A stretch of DNA of 64,000 nt from Burkholderiaceae bacterium. GTDB taxonomy: Bacteria; Pseudomonadota; Gammaproteobacteria; Burkholderiales; Burkholderiaceae_E. The translations under genes and the position numbers were made by a program. Below the pieces are notes generated by a model. The model worked only from the letters and a program-made list of their open reading frames with translations. It was not told the origin of the DNA and made no database searches. Positions 1 through 64,000 of the stretch are shown here, piece by piece. The stretch lies in the NCBI GenBank assembly GCA_021463505.1, contig JAJTYR010000012.1:1-64000 (forward strand), given 5' to 3'. How positions within the stretch are numbered: the stretch's first letter is position 1; every line of letters begins with the position of its first letter.

Positions 1-1049
1 ACGCGCACGCCGAGCAGCCGCAGCCGCCGCGCAGCCGGCACCCGGCCCAGACATTCGAACGCGGTGCGGCGGATCGCGGCCTCGTCGTCGGCCGTTGCGG
101 GCAGCGTCTGGTCGCGGGTGACGATCCGGAAGTCGTCGTAGCGCACCTTCACGCCGATGGTGCGGCCGGCGTAGCCGCGCCGGCGCAGGTCGGCGGCGAG
201 TTCGCGGCACAGTTCGGCCAGGCAGCCCGCCAGCGCCTGCCAGTCGCGCTGCAGGTGCAGGTCGCGCTCGAAGGTGGTTTCGCGGCTCATCGAGACCGGC
301 TCGCTGGCGGTGACGATCGGGCGATCGTCGCGGCCGTTGGCGGCCTCGTGCAGCCAGCGCCCGTAGTTGGCGCCGAAGCGGGCGACGAGCATCGACAGCG
401 GGGCCGCCGCGAGCTCGCCGATCGTGCGCAGGCCGAGTTCCTCGAGTTGCAGGTCGGCTTTCGGGCCGACACCGTTGATGCGGCGCGCCGGCAGTGGCCA
501 GATCAGTAGCGCGATGTCGGCCTGGTCGACGATCGTTACGCCGGCGGGCTTGTGCAGGTCGGACGCGATCTTGGCCAGCAGCTTGTTCGGCGCCAGGCCG
601 ATCGAGCAGGTCAGGCCGGTCGCCTCCAGCACGCGGCGCTGGATGTCGCGCGCGACCGGCGCGCCGCGCTCGACGCGAATGCCCGGTACCGTGCTCAGGT
701 CGATGTAGACCTCGTCGATGCCGCGATCCTCGATGCGATCGGTGACGGTGGCGATGGCCGCCTTGAAGCGGCGCGAATGGCGGCGGTATTCGTCGAAGTC
801 CACCGGCAGGAACACGCATTGCGGACACAGCTCGGCCGCACGGCGCAGCGCCATGCCCGAGCGGATGCCGAACGCGCGCGCCTCGTAGGTGGCGGTGGTG
901 ACCACGCCGCGGCGCGACGGCCCGCCGTGGCCGCCGATCGCCACCGGCCGGCCGCGAAGCGCCGGCCGGCGCAGCAGCTCGACCGACGCATAGAACGCAT
1001 CCATGTCGAGGTGGGCGATGCGGCGCCAGGGTGTCGGAGAGGCGAACAT
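1..1049 (-). CDS. dinB: DNA polymerase IV (DinB), C-terminus cut by window edge
   Basis: Y-family translesion polymerase that extends mismatched or damaged template ends. About 349 residues are visible; the C-terminal end, including any clamp-binding peptide, lies outside the window. The catalytic palm motif DMDAFYASVELL is at residues 15-26 and the second acidic motif IDEVYID at 111-117, so Asp15, Asp112 and Glu113 can bind metal. A helix-hairpin-helix-like segment (RRINGVGPKADLQLEELG) and the little-finger domain follow. The ATG at 1047-1049 gives the usual N-terminus. It lies 7 bp after the sensor kinase gene in the same direction, so it is probably co-transcribed with that two-component pair. 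I did not see a LexA box. Confidence 0.93.
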   Translation of the reverse strand, partial: MFASPTPWRRIAHLDMDAFYASVELLRRPALRGRPVAIGGHGGPSRRGVVTTATYEARAFGIRSGMALRRAAELCPQCVFLPVDFDEYRRHSRRFKAAIATVTDRIEDRGIDEVYIDLSTVPGIRVERGAPVARDIQRRVLEATGLTCSIGLAPNKLLAKIASDLHKPAGVTIVDQADIALLIWPLPARRINGVGPKADLQLEELGLRTIGELAAAPLSMLVARFGANYGRWLHEAANGRDDRPIVTASEPVSMSRETTFERDLHLQRDWQALAGCLAELCRELAADLRRRGYAGRTIGVKVRYDDFRIVTRDQTLPATADDEAAIRRTAFECLGRVPAARRLRLLGVR

Positions 1050-1056
1050 CGGGTGC

Positions 1057-2532
1057 TCACGCCGCCAGCGGCAGCTCGATGAAGAAGATCGAGCCCTGGC
1101 CGGGTTCGCTGTGCAGGCCGGCGATGCCTCCGTGAAGCTCGGCCACGCGCTTGACGATCGCCAGGCCCAGGCCCGAGCTGCCGCGATGCTCGCGGTGCCG
1201 GCTGGTCTGGTAGAAGTGCTCGAAGACGCGAGGCTGGTCTTCGGAGGCGACACCCGGCCCGCTGTCGGCGACCTCCAGGCGCATCGCCTCGCCGGCGCGC
1301 TGCGCGCGCACCCGCACGTGCCCGCCGGCCGGGGTGACCCGCAGCGCATTGTCGAGCAGGTTGGCGAGCGCACGCTCGATCAGCGCGGCGTCGGCGCGCG
1401 TCAGCGGCAGGCCGTCGGGATATTCGACTTCGAGCGACACACCGGCCTGCTGCGCCGCCGCCGCAAAGCGCTGGACGACATCGTCGGCGAGTTCGCCGAT
1501 GGCGATCGGCTCGGGTTGCGCACGGAACTCGGGGCTGTCGAGCCGCGCCAGGTCGGCCAGCGCATCGGTGAGTCGCTCGAGGTGCCTGGCATTTTGCAGC
1601 GCGCGCTCATGCAGGTGCGCCTGGGCCTGGGGCGGCAGCGCGTCGCCCTTCAGGCGGATCGTCTCGATCTGGCCGATCAGTGCGGTGAGCGGCGTGCGCA
1701 GGTCGTGCGAGACGCTGGCGACCATCTCCCGTCGGTGTGCATCGACCGTGCGCACCCGTTCGGTCTCGAGGCGCAGGCGATCGAACGCCTCGCGGAAGGT
1801 GCGGCTCAGGCGGCCGATCTCGTCGTCGCGATCGGCATCGGGAAAGAAGTCGGGGCGCAATTCCCCCGAGAAGCCGGCGTTGCGGATCTGCTCGGTGGCG
1901 CGCGTGAGCGCGGTGAGCGGCCGCGTGAGCAGCGAGATCATCGCGATGGTGAGCAGCACGCCGATCGCGATCGTCATCAGGCCCGCGGTCGCCGCTGCGC
2001 GGATCGCGTAGCTCTGCAGCAGCGCCGGCATCGCGGTATCGATGTCGGTCTGCCGGGCGACGACGTAGAGCCAGCCGCGCGGCTGCCCGTCGTGCACGAC
2101 CTGGCGCGCCGCCACCAGCGATCGGCGAGCCTGGTCGTCGGGGTCGTCGGCGACGATCGGCAGCACCGGGTCGGCCGCCATCGTCTCGGCAATCGGCGCG
2201 AGGTCGACCCGGTAGCGCGACCAGAACGGCCGGCGCTCGCCCGCGGTGGCGAGCACACGGCCTTCGAGGTCGAGCAGATACAGGCCGGTGTTCGGCGAAT
2301 ACAGCGTGTACTGGCGCAGCGTCGCGCCGAAGCTGTCCGGATGGCGCGCGTACTCCTGCCAGAGGTCGGGATGGGCCTCGACCACGCGTTGCGCGAAGGC
2401 GGCGTTCTTCGCGTACATCCAGTCGGCGTAGTACTGGCGCACCGAGGCGTGCATGATGATCGCCAGCAGCGCGGCCATCATCAGGCCGAAGGCGACCACC
2501 AGCATCAGCACGCGGGCGCGCAACGACTTCAT
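1057..2532 (-). CDS. Sensor histidine kinase (HAMP, HisKA, HATPase)
   Basis: Membrane sensor kinase of 491 residues, the partner of the adjacent response regulator. One membrane helix spans about residues 7-28 and a second about 178-202. They bracket a ~150-residue periplasmic sensor region with no family I can name. A HAMP linker follows, then the H-box VASVSHDLRTPLTAL with the phosphorylated His, the N-box LLDNALRVTP, and the G-boxes VADSGPGV and SSGLGLAIVKR, so all kinase elements are present. The ATG overlaps the response-regulator stop by 4 nt (ATGA), which argues for translational coupling. The signal sensed cannot be read from sequence. Confidence 0.93.
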   Translation of the reverse strand: MKSLRARVLMLVVAFGLMMAALLAIIMHASVRQYYADWMYAKNAAFAQRVVEAHPDLWQEYARHPDSFGATLRQYTLYSPNTGLYLLDLEGRVLATAGERRPFWSRYRVDLAPIAETMAADPVLPIVADDPDDQARRSLVAARQVVHDGQPRGWLYVVARQTDIDTAMPALLQSYAIRAAATAGLMTIAIGVLLTIAMISLLTRPLTALTRATEQIRNAGFSGELRPDFFPDADRDDEIGRLSRTFREAFDRLRLETERVRTVDAHRREMVASVSHDLRTPLTALIGQIETIRLKGDALPPQAQAHLHERALQNARHLERLTDALADLARLDSPEFRAQPEPIAIGELADDVVQRFAAAAQQAGVSLEVEYPDGLPLTRADAALIERALANLLDNALRVTPAGGHVRVRAQRAGEAMRLEVADSGPGVASEDQPRVFEHFYQTSRHREHRGSSGLGLAIVKRVAELHGGIAGLHSEPGQGSIFFIELPLAA

Positions 2533-3251
2533 CGTCGGTCGGCGAAGCGGTAGCCCACGCCGCGCACCGTGAGCACCCGGCGCGGGTTGGCGGGATCGGC
2601 CTCGATCTTGGCGCGCAACCGGTTGATGTGCGTGTTCACCGTGTGTTCGTAGCCCTCGAAGGTCGTGCCCCAGACCGCGTCGAGCAGCTGCATCCGCGTG
2701 AACGCCCGTCCCGGGTGGCGTGCGAAGTGCGCGAGCAGGTCGAATTCCTTGGCAGTCAGCGTGATCGGGCGACCCGCCAGGTGTACCTCGCGGCGCGCGC
2801 AATCGATCGTCAGATCGTCGGCGTCGATGCGTTCCGGGGCGCGCGCGACACCGGCGCCGGGATCGCCGCCCGGGGGTGCATGCATGTCGAGCCGGCGCAA
2901 CATCGCGCGCACGCGCGCCTGCAGTTCCGGAATCGAGAACGGCTTGGTCAGGTAGTCGTCGGCACCCAGTTCGAGCCCGAGCACGCGGTCGAGTTCGGTC
3001 GAGCGGGCGGTGAGCATCAGCACCGGCGTGGTGACCTTGTCGATGCGCAGGGCGCGAACGATGTCGAGCCCGTCACGGCCAGGCAGCATCACGTCGAGCA
3101 CGATCAGGCCGTAGCGGCCGGAGCGGGCCGCTTCGTAACCGGCCGTGCCGTCGTGCACGCAATCGACGCGATGGCCGAGATCGCGCAGGTGCATCGCGAT
3201 CAACTCGGCGATGTCGCGCTGGTCTTCGACCACGAGGATTCGCCTGTCCAT
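2529..3251 (-). CDS. OmpR/PhoB-family response regulator
   Basis: DNA-binding response regulator of 240 residues. The receiver domain has acidic residues near D10, phospho-acceptor Asp53 in VLDVMLPGRDG and Lys103 in YLTKPF. The C-terminal winged helix is of the Trans_reg_C type and ends in VLTVRGVGYRFADRR. It is first in a leftward operon with the kinase and dinB. The divergent gap to the ECF sigma gene holds an 11-bp-period direct repeat and a long palindrome, which are candidate binding sites (separate entries). Regulon unknown; the closest described types would be QseB/PmrA/CpxR-like regulators, but I cannot choose among them. Confidence 0.93.
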   Translation of the reverse strand: MDRRILVVEDQRDIAELIAMHLRDLGHRVDCVHDGTAGYEAARSGRYGLIVLDVMLPGRDGLDIVRALRIDKVTTPVLMLTARSTELDRVLGLELGADDYLTKPFSIPELQARVRAMLRRLDMHAPPGGDPGAGVARAPERIDADDLTIDCARREVHLAGRPITLTAKEFDLLAHFARHPGRAFTRMQLLDAVWGTTFEGYEHTVNTHINRLRAKIEADPANPRRVLTVRGVGYRFADRR

Positions 3252-3298
3252 CCGGTTCAGGATAGCAAAACCCGCCCACGCCGCCGGTGACGGCCGCT

Positions 3299-3339
3299 GC
3301 GGTTCGCCCGCGGCGCGGCGCGTGCCGCGGGCGAACCGC
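3299..3339. repeat. 16-bp perfect inverted repeat in the divergent regulator gap
   Basis: Arms at 3299-3314 and 3324-3339 are perfectly complementary, with a 9-base spacer (3315-3323). The flanking genes are transcribed away from each other, so neither needs a terminator here. It is therefore a candidate operator, or a strong leader hairpin in one of the two transcripts. Confidence 0.75.
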
Positions 3340-3357
3340 GAATCGTTATCGAATCGT
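3339..3357. promoter_or_regulatory. Candidate OmpR-family binding site (11-bp direct repeat)
   Basis: CGAATCGT occurs at 3339-3346 and again at 3350-3357, giving an 11-bp centre-to-centre spacing. OmpR/PhoB-family regulators bind as head-to-tail dimers to direct half-sites at about this spacing, and such a regulator is encoded divergently 88 bp away. Autoregulation, or control of the neighbouring sigma factor, is inferred. Confidence 0.4.
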
Positions 3358-3431
3358 GATCTTCGCGAGATGGCGCAGCGAGGCCGGGATCGCACACTGG
3401 CGTATCGTCACTGTCCGCCCGAGCCAGACGC

Positions 3432-4025
3432 ATGACCGCTTCCGCCGTTGCTTTCGCTGCCGCTGCCGTGGCGCCGGCGCCGGCGCTCAGCCAGGCTGAT
3501 CTGGCCGCGCACCGCGGGGCGATGCTGCGTTTCGCGCGACGGCGCATGCGCGACGAAGACCTCGCCGAGGATGCAGTCCAGGACGCGCTGCTTGCGGCCC
3601 TTTCCAGCCTCGGGTCGTTCCAGGGGCAGTCGGCGTTGCGCACCTGGCTGATCGGCATCCTGAACCACAAGATCCAGGATGCGTTCCGCCGCGAAGCGCG
3701 CTACGTACCCGTGGCCGACAACGCCCGCGACGACGCGGTGCCCGACGAAGGACTGGACAGACTGGCCTGGGGGCAGTCCGGGCAGGTCGGCGACACGAAC
3801 GACCCGGCGCAGTACGTAGCCAGCGCACGGCTGCTCGACGCGCTGCTGGGCGAGATCGACGCCTTGCCGGTCACGCTGAGGGAAGTCTTCGTGCTGCAGG
3901 TGCTCGAAGGGCGCGATACTGCGCAGGTCTGCCGTCGGTTGGGCATCACCGAGGCCAATTGCTGGGTGCGCCTGCATCGGGCACGCAAGCGGCTTGCCGG
4001 GCGCATGCGCGATCACCTCGCCTGA
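3432..4025 (+). CDS. ECF-type RNA polymerase sigma factor
   Basis: Alternative sigma-70 family factor of 197 residues. Region 2 (about 30-95) has the usual pattern, including LAEDAVQDALLAAL and a core/-10 segment around FQGQSALRTWLIGILNHKI. Region 4 (about 140-190) has the helix-turn-helix RDTAQVCRRLGITEANCWV followed by a basic recognition helix. Betaproteobacterial ECF genes of this kind are often followed by a short zinc-finger anti-sigma gene; here an aldo/keto reductase follows after 61 bp and no anti-sigma gene is visible on either side. Control may therefore be transcriptional or by a distant partner. Target genes unknown. Confidence 0.88.
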   Translation: MTASAVAFAAAAVAPAPALSQADLAAHRGAMLRFARRRMRDEDLAEDAVQDALLAALSSLGSFQGQSALRTWLIGILNHKIQDAFRREARYVPVADNARDDAVPDEGLDRLAWGQSGQVGDTNDPAQYVASARLLDALLGEIDALPVTLREVFVLQVLEGRDTAQVCRRLGITEANCWVRLHRARKRLAGRMRDHLA

Positions 4026-4086
4026 CGACGCCACTGCAAACCGGCTATCGTTGCGGTTTTGGTCCTGACGACCGGATCCGCAACCG

Positions 4087-5088
4087 ATGAAGACCCGCCG
4101 CATGGGGCGCAGCAGCCTGCTGGTCTCCGAACTGTGCCTGGGCACGATGATGTTCGGCGACCAGACCGACGCCGCTGCCGCCGCCGATATCGTGGCGCTG
4201 GCGCGCGAGCGCGGCGTCAATTTCGTCGACACCGCCGACGTCTACTCGCACGGCGCCTCCGAGACGATGCTCGGACCGTTGCTGCAGACCGACCGCGAGC
4301 GCTGGGTGCTCGCGTCCAAGGTCGGCAACCCGATGTCGAAGGCGCCGAACGCGTCGCGCCACTCGCGCAAGTGGCTGATGCAGGCGCTCCACGCCAGCCT
4401 GTCGCGACTGCAGACCGACTACCTCGACATCTGGTATCTGCATCGCGACTTCGACGACGGCACCGACGAGGAGATGCTGCACACCGTTGCCGATCTGATC
4501 CGGGCTGGACGGATCCGCTACTGGGGGTTGTCGAATTTCCGCGGCTGGCGCATCGCGACGCTGAGCGCGATGGCGGCGCGCATCGGGATGCCCGGTCCGC
4601 TCGTCTGCCAGCCGTACTACAACCTGCTCAACCGTCAGCCCGAGGTCGAGGTGCTGCCGTCGAGTGCGCATCACGGCCTCGGCGTGGCCGCGTACAGTCC
4701 GGTGGCGCGCGGCGTGCTCACCGGCAAGTACGCGCCGGGCAGCACCCCGCCCGCAGGCAGCCGCGCCGCCCGTGGCGATCGGCGCATCCTCGAGGCCGAG
4801 TGGCGCGATGAATCCCTGGCGATCGCGCAGACGCTGAAAGCGCATGCCGAGGCGCGCGGCATCACGCTGCTGCAGTTCGCCGTGGCCTGGCTGCTGGCCA
4901 ACGGTGCGGTCACTTCGGTCATCGCGGGTCCGAAGACGGTCGGGCAGTTTGCCGACTACTTCGGTGCGCTCGACTACGCCTGGACGGACGAGGACGAAGC
5001 GCTGGTCGATTCCCTGGTGCCGCCTGGCCATGCCTCGACGCCCGGCTTCCACGACCCCCAGTATCCGCTGCGCGGTCGCTTCCGCTGA
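4087..5088 (+). CDS. Aldo/keto reductase
   Basis: NADPH-dependent carbonyl reductase with a TIM-barrel fold, 333 residues, within the family's usual length. The catalytic tetrad is readable: Asp and Tyr in FVDTADVYSHGASE, Lys in WVLASKVGN and His in DIWYLHRDF. The C-terminal phosphate-binding segment VTSVIAGPKTVGQ is also present. It most resembles the YajO/Tas-like subgroup, but the substrate is unknown. The MgtC-like gene starts 6 bp after its stop, so the two are probably co-transcribed. Confidence 0.9.
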   Translation: MKTRRMGRSSLLVSELCLGTMMFGDQTDAAAAADIVALARERGVNFVDTADVYSHGASETMLGPLLQTDRERWVLASKVGNPMSKAPNASRHSRKWLMQALHASLSRLQTDYLDIWYLHRDFDDGTDEEMLHTVADLIRAGRIRYWGLSNFRGWRIATLSAMAARIGMPGPLVCQPYYNLLNRQPEVEVLPSSAHHGLGVAAYSPVARGVLTGKYAPGSTPPAGSRAARGDRRILEAEWRDESLAIAQTLKAHAEARGITLLQFAVAWLLANGAVTSVIAGPKTVGQFADYFGALDYAWTDEDEALVDSLVPPGHASTPGFHDPQYPLRGRFR

Positions 5089-5094
5089 GGGGCC

Positions 5095-5823
5095 GTGATG
5101 AATGCCGGGCACCTGATCGACGAACTGTTCGCCGACCCGGCGTACCTGAGCATGGCACTGCGTCTGGTGGCAGCGCTTGCAGTGGGCGCCGCGATCGGAC
5201 TCGAGCGCAGCTACCACGGCAGGCCCGCGGGCTTTCGCACGCACGCGCTGGTGTGCCTGTCGACCAGCCTGCTGATGCTGGTCACGATCTACGAGAACCG
5301 CTGGTTTCCGGGGCTCGCGCAAGGGCGCATTGCGCTCGATCCGACACGCATGGCGCAGGGCATCATGACCGGTATCGGCTTCCTGGGAGCCGGGACGATC
5401 ATGAAGGAGGGGCCCACGGTGCGCGGGCTGACGACCGCCGCGTCGATCTGGATCACGGCAGCCATCGGCGTGCTGATCGGCATCGGTTTCTACTTCCCCG
5501 CCATGGTCGCCACCGTGCTGACGCTGGGCACGCTGTCGGTGTTCCGTTGGGTCGAGGCACGGATGCCGGCGCAGTTCTATGCGCATTTCACGATCCGCTT
5601 TCATCGCGCGACGGCGATGCCCGAAGGAACGATGCGCGAGTTGCTGTCGCAGCTGGGGTTCACGGTTGCGAACCTGAATTACCGGCTGGACGCTGCCGCC
5701 GATTTCTTCGAGTACCGGATGGTGATCCGCACCAGTCGCATGGACAGCCTGCGCCGGCTCCCCGGCGCGCTGGCCGCGCTGGACTCGGTGCGCGAATTCC
5801 GCGTCGCGCCCACCGGCGATTGA
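5095..5823 (+). CDS. MgtC/SapB family inner-membrane protein
   Basis: Polytopic membrane protein of 242 residues. The N-terminal MgtC domain has the conserved LALAVGAAIGLERS-like segment (here AALAVGAAIGLERSYHGR), GIGFLGAGTIMKEG and VRGLTTAASIWITAAIG, followed by a soluble ACT-like tail from about residue 160. Members are linked to magnesium starvation, membrane potential or F-type ATP synthase control; that role is inferred from family. The start is either GTG 5095 or ATG 5098. It sits 6 bp downstream of the aldo/keto reductase. Confidence 0.9.
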   Translation: MMNAGHLIDELFADPAYLSMALRLVAALAVGAAIGLERSYHGRPAGFRTHALVCLSTSLLMLVTIYENRWFPGLAQGRIALDPTRMAQGIMTGIGFLGAGTIMKEGPTVRGLTTAASIWITAAIGVLIGIGFYFPAMVATVLTLGTLSVFRWVEARMPAQFYAHFTIRFHRATAMPEGTMRELLSQLGFTVANLNYRLDAAADFFEYRMVIRTSRMDSLRRLPGALAALDSVREFRVAPTGD

Positions 5824-6035
5824 TCGCGTCGCGCGCGGCGGCGGCCCCATCGATGGATCGTCGTTGGCCGTTCGCCGCCTCCTGGACGCCTGCCGACTTC
5901 CGCTGACCTTCGCTGACCGGGCGGGCACGCCTCGTTGACCCCTCTGGCCTGGCGGCACCAGCCGCTGCCCGTGTGCGCGCGTCATAGAATCGGCGACGAA
6001 CGGTATTGCGCGGGAGGCGCGGTGGAGTGCCCGGG

Positions 6036-6755
6036 ATGAGCATGGCGACAACGACCGCACTGGCTGCCGCGGTGCGTGACGCCTGCGCGACTGCAGCGGT
6101 CGATGCCTACGAGGACGCGGGCATGCAGGGCCTGTGCGCCGAAGGTCGCTTCGAGGCCGCAGTAGGTGCGATCGAACGGGTCGACGTCACCGCGATCGTC
6201 GCCGAGCGGGCACAGGCCGGGGACGCGGTGCTCGCGCCGGCCGGGTTGCCAATGCACTCGCCGGTGGACCCGGCGAACATCGTGCAGCCGGCGCTGCTGA
6301 TCAGGCCTGCGGCGCGCGAGGATCTGCCCGCAATCGTTGCCCTGCTGGCCGACGACGTGTCGGGTGCTCGACCCGGGCGGCCCGGCCGGTCGCTGACCGA
6401 TGGCTGCCTCGCGGCATTCGAAGCCATCGAGCGTGCGCCGGACTGCGAGTTGCTGGTCGCCTGCCACGGCGCGCGGGTGGTCGGCACGATGCAGCTCGGC
6501 TTCATGCCGGTCCTGTCGCGGCAGGGCGCCTGGTGCGCGACGATCGAGGCGTTGAGGGTGGCTGCGGCCGAGCGCTCGCAAGACTCCGGGCGGACGCTGA
6601 TCGAGTGGGCGATCGCGCGCGCGCGCGCGCGCGGCTGCCATGTCGTGCGGCTTGGTGCCGATTGCCTGCGGGCGGACGCCCACAGCATGTACGAACGCTT
6701 CGGTTTCGTTGCATCGCTACCGGGCATGAGGCTCGAACTGCCCGGGCCCGGCTGA
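6036..6755 (+). CDS. GNAT N-acetyltransferase with extra N-terminal helical domain
   Basis: Predicted acetyl-CoA-dependent N-acetyltransferase of 239 residues. The GNAT fold occupies about residues 88-235, with the acetyl-CoA loop replaced by a variant (AAAERSQDSGRTLIEWAIARA instead of a clear RxxGxG/A), then a terminal MYERFGFV segment typical of the family. The first ~75 residues form a separate alpha-helical unit (AVRDACATAAVDAYEDAG, AEGRFEAAVGAIERVD) not normal in GNATs. ATG 6036 is preceded by GGAG at 6024-6027. A -10-like TAGAAT lies at 5985-5990. Substrate unknown. Confidence 0.78.
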   Translation: MSMATTTALAAAVRDACATAAVDAYEDAGMQGLCAEGRFEAAVGAIERVDVTAIVAERAQAGDAVLAPAGLPMHSPVDPANIVQPALLIRPAAREDLPAIVALLADDVSGARPGRPGRSLTDGCLAAFEAIERAPDCELLVACHGARVVGTMQLGFMPVLSRQGAWCATIEALRVAAAERSQDSGRTLIEWAIARARARGCHVVRLGADCLRADAHSMYERFGFVASLPGMRLELPGPG

Positions 6756-6788
6756 ACCTCGCCGCGCCGTCGCGGCGACGCGGTGGCC

Positions 6789-7705
<917 letters not shown>

Positions 7706-7709
<4 letters not shown>

Positions 7710-8923
7710 GACCGGCCCGTCGTTCGAGCAGCCCGCGCCCGGTCTTCCCGCAGGAACTCGCGGATCAGCGGAACCAGCGTGTCGACCAGCTGCCCGGCGT
7801 GCGCCGCGCCGAAGACCAGCGGCGGCAGCAGCCGCACGACCCGGTCCGCGGTGACGTTGAGCACCAGCCCGGCGTCGAGCGCGCGCTGCACCAGCGCGCC
7901 GCAGGGCCGGTCGAGCTCCACGCCGATCATCAGTCCCTGGCCGCGCACTTCGACGAAGCCGGGGGTGCCGGCCAGCTCGCGCGCGATCTCCGACATGATC
8001 CGCCCACCGATCCGTTGCGCGTTCCCGATCAGGTCCTCCTCCTGCATCGCGGCGATCGTGACCAGGCCGGCACGCATCGCCAGCGGATTGCCGCCGAACG
8101 TCGTGCCGTGGTTGCCGGGCTGGAACACCTCGGCCGCTGCTCCCCGCGCTACCACGGCCCCGATCGGCACCCCCGAGGCGAGACCCTTGGCCAGCGGCAT
8201 CACGTCGGGCACGACACCGGCCCACTGGTGCGCGAACCACCTGCCGGTGCGTCCCGTGCCGCACTGCACCTCGTCGACCATCATCAGCCAGCCACGCTGG
8301 TCGCACAGCCTGCGCACCGCCTGCAGGTACTCGATGCGTGCCGGCTGAATGCCGCCTTCGCCCTGGATCGCCTCGAGAAATACCGCCACCACGTCGGGCC
8401 GCTCGGCCGCCACCCGCTCGAGCGCGGCGGTATCGTTGAGCGGCACGCGCACGAAACCCTCGACCAGGGGCTCGAAACCCTTCTGCACCTTGTCGTTGCC
8501 GGTGGCCGACAGTGTCGCGATCGACCTGCCGTGGAACGCACGTTCGTAGACCACCACTTCGGGCCGCGCGATGCCGCGTTCGTGGCCGTACTTGCGTGCG
8601 ATCTTCAGCGCCGCCTCGTTGGCCTCGAGCCCGGAATTGCAGAAGAAGACGTTGGTCATGCCGGACAGCTCGACCAGTCTGGCGCCCAGCTCGGTCTGCA
8701 GCGGTATCTCGAACAGGTTCGAGCTGTGGATCAGGCGTGCCACCTGTTCGCGCAGTGCGGCCACCAGCTTCGGATGGTTGTGGCCGAGCGTGTTCACCGC
8801 GATACCGGCCAGGCAGTCAAGGTAGCGTCGGCCGTTGCTGTCGAAGAGCCAGGCGCCGTCCCCGTGGCTGAAAGCCACCGGCTGGCGGGCATAGGTGTTC
8901 ATCAGGGGCTGGGTCGCAGACAT
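7706..8923 (-). CDS. argD: Acetylornithine aminotransferase
   Basis: PLP-dependent class III transaminase that converts N-acetylglutamate semialdehyde to N-acetylornithine (405 residues). Conserved elements: FCNSGLEANEAALKIARKYG, the PLP-binding MMVDEVQCGTGRTG, and the Schiff-base Lys in MPLAKGLASGVPIGA, followed by GNHGTTFGGNPLAMRA. The ATG at 8921-8923 has AGGA upstream. Its leader is about 140 nt and contains a strong hairpin (separate entry). It is first in an operon with argF. Assignment as ArgD rather than AstC/GabT rests on the argF linkage and sequence. Confidence 0.95.
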
Positions 8924-9069
8924 CGGGTGGTTCCTGGTCGGAGAAGCGCGGTGTTGCGGCGCCCCGAAAGCGCGAACGGCGGTTGCCTGCCTGCCCGGCA
9001 CCCGGGCAAGCTCCGCGGACCGCCGTCGCGGGGCCCTTCGTTGGCTGAATTGGCCCTCTAATTGCTTGA

Positions 9070-9098
9070 ATTGTAGGGGAAAGTCGCTAAACGGCCAA
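9070..9098 (-). promoter_or_regulatory. Promoter of argD-argF
   Basis: On the minus strand TTGGCC (9098-9093) and TACAAT (9075-9070) are separated by exactly 17 bp, a good sigma-70 match. The predicted transcript starts near 9063, leaving a ~140-nt leader before argD. Confidence 0.6.
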
Positions 9099-9275
9099 CG
9101 ATGATGATGGATCTCTGCAGCGATGATTACGCCTTCGCACGCCGGCACGCCGACGCCGTGGATCAGCGATGATCGCCGCCGCGGTGCCCGGAGGGAACGC
9201 ACGAACGGGATGCGATGCAACATCAACAATCGTTGCTAAGTTGCTGCTGTAACGTGGTTTTTGTTCAACTAATGC

Positions 9276-9306
9276 TTGCAGGGAGCCGGGGTTCGGTGAG
9301 TAGAAT
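9276..9306 (+). promoter_or_regulatory. Probable promoter of the dual-receiver regulator
   Basis: TTGCAG (9276-9281) and TAGAAT (9301-9306) with a 19-bp spacer, which is slightly long. AT-rich sequence lies just upstream. It would start transcription about 35 nt before the chosen ATG at 9347. Confidence 0.4.
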
Positions 9307-9346
9307 CATGACGGGGGAAATGAGCGTGCCGCAGGAGAACGACAAG

Positions 9347-10177
9347 ATGACCCAGGCATCCGACGCCAGACCGGAGTTCCGCGTAGCCGTATTCGGACTC
9401 GCGGCGAAGTTTCAGCGCCTGCTCGAGATCGTGTTGCGCCACGCGCGGCATAATCGCTATCGTTATTCGTTAGCGCCCACCCGCGGGCCCGGCGAATTCG
9501 ACATCGCGCTGGTCGACATGACGGTGATCGGGGGGCCGGAAGTCGCGAGCACGCTGCGCCGTGTGCTGGAAAGCGAAGCGGTGCTGCGGGTGGGGCGACG
9601 CGCCGATCCGCAGCGCCCGGTCGATGACCTGCTGCAGCACAACTTCGTCGCCCAGGTGCTGTTCGCGCTGAACCGGGTGGTCGACGCGTTGGTGCAGCGC
9701 CGGCGCGAACAGGACCTCGCGCAGGCCGTGGCGGCCGGAATGATGGTGTCCGATCACGGTGAGCCGCGCCGCCCGCGGGTGCTGATCGTCGACGACAGCC
9801 CCACGGTGCGCCGCCAGTTGTCGCTGGCGCTGCGCCAGATCGGGCTGGACAGCGAGGCGGTGGCCAGCGCGCGCGAGGCGCTGGACGTGCTCGCCGTGCG
9901 CCGTTACGAAATGGTGCTGGCCGACGTAGTGATGCCGGACATGGACGGCTACCGGTTGACCCGGACCATCAAGCGCAACCGCGCATTGCGCGGCATGCCG
10001 GTGGTGATCCTCACGAGCCGTTCGTCGCCATTCGACCTGGCGCGAGGCGCGCTCGCAGGCTGCAACAGCTACCTCGTGAAGCCGGTCTCGATGCAGTCGC
10101 TGCGCGACACGGTGCAACGTCACTTGAAAAAACTGGCACAGCGACGCCGTGCCGACGGCGAATACGGGTTCGCCTGA
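9347..10177 (+). CDS. Response regulator with a degenerate N-terminal receiver-like domain
   Basis: 276 residues with no DNA-binding domain. The C-terminal receiver (about 144-265) is complete: acidic pair Asp149/Asp150 in VLIVDDSPTVRRQL, phospho-acceptor Asp193 in LADVVMPDMDG, Thr/Ser in ILTSRSS and Lys245 in YLVKP. The first ~115 residues (RVAVFGLAAKFQRLLEIV ... FDIALVDMT) have a receiver-like rhythm but lack the acidic pocket, so they look like an inactive receiver. The stand-alone receiver recalls PilG/PilH/CheY-type output, but no partner genes are adjacent. ATG 9347 is preferred because AGGAG lies 9 nt upstream; ATGs at 9308 and 9320 are alternatives. Confidence 0.82.
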   Translation: MTQASDARPEFRVAVFGLAAKFQRLLEIVLRHARHNRYRYSLAPTRGPGEFDIALVDMTVIGGPEVASTLRRVLESEAVLRVGRRADPQRPVDDLLQHNFVAQVLFALNRVVDALVQRRREQDLAQAVAAGMMVSDHGEPRRPRVLIVDDSPTVRRQLSLALRQIGLDSEAVASAREALDVLAVRRYEMVLADVVMPDMDGYRLTRTIKRNRALRGMPVVILTSRSSPFDLARGALAGCNSYLVKPVSMQSLRDTVQRHLKKLAQRRRADGEYGFA

Positions 10178-10217
10178 GAAGGCGTCCCGGGCGTACGCAC
10201 AGTCCGCGCAGTGCGGC

Positions 10218-10781
10218 TCAGGCCTTCACGCGGCTGCGGTACTCGCCGGTGCGCGTGTCGATCTCGATCCGGTCGCCGATCTCCACGAACGCGGGCACCG
10301 CGACCTGGTGGCCGGTGGGCCTGATCCGTGCCGGTTTCATCACCTTGCCCGACGTGTCGCCCTTGACCGCGGGTTCGGTGTACTCGACTTCGCGCACCAC
10401 GCTGTTGTCCATCTCGACCGCGATGGCCCGGCCTTCGTAGAACGTGACCTGGCAGGGCATGCCGTCATCGATGTAGTTGAGCACGTCGCCCATGCTCTCG
10501 CGCTCGATCTCGTACTGGTTGTAGTCGCCGTCGACGAAGACGTACATCGGGTCGGCGAAGTACGAGAAGGTCACTTCCCGCTTGTCGAGCACCAGCACCT
10601 CGAATTTCTCGTCGGCCTTGTAGACCGACTCGGTGGCCGAACCATTCAGCAGGTTCTTCAGCTTCATCTTCACGACCGCGGCGTTGCGGCCGGATTTGTT
10701 GAATTCGGTCTTCTGGACCACCATCGGATCCTTGCCGATCATGACGACGTTGCCGGTGCGCAGTTCCTGGGCGATTTTCAT
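10218..10781 (-). CDS. efp: Elongation factor P, arginine-rhamnosylated type
   Basis: Relieves ribosome stalling at consecutive prolines by binding between the P and E sites. It is 187 residues with the usual KOW-like N-domain and two OB folds. The loop tip reads [12 protein letters not shown], placing Arg at residue 32, the acceptor rhamnosylated by EarP in Neisseria and Pseudomonas, instead of the lysine modified by EpmA/B. The adjacent upstream earP gene supports this. The ATG at 10779-10781 matches the family N-terminus [11 protein letters not shown]. Confidence 0.96.
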
Positions 10782-10892
10782 GGGACGAGCAGTCGGTTCG
10801 TGGCTCCTGTCGGTGTGCGGGCCGGCGTGTGGTGACACGCGCAGCCCGCCGCGGAGCCGGTTTTCTCGGACCCGGATGCCGGGTAACCTTCA

Positions 10893-10919
10893 ATTATAGT
10901 CGGTCCGCGCAGAATTCAA
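10893..10919 (-). promoter_or_regulatory. Probable efp promoter overlapping the earP stop
   Basis: On the minus strand TTGAAT (10919-10914) and a perfect TATAAT (10898-10893) are 15 bp apart, a short spacer. The TAA stop of earP lies inside the -10 hexamer. This would give efp its own transcript in addition to read-through from earP. Confidence 0.5.
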
Positions 10920-11982
10920 CCAGCCGCGTGGCGAGATCGGGCTGCGCGGCCAGGCTCGCCGACCACGTCTGGTAATGGGGCGCGAGCGCGGGCAGTGCCG
11001 CATCGAACGCGGCCCACGCCGTGGAGAGCGGTGCCGCGCCACTCCAGGCGCGCATCATCGCAGCGACCACCGGGTCGGCTGCGAAGCGCTCGAGGAACGC
11101 CTGCAGCTTCGCGTGATGTGTCTGGCCGGCCTGGACGTAGGGCTGCCAGACGAACGGGCGCGCCGCCCAGTGGGCACGGATCCAGGAGTCTTCACCGCGC
11201 ACGAAGTTGAGGTCGGCGCTCCACAACAGCCGGTCGTAGTCGTCGTGCGGCAGGAACGGGATGCGCTGCACCCGCAGCGCGCCGCGGCGCAGCAGTCCAT
11301 CGGGCGACGGCTGCGCGCCGAAGAGGGCTGTCAGCGCGTCCTCCGCAGTGCCTTGCGGCACCAGCAGGCGGTGGGCGCAGGTGCCGGCGGCCAGCGCGTC
11401 GAACCAGGCCGCAAGCGGGGCATCGGGATAGCAGAACAGCGTCACCAGCCGCTCGCCGGGTTCGCGCGTGACGCCGAGCTGCCGCAGGAAATCGCGCTGC
11501 GCCTCCGAGTTCCGAAAGGCGTCGCGGCGCGTGCCAAGCGCGCGTTCGCGCAGCAATCCGCCGCTGGTGACGGTGAATCCGGGATAGAAGAAGTGCTCGA
11601 TCGCTCCGTCGGCAGGGCGGGTCGAGGCGAGACCGTGGCAACCGTCGATCCAGCTCTCGGCGCTCAGGTGTTCGAGGTTGACCCACAGTGGCCGGCGTGG
11701 CCCGCCGGCGAGCGCCGCGCGCAGCCGCGGTGGCGGTTCGACACCGAAGGCGCCGATCAGTACGTCGTCGGTGCACGCGGCGTGCGCCTCGCCGGGCCAG
11801 GGTTCGATCCGCACCGTCGCGCGTGGGTCGGCGCCGAAGCGCGCGAGCAGCGCGGGGCGGTCGATCGTCAGCGTGATCCGCCAGCCGAATTCGCTCGACA
11901 ACTGGCGCGCCAGCCGCCAGGCCACACCGGCGTCGCCGAAATTGTCGACGACGCGGCACAGGATGTGCGCGGCGAGGCTCAA
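10894..11982 (-). CDS. earP: EF-P arginine 32 rhamnosyltransferase
   Basis: Inverting glycosyltransferase (GT104) that transfers rhamnose from dTDP-L-rhamnose to Arg32 of EF-P. 362 residues. The N-terminal motif CRVVDNFGDAGVAWRLA contains Asp13 and Asp17, matching the catalytic and structural aspartates of characterised EarP. Glu264 in NFVRGEDSWIRAHWA matches the sugar-nucleotide binding Glu of the family. The TTG start at 11980-11982 is inferred: it overlaps the upstream KTSC-gene stop (TTGA) and puts the aspartates at the expected numbers. The target gene efp lies immediately downstream. Confidence 0.92.
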   Translation of the reverse strand: MSLAAHILCRVVDNFGDAGVAWRLARQLSSEFGWRITLTIDRPALLARFGADPRATVRIEPWPGEAHAACTDDVLIGAFGVEPPPRLRAALAGGPRRPLWVNLEHLSAESWIDGCHGLASTRPADGAIEHFFYPGFTVTSGGLLRERALGTRRDAFRNSEAQRDFLRQLGVTREPGERLVTLFCYPDAPLAAWFDALAAGTCAHRLLVPQGTAEDALTALFGAQPSPDGLLRRGALRVQRIPFLPHDDYDRLLWSADLNFVRGEDSWIRAHWAARPFVWQPYVQAGQTHHAKLQAFLERFAADPVVAAMMRAWSGAAPLSTAWAAFDAALPALAPHYQTWSASLAAQPDLATRLVEFCADRL

Positions 11983-12263
11983 GCCTTGCCCTGGCCGTGC
12001 CCCGGACCGAACAGCGAATCGAGCTTCGAGCGCGCATCGCCCTGGCCGTCGGCGCGCGCGCGCGTCACCGCGTATTCCTCTTCGATACGGTCGGTGTAGA
12101 ACGACGCAGGGTTGGGGGCCGCCACGAGGCGCCGCCAGACTTCGGCCGGAACCGCCTTGAAGATGCGCCGCTCGCCATCGACGAAATCGATCTCGAGGCG
12201 CTGCTCGCGCGCATCGTAGCCGGCCGCCTTCAGGCGGCCACCGCGCAGGGGGCGTCGTTCCAT
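11979..12263 (-). CDS. KTSC-domain small protein
   Basis: 94-residue cytoplasmic protein. The core (about residues 8-70: LKAAGYDAREQRLEIDFVDG ... FKAVPAEVWRRLVAAPNPASFYTDRIEEEY) has the pattern of KTSC-type domains, small proteins thought to bind nucleic acid, followed by a charged tail. GGAGG lies 7 nt before ATG 12263. Its stop overlaps the earP start, so it is translationally coupled with the EF-P rhamnosylation genes. A link to EF-P or tRNA biology is only suggested by position. Confidence 0.72.
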   Translation of the reverse strand: MERRPLRGGRLKAAGYDAREQRLEIDFVDGERRIFKAVPAEVWRRLVAAPNPASFYTDRIEEEYAVTRARADGQGDARSKLDSLFGPGHGQGKA

Positions 12264-12387
12264 GCTGGTACCTCCAGTGTGTTTGCCTGCGGCTCGATGG
12301 TGCACGCGCCGTGGCCACCAGGCAATCGTCGGCACCTGCCCGGGTTCGGTGCGTGCCGGGGCCGACCGCGGCCGGGCCGGTGTGCCC

Positions 12388-14238
12388 TCAACGCCCGAGA
12401 GCGAGCCCTTCGCGGCGCGGATCGACAGCGCCCTCGAGCCGGCAAACGCGTGCGTCGCAGCGGCGCGCGATGCCGTGCAGGCCGCTGGTCATGTCGACGA
12501 ATCTCACCGGATGGCCGCGTGCGGCAAGGGCGGCGCCGAGCGCCGGTTCGATCCGGCCGCGTTCCAGTTCGGTCGGACCATTGCGGCTGCCCAGGTTCGG
12601 TGACGACACCGCGCGTTGCAGGTCGATGCCGTCATCGAGAGTCTCCACCAGCGCTCGTGCAACGTAAGCGATGATCGACGGGCCACCGGGCGAGCCGATC
12701 GCCAGGGCCAGTGCGCCGCTGGTGCGGTGGAGCACGATCGTTGGCGACATCGAACTGCGCGGTCGCTTGCCGGGTTGCACCCGGTTGGCCGCCGGTCTGC
12801 CGTCGCGCACACGCACGAACGAGAAGTCGGTCAGCTGGTTGTTCAGCAGGAAGCCGCGCACCAGGACGCGCGCGCCGAAGGCGTTCTCGATCGAACTCGT
12901 CATCGACACGGCGTTCCCGCGTGAATCGACGATCGACAGGTGCGTGGTCGCAGCCCGTTCCGGGCTCCAGTCGGTGGCGGTGCGGTTGTCGGCGCCGGCC
13001 GGTGCGCCGGGCGGCGCCCGCACCATCGATCGCGCGCCGATCAGCGTGGCGCGCGCGGCGAGGTACGCTGGATCGAGCAGCGTGCCCGGCAGCGCGGTCA
13101 CCGGATCGCCGATGCGCTGGCCGGGCAGCGCCACGAAATCGGTGTCGGCGACGTAACGATCGCGGTCGGCATGGGCAAGTCGGGCGGCCTCGGTGAAGCG
13201 ATGTGCGCCATCGACGTCGAGTCGGCCGTCGGCGCTGAGCAGCCGTGTGCCGGGCGGTGCGGCGCGCCAGTACGCGAGCATCTGTGCGATCGCGATGGCG
13301 CCCGACGACGGCGGTGGCATGCCGCAGACGCGGTAGCGGCGATGCGTGGTGCACAGCGGCGCGCGCTCGCGTGCCCGGTAGAAGGCAAGGTCGTGCTCGC
13401 CGAGCGAGCCGGGGTTGCGCGGATGGGTGCGCACCGCAGCCACGATGTCGTGCGCCACCGGACCGGCGTAGAGTGCGAGGCTGCCCTCGGCGGCGATGCG
13501 CGACAGCGTTTCGGCCAGGGCCGGGTTGCGCAGGCGGTGGCCGACCGGCCAGGCGTGCCCCTGCGCGTCGTAGTAGAGCGCCGCGGCTGCCGGGTCTTCG
13601 CGCAGGTGGCGTTCGCGCGTGAGCAGTCGGTGCAATCGCGGGCTGATCTCGAAGCCCTCGCGAGCCAGGCCGATCGCGGCATCGAACAGCCGCGCCCAGG
13701 GCAGGCGTCCATGGTGCGCATGCGCCAGCTCGAGCATGCGCAGCAGACCGGGAACGCCGACCGAGCGACCGCCCACCGCAGCGTCGAAGAAGGCGAGCGG
13801 GCTGCCGTTGCCGTCGACGAACAGGCGTTCACCAGCCGCTGCCGGCGCGGTTTCACGACCGTCGTAGGCACGCACCGAGTGGCGGCGTGCGTCGTAGTGC
13901 AGCAGGAAGCCGCCGCCGCCGATGCCGGACGATTGTGGCTCGACCAGTGTCAGCACCATCTGCGCGGCGATCGCCGCATCGACCGCACTGCCGCCGGCCG
14001 CGAGCACGTCGAAGGCGGCGCGCGAGGCCTGCGGGTGGGCGGTGACCGCCATGAAGCGCTGCGCCCGTACGACGCCACGCTCCTGAAAGCCGCTGGCGGC
14101 TTCGGGCTGGGCCGGCCGCGAGCTTTCGGCGCGCGCGCACGGGCTTGCCGCGAACGTGATGGCGCAGCCTGCGGCACCCCATCCGAGCGCAAGCACCAGG
14201 GTGGCGGCCAGTCGGGCAGGCGAAGCCTTCGCGTGCAT
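12388..14238 (-). CDS. ggt: Gamma-glutamyltransferase
   Basis: Periplasmic Ntn-hydrolase that cleaves or transfers the gamma-glutamyl group of glutathione. 616-residue precursor with a signal peptide (~1-37); AAGC at 22-25 is a weak lipobox, so lipid anchoring is possible. The self-processing site is TTHLSIVD with nucleophile Thr431, giving large and small subunits after cleavage before it. SSGIGGGGFLLHYD, the SSIENAFGARV region and IGSPGGPSII are all conserved. Divergent from the amidase gene with only 46 bp between. Confidence 0.94.
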   Translation of the reverse strand: MHAKASPARLAATLVLALGWGAAGCAITFAASPCARAESSRPAQPEAASGFQERGVVRAQRFMAVTAHPQASRAAFDVLAAGGSAVDAAIAAQMVLTLVEPQSSGIGGGGFLLHYDARRHSVRAYDGRETAPAAAGERLFVDGNGSPLAFFDAAVGGRSVGVPGLLRMLELAHAHHGRLPWARLFDAAIGLAREGFEISPRLHRLLTRERHLREDPAAAALYYDAQGHAWPVGHRLRNPALAETLSRIAAEGSLALYAGPVAHDIVAAVRTHPRNPGSLGEHDLAFYRARERAPLCTTHRRYRVCGMPPPSSGAIAIAQMLAYWRAAPPGTRLLSADGRLDVDGAHRFTEAARLAHADRDRYVADTDFVALPGQRIGDPVTALPGTLLDPAYLAARATLIGARSMVRAPPGAPAGADNRTATDWSPERAATTHLSIVDSRGNAVSMTSSIENAFGARVLVRGFLLNNQLTDFSFVRVRDGRPAANRVQPGKRPRSSMSPTIVLHRTSGALALAIGSPGGPSIIAYVARALVETLDDGIDLQRAVSSPNLGSRNGPTELERGRIEPALGAALAARGHPVRFVDMTSGLHGIARRCDARVCRLEGAVDPRREGLALGR

Positions 14239-14284
14239 CGGTTCATGATAACGTCGGCGCCGGTGACGCCGTCCTCCGGATGCC

Positions 14285-15631
14285 ATGTCTACTGTCGTCG
14301 AGACCGTCGAAGCGATCGCGCGCGGCACACTGCGCACGCAGACACTGATCGAATCGGCACAATGCCAGGCCGGGCGCGCGGCCGACCTGAACCCGATCGC
14401 GCACGTCGACTGGGAGGCGACACTTCGGGTGGCGCGGCAGCTCGATGCCGAAGCGAAGGCGGGGCGACTGCGCGGTCCGTTGCACGGCATCCCGGTGTCG
14501 GTGAAGGATCTCTTCGCGGTGCGTGGCATGCCGCTGCACGCGGGTACGCGTGCGCCGCTGCCCTCGCTGGAACTGGACGAGGCGACGCTGGTGTCGCGGC
14601 TGCGCGAGGCCGGAGCACTGGTGTTCGCCAAGACCAACATGCACGAGATCGCGCTCGGCGCGACCGGGGAGAACCGCTGGACCGGCGACGTGAAGAATCC
14701 GTTCGACCCGGCGCGGCAGTCCGGAGGCTCGTCGAGCGGTGCCGCGGTGGCGGTTGCCACCGGCATCGGCCTGGCGGCGATCGGCAGCGACACCGGCGGC
14801 TCGGTGCGCATCCCCGCGGCATTCTGCGGGGTCACCGGCTTCAAGCCGAGCTTCGGCGCGATCCCGCTGGCGGGCGCATTGCACCTGTCCTGGACCTGCG
14901 ACCATGCGGGGCCGCTGGCGCGCTGCGTGGACGACTGCGCGCTGCTGTTCGAGGTGATGGCGCGGCGGCGCGTCGCGCACGCTGCGTCGGCCCGACGCCC
15001 GCGACTCGCGGTGCCGGCGGCCTGGCTCGCCGGGCGCCTGCAGACTCCGGTGCGCGTGGCATTCGATCGGTTACGGGCCGCGCTCGCCCGGGCGGGTGCC
15101 GGTTTCGCCGAGGTCGACGCGCCGGCCTTCACGCTGGCCTGGCAGTGCTACACCCCGATCGTGCGCGCCGAGGCGGCCTGGGTGCATCGCGCCGCGCTCG
15201 CCGCCGGTGCCCCCGGGTTTTCCGACCTCGTGCTCCCGGCACTCGCGGCGGGCCGTGCGCTCGCGGCGGCCGACTACATCGACGCGCTGAAGGCACGCGA
15301 GCGTGCCTGCGCGCAGCTCGATGCGCTGCTGGCGGACGCCGACGCGCTGGTGCTGCCGACGACTGCCGTGCTGCCGCCGCTACGCGGTCAGGATGAGGTC
15401 GAGGTGGAGGGCGGGCGCACCACGGTGCGCGCAGCGGTGCTCGGTCAGACGCTGCCGTTCTCGCTGTGCGGGCTGCCCACGCTCAGCATTCCGGTTGGCC
15501 TGGTGGGCGGCCTGCCGATGGGTCTGCAGGTGGTGGGTCGTCGCGACGGCGACGCGTCGTTGCTCGCGCTCGGGCGCTGGATCGAGGCGGTGGCCGGCGT
15601 GGCGTCGATGCCGCCTGCAGAGCAGGGCTGA
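14285..15631 (+). CDS. Amidase (amidase signature family)
   Basis: 448-residue amide hydrolase using a Ser-cisSer-Lys triad: Lys74 in IPVSVKDLF, the serines at 149-151 in QSGGSSSGAA, and nucleophile Ser173 in GSDTGGSVRIPA. The length and sequence resemble AtzE/GatA-like amidases, but no GatB or GatC is adjacent, so a role in tRNA amidation is unlikely. No signal peptide, so probably cytoplasmic. Substrate unknown. Confidence 0.9.
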   Translation: MSTVVETVEAIARGTLRTQTLIESAQCQAGRAADLNPIAHVDWEATLRVARQLDAEAKAGRLRGPLHGIPVSVKDLFAVRGMPLHAGTRAPLPSLELDEATLVSRLREAGALVFAKTNMHEIALGATGENRWTGDVKNPFDPARQSGGSSSGAAVAVATGIGLAAIGSDTGGSVRIPAAFCGVTGFKPSFGAIPLAGALHLSWTCDHAGPLARCVDDCALLFEVMARRRVAHAASARRPRLAVPAAWLAGRLQTPVRVAFDRLRAALARAGAGFAEVDAPAFTLAWQCYTPIVRAEAAWVHRAALAAGAPGFSDLVLPALAAGRALAAADYIDALKARERACAQLDALLADADALVLPTTAVLPPLRGQDEVEVEGGRTTVRAAVLGQTLPFSLCGLPTLSIPVGLVGGLPMGLQVVGRRDGDASLLALGRWIEAVAGVASMPPAEQG

Positions 15632-15695
15632 GCGTCTCCCGGGACGCCCGCCGCCGGCCGATGAACGGGGCCGGGGCGGTCGGCCGACGCCCGCT

Positions 15696-16460
15696 TCAGC
15701 GCGGCGCCATCCGGATCGCGCCGTCGAGACGGATCGTCTCGCCGTTGAGCATCGTGTTGGCGAAGATGTGCGCGACCATTCCGGCGTACTCGTCGGGTCG
15801 GCCGAGGCGTGGCGGAAACGGCACCTGCCGCCCGAGCGATTCCTGCACGTCGGCCGGCATGCCCGCAAGCAGCGGTGTCAGGAACAGCCCCGGCGCGATC
15901 GTGACCACGCGCACGCCGTCGCGCGACAGGTCGCGCGCGATCGGCAGGGTCATGCCGACGATGCCGCCCTTGGACGCCGAATAGGCTGCCTGCCCGATCT
16001 GCCCGTCGAACGCCGCGACCGAGGCGGTGTTCACGATCACGCCGCGTTCGCCTTCCTCGTCGGGCAGGTTTGTCGTCATTGCCGCAGCGGCCAGACGGAT
16101 CATGTTGAACGTGCCGATCAGGTTGATGCCGATCACTTTCGAGAACACGGCCAGCGGATGCGGGCCATCCCTGCCGACCGTTCTGGCCGCGGGCCCGATG
16201 CCGGCGCAGTTGACCAGGCCGACCAGCCGGCCCATCGATTGCGCGGCGTCGACCGCGGCCTGCGCGTCGGCCTCGGCGGTGACGTCACAGCGCACGAACT
16301 TCGCGCGCGCGCCCAGTTGCGCCGCGTAGCGCTCGCCCAGTTCGGCGTTGACGTCGGCGATCAGCACGCTGCCGCCCGCGTCGATGACCATTTTCGCGGT
16401 TGCGCCGCCCAGCCCCGAGGCGCCTCCGGTGACGAGCACCACGTTGTCGGAAATCTTCAT
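15696..16460 (-). CDS. Short-chain dehydrogenase, HSD10/3-hydroxyacyl-CoA type
   Basis: 254-residue NAD-dependent SDR. Cofactor motif [15 protein letters not shown] at 10-24, Asp at the end of the second strand (IADVNAE) favouring NAD, NCAGIG, and the catalytic YSASKGG. The end, [19 protein letters not shown], is characteristic of the type II 3-hydroxyacyl-CoA dehydrogenase group used in fatty-acid or branched-chain oxidation. No acyl-CoA genes are adjacent, so the pathway is inferred from family only. ATG at 16458-16460. Confidence 0.87.
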
Positions 16461-16555
16461 CGATGGCCTCCGCAGCCCCTGTCCAAAGGCATGATTCTAG
16501 ACATCCGCAAGCGGGTCACCCTAAGATCGTCGCCAGTTGCCGGCACCACCGGGTC

Positions 16556-17233
16556 ATGGACGCGACGATCGATTACTGGCGCGCCCTCGTGCGCAGCGAC
16601 GCATCGCTGCCGCTGTTCGAGGCGGCGCTGGCGATCGCGCAGGATGCCTATCCGGATCTGCCGATGGCCGACCTGCTGGCGCGCGTCGATGGTTTTGCAC
16701 TCACGCTGAGGCGGCGCATCGACGCCCTGCGGCGCCCGGCGGCGCGCGTTGCGGCGCTCGGCGAGCACTTCGCCGGGCAGCTCGGCTTTCGCGGCAACGC
16801 CAACGACTACCACGATCCCGACAACAGTTATCTGAACCGCGTGATCGAGCGTCGTCTCGGCATTCCGATCAGCCTGTCGGTGCTCTACATCGAGATCGCG
16901 GAGCAGGCGGGCCTGCCAGCCAGCGGGATCGGTTTTCCCGGGCATTTCCTGGTGCGCCACGACCTGCCCGACCGTGCGCTGGTGGTCGATGTGTTCGCCG
17001 GCGCGCGCGTGCTCTCGCAGGAGGAGCTCGAGTACCGGTTGTTGCCGTATGCCGCGGGCGACCGCGGCGCGGCCAGCCGTCTGCTGCCGGCGCAGCTGGC
17101 GGTTGCGGCACCGCGCACGATCCTGGCGAGAATGCTGCACAACCTGCGCGCGATCCATGCCGAGCGTGGCGATGCGCCGCGCCTGGCGGCGGTCGAGCGG
17201 CGGCTCGCGGTGCTGGTCGATCCGCGGCGCTGA
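16556..17233 (+). CDS. SirB1-like transglutaminase-fold protein
   Basis: 225-residue SirB1 family protein. The core LGFRGNANDYHDPDNSYLN, RRLGIPISLSVLYIEIA and GFPGHFLVRH, followed by a TPR-like C-terminus (about 170-220), matches the SirB1_N plus TPR layout. The transglutaminase Cys is absent (the usual position reads SVLY), as is common in SirB1, so an enzymatic role is doubtful. ATG 16556. Function unknown. Confidence 0.85.
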   Translation: MDATIDYWRALVRSDASLPLFEAALAIAQDAYPDLPMADLLARVDGFALTLRRRIDALRRPAARVAALGEHFAGQLGFRGNANDYHDPDNSYLNRVIERRLGIPISLSVLYIEIAEQAGLPASGIGFPGHFLVRHDLPDRALVVDVFAGARVLSQEELEYRLLPYAAGDRGAASRLLPAQLAVAAPRTILARMLHNLRAIHAERGDAPRLAAVERRLAVLVDPRR

Positions 17234-17238
17234 AACGA

Positions 17239-17262
17239 CGAGGGCGCCCGAAGACGCCCTCG
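17239..17262. terminator. Hairpin between convergent SirB1-like and hppA genes
   Basis: CGAGGGCG (17239-17246) pairs perfectly with CGCCCTCG (17255-17262) over an 8-base loop. It sits between the converging gene ends, as a bidirectional terminator would, but has no clear U-run on either side. Confidence 0.45.
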
Positions 17263-17290
17263 CGATTGCCGCGCTGCGGCCCGTGCGCTC

Positions 17291-19381
17291 TCAGTGTCCG
17301 CCGTAGAGCATCCCCATCAGCGGCACGATCAGCAGCGCCACGATGTTGATGATCTTGATCAGCGGGTTCACCGCGGGACCGGCCGTGTCCTTGTAGGGAT
17401 CGCCGACGGTGTCGCCGGTGACCGCCGCCTTGTGCGCGTCCGAGCCCTTGCCGCCGTGGTGGCCTTCCTCGATGTACTTCTTCGCGTTGTCCCAGGCGCC
17501 GCCGCCGGTGCACATCGAGATCGCGACGAACAGGCCGGTGACGATGGTGCCCATCAGCAGGCCGCCCAGCGCCGCCGGCCCGAGCAGCAGGCCCACGAGC
17601 ACCGGCACCGCGACCGGCAGCAGTGACGGGACGATCATTTCGCCGATCGCCGCGCCGGTGAGCAGGTCGACCGCGCGTGAATAATCGGGCTTGGCCGTGC
17701 CTTCCATGATGCCCTTGATCTCGCGAAACTGCCGGCGCACTTCCTCGACCACCGAGCCGGCCGCGCGCCCGACGGCTTCCATCGCCATCGCGCCGAACAG
17801 GTAGGGCACCATGCCGCCGATGAACAGGCCGACGATCACCATGTGGTTCGACAGGTCGAAGCTGACGGCGACGTGCTCGGCTTCGAGCGCGTGCGTGTAG
17901 TCGGCGAACAGCACCAGTGCGGCGAGGCCGGCCGAGCCGATCGCGTAGCCCTTGGTGACCGCCTTGGTGGTGTTGCCCACGGCGTCGAGCGGGTCGGTGA
18001 TGTTGCGTACCGACTCCGGCAGGTTGGCCATTTCGGCGATGCCGCCGGCGTTGTCGGTGATCGGGCCGTAGGCGTCGAGCGCGACGACGATGCCCGCCAT
18101 CGACAGCATCGAGGTGGCGGCCACCGCGATGCCGTACAGGCCGCCGAGCCAGTAGGACGCGACGATCGCTGCGCACACCAGCAGCACGGGCACCGCGGTC
18201 GACTTCATCGATACGCCGATGCCGGCGATGATGTTGGTCGCGTGGCCGGTGGTCGAGGCCTGCGCCACGTGCTGCACCGGCTTGAACTGGGTGCCGGTGT
18301 AGTACTCGGTGACCCAGACGATCAGGCCGGTGAGCACCATGCCCACCACCACGCACAGCCACAGGTTCATCACCGAGGTGTGCGCACGCGAGAGGTCCGC
18401 GCCCGCGAACATCCACGAGGTGATCGGCCAGGCGGCCACCGTGGCGATCGCGCCGGCCCAGGCCAGGCCGCGGTACAGCGCTGGCATCACGTTGGTCTGG
18501 CCCGGTTTCGCCTTCACGAACATCGCGCCGATGATCGACGCGACGATCGACAGCCCGCCCAGCGCGAGCGGGTAGACCACTGCCTGCAGTTCGGCACCCT
18601 CGAGCATCAGCGAGCCGAGCAGCATCGTCGCGATCAGCGTCACCGCGTAGGTCTCGAACAGGTCGGCGGCCATGCCGGCGCAGTCGCCGACGTTGTCGCC
18701 GACGTTGTCGGCGATCACCGCCGGGTTGCGCGGGTCGTCTTCCGGAATGCCGGCCTCGACCTTGCCTACGAGGTCGGCGCCGACGTCGGCACCCTTGGTG
18801 AAGATGCCGCCGCCCAGTCGCGCGAAGATCGAGATCAGCGACGAGCCGAAGGCCAGGCCGATCAGCGGCTTGATCACCGAGTGCAGGTCGTCGACTTTGC
18901 CCAGGCCGTGCGGCGCCGAGCCCATCAGGATGCCGTAGTAGCCGGCCACGCCGAGCAGCCCCAGGCCGACCACCAGCATGCCGGTGATGGCACCGCCGCG
19001 AAACGCCACCGCCAGGGCCTCGCCGATGCCCCGGGTGGCGGCCTGGGCGGTGCGCACGTTGGCGCGCACCGACACGTTCATGCCGATGTAGCCGGCCGCG
19101 CCGGAGAGGATCGCGCCGATCGCGAAGCCGATTGCGGTGGCGAGGCCCAACCCGGGGACGAACCAGATGACGAGGAACAGGATGACGCCGACCAGCCCGA
19201 TCGTGCGGTACTGGCGGTTCAGGTAGGCCTTGGCGCCCTGCTGGATCGCCGCAGCGATTTCCTGCATGCGCGCGTTGCCCGCGTCGAGGGACAGGATCCA
19301 GCGGCTCGAGGCGATGCCGTAGATCACTGCCGCCAGCCCGCAGGCCAGGGCCAGCCACAGACCTGCCGAGGTCGCAGTCAT
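17291..19381 (-). CDS. hppA: Proton-translocating membrane pyrophosphatase, K+-independent type
   Basis: Integral membrane H+-PPase of 696 residues with about 16 membrane helices; couples pyrophosphate hydrolysis to proton pumping. The substrate and metal motifs [39 protein letters not shown], and late [12 protein letters not shown] and [16 protein letters not shown] are intact. The segment [10 protein letters not shown] carries Lys where K+-dependent enzymes have Ala, so this should be the K+-independent class. It faces the SirB1-like gene end to end, and adk lies 77 bp upstream. Confidence 0.96.
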
Positions 19382-19458
19382 GAGAGAACCTCCATCCGGA
19401 TTGCTCGGTGTTCGAAGACGAACGAAAAAGGGGTGATCGGAGTGACGCGGGCGAGAGT

Positions 19459-20229
<771 letters not shown>

Positions 20230-20250
20230 TCAAGCGTACCGTCAAACGCG

Positions 20251-20275
20251 CGAGCCGGTCAATTTGACCGGCTCG
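20251..20275. terminator. Palindromic hairpin after kdsB
   Basis: CGAGCCGGTC (20251-20260) and GACCGGCTCG (20266-20275) form a 10-bp perfect stem over a 5-base AT loop; the pairing can extend into the loop to 12 bp. It lies 32 bp past the kdsB stop, upstream of adk, and is probably the terminator of the exbB-kdsB operon. The U-run after it is short (TTT). Confidence 0.55.
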
Positions 20276-20306
20276 TGGGCGTGGCGGAGCGGGTCACGCC
20301 CGGTGT

Positions 20307-21197
20307 TCAGGGTCGGTCCACACGAAGGCTGGCCGCGTGCGTATCCACGGCCGCGAACAGCGCGCGCGCGCGTTCGAGATCCGCGACAGTGTCGACGCCA
20401 GGCGGTGGCGCGGCGTCGGCGAGCAGTACTGCGATACGGTGGCCGTGCCAGAGCGCACGCAACTGCTCGAGCGACTCGGGCGCTTCGAGCGGCGAGCGTG
20501 CGAGCCGCGGATACGCGTCGAGAAAGCCGGCCCGGTACGCGTACAGCCCGATGTGTCGCAACGGCAGGCCCGCCAGCACCAGACCCACGGGCAGCTGCGC
20601 CGGCAACCGCTGCGGAAAGCCCGCCATTGCGTCGCGCTCGAACGGGATCGGGGCACGCGAGAAATACAGTGCGCGTCCCTCGCGGTCGCAGACCACCTTC
20701 ACCACGTCCGGATCGAGGTACTGGCCGGGTTCATCGATCGGGTGCGCAGCGGTGGCGATCGCGCAGTCGCGCGCCGCGGCGAGTCGCGCGGCGACCGCGC
20801 GCACCAGTGCCGGCGGGATCAGCGGTTCGTCGCCCTGGAGGTTGACGACGATCTGGTCGGCACGCAGCCCGAGCTTGCCGGCGGCTTCGGCGAGGCGGTC
20901 GGTTCCGCAGGTGTGGTCTTCGCGGGTCAGGATCGCCTGGAAGCCGGCTGCCGACACCACCTCGGCGATGCGTGGCGAATCGGTTGCGATGGCCACGTGC
21001 GCGGCGCCGGCGGCCGCCGCACGTTCGGCCACCCTGACCACCATCGGTTTGCCGCCGATATCGGCGAGCGGCTTGCCGGGCAGCCGCGTCGACGCCAGGC
21101 GCGCCGGGATCAGGGCGACGAACGGCGCAGCCGCATCGCCGGTCGCGCGCGCACCAGCACTGTCGTGATCCGGAGCGGCAGCGGGCGCGGGTGCCAT
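20307..21197 (-). CDS. kdsB: 3-deoxy-manno-octulosonate cytidylyltransferase
   Basis: Activates KDO as CMP-KDO for lipopolysaccharide inner-core synthesis. About 296 residues from the chosen ATG 21197, with a low-complexity Ala/Pro N-terminal extension of ~26 residues before the domain begins at [27 protein letters not shown] and [16 protein letters not shown] are conserved. The start is uncertain: a further ATG upstream at 21239 would overlap trm112, and a shorter form is possible. Part of the lpxK-trm112-kdsB operon. Confidence 0.93.
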
Positions 21198-21216
21198 CGG
21201 CGCAGCGGAACCTGGC

Positions 21217-21441
21217 TCAAGCCGGGGCAGCCGTGGCATCCTGATCGGCGTCGCCGAGCTTGCGCGCCTCGTCGACCAGCATCACCGGGATGCCGTCGCG
21301 CACCGGGAAGGCAAGCCGGTCGGCGTGGCAGACCAGTTCGGCGTCGAGCGGGGTGCCGTCAACCGCGCTGCCGCCGCGCTGGTGGCGAAGGGGCCCCTTG
21401 CACAGCGGGCAGACCAGGATTTCAAGCAGGCGTGCGTCCAC
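21217..21441 (-). CDS. Trm112-family protein (YcaR-like)
   Basis: 74-residue zinc-ribbon-like protein beginning [18 protein letters not shown], with the typical CPLC knuckle, one further Cys (ELVCHAD) and the tail [19 protein letters not shown]. As in E. coli YcaR, the fourth Cys is missing. It overlaps the end of lpxK by 20 bp. Eukaryotic Trm112 activates methyltransferases; the bacterial role is unclear, though it regularly sits between lpxK and kdsB. Confidence 0.92.
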
Positions 21442-22462
21442 GGATCGTCTCGGTCAGCCAGTCGATGAGTGCGGGATCGGCCACCGCCCGCACCTCGAGT
21501 GCCCAGCAGCGGCGGTCCGCCCACGCGCTGCATTTTACGGCGTCCTTGGCGGTCATGACGATGAACTCCCCCGGCAATGCGGCGAGCTCGGCGGGTCCGA
21601 GCGTCGCGTGATCGCCCGGTTCGACGCACTGCGCCTGCAGGCCCAGCGCGCGCAGCGTCGAGAAGAAGCGCTGCGGAGCCGCGATGCCGGCGATTGCCAC
21701 CAATGGGTGCCCGTGTGCATGACGTGCGAACGCCTGCGGCGTGAGCGGGGCGGCATGACCGTCGATCGCGACGAAGCGCTGCGGCTCGATGCGGAAGCGG
21801 AACTGCCGCGGATGCGCGATCGGCGCGGGCGCGTCGCCGTTGAGCACCAGTGCGTCCATTGCGGCCGCCTGCGCGAGCGGGGCGCGCAGCGGGCCGGCCG
21901 GCAGCAGCCTGCCGTTGCCCGCGCCGCGTTCGTCGAACACGACCAGCTCCACGCTGCGCGCAAGCGTCGCGTGCTGCAGGCCGTCGTCGGAGATCACCAG
22001 GTCGAGCTGCGGATGCGCAGCGAGCAGGCACGCAACCGCCGCAGCACGGTCACGGCCAGCCGCCACCGGCAGTGCGGTGGCCTGCGCCAGCAGCAGGGGC
22101 TCGTCGCCGGCAACGGCGGGATCGTCGCCGGGGCGCACCAGGCGTGCATCGCGGCGCGTCGCGCCATAGCCACTGGCGACGATGCCTGGTCGCAGTCCGC
22201 GCGCCGCCAGCGCGGTCGCGATCGCTGCCACCAGGGGCGTCTTGCCTGCACCGCCGGCGACCAGGTTGCCCACCACGACGAGGGGCGGCTGCGTTGCGCC
22301 GAGCGTGCGCAGCCGAATCCGGCTGCGGCGTGCCGTGCAGGCCGTGAACTGTGTCAGTGGCGCCAGGCACGCACGCAGCACGTGCAGTGTCACGCCGGGA
22401 TCGCGCGCATACCAGAGCCGCTGCAGCAGCGCTTCGGCGCGGCCGCGCAGCGCCGGCTTCAT
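21422..22462 (-). CDS. lpxK: Tetraacyldisaccharide 4'-kinase
   Basis: Phosphorylates the lipid A disaccharide at the 4' position at the inner membrane. 346 residues. N-terminal membrane-associated helix, P-loop in [19 protein letters not shown] (about 62-80), and the [11 protein letters not shown] active-site motif near 155. Its ATG overlaps the exbD stop by 4 nt, and it is followed by trm112 and kdsB. Confidence 0.95.
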
Positions 22463-22890
22463 CGCCCCCTGTCGGGGCCGCCGCCCCGGGCGGCGAATGT
22501 CACTTTCGCCACACCGGCCTGGCGTGCCGCTTCGAGCACCCCGACCACCGCCTGGTGCGTCGCGCCGGCGTCGGCGTAGATCACCAGGACCGGATCCTTG
22601 CGCTCGGCGGCCGCGCGGCGCAGTGCCGGGGCCAGCTCGGGCGGGGCCACGAATTGCGGGTTGCCCGCGTCGAGCATGTAGCGACCGTCGGTCGACACCG
22701 CGATCACGATCTCGCTTGGCCGCTCGGTCGCCTGCTCGGCGTTGGCGCTGGGCAGGTCGACCTGCAGTTCGGTGAATTTCGAGTAGGTCGTGGTGACCAT
22801 CAGGAAAATGAGGATCACCAGCAGCACGTCGATCAGCGGAACGAAGTTGATCTCCGGCTCGTCGCGCCGGATGCCGCGGCGGAAATTCAT
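22459..22890 (-). CDS. exbD: ExbD/TolR-family proton-channel subunit
   Basis: 143-residue inner-membrane protein with one membrane helix (about 16-36) containing the essential Asp in FVPLIDVLLVILIFLMV and a periplasmic domain. It works with ExbB to energise an outer-membrane transport or envelope process. The ATG overlaps exbB by 4 nt. In this operon context (next to lpxK) the pair's partner is not encoded nearby: no tonB or tolA is seen, so the energised system is unknown. Confidence 0.93.
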   Translation of the reverse strand: MNFRRGIRRDEPEINFVPLIDVLLVILIFLMVTTTYSKFTELQVDLPSANAEQATERPSEIVIAVSTDGRYMLDAGNPQFVAPPELAPALRRAAAERKDPVLVIYADAGATHQAVVGVLEAARQAGVAKVTFAARGGGPDRGR

Positions 22891-23495
22891 CGCTGCAGAT
22901 TGCGCAGCGTGTCGACCAGGCGCAGCGACTGCTGCTCCATTTCCACCAGATAGCTGTCGACGCGGGCGCGAAAGTGGCGGTAGGCGATCATCGCCGGGAT
23001 CGCGATCAGGATGCCCAGCGCGGTGTTGTACAGCGCCACCGAGATGCCGTGCGCCAGTTGCTGCGGATTGGCCGAACCGGTGGGCGCCTGCGCGCCGAAG
23101 ATCTCGATCATCCCGACCACGGTTCCGAACAGGCCCATCAGCGGCGCGATTGCCGCGATCGTGCCCAGCGCCGACAGGTAGCGCTCCAGGTCGTGCGCGA
23201 CCGCGCGCCCCGTTTCCTCCATCGCTTCCTTCATCAACTCGCGCCCGGCTGCCTCGTTGCGCAATCCGCTGGCCAGCACGCGCCCCAGCGGTGAATTGGC
23301 CGCCAGCCTGTTCAGCAGTTCGGGCGTCATGGGCTGCGAGCGACGCAGCCCGACCACTTCTTCGAGCAGGCCGGCCGGCAGCACCTTCGCCCGCTTCAGA
23401 GACAGGAACCGTTCGATGATCAGCGCGACGGCGGCGATCGACGCGAGGATGAGGAACCATACCGGCCAGCCGGCAGCCTGGATCAGGGACAGCAA
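22887..23495 (-). CDS. exbB: ExbB/TolQ/MotA-family proton-channel subunit
   Basis: 202-residue inner-membrane protein with three membrane segments (about 8-28, 105-130, 150-172), including ALGTIAAIAPLMGLFGTVVGMI and LYNTALGILIAIPAMIAY typical of the MotA/TolQ/ExbB channel family. The start is inferred to be TTG 23493-23495: it gives the normal N-terminus MLSLIQAAGWPVWFLI and has GGAG 7 nt upstream, whereas an upstream extension in frame has no family resemblance. First gene of the exbB-exbD-lpxK-trm112-kdsB operon. Confidence 0.92.
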   Translation of the reverse strand: MLSLIQAAGWPVWFLILASIAAVALIIERFLSLKRAKVLPAGLLEEVVGLRRSQPMTPELLNRLAANSPLGRVLASGLRNEAAGRELMKEAMEETGRAVAHDLERYLSALGTIAAIAPLMGLFGTVVGMIEIFGAQAPTGSANPQQLAHGISVALYNTALGILIAIPAMIAYRHFRARVDSYLVEMEQQSLRLVDTLRNLQR

Positions 23496-23839
23496 ATCGT
23501 TCTCCGAGGGGAGCCGCGGCGCGGCCCGCAAGCGAAGGTCCGCGAGCGGAAGGCCGCAATTGTCGGGTCTTTTGCCGGCGACGGGCAAGTTTGCCTGCCG
23601 GACGGCCATTCGCGACGGGTCGAAGTGCCGGATTCTGTGGACAAGTTTGTGAACAACCTGTCGCACACGGGTCGGCGGCGTGGGGCAACGCCTGCGCGGT
23701 TTCGAAGTTGATTTTGTGGTGCACGAAAATCTCTCGATGAATCATATACTTGAGTCTTCGCTTCGGGCTTCGTGCAGGATCTGTCGCAGGCAACGGGTCG
23801 AGAGCGAGGCATGTGGAAAGCTGTCCGGCGGAAAGGCGC
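23496..23839. other. Divergent intergenic region between exbB and xseA
   Basis: No coding sequence is supported in these 344 bases. It holds TGTGGACAA (23636-23644) and TGTGAACAA (23648-23656), 12 bp apart, each one base off a DnaA-box-like 9-mer on the minus strand. A fairly AT-rich stretch (23710-23760) follows, with TATACT at 23745-23750 as a possible -10 for xseA. Confidence 0.5.
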
Positions 23840-25261
23840 ATGAACACTGGATCCACGAGTGAAAACCGAGGACTGGCGCCGGAAATCCTGACGGTTGGCC
23901 AGTTGAACCGCATGATTGCTGGTTTGTTGCAGCGCAGTATCGCGCCGCTCTGGGTCAGCGGCGAACTGTCGAACGTCACGCGCGCAGCCAGTGGTCACTG
24001 GTACTTCACGCTGAAGGATGCGTCGGCGCAGGTGCGCGCGGTGATGTTTCGCGGGCGGGCGCAGTACGTCGACTTCGTGCCGCGCGACGGCGATCGCGTC
24101 GAGGTGCGGGCGTCGGTCACGCTTTACGAGCCGCGCGGCGATTATCAGCTGGCGGTCGAGTCGATGCGTCGCGCCGGTGCCGGCGACCTGTACCAGCGCT
24201 ATCTTCGGCTGAAGGCGCAATTGCAGGCGCAGGGCCTGTTCGATGCGCAGCGCAAGCGGCCGCTGCCGGCGCTGCCGCGCACGATCGGCGTGGTCACCTC
24301 GCCCGCGGCGGCGGCGTTGCGCGACGTGCTGACCACGCTGCACCGGCGTGCGCCTGCGGTGGCGGTGATCGTGTATCCGACGCTGGTGCAGGGCGCCGAT
24401 GCGCCGGCGGCGATCGTCGCGGCGCTGGCGGCTGCCGCGCGGCGACGCGAATGCGAGGTGTTGTTGCTGGTGCGCGGCGGCGGGTCGATCGAAGACCTCT
24501 GGGCGTTCAACGACGAGGCGGTGGCGCGCGCGGTGGCGGCCTCGCCGATTCCGGTGGTGAGCGGCGTGGGCCATGAAACCGACTTCACGATCGTCGATTT
24601 CGCCGCCGACCAGCGCGCCCCGACACCGACCGCTGCCGCGGCGCTCGCCGTTCCCGACCGGCGCGAGTTGCTGCGCGCTGCCGACGCGCTGGGCGCACGC
24701 CTCGCGCGCGCGTGGACACGACGGATCGAGTCGCTCGAGCAGCGGCTGGACACCGGCGCGCGGCTGCTGCGTTCGCCGGCGGCGCAATGGCAGCAGCGCT
24801 CGCTCAGGCTGCAGGCGCTGGCGCAGCGCGCGATCGCGGCCGGTCGCCATTCGCTGGTGCAGCGAACGATGCACGTCGACCGGCTGCGCGCCGGCCTGCA
24901 CAGGCCGCGTGGCGAGGTGGCGCAGCACCGGCTCGACGGCGCGGCGCAGGGCCTGCAGCGTGCGGCACAGGCGCTGCTCGCGCGGCGTGACGAGCGCCTC
25001 GGGCGCCTTGCCGCCTCGCTTGCGCTGGTGAGCCCGCGCGCGGTACTCGCGCGCGGCTACGCGATCGTGCAGGATCGCGCGGGCCGTGTGCTGCGCGCCA
25101 GCATCGGCACTGTGGTGGGCGACCCGCTGTCGGTCACGCTCGCACGCGGTGCGCTACGCGTCGAGGTGCGCGAGGCGGTCGACGACGGCAGCGACGGTCA
25201 CGACGGCAACGACGGTCACGACGGCAACGACGCACGGCCGGGTGCCGCGCCTCGCGTCTGA
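23840..25261 (+). CDS. xseA: Exodeoxyribonuclease VII large subunit
   Basis: Catalytic and DNA-binding subunit of ExoVII, which degrades single-stranded DNA. 473 residues. An N-terminal OB fold (APLWVSGELSNVTRAASGHWYFTLKD) is followed by the catalytic domain with RTIGVVTSPAAAALRDV, LVRGGGSIEDLWAFND and SGVGHETDFTIVDFAAD, and a long coiled-coil region. ATG 23840 has GGAAAGG upstream. xseB is not adjacent. The extreme C-terminus is a short repeat tail rich in Asp/Gly (see repeat entry). Confidence 0.95.
   Translation: MNTGSTSENRGLAPEILTVGQLNRMIAGLLQRSIAPLWVSGELSNVTRAASGHWYFTLKDASAQVRAVMFRGRAQYVDFVPRDGDRVEVRASVTLYEPRGDYQLAVESMRRAGAGDLYQRYLRLKAQLQAQGLFDAQRKRPLPALPRTIGVVTSPAAAALRDVLTTLHRRAPAVAVIVYPTLVQGADAPAAIVAALAAAARRRECEVLLLVRGGGSIEDLWAFNDEAVARAVAASPIPVVSGVGHETDFTIVDFAADQRAPTPTAAAALAVPDRRELLRAADALGARLARAWTRRIESLEQRLDTGARLLRSPAAQWQQRSLRLQALAQRAIAAGRHSLVQRTMHVDRLRAGLHRPRGEVAQHRLDGAAQGLQRAAQALLARRDERLGRLAASLALVSPRAVLARGYAIVQDRAGRVLRASIGTVVGDPLSVTLARGALRVEVREAVDDGSDGHDGNDGHDGNDARPGAAPRV
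25184..25231 (+). repeat. 9-bp tandem repeat encoding a Asp-Gly-x tail of XseA
   Basis: Five units of nine bases (GACGGCAGC, GACGGTCAC, GACGGCAAC, GACGGTCAC, GACGGCAAC) encode DGS-DGH-DGN-DGH-DGN and end in a lone Asp codon. The units alternate and so also read as 18-bp repeats. The unit is a multiple of three, so copy-number change would alter tail length without a frameshift. Confidence 0.9.
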
Positions 25262-25283
25262 CCCGGCTGCCGGGGTGGCTGCT

Positions 25284-25313
25284 TTGGCTCGCGCCGGACT
25301 TTCGTCCTAGAAT
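25284..25313 (+). promoter_or_regulatory. Probable sodB promoter
   Basis: TTGGCT (25284-25289) and TAGAAT (25308-25313) are 18 bp apart. Transcription would begin ~48 nt before the sodB ATG. No Fur box was recognised in the interval. Confidence 0.5.
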
Positions 25314-25367
25314 CGAACGCTCCGGCCCGCGCGGCGGGGATTTCACCCGAACGAGAAGGACAAGATC

Positions 25368-25949
25368 ATGGAACACACCCTCCCGGCGCTGCCCTACGCG
25401 ATGGATGCGCTGGCTCCGCACATCTCGAAGGAAACCTTCGAGTACCACTATGGCAAGCATCACCAGGCCTATGTCACCAATCTGAACAACCTGGTCAAGG
25501 GCACCGAATTCGAGAACCTCGGCCTCGAGGACGTCGTGAAGAAATCGCTGGGTGGCGTCTTCAACAACGCGGCCCAGGTCTGGAATCACACCTTCTTCTG
25601 GTCGAGCATGAAGCCCGGCGGCGGCGGGGAGCCCAGGGGCGCGCTGGGCGAGGCGATCATCCGCAAGTGGGGTACGCTCGCGGCGTTCAGGGAAGCGTTC
25701 ACCCGGAGTGCGGTCGGCAACTTCGGATCGGGCTGGACCTGGCTGGTGAAGAAGCCCGACGGTGCGGTGGACATCGTCAACACCAGCAATGCCGCCACCC
25801 CGCTCACCACCGCCGACAAGGCGCTGTTGACGATCGACGTCTGGGAGCACGCGTACTACATCGACTATCGCAACGCGCGCCCGAAGTTCGTCGAGACCTG
25901 GCTGAACAGCCTGGCGAACTGGGACTTCGCGGCGAAGAACTTCGGCTGA
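25368..25949 (+). CDS. sodB: Superoxide dismutase, iron type
   Basis: Cytoplasmic Fe-superoxide dismutase of 193 residues. Metal ligands: His in [11 protein letters not shown], His in QVWNHTFFW, Asp and His in [10 protein letters not shown]. The Gln in [11 protein letters not shown] is the FeSOD-type residue position, so iron is preferred over manganese. The ATG has AGAAGGA upstream. A GlsB-like gene follows after 15 bp. Confidence 0.96.
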
Positions 25950-25964
25950 CGCAGGGAGCCGGCG

Positions 25965-26219
25965 ATGGGCAGCCTGATCTACACCGCAATCATCGGACTC
26001 GTGGTCGGCGCCGTGGCGAAGTTCGTCATGCCGGGCACGCAGGGCGGCGGTCTGCTCGTCACCATGCTGCTCGGCATTGCCGGCTCGTTCGTCGCGACCT
26101 TCGTCGGGCAGGCAGCCGGCTGGTACCCGCCGGGCGCGGGCGCCGGCTTCATCGCGTCGGTGGTCGGTGCGATCGTCGTGCTCTGGATCTACGGCAGGTT
26201 CTTCCGCAAGGGCGCCTGA
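25965..26219 (+). CDS. GlsB/YeaQ/YmgE-family small membrane protein
   Basis: 84-residue integral membrane protein with three predicted helices and glycine-rich segments ([46 protein letters not shown]), matching the transglycosylase-associated/GlsB family of stress-induced inner-membrane proteins. GGGAG precedes the ATG. Its last 31 bp overlap the end of the convergent DUF192 gene. Function unknown beyond a stress association in the family. Confidence 0.9.
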   Translation: MGSLIYTAIIGLVVGAVAKFVMPGTQGGGLLVTMLLGIAGSFVATFVGQAAGWYPPGAGAGFIASVVGAIVVLWIYGRFFRKGA

Positions 26220-26704
26220 CCGGGAAAGACCTCCGGGTTCACCAGTCTCGCGCCGGCGGCCAGCGCACGTCGCGCGAACCAGCCCTGTTCCATCTCGAGC
26301 GCGAAGCGTACCGGCGCGCCCGCGCAGTGGCTGGCCTCGGTGCGCGGCGCCATGTCCTCGATGTTCACGATGCGACCGTCTTCGTCGATGAACGCGATCG
26401 ACAGTGGCAGCAGCGTGTTGCGCATCCAGAAGCAGTAGGCGCGCGGCTGTTCGAAGACGAACAGCATCCCCTCGTTCGCGCCCAGGCGCTCGCGCATCAT
26501 CAGGCCGATCTCGCGCGAGCGCGGCGTCGCAGCCACTTCCGCCAGCACGATGTGCATCCCGGCCTGCAACCGCACGACCGGCAGTTTCGGCTGCGGGGCG
26601 TCCTGCGCGCTCGCACCGGGCGACGCCGCGAGCATGGCCGCCAGGCCCGCGCCGGCGAGCAGTCGCCGCAGCGATTCGCTGCGCGTTCCGGGTGTCGTGT
26701 TCAT
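26189..26704 (-). CDS. DUF192 periplasmic protein
   Basis: 171-residue secreted protein: a signal peptide at about 1-34 (basic start, hydrophobic core [19 protein letters not shown]) and a DUF192 domain with [42 protein letters not shown] and [12 protein letters not shown]. The first Met of the reading frame at 26704 is taken since it starts directly before the signal sequence. Divergent from icd with 107 bp between. Biochemical role unknown. Confidence 0.88.
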
Positions 26705-26811
26705 GCCGGCATGTTGCCCGTGATCACTGCGCAGGAAAAGCGCCGCGCTGCAGCGGTGTGGCGCTGCGGCATAATTGCGCACCCGCCCACTTCCCACGAG
26801 GAACTCCCGGC

Positions 26812-28065
26812 ATGTATCAGCACATCAAGATCCCGTCCGCTGGCGAGAAGATCAAGGTCAACGACGATTTCTCGCTGCAGGTTCCCGACCATCCGGTGAT
26901 TCCGTACATCGAGGGCGATGGCACGGGGGTCGACATCACGCCGGTGATGATCGAGGTGGTCGATGCAGCGGTGGCGAGGGTCTACGGCGGCAGGAAGAAG
27001 ATCCACTGGATGGAGATCTACGCGGGCGAGAAGTCGACCAGGGTTTACGGCCCCGACGTCTGGCTGCCGGCCGAGACGCTCGAGGCGCTGAAGGCGTATG
27101 TGGTCTCGATCAAGGGGCCGCTCACCACGCCGGTGGGCGGGGGCATCCGCTCGCTCAACGTCGCGCTGCGCCAGGAGCTCGATCTGTACGTCTGCCTGCG
27201 CCCGGTGCGCTGGTTCAAGGGCGTGCCCTCGCCGGTGAAAGAGCCCGAGAAGACGGACATGGTCATCTTCCGCGAGAACTCGGAGGACATCTACGCCGGC
27301 ATCGAGTACGAGGCGCAGAGCGAGAAGGCAAAGAAGCTCATCGCCTTCCTCACGCAGGAACTCGGCGTCACGAAGATCCGTTTCCCCGAGACCTCGGGCA
27401 TCGGCATCAAACCGGTGTCGAGTGAAGGCACGTCGCGTCTGATGCGCAAGGCCGTCCAGTACGCGATCGACAACGACAAGCCGTCGGTGACGATCGTGCA
27501 CAAGGGCAACATCATGAAGTACACGGAGGGGAGCTTCCGCGACTGGAGCTACGCGCTGGCGCAAAGGGAGTTCGGCGCACAGCCGCTCGATGGCGGCCCG
27601 TGGTGCAGCTTCAGGAACCCGAAGACCGGCAGGGAGATCGTCGTCAAGGACGTGATCGCCGATGCCTTCCTGCAGCAGATCCTGCTGCGGCCTGCCGAAT
27701 ACAGCGTGATCGCCACGCTGAACCTGAACGGCGACTACATCTCCGACGCGCTGGCCGCGCAGGTCGGCGGCATCGGCATCGCGCCGGGCGCCAACCTGTC
27801 CGACTCGGTGGCGATGTTCGAGGCCACGCACGGTACCGCGCCGAAGTACGCCGGGAAGGACTACGTGAATCCCGGCTCCGAGATCCTGTCGGCCGAGATG
27901 ATGCTGCGCCACATGGGCTGGACGGAGGCCGCCGACCTGATCATCGCATCGATGGAGAAGGCGATCCTGTCGAAGAGAGTCACCTACGACTTCGCGCGGC
28001 TGCTGCCGGGGGCGACGCAGGTGTCGTGCTCGGGCTTCGGCCAGGTGATGATCGAGCACATGTGA
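26812..28065 (+). CDS. icd: Isocitrate dehydrogenase, NADP-dependent
   Basis: TCA-cycle enzyme that makes 2-oxoglutarate and NADPH. 417 residues, the E. coli-type homodimer. [20 protein letters not shown] holds the substrate-binding serine (Ser113 in E. coli), also the site of AceK phosphorylation. [18 protein letters not shown] carries the Lys-Tyr pair that selects NADP. ATG 26812 has an AGGAA-type site 8 nt upstream. A good intrinsic terminator follows. Confidence 0.97.
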
Positions 28066-28109
28066 CGCGGTCCCGGGACGTCTCCAGGCGTTCCGGATGG
28101 TCCCGAACG

Positions 28110-28142
28110 AAACCCCGGATCGCTGATTCGACCGAGGTTTTT
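28110..28142 (+). terminator. Intrinsic terminator of icd
   Basis: Arms 28110-28118 and 28132-28140 pair with one mismatch (8 of 9), followed by a run of T at 28138-28142. It lies ~45 bp past the icd stop and just before the HsdR-like relic. Confidence 0.75.
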
Positions 28143-28473
28143 GTCTCTGGACGAAGCAGAAGGCCGCTGGCGCGCGCCGCCCGAGCTTCCGCGCCTTCGC
28201 CCGCGGAAGATCGACGTGCTGCTCGCGGCGCAGGGCTGGGACACGCTCGACACCGACGCCGTCCGCTTCGAAGTCCAGTGACCCGAGGGCACGCGCGCCG
28301 ACCATCTGCTGTGCGACCGCCATGGCTGGTCGCTGGCCGTGATCGAAGCCGGGCGCTGCTCGATCAGCCCGGGCGATGCGGCGGCGCAGGCGAAAGCCTG
28401 TGCGCAGCAACTCGGTGTGTCCTGCGCATTCATGGGCAATCGCGAAGAGGTTCTGTCCTGGCAGTGGCAGCGC
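28141..28473 (+). pseudogene. Relic resembling the N-terminus of type I restriction HsdR
   Basis: About 110 codons in one frame read like the nuclease-domain start of HsdR-type subunits: KIDVLLAAQGWDTLDTDAV, then ADHLLCDRHGWSLAVIEAG, QAKACAQQLGVSCAFMGN and REEVLSWQWQR. An in-frame TGA at 28279-28281 breaks it. The ExK motif of the PD-(D/E)XK nuclease reads EAG, so the catalytic Lys is lost. There is no plausible start codon with a Shine-Dalgarno site, no helicase part and no hsdM or hsdS, and the end runs into the neighbour gene's 3' end. I rely on remembered family consensus, so the family assignment needs a search. Confidence 0.6.
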
Positions 28474-28491
28474 GCTGCCTGCTTTGCGGCG

Positions 28492-29715
28492 CTATGCAGC
28501 GCAACTGCGAAAGCCCGCCGGTACGTCGTTGCGCCCAACCTGGAAGAAGTTGCGGTAGCGTGCATGGCGCATCCGCGGCTGCGTCATGAACGAGGCGCCG
28601 CGCAGCACCGGGCGGCCGTCGAACCACGGCGCCGAATACTCGCGATACGGGTGCGCGACGAAACCGGGAAAGGGTGCGAACGGGCTGCTCGTCCACTCCC
28701 AGACATCACCCCAGCGGAATCGCGCCCCCTGTGTCAGCGCGGCGCGCTCCCATTCGGCTTCGCCGGGCAGCCGCCGTCCTGCCCAGCGGCACCAGGCCTG
28801 CGCCTCGTGGTGCGTCAGGTGGCAGGCGGCCTCGGCGAGGTCCAGCGCCTGCCAGCGACCGTGGCGCCATTGCAGCCAGCGGCTGCCATCGCGTCGCAGG
28901 TAGCGCGGGGTCCGGGCACCGGATTCCGCCAGCCACTGCCGGCCGGCAGCCGCCCACCAGCGCGGCTGCGCGTAACCACCGGCTTCGGCGAAAGACAGGT
29001 ATTCGCCCCAGCGCACGGCCTGCGCGTCGATTTCGCAGGCGCGCACCGATACCTCCACCGGTGGTGATTCGTTGTCGAACGCAAACCCGGCTGCCTCGGG
29101 GCTGCCCAGTCGCCAGCGCCCGGCCGGGAGATTCAAGGCGGGGGGCGGCGACGGCAGCGCACGCGCCGCCCAGCGCGGATCGTCGATGGCGATCCCCAGG
29201 CCCTGGGCCATGTAGAGCGCGGCTTCGTGGTGCATGTCCTCGTGCAGCAGCGCCAGCCGGAAGAAGTAGAGCGCATCGTCGTGCTCCGGTGCTTCGGCCA
29301 GCAGCGCCAGCGTTGCGTCGAGCTGGCGCTGCAACTGCGCACGAGTCGCTGGCGCGTCGGGCAGCGGCAGCATCCAGCGGCTGTCGTGCGGCACGCGGCC
29401 CGAGTGGTACAGCGCGTCCGCATCGGCGGGTTGCGCCGGGCCGCGTGGTGTGTCCGGGTCGGCGCGTACGCCGCGCTCGCGCTGCGGATTGCGCTGCACC
29501 CAGTACGCCTGGAACCAGCCGATGTGCCCGAGTTCCCAGAGCGGCGGGTTCAGTTCGGCGCGCAGCGGCACCCGCAGTCCGGCCAGCGCCTTCTCGTAGG
29601 CGCCGAAGGTGGCCAGCGTGTCGGTCCGGCTCGCCTGCAGCGCCCGTGCGAGCGCCTGCTGCCCGCCCTGCCGGGCCACGGTGGCCGCATCGGCCGCGAG
29701 GCTCGCGTCGTGCAT
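28492..29715 (-). CDS. EgtB/SenA-like non-heme iron sulfoxide or selenoxide synthase
   Basis: 407 residues with a DinB-like N-terminal domain and a C-terminal formylglycine-generating-enzyme (SUMF1) domain. Iron ligands: His64 in LWELGHIGWF, plus His158, His162 and Glu164 in HEDMHHEA (the HX3HXE motif). ELNPPLWELGHIGWFQAYW and the long insertion RERGVRADPDTPRGP resemble SenA, the selenoneine synthase, more than the DASPVKWHLAHT form of classical EgtB. The C-terminus RFRWGDVWEWTSSPF is typical of both. No senB, senC, egtC or egtD is adjacent, so the product is uncertain. ATG 29715 has CGGAG upstream. Confidence 0.72.
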   Translation of the reverse strand: MHDASLAADAATVARQGGQQALARALQASRTDTLATFGAYEKALAGLRVPLRAELNPPLWELGHIGWFQAYWVQRNPQRERGVRADPDTPRGPAQPADADALYHSGRVPHDSRWMLPLPDAPATRAQLQRQLDATLALLAEAPEHDDALYFFRLALLHEDMHHEAALYMAQGLGIAIDDPRWAARALPSPPPALNLPAGRWRLGSPEAAGFAFDNESPPVEVSVRACEIDAQAVRWGEYLSFAEAGGYAQPRWWAAAGRQWLAESGARTPRYLRRDGSRWLQWRHGRWQALDLAEAACHLTHHEAQAWCRWAGRRLPGEAEWERAALTQGARFRWGDVWEWTSSPFAPFPGFVAHPYREYSAPWFDGRPVLRGASFMTQPRMRHARYRNFFQVGRNDVPAGFRSCAA

Positions 29716-29944
29716 CGAAGCTCCGTTGCCGTCATCGACGGGATGCCGGGCCGCACCGGGCCGCTCGCTGCGGCCGGCGCCGGGGACGCCCGACACCTCG
29801 AGCATAGCGAGCACGACGCGCCGGGGCGCGGATGGCACCAGTGGCGGTGCGGGATGCGCGGCCCGGGTTAACATCCGCCGGTACTCGAACCAGGGGCGGC
29901 GCGGTGCCGGACGCGCTTGCGACGCCTCGCCTGCGGCCGTTCTC

Positions 29945-31075
29945 ATGATCCATCGCATCACCGTGCTCGGCGCCGGCTTCGCCGGCCTGTCCGCCGTGCG
30001 CGAACTGCGCCGGCGCGATCCGCAGGTCGCGATCACGCTGGTTGCGCCGCGCCCCGAGCTGCACTATCTGCCGGGCATCATCTGGATTCCCGGCGGCCTG
30101 CGCCGGCGCGAACAGCTGGTGGTGCCGCTGGGCCGCTACTTCGAGCGTATGCGCGTGCAGTTCGAGGCTGCCGAGGTCACCGGCCTGCGCGACGGTGGCC
30201 GTGTGGTCCAGACCAGCGCTGGCGAAGTCGTCAACGATGCGCTGGTGATTGCCACCGGCGGGCGCTTCATCAGGAAGCTTGCGGGCATCGAACACGCGAT
30301 CACGCCCTGCGAGGGCATCGCGGCCGCCGAGCGCATCCGCGACCGGCTGCGCGCGATGCAGGGTGGCACGATCGCGCTCGGGTTTGCCGGCAACCCGAAG
30401 GAGCCGGCGGCGATGCGCGGCGGGCCGATGTTCGAGTTCCTGTTCGGCATCGACGCGCAGCTGCGCCGCGAGGGTCGGCGCGAGCGCTTCGAGCTGGTGT
30501 TCTTCAGCCCCGCACCGCAACCGGGGAACCGTCTCGGCCCGAAGGCGGTCGCGCACCTGCTGGCCGAGATGGTGCGGCGCGGCGTGCGCACGCACCTCGG
30601 GCACAAGCTGGTGCGCTTCGATGCCGATCGGGTGGTCACCGAGGGCGGCGAGTTCCCCGCCGACCTGATCCTGTTCATGCCGGGGATGACCGGCAACGCC
30701 TGGTTCGATGCCACCGATCTGCCGCGTTCACCCGGCGGTCTGGTGCAGGCCGATGCGCAGTGCCGCGTGCCGGGTCGCGAGCGCGTCTACGTGGTCGGCG
30801 ATTCGGGCAGTTTTCCCGGGCCGGACTGGCTGCCCAAGCAGGCGCACATGGCCGATCTGCAGGCTGCGGCGGCAGCAGTCAATCTGCTGGCCGACCTGCG
30901 GGGCAACGCCTCGAACGAGACCTTCAAGGTCGAACTGGTGTGCATCGTCGATGCGATGGATCGCGGCACGCTGGTGTTCCGCAACCAGCGACGCAACCTG
31001 CTGCTGCCGTCGGCGCGGGTGTTCCACTGGGCCAAGCGGGCCTTCGAGTGGAACTACCTGCGGCGCTATCGCTGA
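29945..31075 (+). CDS. FAD-dependent oxidoreductase, Sqr/NDH-2-like
   Basis: 376-residue flavoprotein with the FAD motif VLGAGFAGLSAVRELR at 6-21, a second nucleotide-binding region, and VYVVGDSGSFPGPDWLPKQAHMADLQA, the FAD/quinone segment typical of sulfide:quinone reductase and type II NADH dehydrogenases. Cys in ITPCEG (~118) and in ELVCIVD (~332) could be the redox pair of an SQR-like enzyme. C-terminal amphipathic region, no signal peptide. Divergent from the SenA-like gene. Sulfide oxidation is inferred, not shown; a non-SQR quinone reductase is possible. Confidence 0.72.
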   Translation: MIHRITVLGAGFAGLSAVRELRRRDPQVAITLVAPRPELHYLPGIIWIPGGLRRREQLVVPLGRYFERMRVQFEAAEVTGLRDGGRVVQTSAGEVVNDALVIATGGRFIRKLAGIEHAITPCEGIAAAERIRDRLRAMQGGTIALGFAGNPKEPAAMRGGPMFEFLFGIDAQLRREGRRERFELVFFSPAPQPGNRLGPKAVAHLLAEMVRRGVRTHLGHKLVRFDADRVVTEGGEFPADLILFMPGMTGNAWFDATDLPRSPGGLVQADAQCRVPGRERVYVVGDSGSFPGPDWLPKQAHMADLQAAAAAVNLLADLRGNASNETFKVELVCIVDAMDRGTLVFRNQRRNLLLPSARVFHWAKRAFEWNYLRRYR

Positions 31076-31160
31076 GCGAGCACCCGGGGGATCGTTCGGG
31101 GGAGAGATCGTCTGGATCGCCCGGCGCCCCGGCAACGGGGCCCGGCGAGTCGTGTCGTCG

Positions 31161-31364
31161 TCAGGCCGACTGGATGTTCGACGCCTGCTTGCCCTTGGGT
31201 CCGGCGACGACGTCGAATTGGACCTTCTGACCTTCCTTCAGCGACTTGAAGCCGTTCATCTGGATCGCGGAGAAGTGCGCGAAGAGATCCTCGCCTCCGT
31301 CGTCGGGCGTGATGAAGCCGTAGCCCTTCGAATCGTTGAACCACTTGACGGTGCCTGTAGCCAT
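31161..31364 (-). CDS. Cold-shock protein, CspA family
   Basis: 67-residue single-stranded nucleic-acid binding OB-fold protein; RNP motifs KGYGFIT and DLFAHFS with aromatic residues intact. It acts as an RNA chaperone. The ATG is preceded by AAGGA- and AGG-rich sequence. A promoter ~190 nt upstream (see entry) implies a long 5' leader, as in cold-inducible csp genes. Which paralogue this is cannot be told from one copy. Confidence 0.95.
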
Positions 31365-31558
31365 GCCTGCCTATCCTTCGTTGTCAATGGACGAGGTCGG
31401 CCAGACTCTGGGCTGAGAAGAGTGGCGCCCGATGCGCCCGGATCTCACTGACACGACCAGCTGCGCCGCCGGCGCCTTGAAAGCAGGCGGGCCGTCCCCC
31501 ACCTGCACTTCGTCATGGAAGGGCGACCCGGTCGCAAAAGACCCCGGATAGCGCTGGG

Positions 31559-31587
31559 ATTCTTTGGCAAAAATGTTCGTGCGTCAA
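31559..31587 (-). promoter_or_regulatory. Promoter of the cold-shock gene
   Basis: On the minus strand TTGACG (31587-31582), then 17 bp, then AAGAAT (31564-31559). The predicted start near 31552 gives a leader of ~188 nt before the cold-shock ATG. The 330-bp interval 31365-31694 holds this leader and the rightward clpS promoter, with no other gene seen. Confidence 0.55.
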
Positions 31588-31659
31588 GGGTGATTCGGCA
31601 AATCCCTGACACCTTCGTGAAGCCGGTCACGCTCGTCGGAAAAGCCTCCCGATCGGTTG

Positions 31660-31687
31660 TTGCACAGGGGGCATGACTCGCTAGAAT
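31660..31687 (+). promoter_or_regulatory. clpS promoter, -10 box abutting the start codon
   Basis: TTGCAC (31660-31665) and TAGAAT (31682-31687) with a 16-bp spacer. The clpS ATG at 31695 lies only 7 nt past the -10 hexamer, so the transcript would begin at or next to the start codon and lack a ribosome-binding site. Confidence 0.6.
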
Positions 31688-31694
31688 GGGGTGC

Positions 31695-31999
31695 ATGGCG
31701 ACACGGCAGGAACCCTCCACCGTTCTCGAGCGCAAGGAGAGGCGGCTCGAGCCGCCGCCGATGTACCAGGTGATGTTGCTCAATGACGACTTCACCCCGA
31801 TGGAGTTCGTGGTAAGCGTGTTGCAGAGGTTTTTCGGCATGGGCCGGGAGAAGGCGACGCAGGTGATGCTCAGAGTGCATCGGGAAGGGCGCGGCGTCTG
31901 CGGGGTGTATCCGCGCGACGTTGCCACCACGAAGGTCGAGCAGGTCAGCAGTTACTCACGCCAGCATCAGCATCCGCTGCAGTGCGTGATGGAGGAAGC

Positions 32000-32003
<4 letters not shown>
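31695..32003 (+). CDS. clpS: ATP-dependent Clp protease adaptor ClpS
   Basis: Adaptor that hands N-degron substrates to ClpAP. 102 residues. [21 protein letters not shown] holds the Asn-Asp substrate pocket, and the ClpA-binding end [18 protein letters not shown] is intact. ATG 31695 is preferred; ATG 31686 overlaps the -10 element. Its stop overlaps the clpA start by 4 nt (ATGA). Confidence 0.96.
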
Positions 32004-34309
<2,306 letters not shown>

Positions 34310-34363
34310 CGGGAGCCGCTGATCGCCGCAATCGCGAAAAGACCATGAGCCAGATCAAGGCAC

Positions 34364-34390
34364 GCGCATTGCTGCGCTGACAGCATGCGC
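34364..34390 (+). terminator. Hairpin after clpA
   Basis: GCGCAT-GCTG pairs with CAGC-ATGCGC (10 bp with one bulged T) over a 6-base loop, 55 bp past the clpA stop. No U-run, so termination efficiency is uncertain; it may be a leader element of the cytochrome gene downstream. Confidence 0.35.
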
Positions 34391-34478
34391 CGATGACCTG
34401 CATGACATCGGTGATGGCCGTGACGGGCCTGCAGCGCTGGCGATCGGCAGCGCGGGCGTGTGACGCCGGGGCGTCGGC

Positions 34479-35129
34479 GTGAGGTCGATCCGCGGGTTTT
34501 TTCGCGCGCTGCGCAATCCTCCGAAACCCGGCACCACCGTCGGGCGCCTCGTGGGCGCCGGGGTCGGCGCCGCGGCGATCGCGGCGATCGCGATCTACGC
34601 GGTGGTGTTCTATCCGCTGCTCGAAGTCACCAACTCCACCGAATTCTGCGTCTCCTGCCACTCGATGGAAGCCACCGTGTACCAGGAGTACCGGAAGTCG
34701 GCGCACTACTCGAACCCGTCCGGCGTGCGTGCCGGCTGCCCTGATTGCCACGTCCCGAAGCAACTGGGCCCGAAGCTGGTCGCCAAGGTGCGCGCCGCGA
34801 AGGACGTCTGGCACGAGATGCTGGGCACGATCGACACCCCGGAGAAGTTCGAGGCGCATCGCTGGCGCATGGCCAATGCAGTCTGGTCGATGATGGAGCG
34901 CACCGATTCGGTCACCTGCCGTTCCTGTCACGCGTGGGATTCGATGGACCTCGAGGGGCAGGACCGCATCGCCAGGCGCAGGCATCGCTCGGCGATGGAC
35001 GAAGGGCGCACCTGCATCGAATGCCACAAGGGGCTGGTGCACAGGCGGCCGCGGGCGCCGGACAGCGACGGCGCGTCGGAGCGCGGCGCGGACGGCGGCG
35101 CGCCAGGTCAGGCCGGCGGTTCCGGCTGA
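34479..35129 (+). CDS. NapC/NirT-family tetraheme cytochrome c, membrane-anchored
   Basis: 216-residue quinol-linked multiheme cytochrome. One membrane helix (about 23-48) anchors a periplasmic domain with four CXXCH heme sites at 57-61, 87-91, 147-151 and 179-183 (CVSCH, CPDCH, CRSCH, CIECH). Such proteins pass electrons between the quinone pool and periplasmic enzymes. GTG start at 34479; the C-terminal ~25 residues are low-complexity. It is followed by FccA- and FccB-like genes, so the likely role is linking them to the quinone pool. No nap or nir catalytic subunit is nearby. Confidence 0.9.
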   Translation: MRSIRGFFRALRNPPKPGTTVGRLVGAGVGAAAIAAIAIYAVVFYPLLEVTNSTEFCVSCHSMEATVYQEYRKSAHYSNPSGVRAGCPDCHVPKQLGPKLVAKVRAAKDVWHEMLGTIDTPEKFEAHRWRMANAVWSMMERTDSVTCRSCHAWDSMDLEGQDRIARRRHRSAMDEGRTCIECHKGLVHRRPRAPDSDGASERGADGGAPGQAGGSG

Positions 35130-35178
35130 AGCCGGGGCATGACCGGGTGTTTTCGGTAACCAGGGAGGAGGAGACGCA

Positions 35179-35823
35179 ATGAGGAAGACTGCATTGGGGG
35201 CCGCGCTGCTGCTGGCGGGCGCGGCGTGGGCAGGCGGCGCCGCGGCGCAGGGGGTGCCAGTGTCGGTGCTGGCGGGCAACTGCGTGGGTTGTCACGGCAT
35301 CGACGGCGTCAGCGGCGGACCGGCCACGCCGAGCATCGCCGGCATGTCGAAGGTCTACTTCGTCAACGCGATGCTGTCTTACAAGTACGGCAAGGACCTC
35401 GAGAAGATCGAGGCGGCTGCGAAGAAGCTGAAAATCGACCCGGACGACGTCGAGGGCCATGAGCGTCTTGCGACCGTGATGGACCGCATGGCCAAGGGCT
35501 ACAGCGACGAGGAGATCGGTGCGCTGGCCGACTACTTCGCCGGCAAGCGTCACGTGGCGGCGATCCAGCCGTACAACGCGGCGCTGGTCGCCAGGGGCAA
35601 GCGTGTGCACGACGACGCCTGCGAGAAGTGCCATGAGGACGGCGGTCGCAAGGGCGATGGCGCGGGCGTGCTGGCCGGGCAGTGGATGCCGTACCTGAAT
35701 CACTCGATCATGGATTTCAACGCCGGACATCGCGGGATGCCGAAGAAGATGCGCGCCAACATGAAGGACCTGACCGACAAGGACTTCGAGGCGCTGGTGC
35801 AGTTCTACGCCAGCCAGAAGTGA
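35179..35823 (+). CDS. Diheme cytochrome c subunit, FccA/cytochrome c4-like
   Basis: 214-residue secreted c-type cytochrome. Sec signal peptide at 1-24 (cleavage near AAAQG), heme sites CVGCH at 35-39 and CEKCH at 148-152, with axial Met candidates in [12 protein letters not shown] and HRGMPKKM. The two-domain layout fits the diheme subunit of flavocytochrome c sulfide dehydrogenase or cytochrome c4. It lies 13 bp before an FccB-like flavoprotein, with strong GGAGGAGGA upstream of its own ATG. Confidence 0.85.
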
Positions 35824-35836
35824 GGGGGACAAGACC

Positions 35837-37138
35837 ATGACGAACATTGCACGCAGGGACTTCGTCCTCGGCACCGGCGCGGCCGGCCTCGCGCTGGCGG
35901 CGCCGGGTTTCGCGATCGCGCAGGGCAGGAAGAAAGTGGTCGTCGTCGGCGGCGGCATTGGCGGGTGCACGGTGGCCAGTTACGTGCGTCTGGGCGATCC
36001 GTCGATCGAGGTGACGCTGATCGAGCCCAACAAGACCTATCACACCTGCTTCATGAGCAACGAAGTGATCGGCGGCGAGCGCAAGCTCGAGTCGATCGCG
36101 TTCGGCTACGACGGCCTGCGCAAGCGCGGCGTGAACGTGGTGCACGACACGGTGACCGGTATCGATGCCGCCGGGCGCACCGTGAAGACCGCCGGCGGCG
36201 GCAGCTACGGCTACGACCGGCTGGTGGTGGCGCCCGGGATCGACTTCAAGTGGACCGGCATCGAAGGCTACGACCAGGCGGCGGCCGAGAAGATCCCGCA
36301 CGCCTGGAAGGCCGGCGCGCAGACCGTGCTGTTGCGCAGGCAGCTCGAGGCGATGCGCGACGGCGGCACCGTGGTGATCTGCCCGCCGCCCGCGCCGTTC
36401 CGCTGCCCGCCCGGACCGTACGAGCGCGCCAGCCTGATCGCGGGCTACCTGCAGCGGCACAAGCCGAAGTCGAAAGTGCTGATCGTCGACGCCAGCTCTG
36501 CCTTCTCGAAGCAGGGGCTGTTCATCGGCGGCTGGAAGGCGCTGTACGGCTACGGAACGCCGAACGCGCTGATCGAATGGATCAGCAGCGAGAAGACCGA
36601 CGGCGGCATCGGCAAGCTCGACGCCGCGAAGCTCACGGTCACCACGAAGTTCGGCGACACGCACAAGGCCGACGTGCTCAACCTGATCCCGGCGCAGAAG
36701 GCGGGCAGGATTGCCACCGACGCCGGGCTCACCGGCACCGGCGACTGGTGTCCGGTCGACATGGCAACGTTCGAGTCGAAGATCCACAAGGGAATCCACG
36801 TGATCGGCGATGCGGCGGTGGCCTCGACCATGCCCAAGTCGGGTTACTCGGCGAACTCGCAGGCCAAGGTGACCGCGGCGGCCGTCGTGGCATTGCTGAA
36901 GGGGCAACAGCCGGGCACGCCGAACTACGTCAACACCTGCTACAGCGTGGTGGGCAAGGACTACGGCATCTCGGTGGCCAACGTCTACCACCTTGGGCAG
37001 GACGACAAGGGCGCGCAGGTCATCAAGGCGGTCTCGGGCGGCGTGAGCCCGGCCAATGCGTCGGCCGAATACCGGCGTCGCGAGGTCGAGTACGCGCACA
37101 GCTGGTTCACGAACATCACTCACGACGTGTTCGGCTGA
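35837..37138 (+). CDS. fccB: Flavocytochrome c sulfide dehydrogenase, flavin subunit
   Basis: 433-residue periplasmic FAD protein, predicted to oxidise sulfide. Twin-arginine signal ([19 protein letters not shown]), FAD motif [17 protein letters not shown], and [13 protein letters not shown] with Cys71 at the place of the covalently FAD-linked Cys in Allochromatium FccB. Cys190 (FRCPPGPYE) and Cys368 ([12 protein letters not shown]) fit the redox disulfide pair. The C-terminal FCSD domain is complete. It forms a unit with the diheme and tetraheme cytochromes upstream, and a terminator follows. Confidence 0.9.
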
Positions 37139-37183
37139 GCACGCCGGGGCTGTTCGCGCGACCCGGCGCGATGCGCCGGTGCC

Positions 37184-37205
37184 AACGGGGCCGCAAGGCC
37201 CCGTT
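37184..37205 (+). terminator. Terminator of the fcc cluster
   Basis: AACGGGGCC (37184-37192) and GGCCCCGTT (37197-37205) form a perfect 9-bp stem with a stable GCAA tetraloop, 45 bp past the fccB stop. Only a weak T-rich tail follows. Confidence 0.65.
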
Positions 37206-37289
37206 CGCGTTCCTGCCGCAAAGACCGTGCTCGCAGCGTCACCGACGCGGCTGCCGGGGCAGCCGCTTGCGATGTCGTATAGTTCACGC

Positions 37290-37790
37290 ATGCTTCGACG
37301 CAGCGATTCGATCCTCCTGCTGGGTGCCGTGCTGGCGGTGGGCGCGGTCGGCGTTGCGCTCGTGCTGCAGCACGCGTTCGGCATCGAGCCCTGCGCCTGG
37401 TGCACCTTCCAGCGGTTGCTGTTCCTGCTGTTCGGCGCATTCGCGGTGCTCGGCCGGCTCGCGCGCGGCTCGCGCGCTGCGCTTGCGGCCTCGTCGGCGC
37501 TGGCCGTGGTGGCGGCGCTCGGCGGGTTGTGGGCTGCGCTGCACCAGCAGTTCGTTGCCGCACAGAGCCTGTCGTGCGCATTCACTTTCGCCGATCGGGC
37601 GCTGATGAACCTGCGGCTCGACGAAACCCTGCCGTGGCTGTTCGAAGCCACCGCCTCGTGCCGCGACGCCAATGCGCCGCTGCTCGGCGTGCCGTTCGCG
37701 CTGTGGAGCGCGACGCTGTTCGTGCTGCTGGTGCTGCTTGCGGCGCGCGCCGCATGGATGGCGCGCACCGCGCCGGAGAAACCCGCATGA
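37290..37790 (+). CDS. dsbB: Disulfide bond formation protein B
   Basis: Inner-membrane protein that reoxidises DsbA and passes electrons to quinones. 166 residues with four membrane helices. First Cys pair Cys35-Cys38 (CAWC), second pair Cys96 and Cys124, matching DsbB topology. ATG 37290 is preferred; the -10-like TATAGT at 37278-37283 lies only 6 nt upstream, and an in-frame ATG at 37272 would sit inside that promoter. Overlaps tal by 4 nt. Confidence 0.93.
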
Positions 37791-38722
37791 ACGCACTCGA
37801 CCAACTGAAGCGCTTCACCACGGTCGTCGCCGACACCGGCGACTTCAATGCGATGCGCGCCTACGCGCCGCGTGACGCGACCACCAATCCGACGCTGATC
37901 CTGAAGGCGGCGCAGAAGCCCGAGTACCGGGCGCTGCTCGCGCAGACGGTGGCTGCGCATCCGGACGAGACGGCAGCCGGCGTCTGCGACCGGCTGCTGG
38001 TGCGCTTCGGGCAGGAGATCCTGTCGATCGTCCCGGGCCGCGTCTCCACCGAAGTCGACGCACGGCTGTCGTTCGACGGGGAGGCGACGCTCGCCAGGGC
38101 GCGCCGCATCGTCGGGCTCTACGACGAGGCCGGCATCGGCCGCGAGCGGGTGCTGATCAAGGTGGCCTCCACCTGGGAAGGCATCCGCGCGGCCGAGGTG
38201 CTGGAGAACGAAGGCATCCACTGCAACCTGACGCTGCTGTTTTCGTTCGCCCAGGCGGTGGCCTGCGCCGACGCCGGCGTGACGCTGATCTCGCCGTTCG
38301 TCGGACGCATCTTCGACTGGCATCGCAAGCGCGACGGCGTCGATTACGCGCCCGACGACGACCCGGGCGTGCAGTCGGTGCGGCGCATCTACGGCTACTT
38401 CAAGAAATTCGGCTACCCCACCGAGGTGATGGGAGCGAGCTTTCGCAATACCGGTCAGGTGCTGGCGCTGGCCGGCTGCGATCTGCTCACGATCAGCCCG
38501 GAACTGCTGGAAGCGCTGCGCGACGCCACGCAGGCGGTCGAGCGCAGGCTCGATCCGGCGCGCGCGCGCGAAGAGGCGGTGGAGCGTGTGCGCTTCGACG
38601 AGAAGCAGTTCCGCTGGGCGCTCAACGAAGACGCGATGGCCACCGAGAAGCTGGCCGAGGGCATCCGCCATTTCGCGGCCGACGTGGTGAAGCTGGAAGC
38701 GCTGGTGGCCGCGGCGCGCTGA
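37787..38722 (+). CDS. tal: Transaldolase
   Basis: Pentose-phosphate pathway enzyme transferring a dihydroxyacetone unit between sugar phosphates. 311 residues, subfamily 1 (TalB-like). Asp16 in [20 protein letters not shown]-like segment ([14 protein letters not shown]) and the Schiff-base Lys125 in [28 protein letters not shown] and [12 protein letters not shown] are conserved. Coupled to dsbB by an ATGA overlap. Confidence 0.95.
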
Positions 38723-38780
38723 CGCGCCGCCCTGCAATCCCGCGCTGACGCGCCGCGTCACGATGCCGCGCGCGGCTGCG

Positions 38781-39275
38781 CTACCAGATTCCCATCGAAA
38801 CCCCGGCGGCGAGTGTGGCGCCGAGTCTGCGCGCGCGCGCGAGCGCGGCCGCGTCGATCCGCTTGGGTGCGAGGATGGCTTCGGGCGTCTGCGCGTGCGT
38901 GATCACGATCAGCGGCTCGGCCACTGGCTTCATCCGCCAGCCAGTGGCGATGCGCGCGATCTGCCGCGCGGCCCCCTGGCCGTCGGAGCCGGCGCAGACC
39001 AGTGTCGCGTACGGCCGGCCTTCGACGCGCCCGAGCGCGGCGTAGTAGCTGCGGTCGAAGAAGTCCTTCATCATGCCGGCCATCGCGCCGAGGTTTTCAG
39101 GGGTGGCGAACAGCGCCGCGTCGGCGGCGACGAGCTCGCCGGGTTGCGCCTCGTCGGCGCGGCGCACCGACAGCACGATGCCTTCCTGGGTGACGGCGCC
39201 TTCGCAGAAGGCGTCGACCAGCTGGCGCGTGCCGCCGGTCATCGTCCACCAGACGACCAGCAGGCGCCGGCTCAC
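38781..39275 (-). CDS. Flavodoxin-like NAD(P)H-dependent oxidoreductase
   Basis: 164-residue flavodoxin-fold protein, probably FMN-binding: [19 protein letters not shown] supplies the phosphate loop and [22 protein letters not shown] the flavin ring loop. GTG start at 39273-39275 overlaps the dut stop (GTGA). No partner is obvious. Substrate unknown; family members include quinone and azo reductases. Confidence 0.82.
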
Positions 39276-39721
39276 GCCTTGCCGGTGCTGCCGAAGCCAG
39301 CGCCGCCGCGATCGGTGGCGACGAAGGCCTGCACCGGGTTCCACCGAACCTGCACCACCGGCACCACGATCATCTGCGCGATGCGCTCCATCGGCTCGAT
39401 GACGAACGGCGCGCGTCCGCGGTTCCAGCACGAGACCATCAGCGGCCCCTGGTAGTCGGAGTCGATCAGACCGACCAGGTTGCCGAGCACGATGCCGTGT
39501 CTCGTACCCAGCCCCGAGCGCGGCAGGATCATCGCGGCGTGGCCCGCGTCGCCGATGTGGATCGCCAGCCCCGTGGGCAGCAGTTGCGCGTCGCCGGGGG
39601 CGAGCGTGATCGGTGCGTCGATGCAGGCGCGCAGATCGAGTCCCGCGCTGCCGGCGGTGGCGTAGGCGGGCAGTCGATCCTGCAGCCGCGGATCGAGGAT
39701 CCGCACGTCGACGCGCATCAT
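39272..39721 (-). CDS. dut: Deoxyuridine 5'-triphosphate nucleotidohydrolase
   Basis: Hydrolyses dUTP to dUMP, preventing uracil entry into DNA. 149 residues, trimeric type. Motifs: [41 protein letters not shown] and the C-terminal [10 protein letters not shown]-loop-like motif. The ATG overlaps the coaBC stop by 4 nt; a second ATG follows immediately and gives the same protein less one Met. Confidence 0.95.
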
Positions 39722-40920
39722 CGGGACGGTATCCGCTGCGCGATCTCGGCAACCAGCGCGCGCGCGAGCTGCGCCTTGCCGGCACGCGGCAGGCGACGGC
39801 TGCCGTGCTCGTCGATCAGCAGCAACTCGTTGTCGTCGCGGCCGAACGTGGCGTGGCCGATGTTGGCCACCAGCAGCGGCACGCCCTTGGCGGCGCGCTT
39901 GGCCTGGCCGTTGGCCTCGAGATCTTCGCTCTCGGCCGCAAAGCCCACGCACCACGGCGCGCCGGCGCGGCGCGCCACCGTGGCGAGGATGTCGGGGTTC
40001 TGCACGAATTCGAGCTTCGGGGCGTCGTGGGCACCGCGCTTCTTCAACTTGCGCTCGCTGGGGTTTGCGACCCGCCAGTCGGCCACCGCAGCCACCGCGA
40101 CGAACACGTCGGTGTGCGTGGCCGCATCGAGCGCGGACATCACCGCGTCGTGCATCTGCTGCGCGGTGCGCACGTCGGTGCGCGCCACCCCGCGCGGCGT
40201 GGCAAGCGCCGCGGGACCCGCCACCAGCGCGACCTGCGCGCCCGCGGCACGGCAGGCCCGCGCGATCGCGAAGCCCATCTTGCCCGAGGACAGGTTGGTG
40301 ATGCCGCGCACCGGATCGATCGGTTCGTAGGTGGGCCCGGCCGTGACCAGCACGCGCCGGCCCGCCAGCAACCTGGGCGCGAAGAAGTCGGCCAGCTCGT
40401 CGACCAGATCCTGTGGTTCCAGCATGCGACCCAGGCCGGTCTCGCCGCAGGCCTGCTCGCCGCTGTCGGGGCCGAGGATCACCACGTCGTCGGCCACCAG
40501 CTGCGCGACGTTGCGCTGCGTGGCCGGGTGCAGCCACATCTGGCGGTTCATCGCCGGCGCCACCAGCAGCGGGCACTCGCGCGCCAGGCACAGCGTGGCG
40601 AGCAGGTCGTCGGCCAGGCCGTGCGCTGCTTTTGCCAGGAAGTCGGCGGTGGCCGGCGCCACCAGGATCGCGTCGGCCACGCGCGACAGTTCGATGTGCG
40701 CCATGTTGTTGGCGATGCGCGTGTCCCACTGATCGGTGAACACCGGTTCGCCGGTGAGCGCCTGGAAAGTGGCGGGTGCCACGAAGCGCGTCGCCGCGTC
40801 GGTCATCACCACCTGTACGCGCGCGCCGGCGCGCTGCAGCCCGCGCGCCAGTTCGGCCGCCTTGTAGGCTGCCACGCCGCCGGTCACGCCCAGCAGGATG
40901 CGTTTGCCTTCGAGCATCAT
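39718..40920 (-). CDS. coaBC: Bifunctional phosphopantothenoylcysteine decarboxylase/synthase
   Basis: Two steps of coenzyme A synthesis in one 400-residue protein. The N-terminal CoaC flavoprotein part has [18 protein letters not shown], the catalytic His in [35 protein letters not shown] and [11 protein letters not shown]. The C-terminal CoaB part begins near [19 protein letters not shown] and has [12 protein letters not shown] and VGFAAE. ATG 40920 or the next in-frame ATG at 40917. Part of the ribF-ileS-lspA-coaBC-dut block. Confidence 0.95.
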
Positions 40921-40969
40921 CCGCGCTGTATATCACACCTCGGCGCGTGCATCGGGGCGACGCCGGCCG

Positions 40970-41461
40970 TCAGCGCGTGCGCCGCACCCGGCGGAACTCG
41001 TCGACGATCAGCAGCAGCGCGCCGACGGTGATCGCGCTGTCGGCGACGTTGAACGCCGGCCAGTGCCAGCGCTGCCAGTAGACGAGCAGGAAGTCGACCA
41101 CCTGGCCACGCACGATGCGGTCGATCACGTTGCCGATCGCTCCGCCGAGGATCAGTGTCAGCGAGAAGGCGAACAGCCGCTGCGAACCGTGGCGCGCCAG
41201 CAGCCAGACGATGAAGACTGCAGCGGCCACCCCCAGTCCGGTGAAGAACCAGCGTTGCCAGCCACCGGCACCCGCCAGGAAGCTGAACGCCGCGCCGCGG
41301 TTGAAGAGCAGCGTGAGGTCGAACAGGCCCGGCACCACGGCGAGCCGCTCTCCGAATGCGAAGCTGCGTACCACCGCGAGCTTGGTCAACTGGTCGGTGA
41401 GCACGATCGCCGCGGCCAGCCACAGCCAGCGTTTCGCCACGCCTGCGCTACCCCCGGACAT
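40970..41461 (-). CDS. lspA: Lipoprotein signal peptidase (signal peptidase II)
   Basis: Inner-membrane aspartyl protease that cleaves prolipoproteins. 163 residues, four membrane helices. Catalytic aspartates lie in [15 protein letters not shown] and [11 protein letters not shown], and the [12 protein letters not shown] segment is conserved. ATG 41461 follows the ileS stop by 14 bp, as usual in this order. Ends shortly before coaBC. Confidence 0.95.
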
Positions 41462-41475
41462 CGCGCCGGCCTGGA

Positions 41476-44376
41476 TCAGGCCGCGCGGCGCGCTTCGCCC
41501 GCGCCGTACAGGTTGTCGATGCAGCGGCCGCAGATCGTCGGGCGTGCGGGGTCGGCGCCGACGTCGTCGCGGTAGTGCCAGCAGCGCTCGCACCTGGCGT
41601 GTGCGCTCGCGGCCACCGAGACCGCCGGCGGCGCGTCGTCGGCGCCGCGCACCACGCGCGCCTGCGACGTGATGAACACGAAGCGCAGGTCGTCGCCCAG
41701 CGAGGCGAGCGCGTCGAAGGTTTCGCCCGAGGCGCACACCTCGACCTCGGCCTGCAGCGACGCGCCGATCGCGCCGGCGCTGCGTGCCTCTTCGAGCTTC
41801 TTCATGACCTCGGCACGCACCGCGCGGATCGCTTCCCACTTCAGTCGCAGCAGCGCGGTGGCCTGCGCGTCTTCGGACGCGAGCTCGCCCATGCCGCCGA
41901 ACGCGTGCCAGGTCTGCGTGAAGATCGTCTCGCCGCCTTCCTTCCAGGCGCGCGGCGCGAGCAGCGGCCAGGCCTCCTCGGCGGTGAACGACAGGATCGG
42001 CGCCATCAGCCGCACCAGCGACTGGGCGACGTGATGCAGCGCGGTCTGCGCCGAGCGTCGTGCGTGCGAGCCGGCCGCGGTGGTGTACAGGCGGTCCTTC
42101 AGGATGTCGAGCCAGAAAGCGCCGAGATCCTCGGAGCAGAAGGTCTGCAGCCGGGCCACGGCCGGGTGGAATTCGTAGCGCTCGTAGTCGCGCTCGATGT
42201 CGCGCTGCCAGGCCGCGGTCATCGCGATCGCGTAGCGATCGATCTCGATCATCTGGTGTGCCGGCACCGCGTCGCGGGCCGGGTCGAAGTCGGAGACGTT
42301 GGCGAGCAGGAAGCGCAGCGTGTTGCGGATGCGTCGGTACGACTCGACCACGCGCCCGAGGATTTCGTCGGAGATGCCCAGTTCGCCCGAATAGTCGGTG
42401 CTGGCCACCCAGAGCCTCAGGATCTCGGCGCCCAGCGTGTCCGATACCTTCTGCGGCGCGACCACGTTGCCGAGCGACTTCGACATCTTCAGGCCCTTGC
42501 CGTCGACGACGAAGCCGTGCGTGAGCAGGGCCCTGTACGGCGGCACGCCGTTGAGCATCGACGAGACGAGCAGCGACGAGTGGAACCAGCCGCGGTGCTG
42601 GTCGCTGCCTTCGAGATACATGTCGGCCGGAAAGTGCGACTGCGCCGCGTGCGAGCCGCGCAGCACGGTCTCGTGCGTGCTGCCCGAGTCGAACCAGACG
42701 TCGAGCGTGTCGCGGCTCTTCACGTACTGCGCGGCTTCGTCGCCGAGCAATTCGCGCGGATCGAGCCGCTGCCAGGCTTCGATGCCCTCGCGTTCGATGC
42801 GCTGCGCGACCTGCTCGAGCAGCTCGTCGGTGCGCGGATGCAGCGCACCCGTTTCGCGGTGCAGGAAGAACGCCATCGGCACGCCCCACTGGCGCTGCCG
42901 CGACAGCGTCCAGTCGGGCCGGTTGGCAATCATTCCGTGCAGCCGGGCCTTGCCCCAGGCCGGATAGAAGCGCGTCGCCTCGACGCCGGCCAGCGCGCTC
43001 TCGCGCAGCGTCGGCCCGCCGTCGTGAGGGACGACGTCCATGCCGGCGAACCACTGGCTCGACGCGCGGTAGATGACCGGCGTCTTGTGGCGCCAGCAGT
43101 GCATGTAGCTGTGCGGGTACTGCTCGACGCCGAACAGGCAGCCGTGCGCGCGCAGGTGCTCGACGATCTTCGGGTTGGCGTCCCAGATCGACAGGCCGGC
43201 GAAGTCGGGCAGCCAGCGGGCGAAGGTGCCGTCGCCGAGGACCGGTTGCAGGATGTCCGCATCGGCCAGGCCGTGCTGGCGGCACGACGCGAAGTCCTCG
43301 ATGCCGTAGGCCGGCGCCGAGTGCACCAGGCCGGTGCCCGAATCGAGCGTCACGTAATCGCCGAGGTAAACCGGCGCGAAGCGCTCGGCGAACGGGTGGC
43401 GAAAGCGGATCAGTTCGAGCGCCTTGCCCTTGCAGGTGGCGAGCGTTTCGCCTTCGAGGTGCCATCGTTTCAGGCAGGCCTGGACCCGTTCGCTGGCGAG
43501 CACCAGCAGCGCCGGTGCGCCGTTCCACGGTACCTTCACCAGCGAGTAGTCGTGGTCGGGGTGCAGGTTCAGCGCCTGGTTGGCCGGAATCGTCCACGGC
43601 GTGGTCGTCCAGATGACCGCGTAGCCGCGTGCCAGCGGCAGTTGTGGCAGGCCGAAGGCTGCGGCGAGTTTCGGCAGGTCTTCGGCGGCGAACGGAAAGC
43701 CGGCGTCGATCGACGGATCGACACGGTCGGCATACTCGACCTCGGCCTCGGCGAGCGCGGAACCGCAGTCGAAGCACCAGTTCACGGGCTTCAAACCGCG
43801 ATACACGTAGCCCTTGCGCAGGATCGTGCCGAGCGCGCGCAACTCGTCAGCCTCGTTGGCGAAGGCCATCGTCCTGTACGGATCGTCCCAGTCGCCGAGC
43901 ACGCCGAGGCGGACGAAATCCTTCTTCTGGCGCTCGATCTGCTCGGCGGCGTAGGCGCGCGACCTGGCCTGAACCTCGTCGGCCGGCAGGTGCTTGCCGT
44001 ACTGTTTCTCGATCTGGATCTCGATCGGCATGCCGTGACAGTCCCAGCCGGGCACGTAGCGTGCATCGAAGCCGGCCATGTTGCGGCTCTTGACGATGAC
44101 GTCCTTGAGGATCTTGTTGACCGCGTGACCGATGTGGATGTCGCCGTTGGCGTACGGCGGGCCGTCGTGCAGCACCCACACCGGGCGGCCCTGCGATGCC
44201 TCGCGGATGCGGCGGTAGACGCCTTTCTCCTGCCACTGCCGGGTCCATTGCGGCTCGCGCTTCGCGAGTTCGCCGCGCATCGGGAACGGCGTGTCGGGCA
44301 GGTTCAGCGTGTCGCGATACGGCTGGTCGCCCTTCGCGCTGCGTCCGGACCTGCCTGCCGATTTGCCCTGGGCCAT
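41476..44376 (-). CDS. ileS: Isoleucyl-tRNA synthetase
   Basis: Charges tRNA-Ile; 966 residues, class I. HIGH signature in [21 protein letters not shown] in [11 protein letters not shown], an editing domain between them with [13 protein letters not shown], and a C-terminal zinc finger formed by [12 protein letters not shown] and CGRC. Start ATG 44376. Short Lys/Ser-rich N-terminal extension. Between ribF and lspA, as in many proteobacteria. Confidence 0.97.
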
Positions 44377-44390
44377 GGATGTCTCTCGGT

Positions 44391-45371
44391 TCAGTCGTTC
44401 CGGCCGGCGGCGCCGCCACGGAACCATGCGCGCGCTGCCTGTGCATCGCGGTCGATCTGCGCAACGAGCGCTTCGATCGAATCGAAGTCCGCCTCGTCGC
44501 GCAGCTTGTGGAGGAACTCGACGCGCACCAGCCTGCCGTAGATGTCGGCGTCGAAATCGAACAGGTGGACTTCGAGCAGGTGCCGGCCGTCGCGTTCGAC
44601 TGCCGGGCGCGTGCCCAGGCTCGCGACGCCCGCCACCGGCGCCTCGCCCAGGCCATGCACGCGCACGACGTACACCCCGGCGACGGCCGGTCGCTCGAAC
44701 GGAATCGGCAGGTTCAGCGTGGGATAGCCGAGCGTGCGGCCGAGCTTGCGGCCGTGCACGATGTGTCCCGAGATGAAGTAGGGGCGCCCGAGCAGTTCGC
44801 GGGCGCGCGCGAAGTCGCCCTGCGCCAGCGCTTCGCGCACCGCGGAACTGGAGATCCGGCGGCCGCCGCGCATCACGGTTTCCACGCGATCCAGCTCGAA
44901 GCCGTGCCGGGTCGCGGCTTCGCGCAGCATCGCGAAGTCGCCGCGCCGCTTCGCGCCGAACCTGAAATCGTCGCCGATCAGCAGGTAGCGGGTGTGCAGG
45001 CCGTCGACGACGATCTCCTCGATGAAGCGCTCGGCCGCCAGCGTGGCGACCGACGCGTTGAAGTGCGTGATGCAGACGCGGTCGACGCCGCAATCGGCCA
45101 GTGCGTCGAGCTTGTCGCGTTCGGTGCAGATGCGCGCCGGCGGGGCCAAAGCGGATTGCGCGGGCGCCCCCGGCGCTGCGAGTGCCGCGAAGTACTCGCG
45201 CGGATGCGGCTCGAAAGTGAGCACGCAGGTGGGCAGACCGAGCTCGCCGGCACACCGGCGCAATTGTGCGAGCACTGCCCGGTGGCCGCTGTGCACGCCG
45301 TCGAAGTTGCCGATCGTCAGCGCGCAGGGATCGCGTCGATCGGCGGGCGGCAGGCGGCGGAAGACTTCCAT
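44391..45371 (-). CDS. ribF: Bifunctional riboflavin kinase/FAD synthetase
   Basis: Makes FMN and then FAD from riboflavin; 326 residues. N-terminal nucleotidyltransferase with [17 protein letters not shown] and the [10 protein letters not shown] motif; the C-terminal kinase has [16 protein letters not shown] minus-strand TATAAT at 45443-45438 would start transcription ~60 nt upstream of ATG 45371. No FMN riboswitch is seen in the short leader, which contains only GC-rich sequence. No good Shine-Dalgarno site lies before the ATG. Confidence 0.95.
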
Positions 45372-45464
45372 CTGGGAGGGAGGACGGCGCAGGGGGCGAG
45401 CCGGCGGGATTTCCCGCACGACGATGCAAAACCTTGAATTATATGGCGATGATACGATTGCCCG

Positions 45465-46112
45465 ATGAAAAGGATCGTCGTGTTGCTGTCCGGGCGCGGT
45501 TCGAACATGGTGGCGCTCGCCGCAGCGCTGGGCGACGGGCGCTGGCCTGCGCAGATCGTCGGCGTCATCGCCGATCGGCCCGGCGCAGCCGGCCTGCAGC
45601 GTGCGGCCGGGCTCGGCCTGTCCACCGCACTGGTGGACTACCGGGGCTTCGCACGGCGCGCAGATTTCGAGCAGGCACTGCGCGAGGCCATCGACGTCCT
45701 GGCACCCGACGTGGTGCTCCTCGCCGGCTTCATGCGCGTGCTCGGCGCGGCCTTCGTCGAACACTACCGCGGGCGGTTGCTGAACATCCATCCGTCGCTG
45801 CTGCCGGCGTTTCCCGGTCTCGCGACGCACCGGCGCGCGCTCGAGGCCGGCGTGGCCGCGCACGGTGCGACGGTCCACTTCGTGGGCGTCGAGGTCGACG
45901 ACGGGCCGATCGTCGCGCAGGCAGTCGTCGCGGTGCATCCCGACGACGACGAGGCAACGCTCGCAGCGCGCGTGCTCGAGTCCGAGCATCGGCTCTATCC
46001 GATGGCGCTGCGCTGGTTCGTCGAGGATCGCCTGCGGATCGAAGGCGCTCGCGTGCGGCTGCTCGATCCGCGCCCGGGCGAGACGCGTCTGCTGCGCAGC
46101 GACGCGCGGTGA
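45465..46112 (+). CDS. purN: Phosphoribosylglycinamide formyltransferase
   Basis: Third step of purine synthesis, using 10-formyl-THF. 215 residues. SGRGSNMVALAAA, LAGFMRVLGAAFV, NIHPSLLPAFPGLATHRRAL with catalytic His, and GATVHFVGVEVDDGPIVAQ, the catalytic Asp region. No Shine-Dalgarno site lies before ATG 45465, where an AT-rich stretch (45433-45458) ends 7 nt upstream. Overlaps the next gene by 4 nt (GTGA). Confidence 0.96.
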   Translation: MKRIVVLLSGRGSNMVALAAALGDGRWPAQIVGVIADRPGAAGLQRAAGLGLSTALVDYRGFARRADFEQALREAIDVLAPDVVLLAGFMRVLGAAFVEHYRGRLLNIHPSLLPAFPGLATHRRALEAGVAAHGATVHFVGVEVDDGPIVAQAVVAVHPDDDEATLAARVLESEHRLYPMALRWFVEDRLRIEGARVRLLDPRPGETRLLRSDAR

Positions 46113-47353
46113 CTCGGGGCCGCGTCACGCGGCGTGCTGCGGCGGGGTCCTCCGCTGCCGCGCTGCCTGCTGCGGCGCTTGCGCAGGTGCTGCGCTTCGA
46201 AGCGCCGGCCGACGTCACGCTGCGCGCGTTCTTTCGCCGGCACCCGTCGCTGGGCCGTCGTGATCGCGGCGCGATCGCCGAGACGGTGTTCGACGTATTG
46301 CGCCACCACCGCCTGTATGCGCATCTGGCGCAGGACGCAACCGGTGCGCCCGAGGCGCGCCTGCTTGCGCTCTCGGACGCTCGCCGCCAGGGGCGCCTGG
46401 CGCTGCCCGTGCTGCCCTTCGCGCTGCGCTACAGTCTCCCCGACTGGCTGGCCGGCGCGCTGCGGGCCGGTTATGGCGCCGCGCGCGCCGAGGCGCTCGC
46501 GGCCGCACTGCTGCATCCGGCGCCTCTCGATCTGCGGGTGAACACGCTGAAGTCGACCCGCGCACAGGTGATCGCGTCGCTCGCGGCGGCCGGCATCGAC
46601 GCGCATCCGCTGCCGCAGTGGCCCGACGCGTTGCGCGTCGCCGGCAAGCCCGCGCTGGAGCGCAGCCCCGCCTTCGAATCGGGCTGGTGCGAAGTGCAGG
46701 ACCTTGGCAGCCAGTTGCTCGCGGCACTGGTGGCGCCGCGCCGTGGCCAGACGGTGGTCGACCTGTGCGCCGGTGCCGGCGGGAAGACCCTGGCGCTCGC
46801 GGCCGCGATGCGCTCGAGCGGGCAGGTCTACGCCTGCGACGTGTCGGCGGCACGGCTGCTGCGGATGCGCCGCAGGCTCGAGCGCAGCGGTGCGACCAAC
46901 GTGCAGCCGATGGCGATTGCCGACGAGCGGGACGCGCGGCTCGGGCGCCTGCATGCGCGTGCCGACGCGGTGCTGGTCGACGCGCCGTGCACCGGTACCG
47001 GTACGCTCAGGCGCAACCCCGACCTGAAGTGGCGCACCGGCCCCGGCGATCTCGCCCGGCTGGTCGCGACGCAGCGCTCGCTCCTGTCGGCGGCCGTGGC
47101 GCTGGTGCGGCCGGGCGGAGCACTGGTCTTCGGCACCTGCAGCCTGCTGGCGCAGGAAAACGACGAGCAGGTCACCTGGTTCGAGGCGCACCATCCGCAC
47201 TGGCGGCGCCGGTGCGCCGGCGAGGTGCTCGCCGGGCAGGGTGCGCACCTCGATTCGCCGGCCATCGGCGACGGCCTGCTGCGGCTGTTGCCGGACCGTG
47301 ACGGCTGCGACGGCTTCTTCGCGGCGCGTTGGGAGCGCCCCAGGGAGCCATAA
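46109..47353 (+). CDS. RsmB/NOP-family m5C RNA methyltransferase
   Basis: SAM-dependent cytosine-5 methyltransferase of 414 residues. The NusB-like N-terminal part (about 20-110) is followed by a Rossmann domain with VVDLCAGAGGKTLALAAAM and the two catalytic cysteines in DAPCTGTGTLRRNPDLKW and GTCSLLAQENDEQ. The GTG start overlaps purN, so the pair is translationally coupled. It may act on 16S rRNA like RsmB, but this is a separate copy pattern next to purN, so the target is unproven. Confidence 0.88.
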   Translation: MTRGRVTRRAAAGSSAAALPAAALAQVLRFEAPADVTLRAFFRRHPSLGRRDRGAIAETVFDVLRHHRLYAHLAQDATGAPEARLLALSDARRQGRLALPVLPFALRYSLPDWLAGALRAGYGAARAEALAAALLHPAPLDLRVNTLKSTRAQVIASLAAAGIDAHPLPQWPDALRVAGKPALERSPAFESGWCEVQDLGSQLLAALVAPRRGQTVVDLCAGAGGKTLALAAAMRSSGQVYACDVSAARLLRMRRRLERSGATNVQPMAIADERDARLGRLHARADAVLVDAPCTGTGTLRRNPDLKWRTGPGDLARLVATQRSLLSAAVALVRPGGALVFGTCSLLAQENDEQVTWFEAHHPHWRRRCAGEVLAGQGAHLDSPAIGDGLLRLLPDRDGCDGFFAARWERPREP

Positions 47354-47461
47354 CGGGCTCGCGTCGCGCCTGCAGCCGGCGTAGCGCCGTGAACCGGCTG
47401 CGCGCCCCGGCCGGGGCGGTCGCAGGCAGTGGCAAGGCGCGGTTGCCTTCACTCCGAAGGG

Positions 47462-47584
47462 TAGAATCGAGCCGCTGTTTCAGGAGACCCCCGTCTTGCC
47501 GGATTCCGCCTGCGCATGGCTCGATCGCACGCTGCCCGTTCCCGTCCTGCGGCCGTGCAGCGGTGCGGTGCGGAAGATGTCCCG
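47462..47584 (+). other. panB leader with possible short upstream ORF
   Basis: TAGAAT at 47462-47467 is a -10-like element. AGGAG (47482-47486) precedes TTG at 47496, which opens a 30-codon frame ending in a TGA at 47586-47588 that overlaps the panB ATG (ATGA). This may be a translated leader. An in-frame ATG at 47516 could instead give a longer PanB. Confidence 0.3.
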
Positions 47585-48418
47585 ATGAGCGTGCATCCCG
47601 TCGAAGCGAACTCCGGCGCTGTCCGCAGGCCGGTGACACAGCAGCATCTGGCCGCGCTGCGCGCGCGCGGCGAGCCCATTGCGATGCTCACCTGCTACGA
47701 CGCGAGCCATGCGGCGCTGCTCGACGAGGTGGGCATCGAATGCCTGCTGATCGGCGATTCGCTCGGGATGGTCGTGCAGGGACACGACTCGACGCTGCCG
47801 GTCACGCTCGACGAAGTGGCCTACCACACGCGCTGCGTGGCGCGCGGTGCCCGTCATGCGTGGATCATCGCGGACATGCCGTTCGGCAGCTATCCGGCCG
47901 GCGCCGTCGACGCATTCGCCAATGCGGTCCGGCTGATGCAGGCCGGCGCGCGCATGGTCAAGCTCGAAGGCGGCGCCTGGCTCGCTCCTACGGTCGAAAT
48001 GCTGACGCGCGCCGGCATCCCGGTGTGCGCGCACCTGGGGCTGACGCCGCAGTCGGTGTTCGCGCTGGGCGGCTACCGCGTGCAGGGTCGAACGCCCGAG
48101 GCGGCCGATCGGCTGCTCGCCGATGCGCTGGCGCTGCAGGCAGCGGGCGCGACGATGCTGGTCCTCGAGATGGTGCCGGCGACGCTGGCGGGCGAGGTTA
48201 CCCGACGGCTCTCGATTCCGACCATCGGCATTGGCGCAGGTGCCGCCTGCTCGGGGCAGGTGCTGGTGCTGCACGACATGCTCGACGTCTATCCCGGACG
48301 CAGGCCGCGTTTCGTGCGCAACTTCATGACCGGCGCGGGCAGCGTGCGCGGCGCCATCGAGGCGTATCGCGATGCGGTGAAGGCGCACGACTTTCCCGGT
48401 CCCGAACACGGCTACTGA
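47585..48418 (+). CDS. panB: 3-methyl-2-oxobutanoate hydroxymethyltransferase
   Basis: First step of pantothenate synthesis: transfers a hydroxymethyl group from methylene-THF to ketoisovalerate. 277 residues from ATG 47585, the usual length. Conserved [51 protein letters not shown] and [19 protein letters not shown]. An upstream in-frame ATG at 47516 would add 23 residues with no family match. panC is not adjacent. Confidence 0.94.
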
Positions 48419-48444
48419 CGCCCGGCCACACAGCGAGGCAGGCC

Positions 48445-49200
48445 ATGCAGTTCGTCATTCTCACCGGCGCATCGCGGGGCCTGGGTGCGGCGATGGCCGC
48501 GCAGCTGCTGTCCCCGTCGCGGCAGCTCGTCTGCGTCGCGCGCTCGCCGAACGAAGCGTTGGCGACCAGGGCGCGTGCAAGCGGCGCTCGGCTTGATTAC
48601 CGGTTGTGCGATCTCGCCGACGCCACCGGCGTCACGCGGCTCGCCGATTCGCTCGGCCAGGCGCTGCGCTCGGCGGGCGGCGTGTCGCGCTTCGTGCTGA
48701 TCAACAACGCGGGTGCCGTCGAGCCGATCGGCCGGATCGAAACACTCGCGGCCGCGCCGCTGACAGCGGCGCTCCAGCTGAACCTGGCGGCGGCGATGCT
48801 GCTCACCGCCTCGTTCCTCGCCGCCACCGATGCCTCGGGCGCCGAACGCCGCGTGCTCAACATCTCGTCGGGCGCGGCGCGCTATCCGGTGGCCGGCTGG
48901 TCGGCGTATTGCAGCGCCAAGGCGGCACTCGACATGTTCACCCGCTGCATCGTCGCCGAGCAGGCGAGCAGACCGAACGCGGCGCGCGCCTGCTCGCTTG
49001 CGCCGGGCGTCGTCGACACCGACATGCAGGCGTCGATCCGCGCGGTCGATGCGGCCGATTTCCCTTCGGTGGAGCGCTTTCGCAAGCTGAAGGCCGACGG
49101 CGCGCTCGGTGCGCCTGGCGAGATCGCCGTGCGCATCGTGGCCTACCTCGAACGCGACGACTTCGGCGAGCGCGAGATCGACGACATCCGCGAACACTGA
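48445..49200 (+). CDS. Short-chain dehydrogenase (sepiapterin-reductase-like)
   Basis: 251-residue NADP-type SDR: cofactor motif ILTGASRGLGAAMAAQL, Arg-rich segment after the second strand (VARSPNE) favouring NADPH, LINNAGAVEP, and catalytic Tyr/Lys in YCSAKAALDMF. It resembles YueD/benzil- or sepiapterin-reductase types; substrate unknown. AGG-rich sequence precedes ATG 48445. Confidence 0.85.
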   Translation: MQFVILTGASRGLGAAMAAQLLSPSRQLVCVARSPNEALATRARASGARLDYRLCDLADATGVTRLADSLGQALRSAGGVSRFVLINNAGAVEPIGRIETLAAAPLTAALQLNLAAAMLLTASFLAATDASGAERRVLNISSGAARYPVAGWSAYCSAKAALDMFTRCIVAEQASRPNAARACSLAPGVVDTDMQASIRAVDAADFPSVERFRKLKADGALGAPGEIAVRIVAYLERDDFGEREIDDIREH

Positions 49201-49241
49201 ACGCCTTCCCGGCGGGTGGCGACGCGCGCCGGTGAGCACGC

Positions 49242-50837
49242 TCAGGACGACTCTTCGGTGAGCGCGACGGCCCGCGTCGAGGCCTTCACCGCCTGCTCGA
49301 GTGCGCGACGCAGCGCGCTGTGGCGTCGCAGCGCGCGTTCCATCACCGAGATCTTCACCGTGCCCTCGGCACCCTCGGCGAGCAGCGTGCGCTTGAGCGT
49401 CTCGTAGGCCCGGGCCATCGAGATGCCGGCGGCCTCGAGCGCCGTGGGGTCGTGCGGCGCCGCGTCGAGTTGTGCAAGCAGAAGGCGCGCGCTTTCGACG
49501 AAACGGGCATGCGCGCCGACGAGCGCGCCTTCGCCGGGCTGCAGCGGCGGCAGGCCGGCGGCGAGCATCGCGTGCTCGGCGGTGCTCTCGTGGTAACGCA
49601 GCGTTCGCAGCAACCGGGCGAGCGACTCGCTGGTCGCGTGCGACATCGCGTCGCGATTCATGCGCTCGACGAACGTCTCGACCGCGCAGTCCAGGCGGCC
49701 GACGGTTGCGTGATCGGCCGCCAGCCGTGCAGCGTCGGCGCCATCGAGCGCCGCGTCGAGCATGCGTCGCGCGATGGCGCCGAACCGTGCGACTTCGCGC
49801 GCGAGCGCGTCGACGGCCAGCGCCGGCACCGCGAGCACGGTGTCGTCGAGGTACTGCGGAATGCCCTCGTCGTCCTCGCGGGCGCGAAAGCGTCGTTGCA
49901 GCCAGCGCGTCAGCGCGTCGGCCAGCGGCCACATCACGAGCACGCCGAGGACGTTGAAGGTCGTGTGGAACAGGGCGAGCCGGGTGGCCGGTGCGGGCGC
50001 CAGGCCCAGCGCCTGGCCCGCCTCGGTGAGCGCCCCGAGCAGCCAGGCAAGCAGGGCCACCGCGATCGCGCCGGTGAGCACGCTGAAGATGATGTGCGCC
50101 GCGGCGGTGCGTCGCGCATTGGGTGTGGCCCCGATGGCGGCGAGCGCCGCCTTGAAGGTGGTACCGATGTTGGCGCCGATGATCAGTGCCGCCGCCGGCT
50201 GCGCTTCGAGCAGCCCGCCCTGTGCGGCGGTGAGCGCGACGGCGATCGAGGCGCTCGATGACTGCATCAGCACCGTCAGCAGGGCGCCGGCGCCCACTTG
50301 TGCGAGCACCGCCAGCGCCCCCGTGCCCTGCGGCAGCGCGAACCGCTCGGGCAGGCCCGCGAACGACTGTTGCAGCATCGCGATGCCGAAGAACAGCAGG
50401 CCGAAGCCAGCCAGCGCGCTGCCCAGCGCGCTGCGCCGATGGCTGGTGCCCGCCAGACGCAGCACGACGCCCACGCCCACCAGCGGCAGCGCCAGCGTCT
50501 CCACGTGCAGCTTCAGACCCAGCAGCGCGACGATCCAGCTGGTCATCGTGCTGCCGACGTTGGTCCCGAACAGCACCCACAGCGCGCCGCCCAGGCCCAG
50601 CAGACCCGCGTTGACGAAGCCGATCGCGGCCACGGTCACCGCGCTGGACGATTGCACCAGCGCCGTCACCAGCATCCCCGAGCCGAGCGCGTGCCAGCGG
50701 GTGCGCGTTGCCGCGGCCAGGATGCGCTGCAGTGCCGGCCCGGCCGCGAGCTTCAGGCCGTCGGTCATCATCGACATGCCGAGCAGGAACAGGCCGAGCC
50801 CGCCTGCCAGATGCGCGAGCAGCGCACCCGGCGCCAT
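49242..50837 (-). CDS. Na/Pi cotransporter family protein with PhoU-like tail
   Basis: 531-residue inner-membrane transporter. Two inverted Na_Pi_cotrans repeats each carry QSSSA (VQSSSAVTVAAIGFVNAG; MQSSSASIAVALTAAQGG) and GxNxGxT motifs (GTNVGSTMTSW; GANIGTTFKAAL). The C-terminal ~200 residues are helical and PhoU-like, the usual regulatory tail. ATG 50837 overlaps the end of a candidate small ORF (see next entry). Converges with the upstream short-chain dehydrogenase gene. Confidence 0.9.
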   Translation of the reverse strand: MAPGALLAHLAGGLGLFLLGMSMMTDGLKLAAGPALQRILAAATRTRWHALGSGMLVTALVQSSSAVTVAAIGFVNAGLLGLGGALWVLFGTNVGSTMTSWIVALLGLKLHVETLALPLVGVGVVLRLAGTSHRRSALGSALAGFGLLFFGIAMLQQSFAGLPERFALPQGTGALAVLAQVGAGALLTVLMQSSSASIAVALTAAQGGLLEAQPAAALIIGANIGTTFKAALAAIGATPNARRTAAAHIIFSVLTGAIAVALLAWLLGALTEAGQALGLAPAPATRLALFHTTFNVLGVLVMWPLADALTRWLQRRFRAREDDEGIPQYLDDTVLAVPALAVDALAREVARFGAIARRMLDAALDGADAARLAADHATVGRLDCAVETFVERMNRDAMSHATSESLARLLRTLRYHESTAEHAMLAAGLPPLQPGEGALVGAHARFVESARLLLAQLDAAPHDPTALEAAGISMARAYETLKRTLLAEGAEGTVKISVMERALRRHSALRRALEQAVKASTRAVALTEESS

Positions 50838-50980
50838 CAGGCCGGGCGCGCGACGGCGATCGCCTGCGGCAGCGTGCTGCCGACGCTGCGAATGCCCGGC
50901 CGTCGACGACGGGTCGCGCGCACCGGCGCTGGCTGCGCATCGCGCAGCCGGTACTCGAAGTGGTCGATCGGCGGCTTCAC
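50837..50980 (-). CDS. Candidate 47-residue ORF coupled to the Na/Pi gene
   Basis: GTG at 50980-50978 opens a 47-residue frame (start VKPPIDHFEYRLRDAQ, then Arg-rich) whose TGA overlaps the transporter ATG by one base (TGATG). No convincing Shine-Dalgarno site, and no family recognised. The coupling geometry is the only support; it may be spurious. Confidence 0.25.
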   Translation of the reverse strand: MKPPIDHFEYRLRDAQPAPVRATRRRRPGIRSVGSTLPQAIAVARPA

Positions 50981-50991
50981 CGGAATCGCTG

Positions 50992-51022
50992 AAAAGACAC
51001 AAGCCCCTCGGCGAGGGGCTTG
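50992..51022 (-). terminator. Intrinsic terminator of rpmB-rpmG
   Basis: Arms 51000-51009 and 51013-51022 form a perfect 10-bp stem with a 3-base loop; on the minus strand a T-rich tail follows (TTTT at 50995-50992). It lies 47 bp past the rpmG stop. Confidence 0.85.
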
Positions 51023-51068
51023 CGTCGGATGCGGCGCGGCGCGCATCCCGGGTGTTTGGCGCGCCGAC

Positions 51069-51224
51069 CTACTTGATCTTGGTTTCCTTGTAGACCACAT
51101 GCTTGCGGGCCACCGGATCGAACTTCCTGATCTCCATCTTCTCGGGCATCGTCCGCTTGTTCTTGGTGGTCGTATAGAAATGGCCGGTGCCGGCAGTCGA
51201 TTCGAGCTTGATCTTGTCGCGCAT
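51069..51224 (-). CDS. rpmG: 50S ribosomal protein L33
   Basis: 51-residue L33 of the cysteine-free (C-minus, zinc-independent) form: [19 protein letters not shown], then [20 protein letters not shown]. Downstream of rpmB, 17 bp apart, with a strong terminator after it. The C-minus version is the usual Gram-negative form. Confidence 0.97.
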
Positions 51225-51241
51225 GATCGTGGATCTCCGGG

Positions 51242-51478
51242 TCAGACTGCTTCGCCGCGGGCGCGCAGATCGGCGAGCACCGCGTCGATGCCTTGCTTGT
51301 CGATCAGCCGCAGTGCCGCGTTGGTGATGCGCAGGCGCACCCAGCGGTTCTCGCTCTCGACCCAGATGCGGCGGTTTTGCAGGTTCGGCAGGAAGCGGCG
51401 CCTGGTCTTGTTGTTCGCGTGCGAAACGTTGTGGCCGACCATCGGCGCTTTTCCGGTGACCTGGCAGACTCGGGCCAT
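51242..51478 (-). CDS. rpmB: 50S ribosomal protein L28
   Basis: 78-residue L28: [20 protein letters not shown], then [21 protein letters not shown] and [22 protein letters not shown] lies 6 nt before ATG 51478. First gene of the rpmB-rpmG operon. Confidence 0.97.
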
Positions 51479-51549
51479 GACGGGCTCCTGCGGGCACGAG
51501 CCCTGGCTGGCTCCGCCCCTGGTTGTCTTGATGTGCAGCAAAGCCGCAG

Positions 51550-51579
51550 ATTGTAGTGCCATTCGGGTTTCCTGCGCAA
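51550..51579 (-). promoter_or_regulatory. Promoter of rpmB-rpmG
   Basis: On the minus strand TTGCGC (51579-51574), an 18-bp spacer, and TACAAT (51555-51550). The transcript would begin ~65 nt upstream of rpmB. Confidence 0.55.
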
Positions 51580-51667
51580 ACGACGGGAGTCCGGGCTCGT
51601 GCAATCAGGCCCTGGTCGGGGTCGCGCGGCCAGGACAACGGAAAGGGCAATCGGGGTCGGGGCAACG

Positions 51668-51689
51668 GCAACCGCTGAGCAGCGGTTGC
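51668..51689 (-). terminator. Hairpin after radC
   Basis: GCAACCGCT (51668-51676) pairs perfectly with AGCGGTTGC (51681-51689) over a 4-base loop, 6 bp past the radC stop. It lacks a U-run, so it may act as a weak or Rho-assisted end. Confidence 0.5.
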
Positions 51690-51695
51690 GCCGTG

Positions 51696-52370
51696 TCAGA
51701 GCAGCCCGGCCTCGGCGAACGAGAAGCAGCGATTGCCGGCCACGATCAGGTGATCGAGCACCGGCACGTCGAGTTGCGACAGCGTGGCCTTCAGCGCCTG
51801 CGTGAGCAGGCGATCGGCCGCGCTCGGCTCGGCGATGCCCGACGGGTGATTGTGCGCGAGGATCAGCGCGGCGCTGTTCAGTTCGAGTGCGCGCCGCGCC
51901 ACCTCGCGCGGATAGACCGCCGTCTGCGTCAGCGTGCCGCGGAACAGTTCCTCGGCGGCGATCAACCGGTTCTGCGCATCGAGGAACAGCCCGGCGAAGA
52001 TCTCGTGGCCGCGGTCGCGCAGCCACAGCGCGAGGAAGTCGCGCACCGCGGCCGGCGAGGCGAGGGTGTCGCGGTCGCGCAGTTCCTCGCGCAGGCTGCG
52101 CCGCGCCAGTTCGACCGCGGCCTGCAGTTGCGCGCGCCGCGCCGGGCCCAGGCCCGGATTGCGCGAGCCCGGGCGGGCGTCGGCGCACACCAGTCCGCGC
52201 AGGCCGCCGCACTCGGCGAGCAGTTCGCGAGCCAGCTCGACCGCGTGCTTGCCGGCCGTGCCGGTGCGCAACAGGACTGCCAGCAGTTCGGCATCGGACA
52301 GGGCGGTTGCGCCCCCGGCGAGCAGGCGCTCACGGGGGCGCTGTTCGATCGGCCAATCGCGGATTCTCAA
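51696..52370 (-). CDS. radC: RadC-family JAB/JAMM protein
   Basis: 224 residues, the family's normal length. An N-terminal HhH-type region (RERLLAGGATALSDAELLAVLL, GLGPARRAQLQAAVELA) precedes a JAMM metal-binding domain with ILAHNHPSGIAEPSAAD, the HxHx7-8SxxD motif. The start is inferred as TTG 52368-52370: AGGGAG sits 6 nt upstream and the length fits; the longer in-frame option from TTG 52418 adds a Pro-rich stretch. The family is no longer thought to be a general repair protein. Divergent from slpA. Confidence 0.9.
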   Translation of the reverse strand: MRIRDWPIEQRPRERLLAGGATALSDAELLAVLLRTGTAGKHAVELARELLAECGGLRGLVCADARPGSRNPGLGPARRAQLQAAVELARRSLREELRDRDTLASPAAVRDFLALWLRDRGHEIFAGLFLDAQNRLIAAEELFRGTLTQTAVYPREVARRALELNSAALILAHNHPSGIAEPSAADRLLTQALKATLSQLDVPVLDHLIVAGNRCFSFAEAGLL

Positions 52371-52402
52371 CTCGGGCTCCCTGATCGGTACGGGGGCGGC
52401 GG

Positions 52403-52431
52403 TCGGGCCGCGGGACAAGTCGGCCTAGAAT
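52403..52431 (+). promoter_or_regulatory. slpA promoter, -10 box abutting the start codon
   Basis: TAGAAT at 52426-52431 with a weak TCGGGC 17 bp upstream at 52403-52408. The slpA ATG at 52439 is 7 nt past the -10, and an earlier in-frame ATG at 52430 overlaps it. A leaderless transcript starting at or beside ATG 52439 is likely. Confidence 0.45.
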
Positions 52432-52438
52432 GGCGGGC

Positions 52439-52909
52439 ATGACGAGCACGACCTTGGCGGCGGCACCGGGCACGGTGTCGGCCGACTCCCATCTGACACT
52501 GCACTACCGGATCAGTCTGGGCGAATCCGGGGAGGACGTCATTAGCACTTTCGGCGGGCGTCCGGCCACCCTTCAGCTCGGGGTCGGCCAGTTGGCCGAG
52601 CCGTTGGAGCGATGCCTGATCGGCTTGCCCGAGGGCGCGCACGCGAGTTTCGACCTGGCGCCCGAGCAGGCCTACGGCCCGCGCAACCCGGCGCTGCTGC
52701 AGCAATTGCCGCGCGCGGTGTTCGATGCCAATACCGGCGGCGACGCCGATTACCGGCCCGGCGACCCGATCGAGGTGCCCGCGCCTGATGGCCGACGGTG
52801 TGCCGGCGTGCTCAAGGCGCTCGACGAGCGCCACGCACTGTTCGATTTCAACCATCCGCTGGCGGGCCGGCGGATCCGTTTCGAAGTCGAGATCCTCGGT
52901 ATCCTTTGA
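52439..52909 (+). CDS. slpA: FKBP-type peptidyl-prolyl isomerase, SlpA type
   Basis: 156-residue cytoplasmic isomerase of the SlpA/FkpB class. [20 protein letters not shown], the flap region, and [13 protein letters not shown] followed by [21 protein letters not shown] are class-typical. It precedes ispH by 8 bp, the same pairing as E. coli fkpB-ispH. Confidence 0.92.
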
Positions 52910-52917
52910 GGCCACGC

Positions 52918-53844
52918 ATGGACGCGCTCGTTGCCCAGCCCCGCGGGTTCTGTGCCGGCGTCGACCGCGCGATCGAGATCGTCGAGCGCGCGCTCGACGC
53001 GTTCGGGCGACCGATCTACGTGCGCCACGAAATCGTTCACAACGAGCACGTGGTGGGCGAACTGCGCGACAAGGGGGCGATCTTCGTCGATGAACTCGTG
53101 CAGGTGCCCGACGGCGCGGTGGTGATCTTCTCGGCGCACGGCGTCTCGCGCGCGGTGCGCGCCGAGGCCGAACGCCGCGGGCTGCGGGTGTTCGACGCCA
53201 CCTGCCCACTGGTCACCAAGGTGCACATCGAAGTCGCGAAGATGCGCCGCGATGGCCGTGAACTCGTCATGATCGGCCACGCGGGGCATCCCGAAGTGCA
53301 GGGCACGATGGGACAGGCCGACGAGGGCATCTTCCTGGTGCAGACGGTCGACGACGTGGCGCGACTGCAGGTGCGCGATCCGCAGCGGCTCGCCTACGTC
53401 ACGCAGACCACGCTGTCGGTCGACGATTGCCGCGCGGTCATCGCGGCGCTCAAGGCGCGCTTTCCGGCGATCGCCGAGCCGAAGAAGCAGGACATCTGCT
53501 ATGCGACGCAGAACCGGCAGGACGCGGTGAAGGCGATGGCACCGCAATGCGACCTGGTGCTGGTGATCGGCTCGCCCACGAGTTCGAACAGCAACCGGCT
53601 GCGTGAAGTGGCCGAGAAGATGGGCTGCGAGGCGCGGATGATCGGCTCGGCGGCCGAACTCGACCCCGCCTGGCTCGCGGGCAAACACCGCATTGGCGTC
53701 ACCGCCGGCGCGTCGGCCCCCGAGCGGTTGGTCCAGGATCTGCTGGCGCGGCTCGAGGCGCTCGGCGTGCGTAGCGTGCGGCCGCTGCACGGCGTGCGCG
53801 AGAACATGACGTTCCCGTTGCCAAAGGGGCTGGGACGGCCGTAG
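52918..53844 (+). CDS. ispH: 4-hydroxy-3-methylbut-2-enyl diphosphate reductase
   Basis: Last step of the non-mevalonate isoprenoid pathway; 308 residues with a [4Fe-4S] cluster. Cysteines are in [22 protein letters not shown] and [11 protein letters not shown]; the catalytic [14 protein letters not shown] is intact. ATG 52918, next to slpA. Confidence 0.96.
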
Positions 53845-53856
53845 TGCGAACAGGCA

Positions 53857-54456
53857 TCAGCCGAACAGCTTGTTGGCGATTTCGGCGATGTGCCGGCCCT
53901 GGTAACGCGCTCCGGCCAGTTCGTTCTCCGAAGGCTGGCGCGAGCCGTCGCCCCCGGCGATCGTCGATGCCCCGTACGGACTGCCGCCGACGATCTCGTC
54001 GAGCGTCGTCTGGCCCTGGTAGCTGTACGGCAGGCCCACCGTGATCAGGCCGAAGTGCATCAGGTTGGTGAGGATCGAGAACAGCGTCGTTTCCTGTCCG
54101 CCGTGCTGCGTGGCGGTCGACGTGAACGCGCCGCCGACCTTGCCGTTGAGCGCCCCGCGCGCCCACAGGCCGCCGGCCTGGTCGAGGAAGTTCGCCATCT
54201 GCGAAGCCATGCGCCCGAAACGCGTGCCGGTACCGACGATGATCGCGTCGTACGCCGCCAGTTGCTCGATGCTGGCGATCGGTGCCACCTGGTCGAGCTT
54301 GTAGCGGGAAGCCTGCGCCACCGCCTGCGGGACGAGTTCCGGCACGCGCATGACGTCGACCGTCGCCCCGGCTTCGCGCGCACCTTCGGCCACCGCGCCC
54401 GCCATCGTTTCGATGTGGCCGTAGGCCGAGTAGTAGAGAACCAGAACCTTGGCCAC
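53857..54456 (-). CDS. wrbA: NAD(P)H:quinone oxidoreductase, WrbA type
   Basis: 199-residue tetrameric flavodoxin-like quinone reductase. [16 protein letters not shown] is the FMN phosphate loop, [24 protein letters not shown] and [13 protein letters not shown] are WrbA signatures. GTG start at 54454-54456 has AGGAG 7 nt upstream. Converges with ispH, with 12 bp between. Confidence 0.95.
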
Positions 54457-54643
54457 TTGACTGCTCCTGTCGGGGAAGGGGATCGACGCCGGCGTCATGC
54501 CGAAGCTGGCTTCGAGCGTATCTGCGAAACGATCCACGCAGTAGCCCATCAGGACGGAACACATTGTTTCACGGGCGAGACAATGTTGAGTGCCCGGCCC
54601 GTGGCGACGGCCCGAAGGGATCCTGCGATCGTCGCCGTGCCGC

Positions 54644-54683
54644 AAAAGCGAAAGGGTCAGCGGGCGAACCCGCTGACCCTTTC
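54644..54683 (-). terminator. Intrinsic terminator of tRNA-Thr
   Basis: Arms 54650-54664 and 54669-54683 give a perfect 15-bp stem with a stable tetraloop (TTCG on the transcribed strand), followed by TTTT at 54647-54644. It lies 6 bp past the tRNA 3' end and is one of the strongest terminators here. Confidence 0.9.
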
Positions 54684-54689
54684 CGTGTC

Positions 54690-54765
54690 TGGTGCCGATG
54701 GACGGACTCGAACTGTCGACCTTCGCATTACGAATGCGCTGCTCTACCAACTGAGCTACACCGGC
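54690..54765 (-). tRNA. tRNA-Thr, anticodon CGT
   Basis: 76-nt cloverleaf with encoded CCA. The acceptor stem GCCGGTG pairs with CATCGGC (one G-U). D-arm AGCTCAGTTGGTAGAGC, anticodon loop TTCGTAA (anticodon CGT, reads ACG), and T-arm with GTTCGAGTC. Very similar to E. coli thrW. One mismatch closes the anticodon stem (G27-A43). A terminator follows. Confidence 0.96.
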
Positions 54766-54853
54766 GATTCGCGCCCCGGCGCTCGACGGGCTGCCCCGGC
54801 CCGGCACGGGCGAAGCGGCAGACGCGAGCGTCGCGTACGCGCGAAGCTTTTGA

Positions 54854-55819
54854 TTATAGCAATGCGCGATCGAGTGCGGCCAGCGCCGCCTCCACCGTCG
54901 GCCAGCGCAACCGGCAGCGCAACTCGCGCTTCAGGCGCTGGTTGGTCAGCCGCCGCGATTCGCTCATGAAGGACAGCATCGCCGCGCTGACCTGTCGCGT
55001 CACCTCCTCGCGCGGCAGCCGCGGCGGGCGCGGCAGGCCCAGTGCGTCGGCAACCTTGTCGAAATACGCGCCCATCTTCAGGTCGCTGTCGTCGACCGCG
55101 TGGTAGACGCGCCCGGGCCGGCCGCGAAACAGCGCCAGCCAGGCCGCGCGCGCGAGGTCGTCGGCGTGCACGTGGTTGGTGTAGACGTCGTCGGTGTCGG
55201 TGAGCGCTGGAGTGCCGCGGCGCAGCCGCTCGAGCGGCAGGCGATCCTGCGCGTAGATCCCCGGCGCGCGCAGGATCGGCACGCGGGCGAGGGCGCGTGC
55301 GCCGAGCGCGCGCATGCGCCGCTCGGCGGCGACGCGGCGGATGGCGCGCGCGCTGGTCGGCGCGACCGGTCGGGTTTCGTCGAAGCGCGCGCCGCCGCAG
55401 TCGCCGTACACGCCGGTGGTGCTGACGTAGGTCCAGCGTGCCGGCAGGCCGCGACCACGGCGCCGGCGCAGCGCGGGCGTGCTGGCGGCGATCAGTCGGG
55501 CGCTGCGCGGGTCGCCGACGCCGCTTGCCGGCGGAGGTGCAAGGTCGATCGTCCAGCCGGTGAAGGCCGCCAGCCGGCGCAGCGAGCGCCGGTCGTCGAG
55601 ATCGGCGGCAATGGCACGGGCGCCCAGTGCGCGCGCCGCCGCCTGCTGCCCGGGCCGCCGCGTGACCGCGATCGCGTCGAGTACGCCGCGCAACCGCGGC
55701 GCGAGTTGCCGCAGCAGGCGCAGGCCGACGTCGCCGCAGCCGATCACCAGCAGGCGCGGGCGGCGAAAGCGCCGCGGCAGCGCGCGCGGGGCCGCGCGCA
55801 AGGCGAAGGAACGTGTCAT
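54854..55819 (-). CDS. NAD(P)-binding epimerase-like SDR (YeeZ type)
   Basis: 321-residue extended SDR-like protein. [19 protein letters not shown] is the cofactor motif, [15 protein letters not shown] the active-site region, and [15 protein letters not shown] and [15 protein letters not shown] are YeeZ-like features. Substrate unknown. ATG at 55817-55819, lying upstream of the tRNA gene and divergent from the ferredoxin-reductase gene. The N-terminus is unusually Arg-rich. Confidence 0.82.
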
Positions 55820-55888
55820 CGGCGTCACGGGCGCGCACTGATCGGCGGGCCATAATAGCGGCTTTGCGCGTCCGCCCCCGGACCCACC

Positions 55889-56935
55889 ATGCGCTTCAAG
55901 GTCACCGTCCGTCCCAGCGGCAGGCAGTTCGACGTGGATGACGACGAGTTCATCCTCGAAGCGGCGATGCGCCAGGGCGTGGTGTTGCCGTACGGCTGCC
56001 GCGACGGCGCCTGCGGGTCGTGCAAGGCGCGCGTGCTCGAAGGGTGCATCGACCAGCGGGCGCACGCCGACACGGCGCTCGGCGCCGACGAGGCTGCGCG
56101 GGGCCATGCGCTGCTGTGTTGCGCACGCGCGTGCTCCGATCTGTCGATCGAGGCGCGCGTGGTCGCCGCAGCCGGTGACATCCCGATCCGCAGGATGCCG
56201 TGCCGGATCGCCTCGATCGAGCGCCCGGCGCCCGACGTCGCAGTGCTGAGGTTGCAGTTGCCGGCCAACGAGCGACTGCGCTTCCTGGCTGGCCAGTCCG
56301 TCGAACTGCTGCTGAAGGACGGTTCGCGACGCAGCTACTCGATGGCCTGCGCGCCGCACCAGGCCGAGGGACGGATCGAACTGCACGTGCGCCACATGCC
56401 CGGCGGACGCTTCACCGACGCGCTGTTCGGCGTGGTGCAACCTGCCGTGGCGGTACGCGACATCCTGCGCTTCGAAGGGCCGATGGGCACCTTCTTCCTG
56501 CGCGAAGACAGCGAACGCCCGATCGTGTTCGTGGCCAGTGGAACCGGCTTCGCGCCGGTCAAGGCGATGATCGAGCATGCGCGTCACGCAGGCTGCGCGC
56601 GGCCCATGACCCTCTACTGGGGCGGGCGGCGTCCGCACGACCTCTACCTGAACGCGCTCGCCGGGCAGTGGGCGCGCGAGATCGACGGCTTCCGCTACGT
56701 GCCGGTGGTTTCCGACGCGCTGCCCGAAGACGACTGGCACGGGCGCACCGGCTTCGTGCATCGCGCGGTGATGGCCGACCTGCCCGACCTGTCGGGCCAC
56801 CAGGTGTACGCCTGCGGCGCGCCGGTGGTGGTCGAGGCCGCGCGGCGCGACTTCACCACGACCTGCGGGTTGCCACCGGCCGAGTTCTTCGCCGACTCGT
56901 TCACCTCGGCGGCCGACCTCGCGAAGGCCGGATAG
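55889..56935 (+). CDS. AscD-like 2Fe-2S ferredoxin/NAD(P)H-FAD reductase
   Basis: 348 residues: an N-terminal plant-type [2Fe-2S] domain with [15 protein letters not shown] and HALLCCARA, then FAD- and NAD-binding lobes with [16 protein letters not shown] and [18 protein letters not shown]. It is often annotated as CDP-6-deoxy-glucoseen reductase, but no dideoxysugar genes are nearby, so general electron transfer (as for monooxygenase partners) is as likely. CATAAT at 55851-55856 is a possible -10. Confidence 0.87.
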
Positions 56936-56951
56936 CCCCGGGAGCGGCGCA

Positions 56952-57658
<707 letters not shown>

Positions 57659-57662
<4 letters not shown>

Positions 57663-60022
57663 CGCCGCTGGCGCGGATCATGCTGCGCGAGCTGTGGCAC
57701 CTGCGCGGGCAGGTGCTTGCCGCCGCGCTGGTGGTCGCCTGCGGCATCGCCGCGTTCGTCGCGATGCGCGGCACCTGGCATTCGCTGGTCGTCGCGCAGC
57801 AGGACTACTACGCGAGCTACCGCTTCGCCGACGTGTTCGCGGGCCTGAAGCGGGCGCCGCTGGAGGTGGCACAGCGCATCCGCGCGATCCCCGGCGTCGC
57901 GACCGTCGACACCCGCGTGGTGGCCGACGTGACGCTCGACGTGCCCGGGCTCGACGAGCCGGCGACCGGGCGGCTCGTGTCGATCCCCGAGCGACGCGAG
58001 CCGATGCTGAACGACCTGGCGCTGAGCGAGGGCCGCTACGTCGAGCCCGGCCGCGGCGACGAGGCGATTGCCAGTCGAACCTTCGCCGAGGCCAACGGCC
58101 TGCGCGTGGGCGACTCGATCGGCGCGGTGCTCAACGGCCGCTGGACGAAGCTCACGATCGTCGGGCTCGCGCTGTCGCCCGAGTACATCTACGAGGTCGG
58201 CACCGGCGTGGTGTTCCCCGACAACCGGCACTTCGGCGTGTTGTGGATCGGCCGGCCCGCGCTGGCGGCAGCGTTCCGCATGGACGGGGCGTTCAACGAC
58301 GTCGCGCTCACGCTCGCCGGCGGCGCGACGCAGCAGGACGTGATCGACCGTCTCGACCGCCTGCTCGAACCCTATGGCGGCCTGAGCGCGTATCCACGGC
58401 GCGACCAGGTGTCGCATCGCATCCTCGCCGACGAGTTCGGCGAGATCGGGATCACCTCCACCTGGATTCCCGCGCTGTTCCTCGGCGTCGCTGCGTTCCT
58501 GCTCTACACGGTGCTGTCGCGGCTGGTGAGCACGCAGCGCGCGCAGATCGGGCTGCTCAAGGCGTTCGGATACTCCGACCGCAAGGTGGGGCTGCTCTAC
58601 CTGTCGTTCGCGCTGGCGACGGTGGCGATCGGCGCCGGCGCGGGCATCGTGCTGGGCGTCTACCTCGGGGGTCTGACGATCGATCTGTACGCCGACTACT
58701 TTCACTTTCCGCGCCTGGCGTTCGAGGTGCCGCCGTCGCTGCTGCTCGAGGCCGTGCTGATCGCACTCGCGGCGGCCAGCGTCGGTGCGCTGGCGGCGGT
58801 GCGGCGCGCCGCGGCGCTGCCGCCGGCCGAGGCGATGCGACCCGAGCCGCCGGCGAGCTTTCGCGCCGGGACGATCGAGCGCAGCGGCGCGGCCCGGCTG
58901 CTGCCGCCGTCGTTGCGGATGATCGTTCGCAACCTGGCGCGGCGACCGTGGCGCGCGGCGCTGTCGGCGCTCGGCGTTGCGCTGGCGATCGGGATGATGG
59001 TGGTGGGCCATTTCGGGATCGACGCCTCGGGCCACCTGATGCACGTGCAGCTCGACGTGGTCAAGCGCGACGACGTGACGGTCACGCTGCGCGAGCCGCG
59101 CGAGGCTGCTGCGCGCGAGGAACTCGCGCGGCTTCCCGGCGTGCTGCGCGCCGAGGGTTTTCGTACGGTGCCGGTGTGGCTGCGCAACGGCCATCGCTCG
59201 AAGAAGGTCGCGCTCACGGGCGTCGATGCGGATGCCACGCTGCACCGGCTGGTCGACCGGCGCCTGCGCCGTGTCGGCCTGCCGCCCGACGGCGTGGTGC
59301 TCGGCAGGAAGCTTGCGGAGATCCTCGGCCTCGCGGTCGGCGATACAGTCGTCGTCGAGGTGCTCGAAGGTGCGCGTCCGACGCGGCAGGTGCCGGTCGC
59401 AGCCGTGGTCGACGAGTACCTGGGCCTGGGCGCCTGGATGGATCGTCGCGCGTTGTCGCGACTGCTGCGCGAGGACCGGCTCGTCACGGGCGCCTGGCTC
59501 AGGATCGATCCCGCGCACGCCGGGCAGCTCTACGCCCGGCTGAAGCAGATTCCGGCAGTGGCCGGCGCCGAAGTCAAGGCTACGGTGCGCAAGGTCGTGG
59601 AGGATTCGCTCGACCGGGCATTCGAGATGTTCAGCCGCGTCATCGTCGGCTTCGCCGCGGTGATCGTCGCCGGCACCATCTACAACAGCGCGCGGATCGC
59701 GCTGGCCGAGCGCGGCAACGAGCTGGCCAGCCTGCGCGTGCTCGGATTCCGCCAGCGCGAGGTGGTGGCGATCCTGCTCGGCGAGCAGGCGCTGCTGGTG
59801 GCCGCGGCGATTCCACTGGGCCTTGCGATCGGCTACGGACTGGCTGCGGCGCTGGTACCGGTCTTCGATCGCGAAATGTTCCGCCTGCCGCTGGTGATCA
59901 CGAAGCTCACCTATGCCTGGGCGACGCTGGCCGCGATCGTCGCGGCGTTGCTGTCGGGGGCGATCGTCGCCCGGCGCATCCGCCGCCTCGACCTGATCGC
60001 GGTGCTCGGGACGAGGGAGTGA
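57659..60022 (+). CDS. ABC transporter permease, two FtsX/MacB-type domains
   Basis: 787-residue permease made of two MacB-like halves, each with a large periplasmic domain and FtsX membrane segments (e.g. [54 protein letters not shown]). About eight membrane helices. GTG start at 57659 overlaps the ATPase gene. The HlyD-like adaptor follows after 8 bp, so the set is a DevABC-type exporter. Substrate unknown. Confidence 0.9.
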
Positions 60023-60030
60023 GCGGTCCG

Positions 60031-61206
60031 ATGAACAGATCCCTGCGCACCATCGGGTACCTTGCCGGCGCGCTCGCGATGGCCGCGCTCGCGGCCTGGG
60101 TACTGCGACCCGAGCCGATCGAGGTCGAACTCGCGCGCGCATCGAAGGGGCCGATGGAGGTCACCGTCGGGGATCAGGGCGAGATGCGCAGCCACGACCG
60201 GTTCACGATCGTCGCGCCGGTCGCGGGGCGCCTGATGCGCATCGAGATCCGCGACGGCGACCGCGTCGACGAGAACCAGGTCGTCGCGAACATTGCGCCG
60301 GCGCCGCTGGGTGCGCGCGAGCGCAGCGAGTGGAACGCGCGGGTGGCCGCGGCCGAGGCGCTCGGGCGCGAGGCGGTGGAAGGTGCCCGTCGTGCGCAGG
60401 AGAGCCTGGCGCAGGCGCGGCGCGAGCGCGAGCGCGTCGAGCGACTGGTCGCCGACGGCTTCGTCTCGGCGCAGGCCGCCGACAAGGCGCGCAGCGACGA
60501 GACGGAGGCCGCCATCGAGGCCGATGCCGCGCGGTTTCGCGCGCGCTCGGCCGCTGCCGATGTGCGCGTGGCCCGCTCGGCGTTGATCGCGCAGGCGCCG
60601 GCCGAAGCGGGCGCGACCACGCTGGTGCCGGTGCGCGCGCCGGTGGCCGGGCGCGTGTTGCGCATTCCCGACCAGAGCGAGCGCGTGGTGGCGGCCGGCG
60701 CGCCGCTGATGACGATCGGCGACCAGTCGCGTCTCGAGGCGGTGATCGAACTGCTGTCCTCCGAGGCGGTCAAGGTCGCCCCGGGCATGCCGGCGCGCAT
60801 CGAGGGGTGGGGCGGACCGGACCCCTTGCGGGCGAAGGTGAGGCTGGTCGAGCCGTTCGCGTTCACCAAGGTGTCGGCGCTGGGCGTCGAGGAGAAGCGC
60901 GCCAACGTCATCGCCGACCTGCTCGATCCGCCGGGGCCGCTGGGCGACGGCTATCGCATCGAGGCGCGCATCGCGATCTGGAGCGCCGCCGACGTGCTGC
61001 GCGCCCCCGCGAGCGCGGCATTCCGTTGCGACCCGGGGTGGTGCGTCTTCGTCGTCGAGGATGGACGCGCGCGACGCCGCGAGGTGCGGATCGGGCAGCG
61101 CAACGAACTGGAAGTGCAGCTGCTCGACGGGGTGGCCGAAGGCGACGCGCTGGTGCGCCATCCGGGCAACGATCTCGGCGACGGCGCGCGCGTGGTCGCA
61201 CGCTGA
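60031..61206 (+). CDS. HlyD-family periplasmic adaptor
   Basis: 391-residue membrane-fusion adaptor. Single N-terminal helix (about 7-25), lipoyl-like half-motif APVAGRLMRIEIRDGDRV, a coiled coil around 95-150 (Arg/Glu-rich) and the second half-motif PVRAPVAGRVLRI. It would link the inner-membrane pump to an outer-membrane channel. No TolC-like gene is adjacent. Confidence 0.9.
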   Translation: MNRSLRTIGYLAGALAMAALAAWVLRPEPIEVELARASKGPMEVTVGDQGEMRSHDRFTIVAPVAGRLMRIEIRDGDRVDENQVVANIAPAPLGARERSEWNARVAAAEALGREAVEGARRAQESLAQARRERERVERLVADGFVSAQAADKARSDETEAAIEADAARFRARSAAADVRVARSALIAQAPAEAGATTLVPVRAPVAGRVLRIPDQSERVVAAGAPLMTIGDQSRLEAVIELLSSEAVKVAPGMPARIEGWGGPDPLRAKVRLVEPFAFTKVSALGVEEKRANVIADLLDPPGPLGDGYRIEARIAIWSAADVLRAPASAAFRCDPGWCVFVVEDGRARRREVRIGQRNELEVQLLDGVAEGDALVRHPGNDLGDGARVVAR

Positions 61207-61222
61207 GCCGCGGCCGCGCGCT

Positions 61223-61975
61223 TCAGGCCGGCGCTTGCTCGCCGAGATAGGCCGCGCGCACGCGCGGGTCGTCGAGCATCGCGCGCGCATCGCCCGACAT
61301 GGTGATCGTGCCCGAGTCCATCACGTAGGCGCGCGAGGCCGACTCCAGCGCGAGCCGCGCGTTCTGCTCCACCAGCAGGATCGTCGTGCCCTGCGCGGCG
61401 ACGTCGCGAACCACTTCGAACACCCGCTCGACCATGATCGGCGACAGTCCCATCGACGGTTCGTCGAGCAGCAGCAGCTTCGGCGCGCTCATCAGCGCGC
61501 GCGCCATCGCGAGCATCTGCTGCTCGCCACCCGACATCGTGCCCGCGAACTGGTCGGCGCGCTCCTTCAGCCGCGGGAAGGTCTCGAACATCCGGTCGAT
61601 GTCGCGGCGCACGCCAGCCGGGTCGCGCCGCGTGTGCGCGCCCATCATCAGGTTCTCGGTGATCGTCATGCGCGCGAACACGCCGCGGCCCTCGGGCACC
61701 ATCGCCAGCCCGCGCGCCACCAGTTGGTGCGCGCCGGCGTCGCGGATCGAGCGCCCGAGGTACGTGACCTCGCCGGCCGCCCACGGCTGGATGCGCGTGA
61801 TCGCCTTCAGCGTGGTCGTCTTGCCGGCGCCGTTGGCGCCGATCAGCGCGACCAGTTCGCCTTCGCGGACTTCGAAGTCGACGCCCTTGACCGCCTGGAT
61901 GCCGCCGTAGGCGACCTGCAGGCCGGTGACTGCGAGGATCGGGACGCTCGTCGGGTCGGCGATCGTGGTGCTCAT
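61223..61975 (-). CDS. livF: Branched-chain amino acid ABC transporter ATPase LivF
   Basis: 250-residue ATPase. Walker A LIGANGAGKTTTLKAI, Q-loop and MVPEGRGVFARMTITENL (LivF-typical), signature TMSGGEQQMLAMARAL, Walker B LLLLDEPSMGLSP. ATG 61975 follows livG by ~20 bp. Last gene of the liv set. Confidence 0.95.
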   Translation of the reverse strand: MSTTIADPTSVPILAVTGLQVAYGGIQAVKGVDFEVREGELVALIGANGAGKTTTLKAITRIQPWAAGEVTYLGRSIRDAGAHQLVARGLAMVPEGRGVFARMTITENLMMGAHTRRDPAGVRRDIDRMFETFPRLKERADQFAGTMSGGEQQMLAMARALMSAPKLLLLDEPSMGLSPIMVERVFEVVRDVAAQGTTILLVEQNARLALESASRAYVMDSGTITMSGDARAMLDDPRVRAAYLGEQAPA

Positions 61976-61995
61976 CGTGGCTGTCTTCCCGACGC

Positions 61996-62775
61996 TCAGT
62001 GCGCGGCACTCGCGCCGAGGTAGGCTTCGATCACCGCCGGATCGCGCTGCACCTGCGCGGGCGTTCCCTGGGCGATGACCTTGCCGTAGTCGAGCACCGT
62101 GACCCGGTCGCACAGGCCCATCACCAGCTTCACGTCGTGTTCGATCAGCAGGATCGTGCGGCCGTCGTCGCGGATGTGCGCGAGCAGGCTGCGCAAGGTG
62201 AGCTTTTCGGTGGCGTTCATGCCGGCAGCCGGTTCGTCGAGCGCGAGCAGCTTCGGCTCGGTGGCGAGGGCGCGCGCGATCTCGAGCCGGCGCTGGTCGC
62301 CGTACGACAGCGTGCGCGCCTGGAAGTCGGCGTAGCGCGCGATGCCTACGTAGTCGAGCAGTTCGAGCGCGCGGCGGCGGATCGCCGCTTCCTCGCGGCG
62401 CTGGCCGCCGGTGCGGAACACCGCACCGAACACGCCGGCGCCGGTGCGCACGTGGCGGCCGACCATCACGTTCTCGAGTGCGGTCATCTCGCCGAACAGA
62501 CGGATGTTCTGGAAGGTGCGCGCGATGCCGGCCTCGGCGACGCGGTGCACGGCGCTCGGTTCGTAGGGCGCGCCGTCCAGGACGAACACGCCGGCATCCG
62601 GGGTGTACAGGCCAGTGATCACGTTGAAGAAGGTGGTCTTGCCGGCGCCGTTCGGGCCGATCAGGCCGTAGATCTGTCCGTGGCGGATCTCCAGGCCGAC
62701 GTCCGACAGCGCCTGCAGGCCGCCGAAGCGCTTGTTGACGCTGCTCACCGAAAGGAGCACGGCAGTCCCGCCCAT
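61996..62775 (-). CDS. livG: Branched-chain amino acid ABC transporter ATPase LivG
   Basis: 259-residue ATPase. Walker A LIGPNGAGKTTFFNVITG, FQNIRLFGEMTALENVMVG (LivG-typical), signature TLSYGDQRRLEIARAL, Walker B LALDEPAAGMN and switch His IEHDVKLVM. Located between livM and livF in the same direction. Confidence 0.95.
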   Translation of the reverse strand: MGGTAVLLSVSSVNKRFGGLQALSDVGLEIRHGQIYGLIGPNGAGKTTFFNVITGLYTPDAGVFVLDGAPYEPSAVHRVAEAGIARTFQNIRLFGEMTALENVMVGRHVRTGAGVFGAVFRTGGQRREEAAIRRRALELLDYVGIARYADFQARTLSYGDQRRLEIARALATEPKLLALDEPAAGMNATEKLTLRSLLAHIRDDGRTILLIEHDVKLVMGLCDRVTVLDYGKVIAQGTPAQVQRDPAVIEAYLGASAAH

Positions 62776-62780
62776 CGCAG

Positions 62781-63950
62781 TCAGCGCCGTCCGGTCGGCG
62801 CAGGAGCGCCGGCAGCGAGGTCCGCCGTGGCGGCCCTGCGCTGCGCCGGGTTGACGCCGTGACTCGGCGCAGGCCACAGGCCCGTGGGCCGATACAGCAT
62901 GATCAGCACCAGCGACAGCCCGAACAGCAGCATCCGCAGTGCTTCGGGGGCCACCAGCTCGGTGCCGAACACCGCCAGCTGCACCGGCCGCGCGATCTCG
63001 CGCAGCGTCTCCGGGATGGCATAAAGCAGCACTGCACCCAGGACCACGCCCGGCACGTGCCCCATGCCGCCGAGCACGACCATCGCGACGATCACGATCG
63101 ATTCCATCAGCACGAAGCTCTCGGGCGAGACGAAGCCCTGGAACGACGCGAACATCGCGCCCGAGACGCCGCCGAACGAAGCGCCCATCGCGAACGCGAG
63201 CAGCTTGACGTTGCGCGTGTTGATGCCCATCGCCTTTGCCGCGATCTCGTCCTCGCGGATCGCCATCCAGGCGCGACCGATCCGCGAGTCCTGCAGCCGG
63301 ATCGAGACCAGGATGACGGCGATCGTCAGCACCAGGAACAGGTAGTAGTACAGCGTGACCGACGGAATCCGCAGATCGCCGATCTCGATCGCCTTCGAGA
63401 AATCGACGCCGGCGATGCGCACCGGATCGATGTTGGTGATTCCCTGCGGGCCGTTGGTGATGTTCAGCGGTGCGTTCAGGTTGTTCAGGAAGATGCGGAT
63501 GATCTCGCCGAAGCCCAGCGTGACGATCGCCAGGTAGTCGCCGCGCAGACGCAGCACCGGCGCGCCCAGCAGGATGCCGAAGAACGCCGCGATCAATGCC
63601 CCGAGCGGCACCACCAGCCAGATCGAGTTGTGCAGGCCGTCGGGGAAGGCGGCCGCGATCCACTCGAAGTTCTCCATCAGGTGCGGCGACGAGAGCAGCG
63701 CATACATGTACGCGCCCACGGCGTAGAACGCGACGTAGCCGAGGTCGAGCAGGCCGGCGTAGCCGACGACGATGTTCAGCCCGAGCGCGAGCATCACGTA
63801 GAGCAGCGCGAAATCGGCCAGCCGCACCCAGCGGTTGCCGCCCATGCCGAGGACGAACGGCAGCGCGGCCAGCACGATCGCCACGGCGAGGGTTGCGGCG
63901 AGCGCGGCCCGCGGCCGGTCGTGCAGCGAGGGAAAGAAGGTGCGGATCAT
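62781..63950 (-). CDS. livM: Branched-chain amino acid ABC transporter permease LivM
   Basis: 389-residue inner-membrane permease with about ten membrane helices. LNIVVGYAGLLDLGYVAFYAVGAY, RGDYLAIVTLGFGEIIRI and RAWMAIREDEIAAKAMGINT are family signatures. ATG 63950 is 15 bp after the livH stop. A Pro/Ala-rich soluble tail follows the last helix. Confidence 0.95.
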   Translation of the reverse strand: MIRTFFPSLHDRPRAALAATLAVAIVLAALPFVLGMGGNRWVRLADFALLYVMLALGLNIVVGYAGLLDLGYVAFYAVGAYMYALLSSPHLMENFEWIAAAFPDGLHNSIWLVVPLGALIAAFFGILLGAPVLRLRGDYLAIVTLGFGEIIRIFLNNLNAPLNITNGPQGITNIDPVRIAGVDFSKAIEIGDLRIPSVTLYYYLFLVLTIAVILVSIRLQDSRIGRAWMAIREDEIAAKAMGINTRNVKLLAFAMGASFGGVSGAMFASFQGFVSPESFVLMESIVIVAMVVLGGMGHVPGVVLGAVLLYAIPETLREIARPVQLAVFGTELVAPEALRMLLFGLSLVLIMLYRPTGLWPAPSHGVNPAQRRAATADLAAGAPAPTGRR

Positions 63951-63965
63951 GCGCGGCTCGGCGGG

Positions 63966-64000
63966 TCAGGCGCGATCGGCCACCCGCTCGCCCATGATGC
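63966..64000 (-). CDS. livH: Branched-chain amino acid ABC transporter permease LivH, C-terminal fragment
   Basis: Only the last 10 codons lie in the window, ending IMGERVADRA before TGA, the common LivH C-terminus. It sits directly before livM, as expected. The rest of the gene lies beyond the edge. Confidence 0.7.
   Translation of the reverse strand, partial: IMGERVADRA

Follow-up and report, generated by a model that had tools for sequence, protein, structure and literature searches.

A three-gene locus of a Burkholderiaceae bacterium, napC-fccA-fccB, appears to encode a sulfide dehydrogenase together with a dedicated electron partner on the membrane side, through which the electrons of sulfide would reach quinone; for this reading as a whole we see about as much reason for belief as for doubt. 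That the NapC-type cytochrome and FccAB are partners we consider very probable, while the direction of electron flow, towards quinone, is close to an even call. The locus lies at positions 34479-37138 of the window, by which we mean the whole stretch of 64,000 nucleotides that we analyzed.

All three ORFs of the locus are complete, lie on the + strand and are tightly packed, with intergenic gaps of 49 and 13 bases; we take them as one operon, presumably co-transcribed. The napC-type gene (34479-35129, +) starts with GTG and encodes 216 amino acids with four CXXCH motifs, a tetraheme protein of the NapC/NirT family and of the type linked to Fcc. It is followed by fccA (35179-35823, +), which encodes a diheme cytochrome of 214 amino acids with two CXXCH motifs and an insert of approximately 24 residues (residues ~73-96; 35395-35466, +) that is not found in FccA of the A. 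vinosum type, and by fccB (35837-37138, +), whose 433-amino acid product has FCSD domains and a Tat-type motif. The first-pass annotation had reported this order, with a tetraheme NapC/NirT gene first, a diheme FccA next and an FccB exported by Tat last, which ORFs, profile matches and motifs bear out, and had called the cluster fused, which it is not, as the gaps separate three distinct genes. The flanking genes are ordinary: clpS (31686-32003) and clpA (31982-34309, +) upstream, and a dsbB-like gene (37272-37790, +) followed by a transaldolase gene (37787-38722) downstream. The Sqr-like flavoprotein noticed upstream in the same annotation is indeed SQR-like by sequence (29945-31075, +; match to 3hyv_A, E 2.8e-22). 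Approximately 3.4 kb, including clpS and clpA, separate the end of this FAD flavoprotein gene from napC; we therefore excluded it from the unit, and it probably lies outside.

Judged by sequence, the second and third genes are clearly relatives of FccAB, and the predicted enzyme is a flavocytochrome c sulfide dehydrogenase. FccB matches the Pfam domains FCSD_central (155 bits) and FCSD-flav_bind (89 bits) and is 62% identical to the A. vinosum protein 1fcd_A across 385 residues (E 5.6e-170). Its cysteines C71, C190 and C368 align with C42, C161 and C337 of 1fcd, which we take to be the FAD-binding and redox cysteines, and it carries RRDFV, presumably a Tat-type export motif. We rejected the alternative that FccB is an SQR, as it scores 569 bits as FCSD and 41 bits as SQR. 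FccA, with its two CXXCH motifs, provides the adjacent cytochrome subunit of an FccAB; it matches cytochrome c models in Pfam as well as 3vrd_A (E 4.5e-36) and 1fcd_C.

The NapC family comprises quinone-interacting membrane cytochromes, and the product of the first gene has the features of the NapC/NirT superfamily: a Cytochrom_NNT domain (216 bits, cut-off 24.1), four CXXCH motifs at residues 57, 87, 147 and 179 and a single predicted N-terminal membrane helix. Because it scores below the NCBIfam cut-offs for TorC (213 against 478 bits), the NapC/NirT subfamily (210 against 311), NapC (202 against 349) and NrfH (56 against 134), the names NapC, TorC and NrfH do not suit it, and we refer to it as NapC-type. 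In the AlphaFold2 model (mean pLDDT 75, pTM 0.54), a membrane-length N-terminal helix is predicted at residues 20-50, and K103 and D109 are predicted to lie on a helix at residues 96-114. When the model was used in a fold search, NrfH chains were the only high-probability matches (E ~0.006-0.008, query TM ~0.33). Profile alignment pairs M63, K103 and D109 with M49, K82 and D89 of NrfH, presumably the quinone-site residues of that protein. Our profile of Fcc-linked NapCs (A1) comprises 41 sequences, among which the four heme sites, K103 and D109 do not vary; in a wider set they are nearly invariant. The genome of the window also encodes a second, deep-branching protein of the NapC/NirT family (G000:C34:16954-17436, L002), which groups with L137 on the NapC tree, far from nearly all others.

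The first-pass annotation had proposed a search for the NapC-FccA-FccB order, and the link was found in all 9 genomes of the window's family with a close FccB, in 24 of the 87 FccB genomes of the class sample and in at least 106 of the 148 Chromatiales genomes with a listed NapC place. The class sample comprised 274 genomes, 87 with FccB-family genes and 95 with NapC/NirT-family genes, and we considered as linked those genes on the same contig and strand, within approximately 3.1 kb of each other. Chance adjacency of napC and fccAB can be rejected, as only 0.17 linked genomes were expected. NapC is upstream in 21 of the 24 linked genomes and downstream in 3, the gene orders were confirmed in sequence stretches from 23 linked class genomes besides that of the window, and the remaining 63 of the 87 FccB genomes are unlinked. 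We defined as Fcc-type the NapCs whose A1 score exceeds their PF03264 score by more than 25 bits (the pieces of split matches being summed in G102 and G219), a separation that is partly built in since at least 12 of the A1 sequences come from class-sample genomes. An FccB-family gene is present in 29 of the 32 class genomes with an Fcc-type NapC and in 58 of the 242 others (Fisher tests treat genomes as independent, though they are not, and some genomes repeat named loci). The class counts of 24 in 87 and 29 in 32 cover all 122 listed FccB places and selected NapC places, unlisted low-scoring PF03264 places falling outside them.

Within the window's family (74 genomes), 64 genomes have a relative of FccB. 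In 9 of these it is of the close type, with 81% identity or more to the FccB of the window. All 9 have a same-strand NapC located 0.75-1.0 kb upstream, with A1 scores of at least 266 bits, except for a partial match in G555 at 200 bits. None of the 55 family genomes with only a distant FccB, several of which are fragmented, has a match above 228 bits to the profile of Fcc-linked NapCs, and no weaker match lies on the contig of FccB. Among 210 Chromatiales genomes, a close FccB (E ≤1e-130) occurs in 161 and an Fcc-type NapC (E ≤1e-70) in 160: both are present in 144 genomes, NapC only in 16, FccB only in 17 and neither in 33. Hence 144 of the 160 genomes with the Fcc-type NapC have a close FccB, compared to 17 of the 50 without it, and the linked NapC genes, counted from lists of up to 150 places each, which makes 106 a minimum, lie 0.84-2.43 kb upstream of fccB. 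As the arrangement is found across much of Chromatiales, including A. vinosum, we rejected its restriction to Burkholderiales. The distinct three-gene form put forward in the first-pass annotation thus stands in part: the link is conserved and the cytochrome belongs to a quinone-interacting family, but the form is not peculiar to Burkholderiales.

To place the NapC-type proteins relative to each other, we built a tree of 119 NapC domains. It required at least 150 aligned positions and four hemes per row, which excluded L006, L067, L103, L104 and L105 among others; L156, which repeats the L016 gene, and identical NapC rows were left out as well, and L062 and L095 were labeled as Fcc-linked by hand. 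Some of the omitted Fcc-linked genes have a broken frame, with a TGA in L105 (G232) and split frames in L006 and L067, due to either decay or assembly error. In the tree, 62 of the 66 Fcc-linked NapCs cluster together with three ankyrin-linked NapCs and one other, with moderate support (80/90; the bootstrap is unsettled), and all 21 nap-linked NapCs fall apart from this group. The four Fcc-linked NapCs outside it (L044, L062, L092 and L107) suggest that FccAB may have recruited NapC partners on more than one occasion. The position of D109, which corresponds to D89 of NrfH, follows the same division. Asp occupies it in 65 of the 66 Fcc-linked NapCs, including 3 of the 4 outliers, and in all three ankyrin-linked ones, and Glu in 21 of 21 nap-linked NapCs and in both cases with FccA only. 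Of the 27 other NapCs, 23 have Glu; the 4 with Asp include E. coli TorC and L138, which falls inside the Fcc group.

The arrangement is also present in A. vinosum, where the FccB is 99% identical to 1fcd_A and the order on one strand is napC-ankyrin-fccA-fccB. In a transcriptome study, fccA (Alvin_1093) and fccB (Alvin_1092) rise by 7.45 and 6.18 log2 units on pyrite compared to sulfide, together with the uncharacterized Alvin_1094 (4.83) and with Alvin_1095 (5.39), which the text ties to a four-heme cytochrome of unresolved function and the table annotates otherwise (PMC11267869). Matched by position, Alvin_1094 would be the ankyrin gene and Alvin_1095 the NapC gene. Within the open-access literature that we searched, we met no report of the NapC-FccAB pairing, and that study alone mentions Alvin_1094 or Alvin_1095; subscription papers may hold an earlier mention of the pairing. 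FccAB of A. vinosum is described in another report as a soluble periplasmic pair that reduces soluble cytochromes c in vitro, and its role in vivo as unresolved because fccAB mutants oxidize sulfide at rates similar to the wild type (PMC3368242). A 2019 study that compared diverse bacteria, A. vinosum among them, states that the genes around fccAB are not conserved (PMC6382920). Contrary to that statement, in our wider sampling the context is conserved within the diheme type.

FccAB loci with NapC occur in two main versions. Starting from 129 FccAB pairs, we set aside the pairs with no NapC and less than 2.6 kb of upstream sequence, which left 118; identical FccA rows were dropped. NapC is upstream in 65 of them, 44 with an ankyrin gene and no FccA insert (defined as at least 103 residues between the FccA hemes), 16 with the insert and no ankyrin gene and 5 with neither; in another 5 pairs NapC is downstream, and in a single pair it has some other position in the locus. 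By the same cut-off, none of the 36 diheme pairs without NapC has the insert, with two intermediate cases at 99 and 100 residues. The insert was seen with NapC directly upstream and no ankyrin gene, except in L057, which falls outside the 118 with 2.1 kb of upstream sequence and has the insert and no NapC, and in L015, which has no upstream sequence. The window, itself not counted in the 118, represents the ankyrin-less, insert-type version, which its lineage shares with some others; its genome holds only a weak ankyrin relative, located elsewhere (34% identity). The split of 44 versus 16 is only suggestive of mutual exclusion between ankyrin gene and insert, because the insert changes only twice on the FccB tree, so that descent alone could explain the split, and the pairs were too few for the sign test. 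The insert may nevertheless replace the ankyrin protein. As for the FccB loci with a monoheme FccA (L058, L074, L078, L082, L083, L107 and L212-L217), NapC is nearby in 1 of the 12, L107, which is among the 5 pairs with NapC downstream.

In the mechanism that we propose, sulfide would be oxidized at the FAD and cysteine pair of FccB, electrons would move from FccB to the two hemes of FccA and on to the tetraheme NapC-type protein, and the latter would reduce quinone at its heme-1 site. In most of the linked relatives that we looked at, the gene of an exported ankyrin-repeat protein separates napC from fccA; it is missing in the lineage of the window, where the 24-residue insert of FccA may substitute for it in docking. 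We infer the physical complex, the direction of the electrons and the roles of ankyrin protein and insert from comparisons of genes and their products. A bolder model is tentative, and we would sooner doubt than back it: the linked diheme flavocytochrome c would work as a membrane-bound sulfide:quinone oxidoreductase complex NapC-(Ank)-FccA-FccB, of which the soluble enzyme of A. vinosum would be a fragment, with ankyrin protein and insert as alternative means of docking FccA to NapC.

We favor quinone reduction because the family binds quinone, the site is kept, many carriers of NapC-FccAB belong to what we take to be sulfide-oxidizing groups and cytochrome cM552 offers a precedent. The hemes of characterized NapCs have low potentials, so transfer from FccA to NapC would be uphill unless the Fcc type is tuned differently. 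Also counting against the proposed mechanism are the 63 FccB genomes of the class sample with no linked NapC, the Fcc-type NapCs that occur with no close FccB, the sulfide oxidation by fccAB mutants of A. vinosum and the reduction of soluble cytochromes c by its enzyme in vitro. If the flow were reversed, the NapC-type protein would oxidize quinol and electrons would run through FccA to FccB, which would reduce polysulfide or elemental sulfur or keep the enzyme poised. Such is the usual direction in NapC, NrfH and TorC, but the presumed physiology of the carriers and the transfer from sulfide to ubiquinone, which is downhill, argue against it, and we consider reversal unlikely. Both directions have been described for cM552 and its relatives: in one paper, cM552, itself a relative of NapC, links hydroxylamine dehydrogenase to the quinone pool in HURM, and a relative in Nautilia, in favor of reversal, is proposed to be a quinol oxidase, opposite to the role in ammonia oxidizers (PMC3701875). 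Another reading, which we consider rather unlikely, is that NapC, with the ankyrin protein where present, connects quinone with diheme cytochromes of the periplasm in general, those of the c4/FccA kind, FccAB being one client of several. Three of the 32 class genomes with an Fcc-type NapC (G067, G250 and G254) have no match to the FccB family, and their napC-ank faces a gene for a diheme cytochrome of the FccA/c4 kind (139-186 bits on the FccA profile), which indicates that another partner exists. Besides this pairing, seen in the FccB-less genomes of L199-L201, the stretches of L120 and L129 have napC adjacent to an FccA-like gene and contain no FccB, and the 16 Chromatiales genomes with NapC only point the same way. 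However, the NapCs of L120 and L129 carry Glu rather than Asp at the quinone site and fall outside the main group, and most listed Fcc-type NapC genes of Chromatiales adjoin fccAB. A similar diheme gene is found downstream of about a dozen FccAB loci too, for example L013:9221-9988.

NapC could also serve to tether FccAB to the membrane, with electrons still leaving to soluble cytochrome c. Membrane-bound forms of the enzyme are cited as published (Visser 1997, Kostanjevecki 2000), but the conservation of four heme sites together with K103 and D109 exceeds the needs of a tether, which makes this explanation quite improbable. We give hardly any credence to the last one, that NapC works for some reductase, of nitrate, nitrite or another kind, and neighbors fccAB by chance. 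It has in its favor the name of the family and the several genomes with more than one PF03264 gene; against it, the linkage recurs in many families, and NapB (PF03892) was detected in the E. coli positive control and in none of the 9 genomes of the window's genus that we searched. Together with the separation from all 21 nap-linked NapCs, the absence of NapB led us to reject borrowing from nitrate reductase. The first-pass annotation had reckoned with homologues found only with nap or nir systems and with an unconserved link; the analysis returned the opposite, with linkage in every close-FccB genome of the family and nap-linked NapCs apart.

Other multiheme proteins were observed in the stretches examined. 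An eight-heme protein of approximately 500-560 residues adjoins fccAB in Thiomargarita, Marithrix, Thiodiazotropha and related contigs, its gene lying upstream of fccA on the same strand in L063:5074-6762, L072:5310-6833 and L076:5284-6831 and on the opposite strand in L035, L037 and L040. The two proteins tested (L072 and L037) match Multi-haem_cyto (PF13447), which we take to be HAO-type, and the eight-heme protein may be a second multiheme partner of FccAB in those contigs. Matches to NapC/NirT also recur in frames of approximately 570-1000 residues in the class sample, and share one frame with an ethylbenzene-dehydrogenase-type domain (PF09459) in L131:5146-6918 and L149:1-2154.

A conserved partner with a quinone-site signature of its own would be a specific answer to where the electrons of FccAB go and, if true, would change the energy balances drawn up for many sulfur bacteria. 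The pairing also bears on the published statement that fccAB has no conserved context (PMC6382920).

Compared to known systems, the locus most resembles FccAB of A. vinosum (1fcd), with its 62% identical FccB, related diheme FccA and NapC-type and ankyrin genes upstream; unlike that enzyme, which is described as soluble, the window combines the absence of an ankyrin gene with an insert in FccA. We know of no NapC partner for the flavocytochrome c of Thiobacillus W5 or Ectothiorhodospira vacuolata. These enzymes are held at the membrane, as in the proposed complex, but are cited as having a monoheme FccA, a type that is linked to NapC in only 1 of 12 loci here. NrfH of NrfHA (2j7a, 2vr0) is in the same Pfam family, has one membrane helix and the Lys and Asp of the quinone site and was the sole fold match of high probability, but it feeds a reductase and the protein of the window scores below its NCBIfam cut-off. 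NapC of periplasmic nitrate reductase has the Pfam family and the heme count in common with it, and differs in the Glu at the position of NrfH D89 (21 of 21), in its separate place in the tree and in that NapB is absent from the 9 window-genus genomes. Finally, HURM (hydroxylamine dehydrogenase with cytochromes c554 and cM552) likewise has a relative of NapC on the quinone-reducing side of a periplasmic dehydrogenase, although both the dehydrogenase and its substrate are different.
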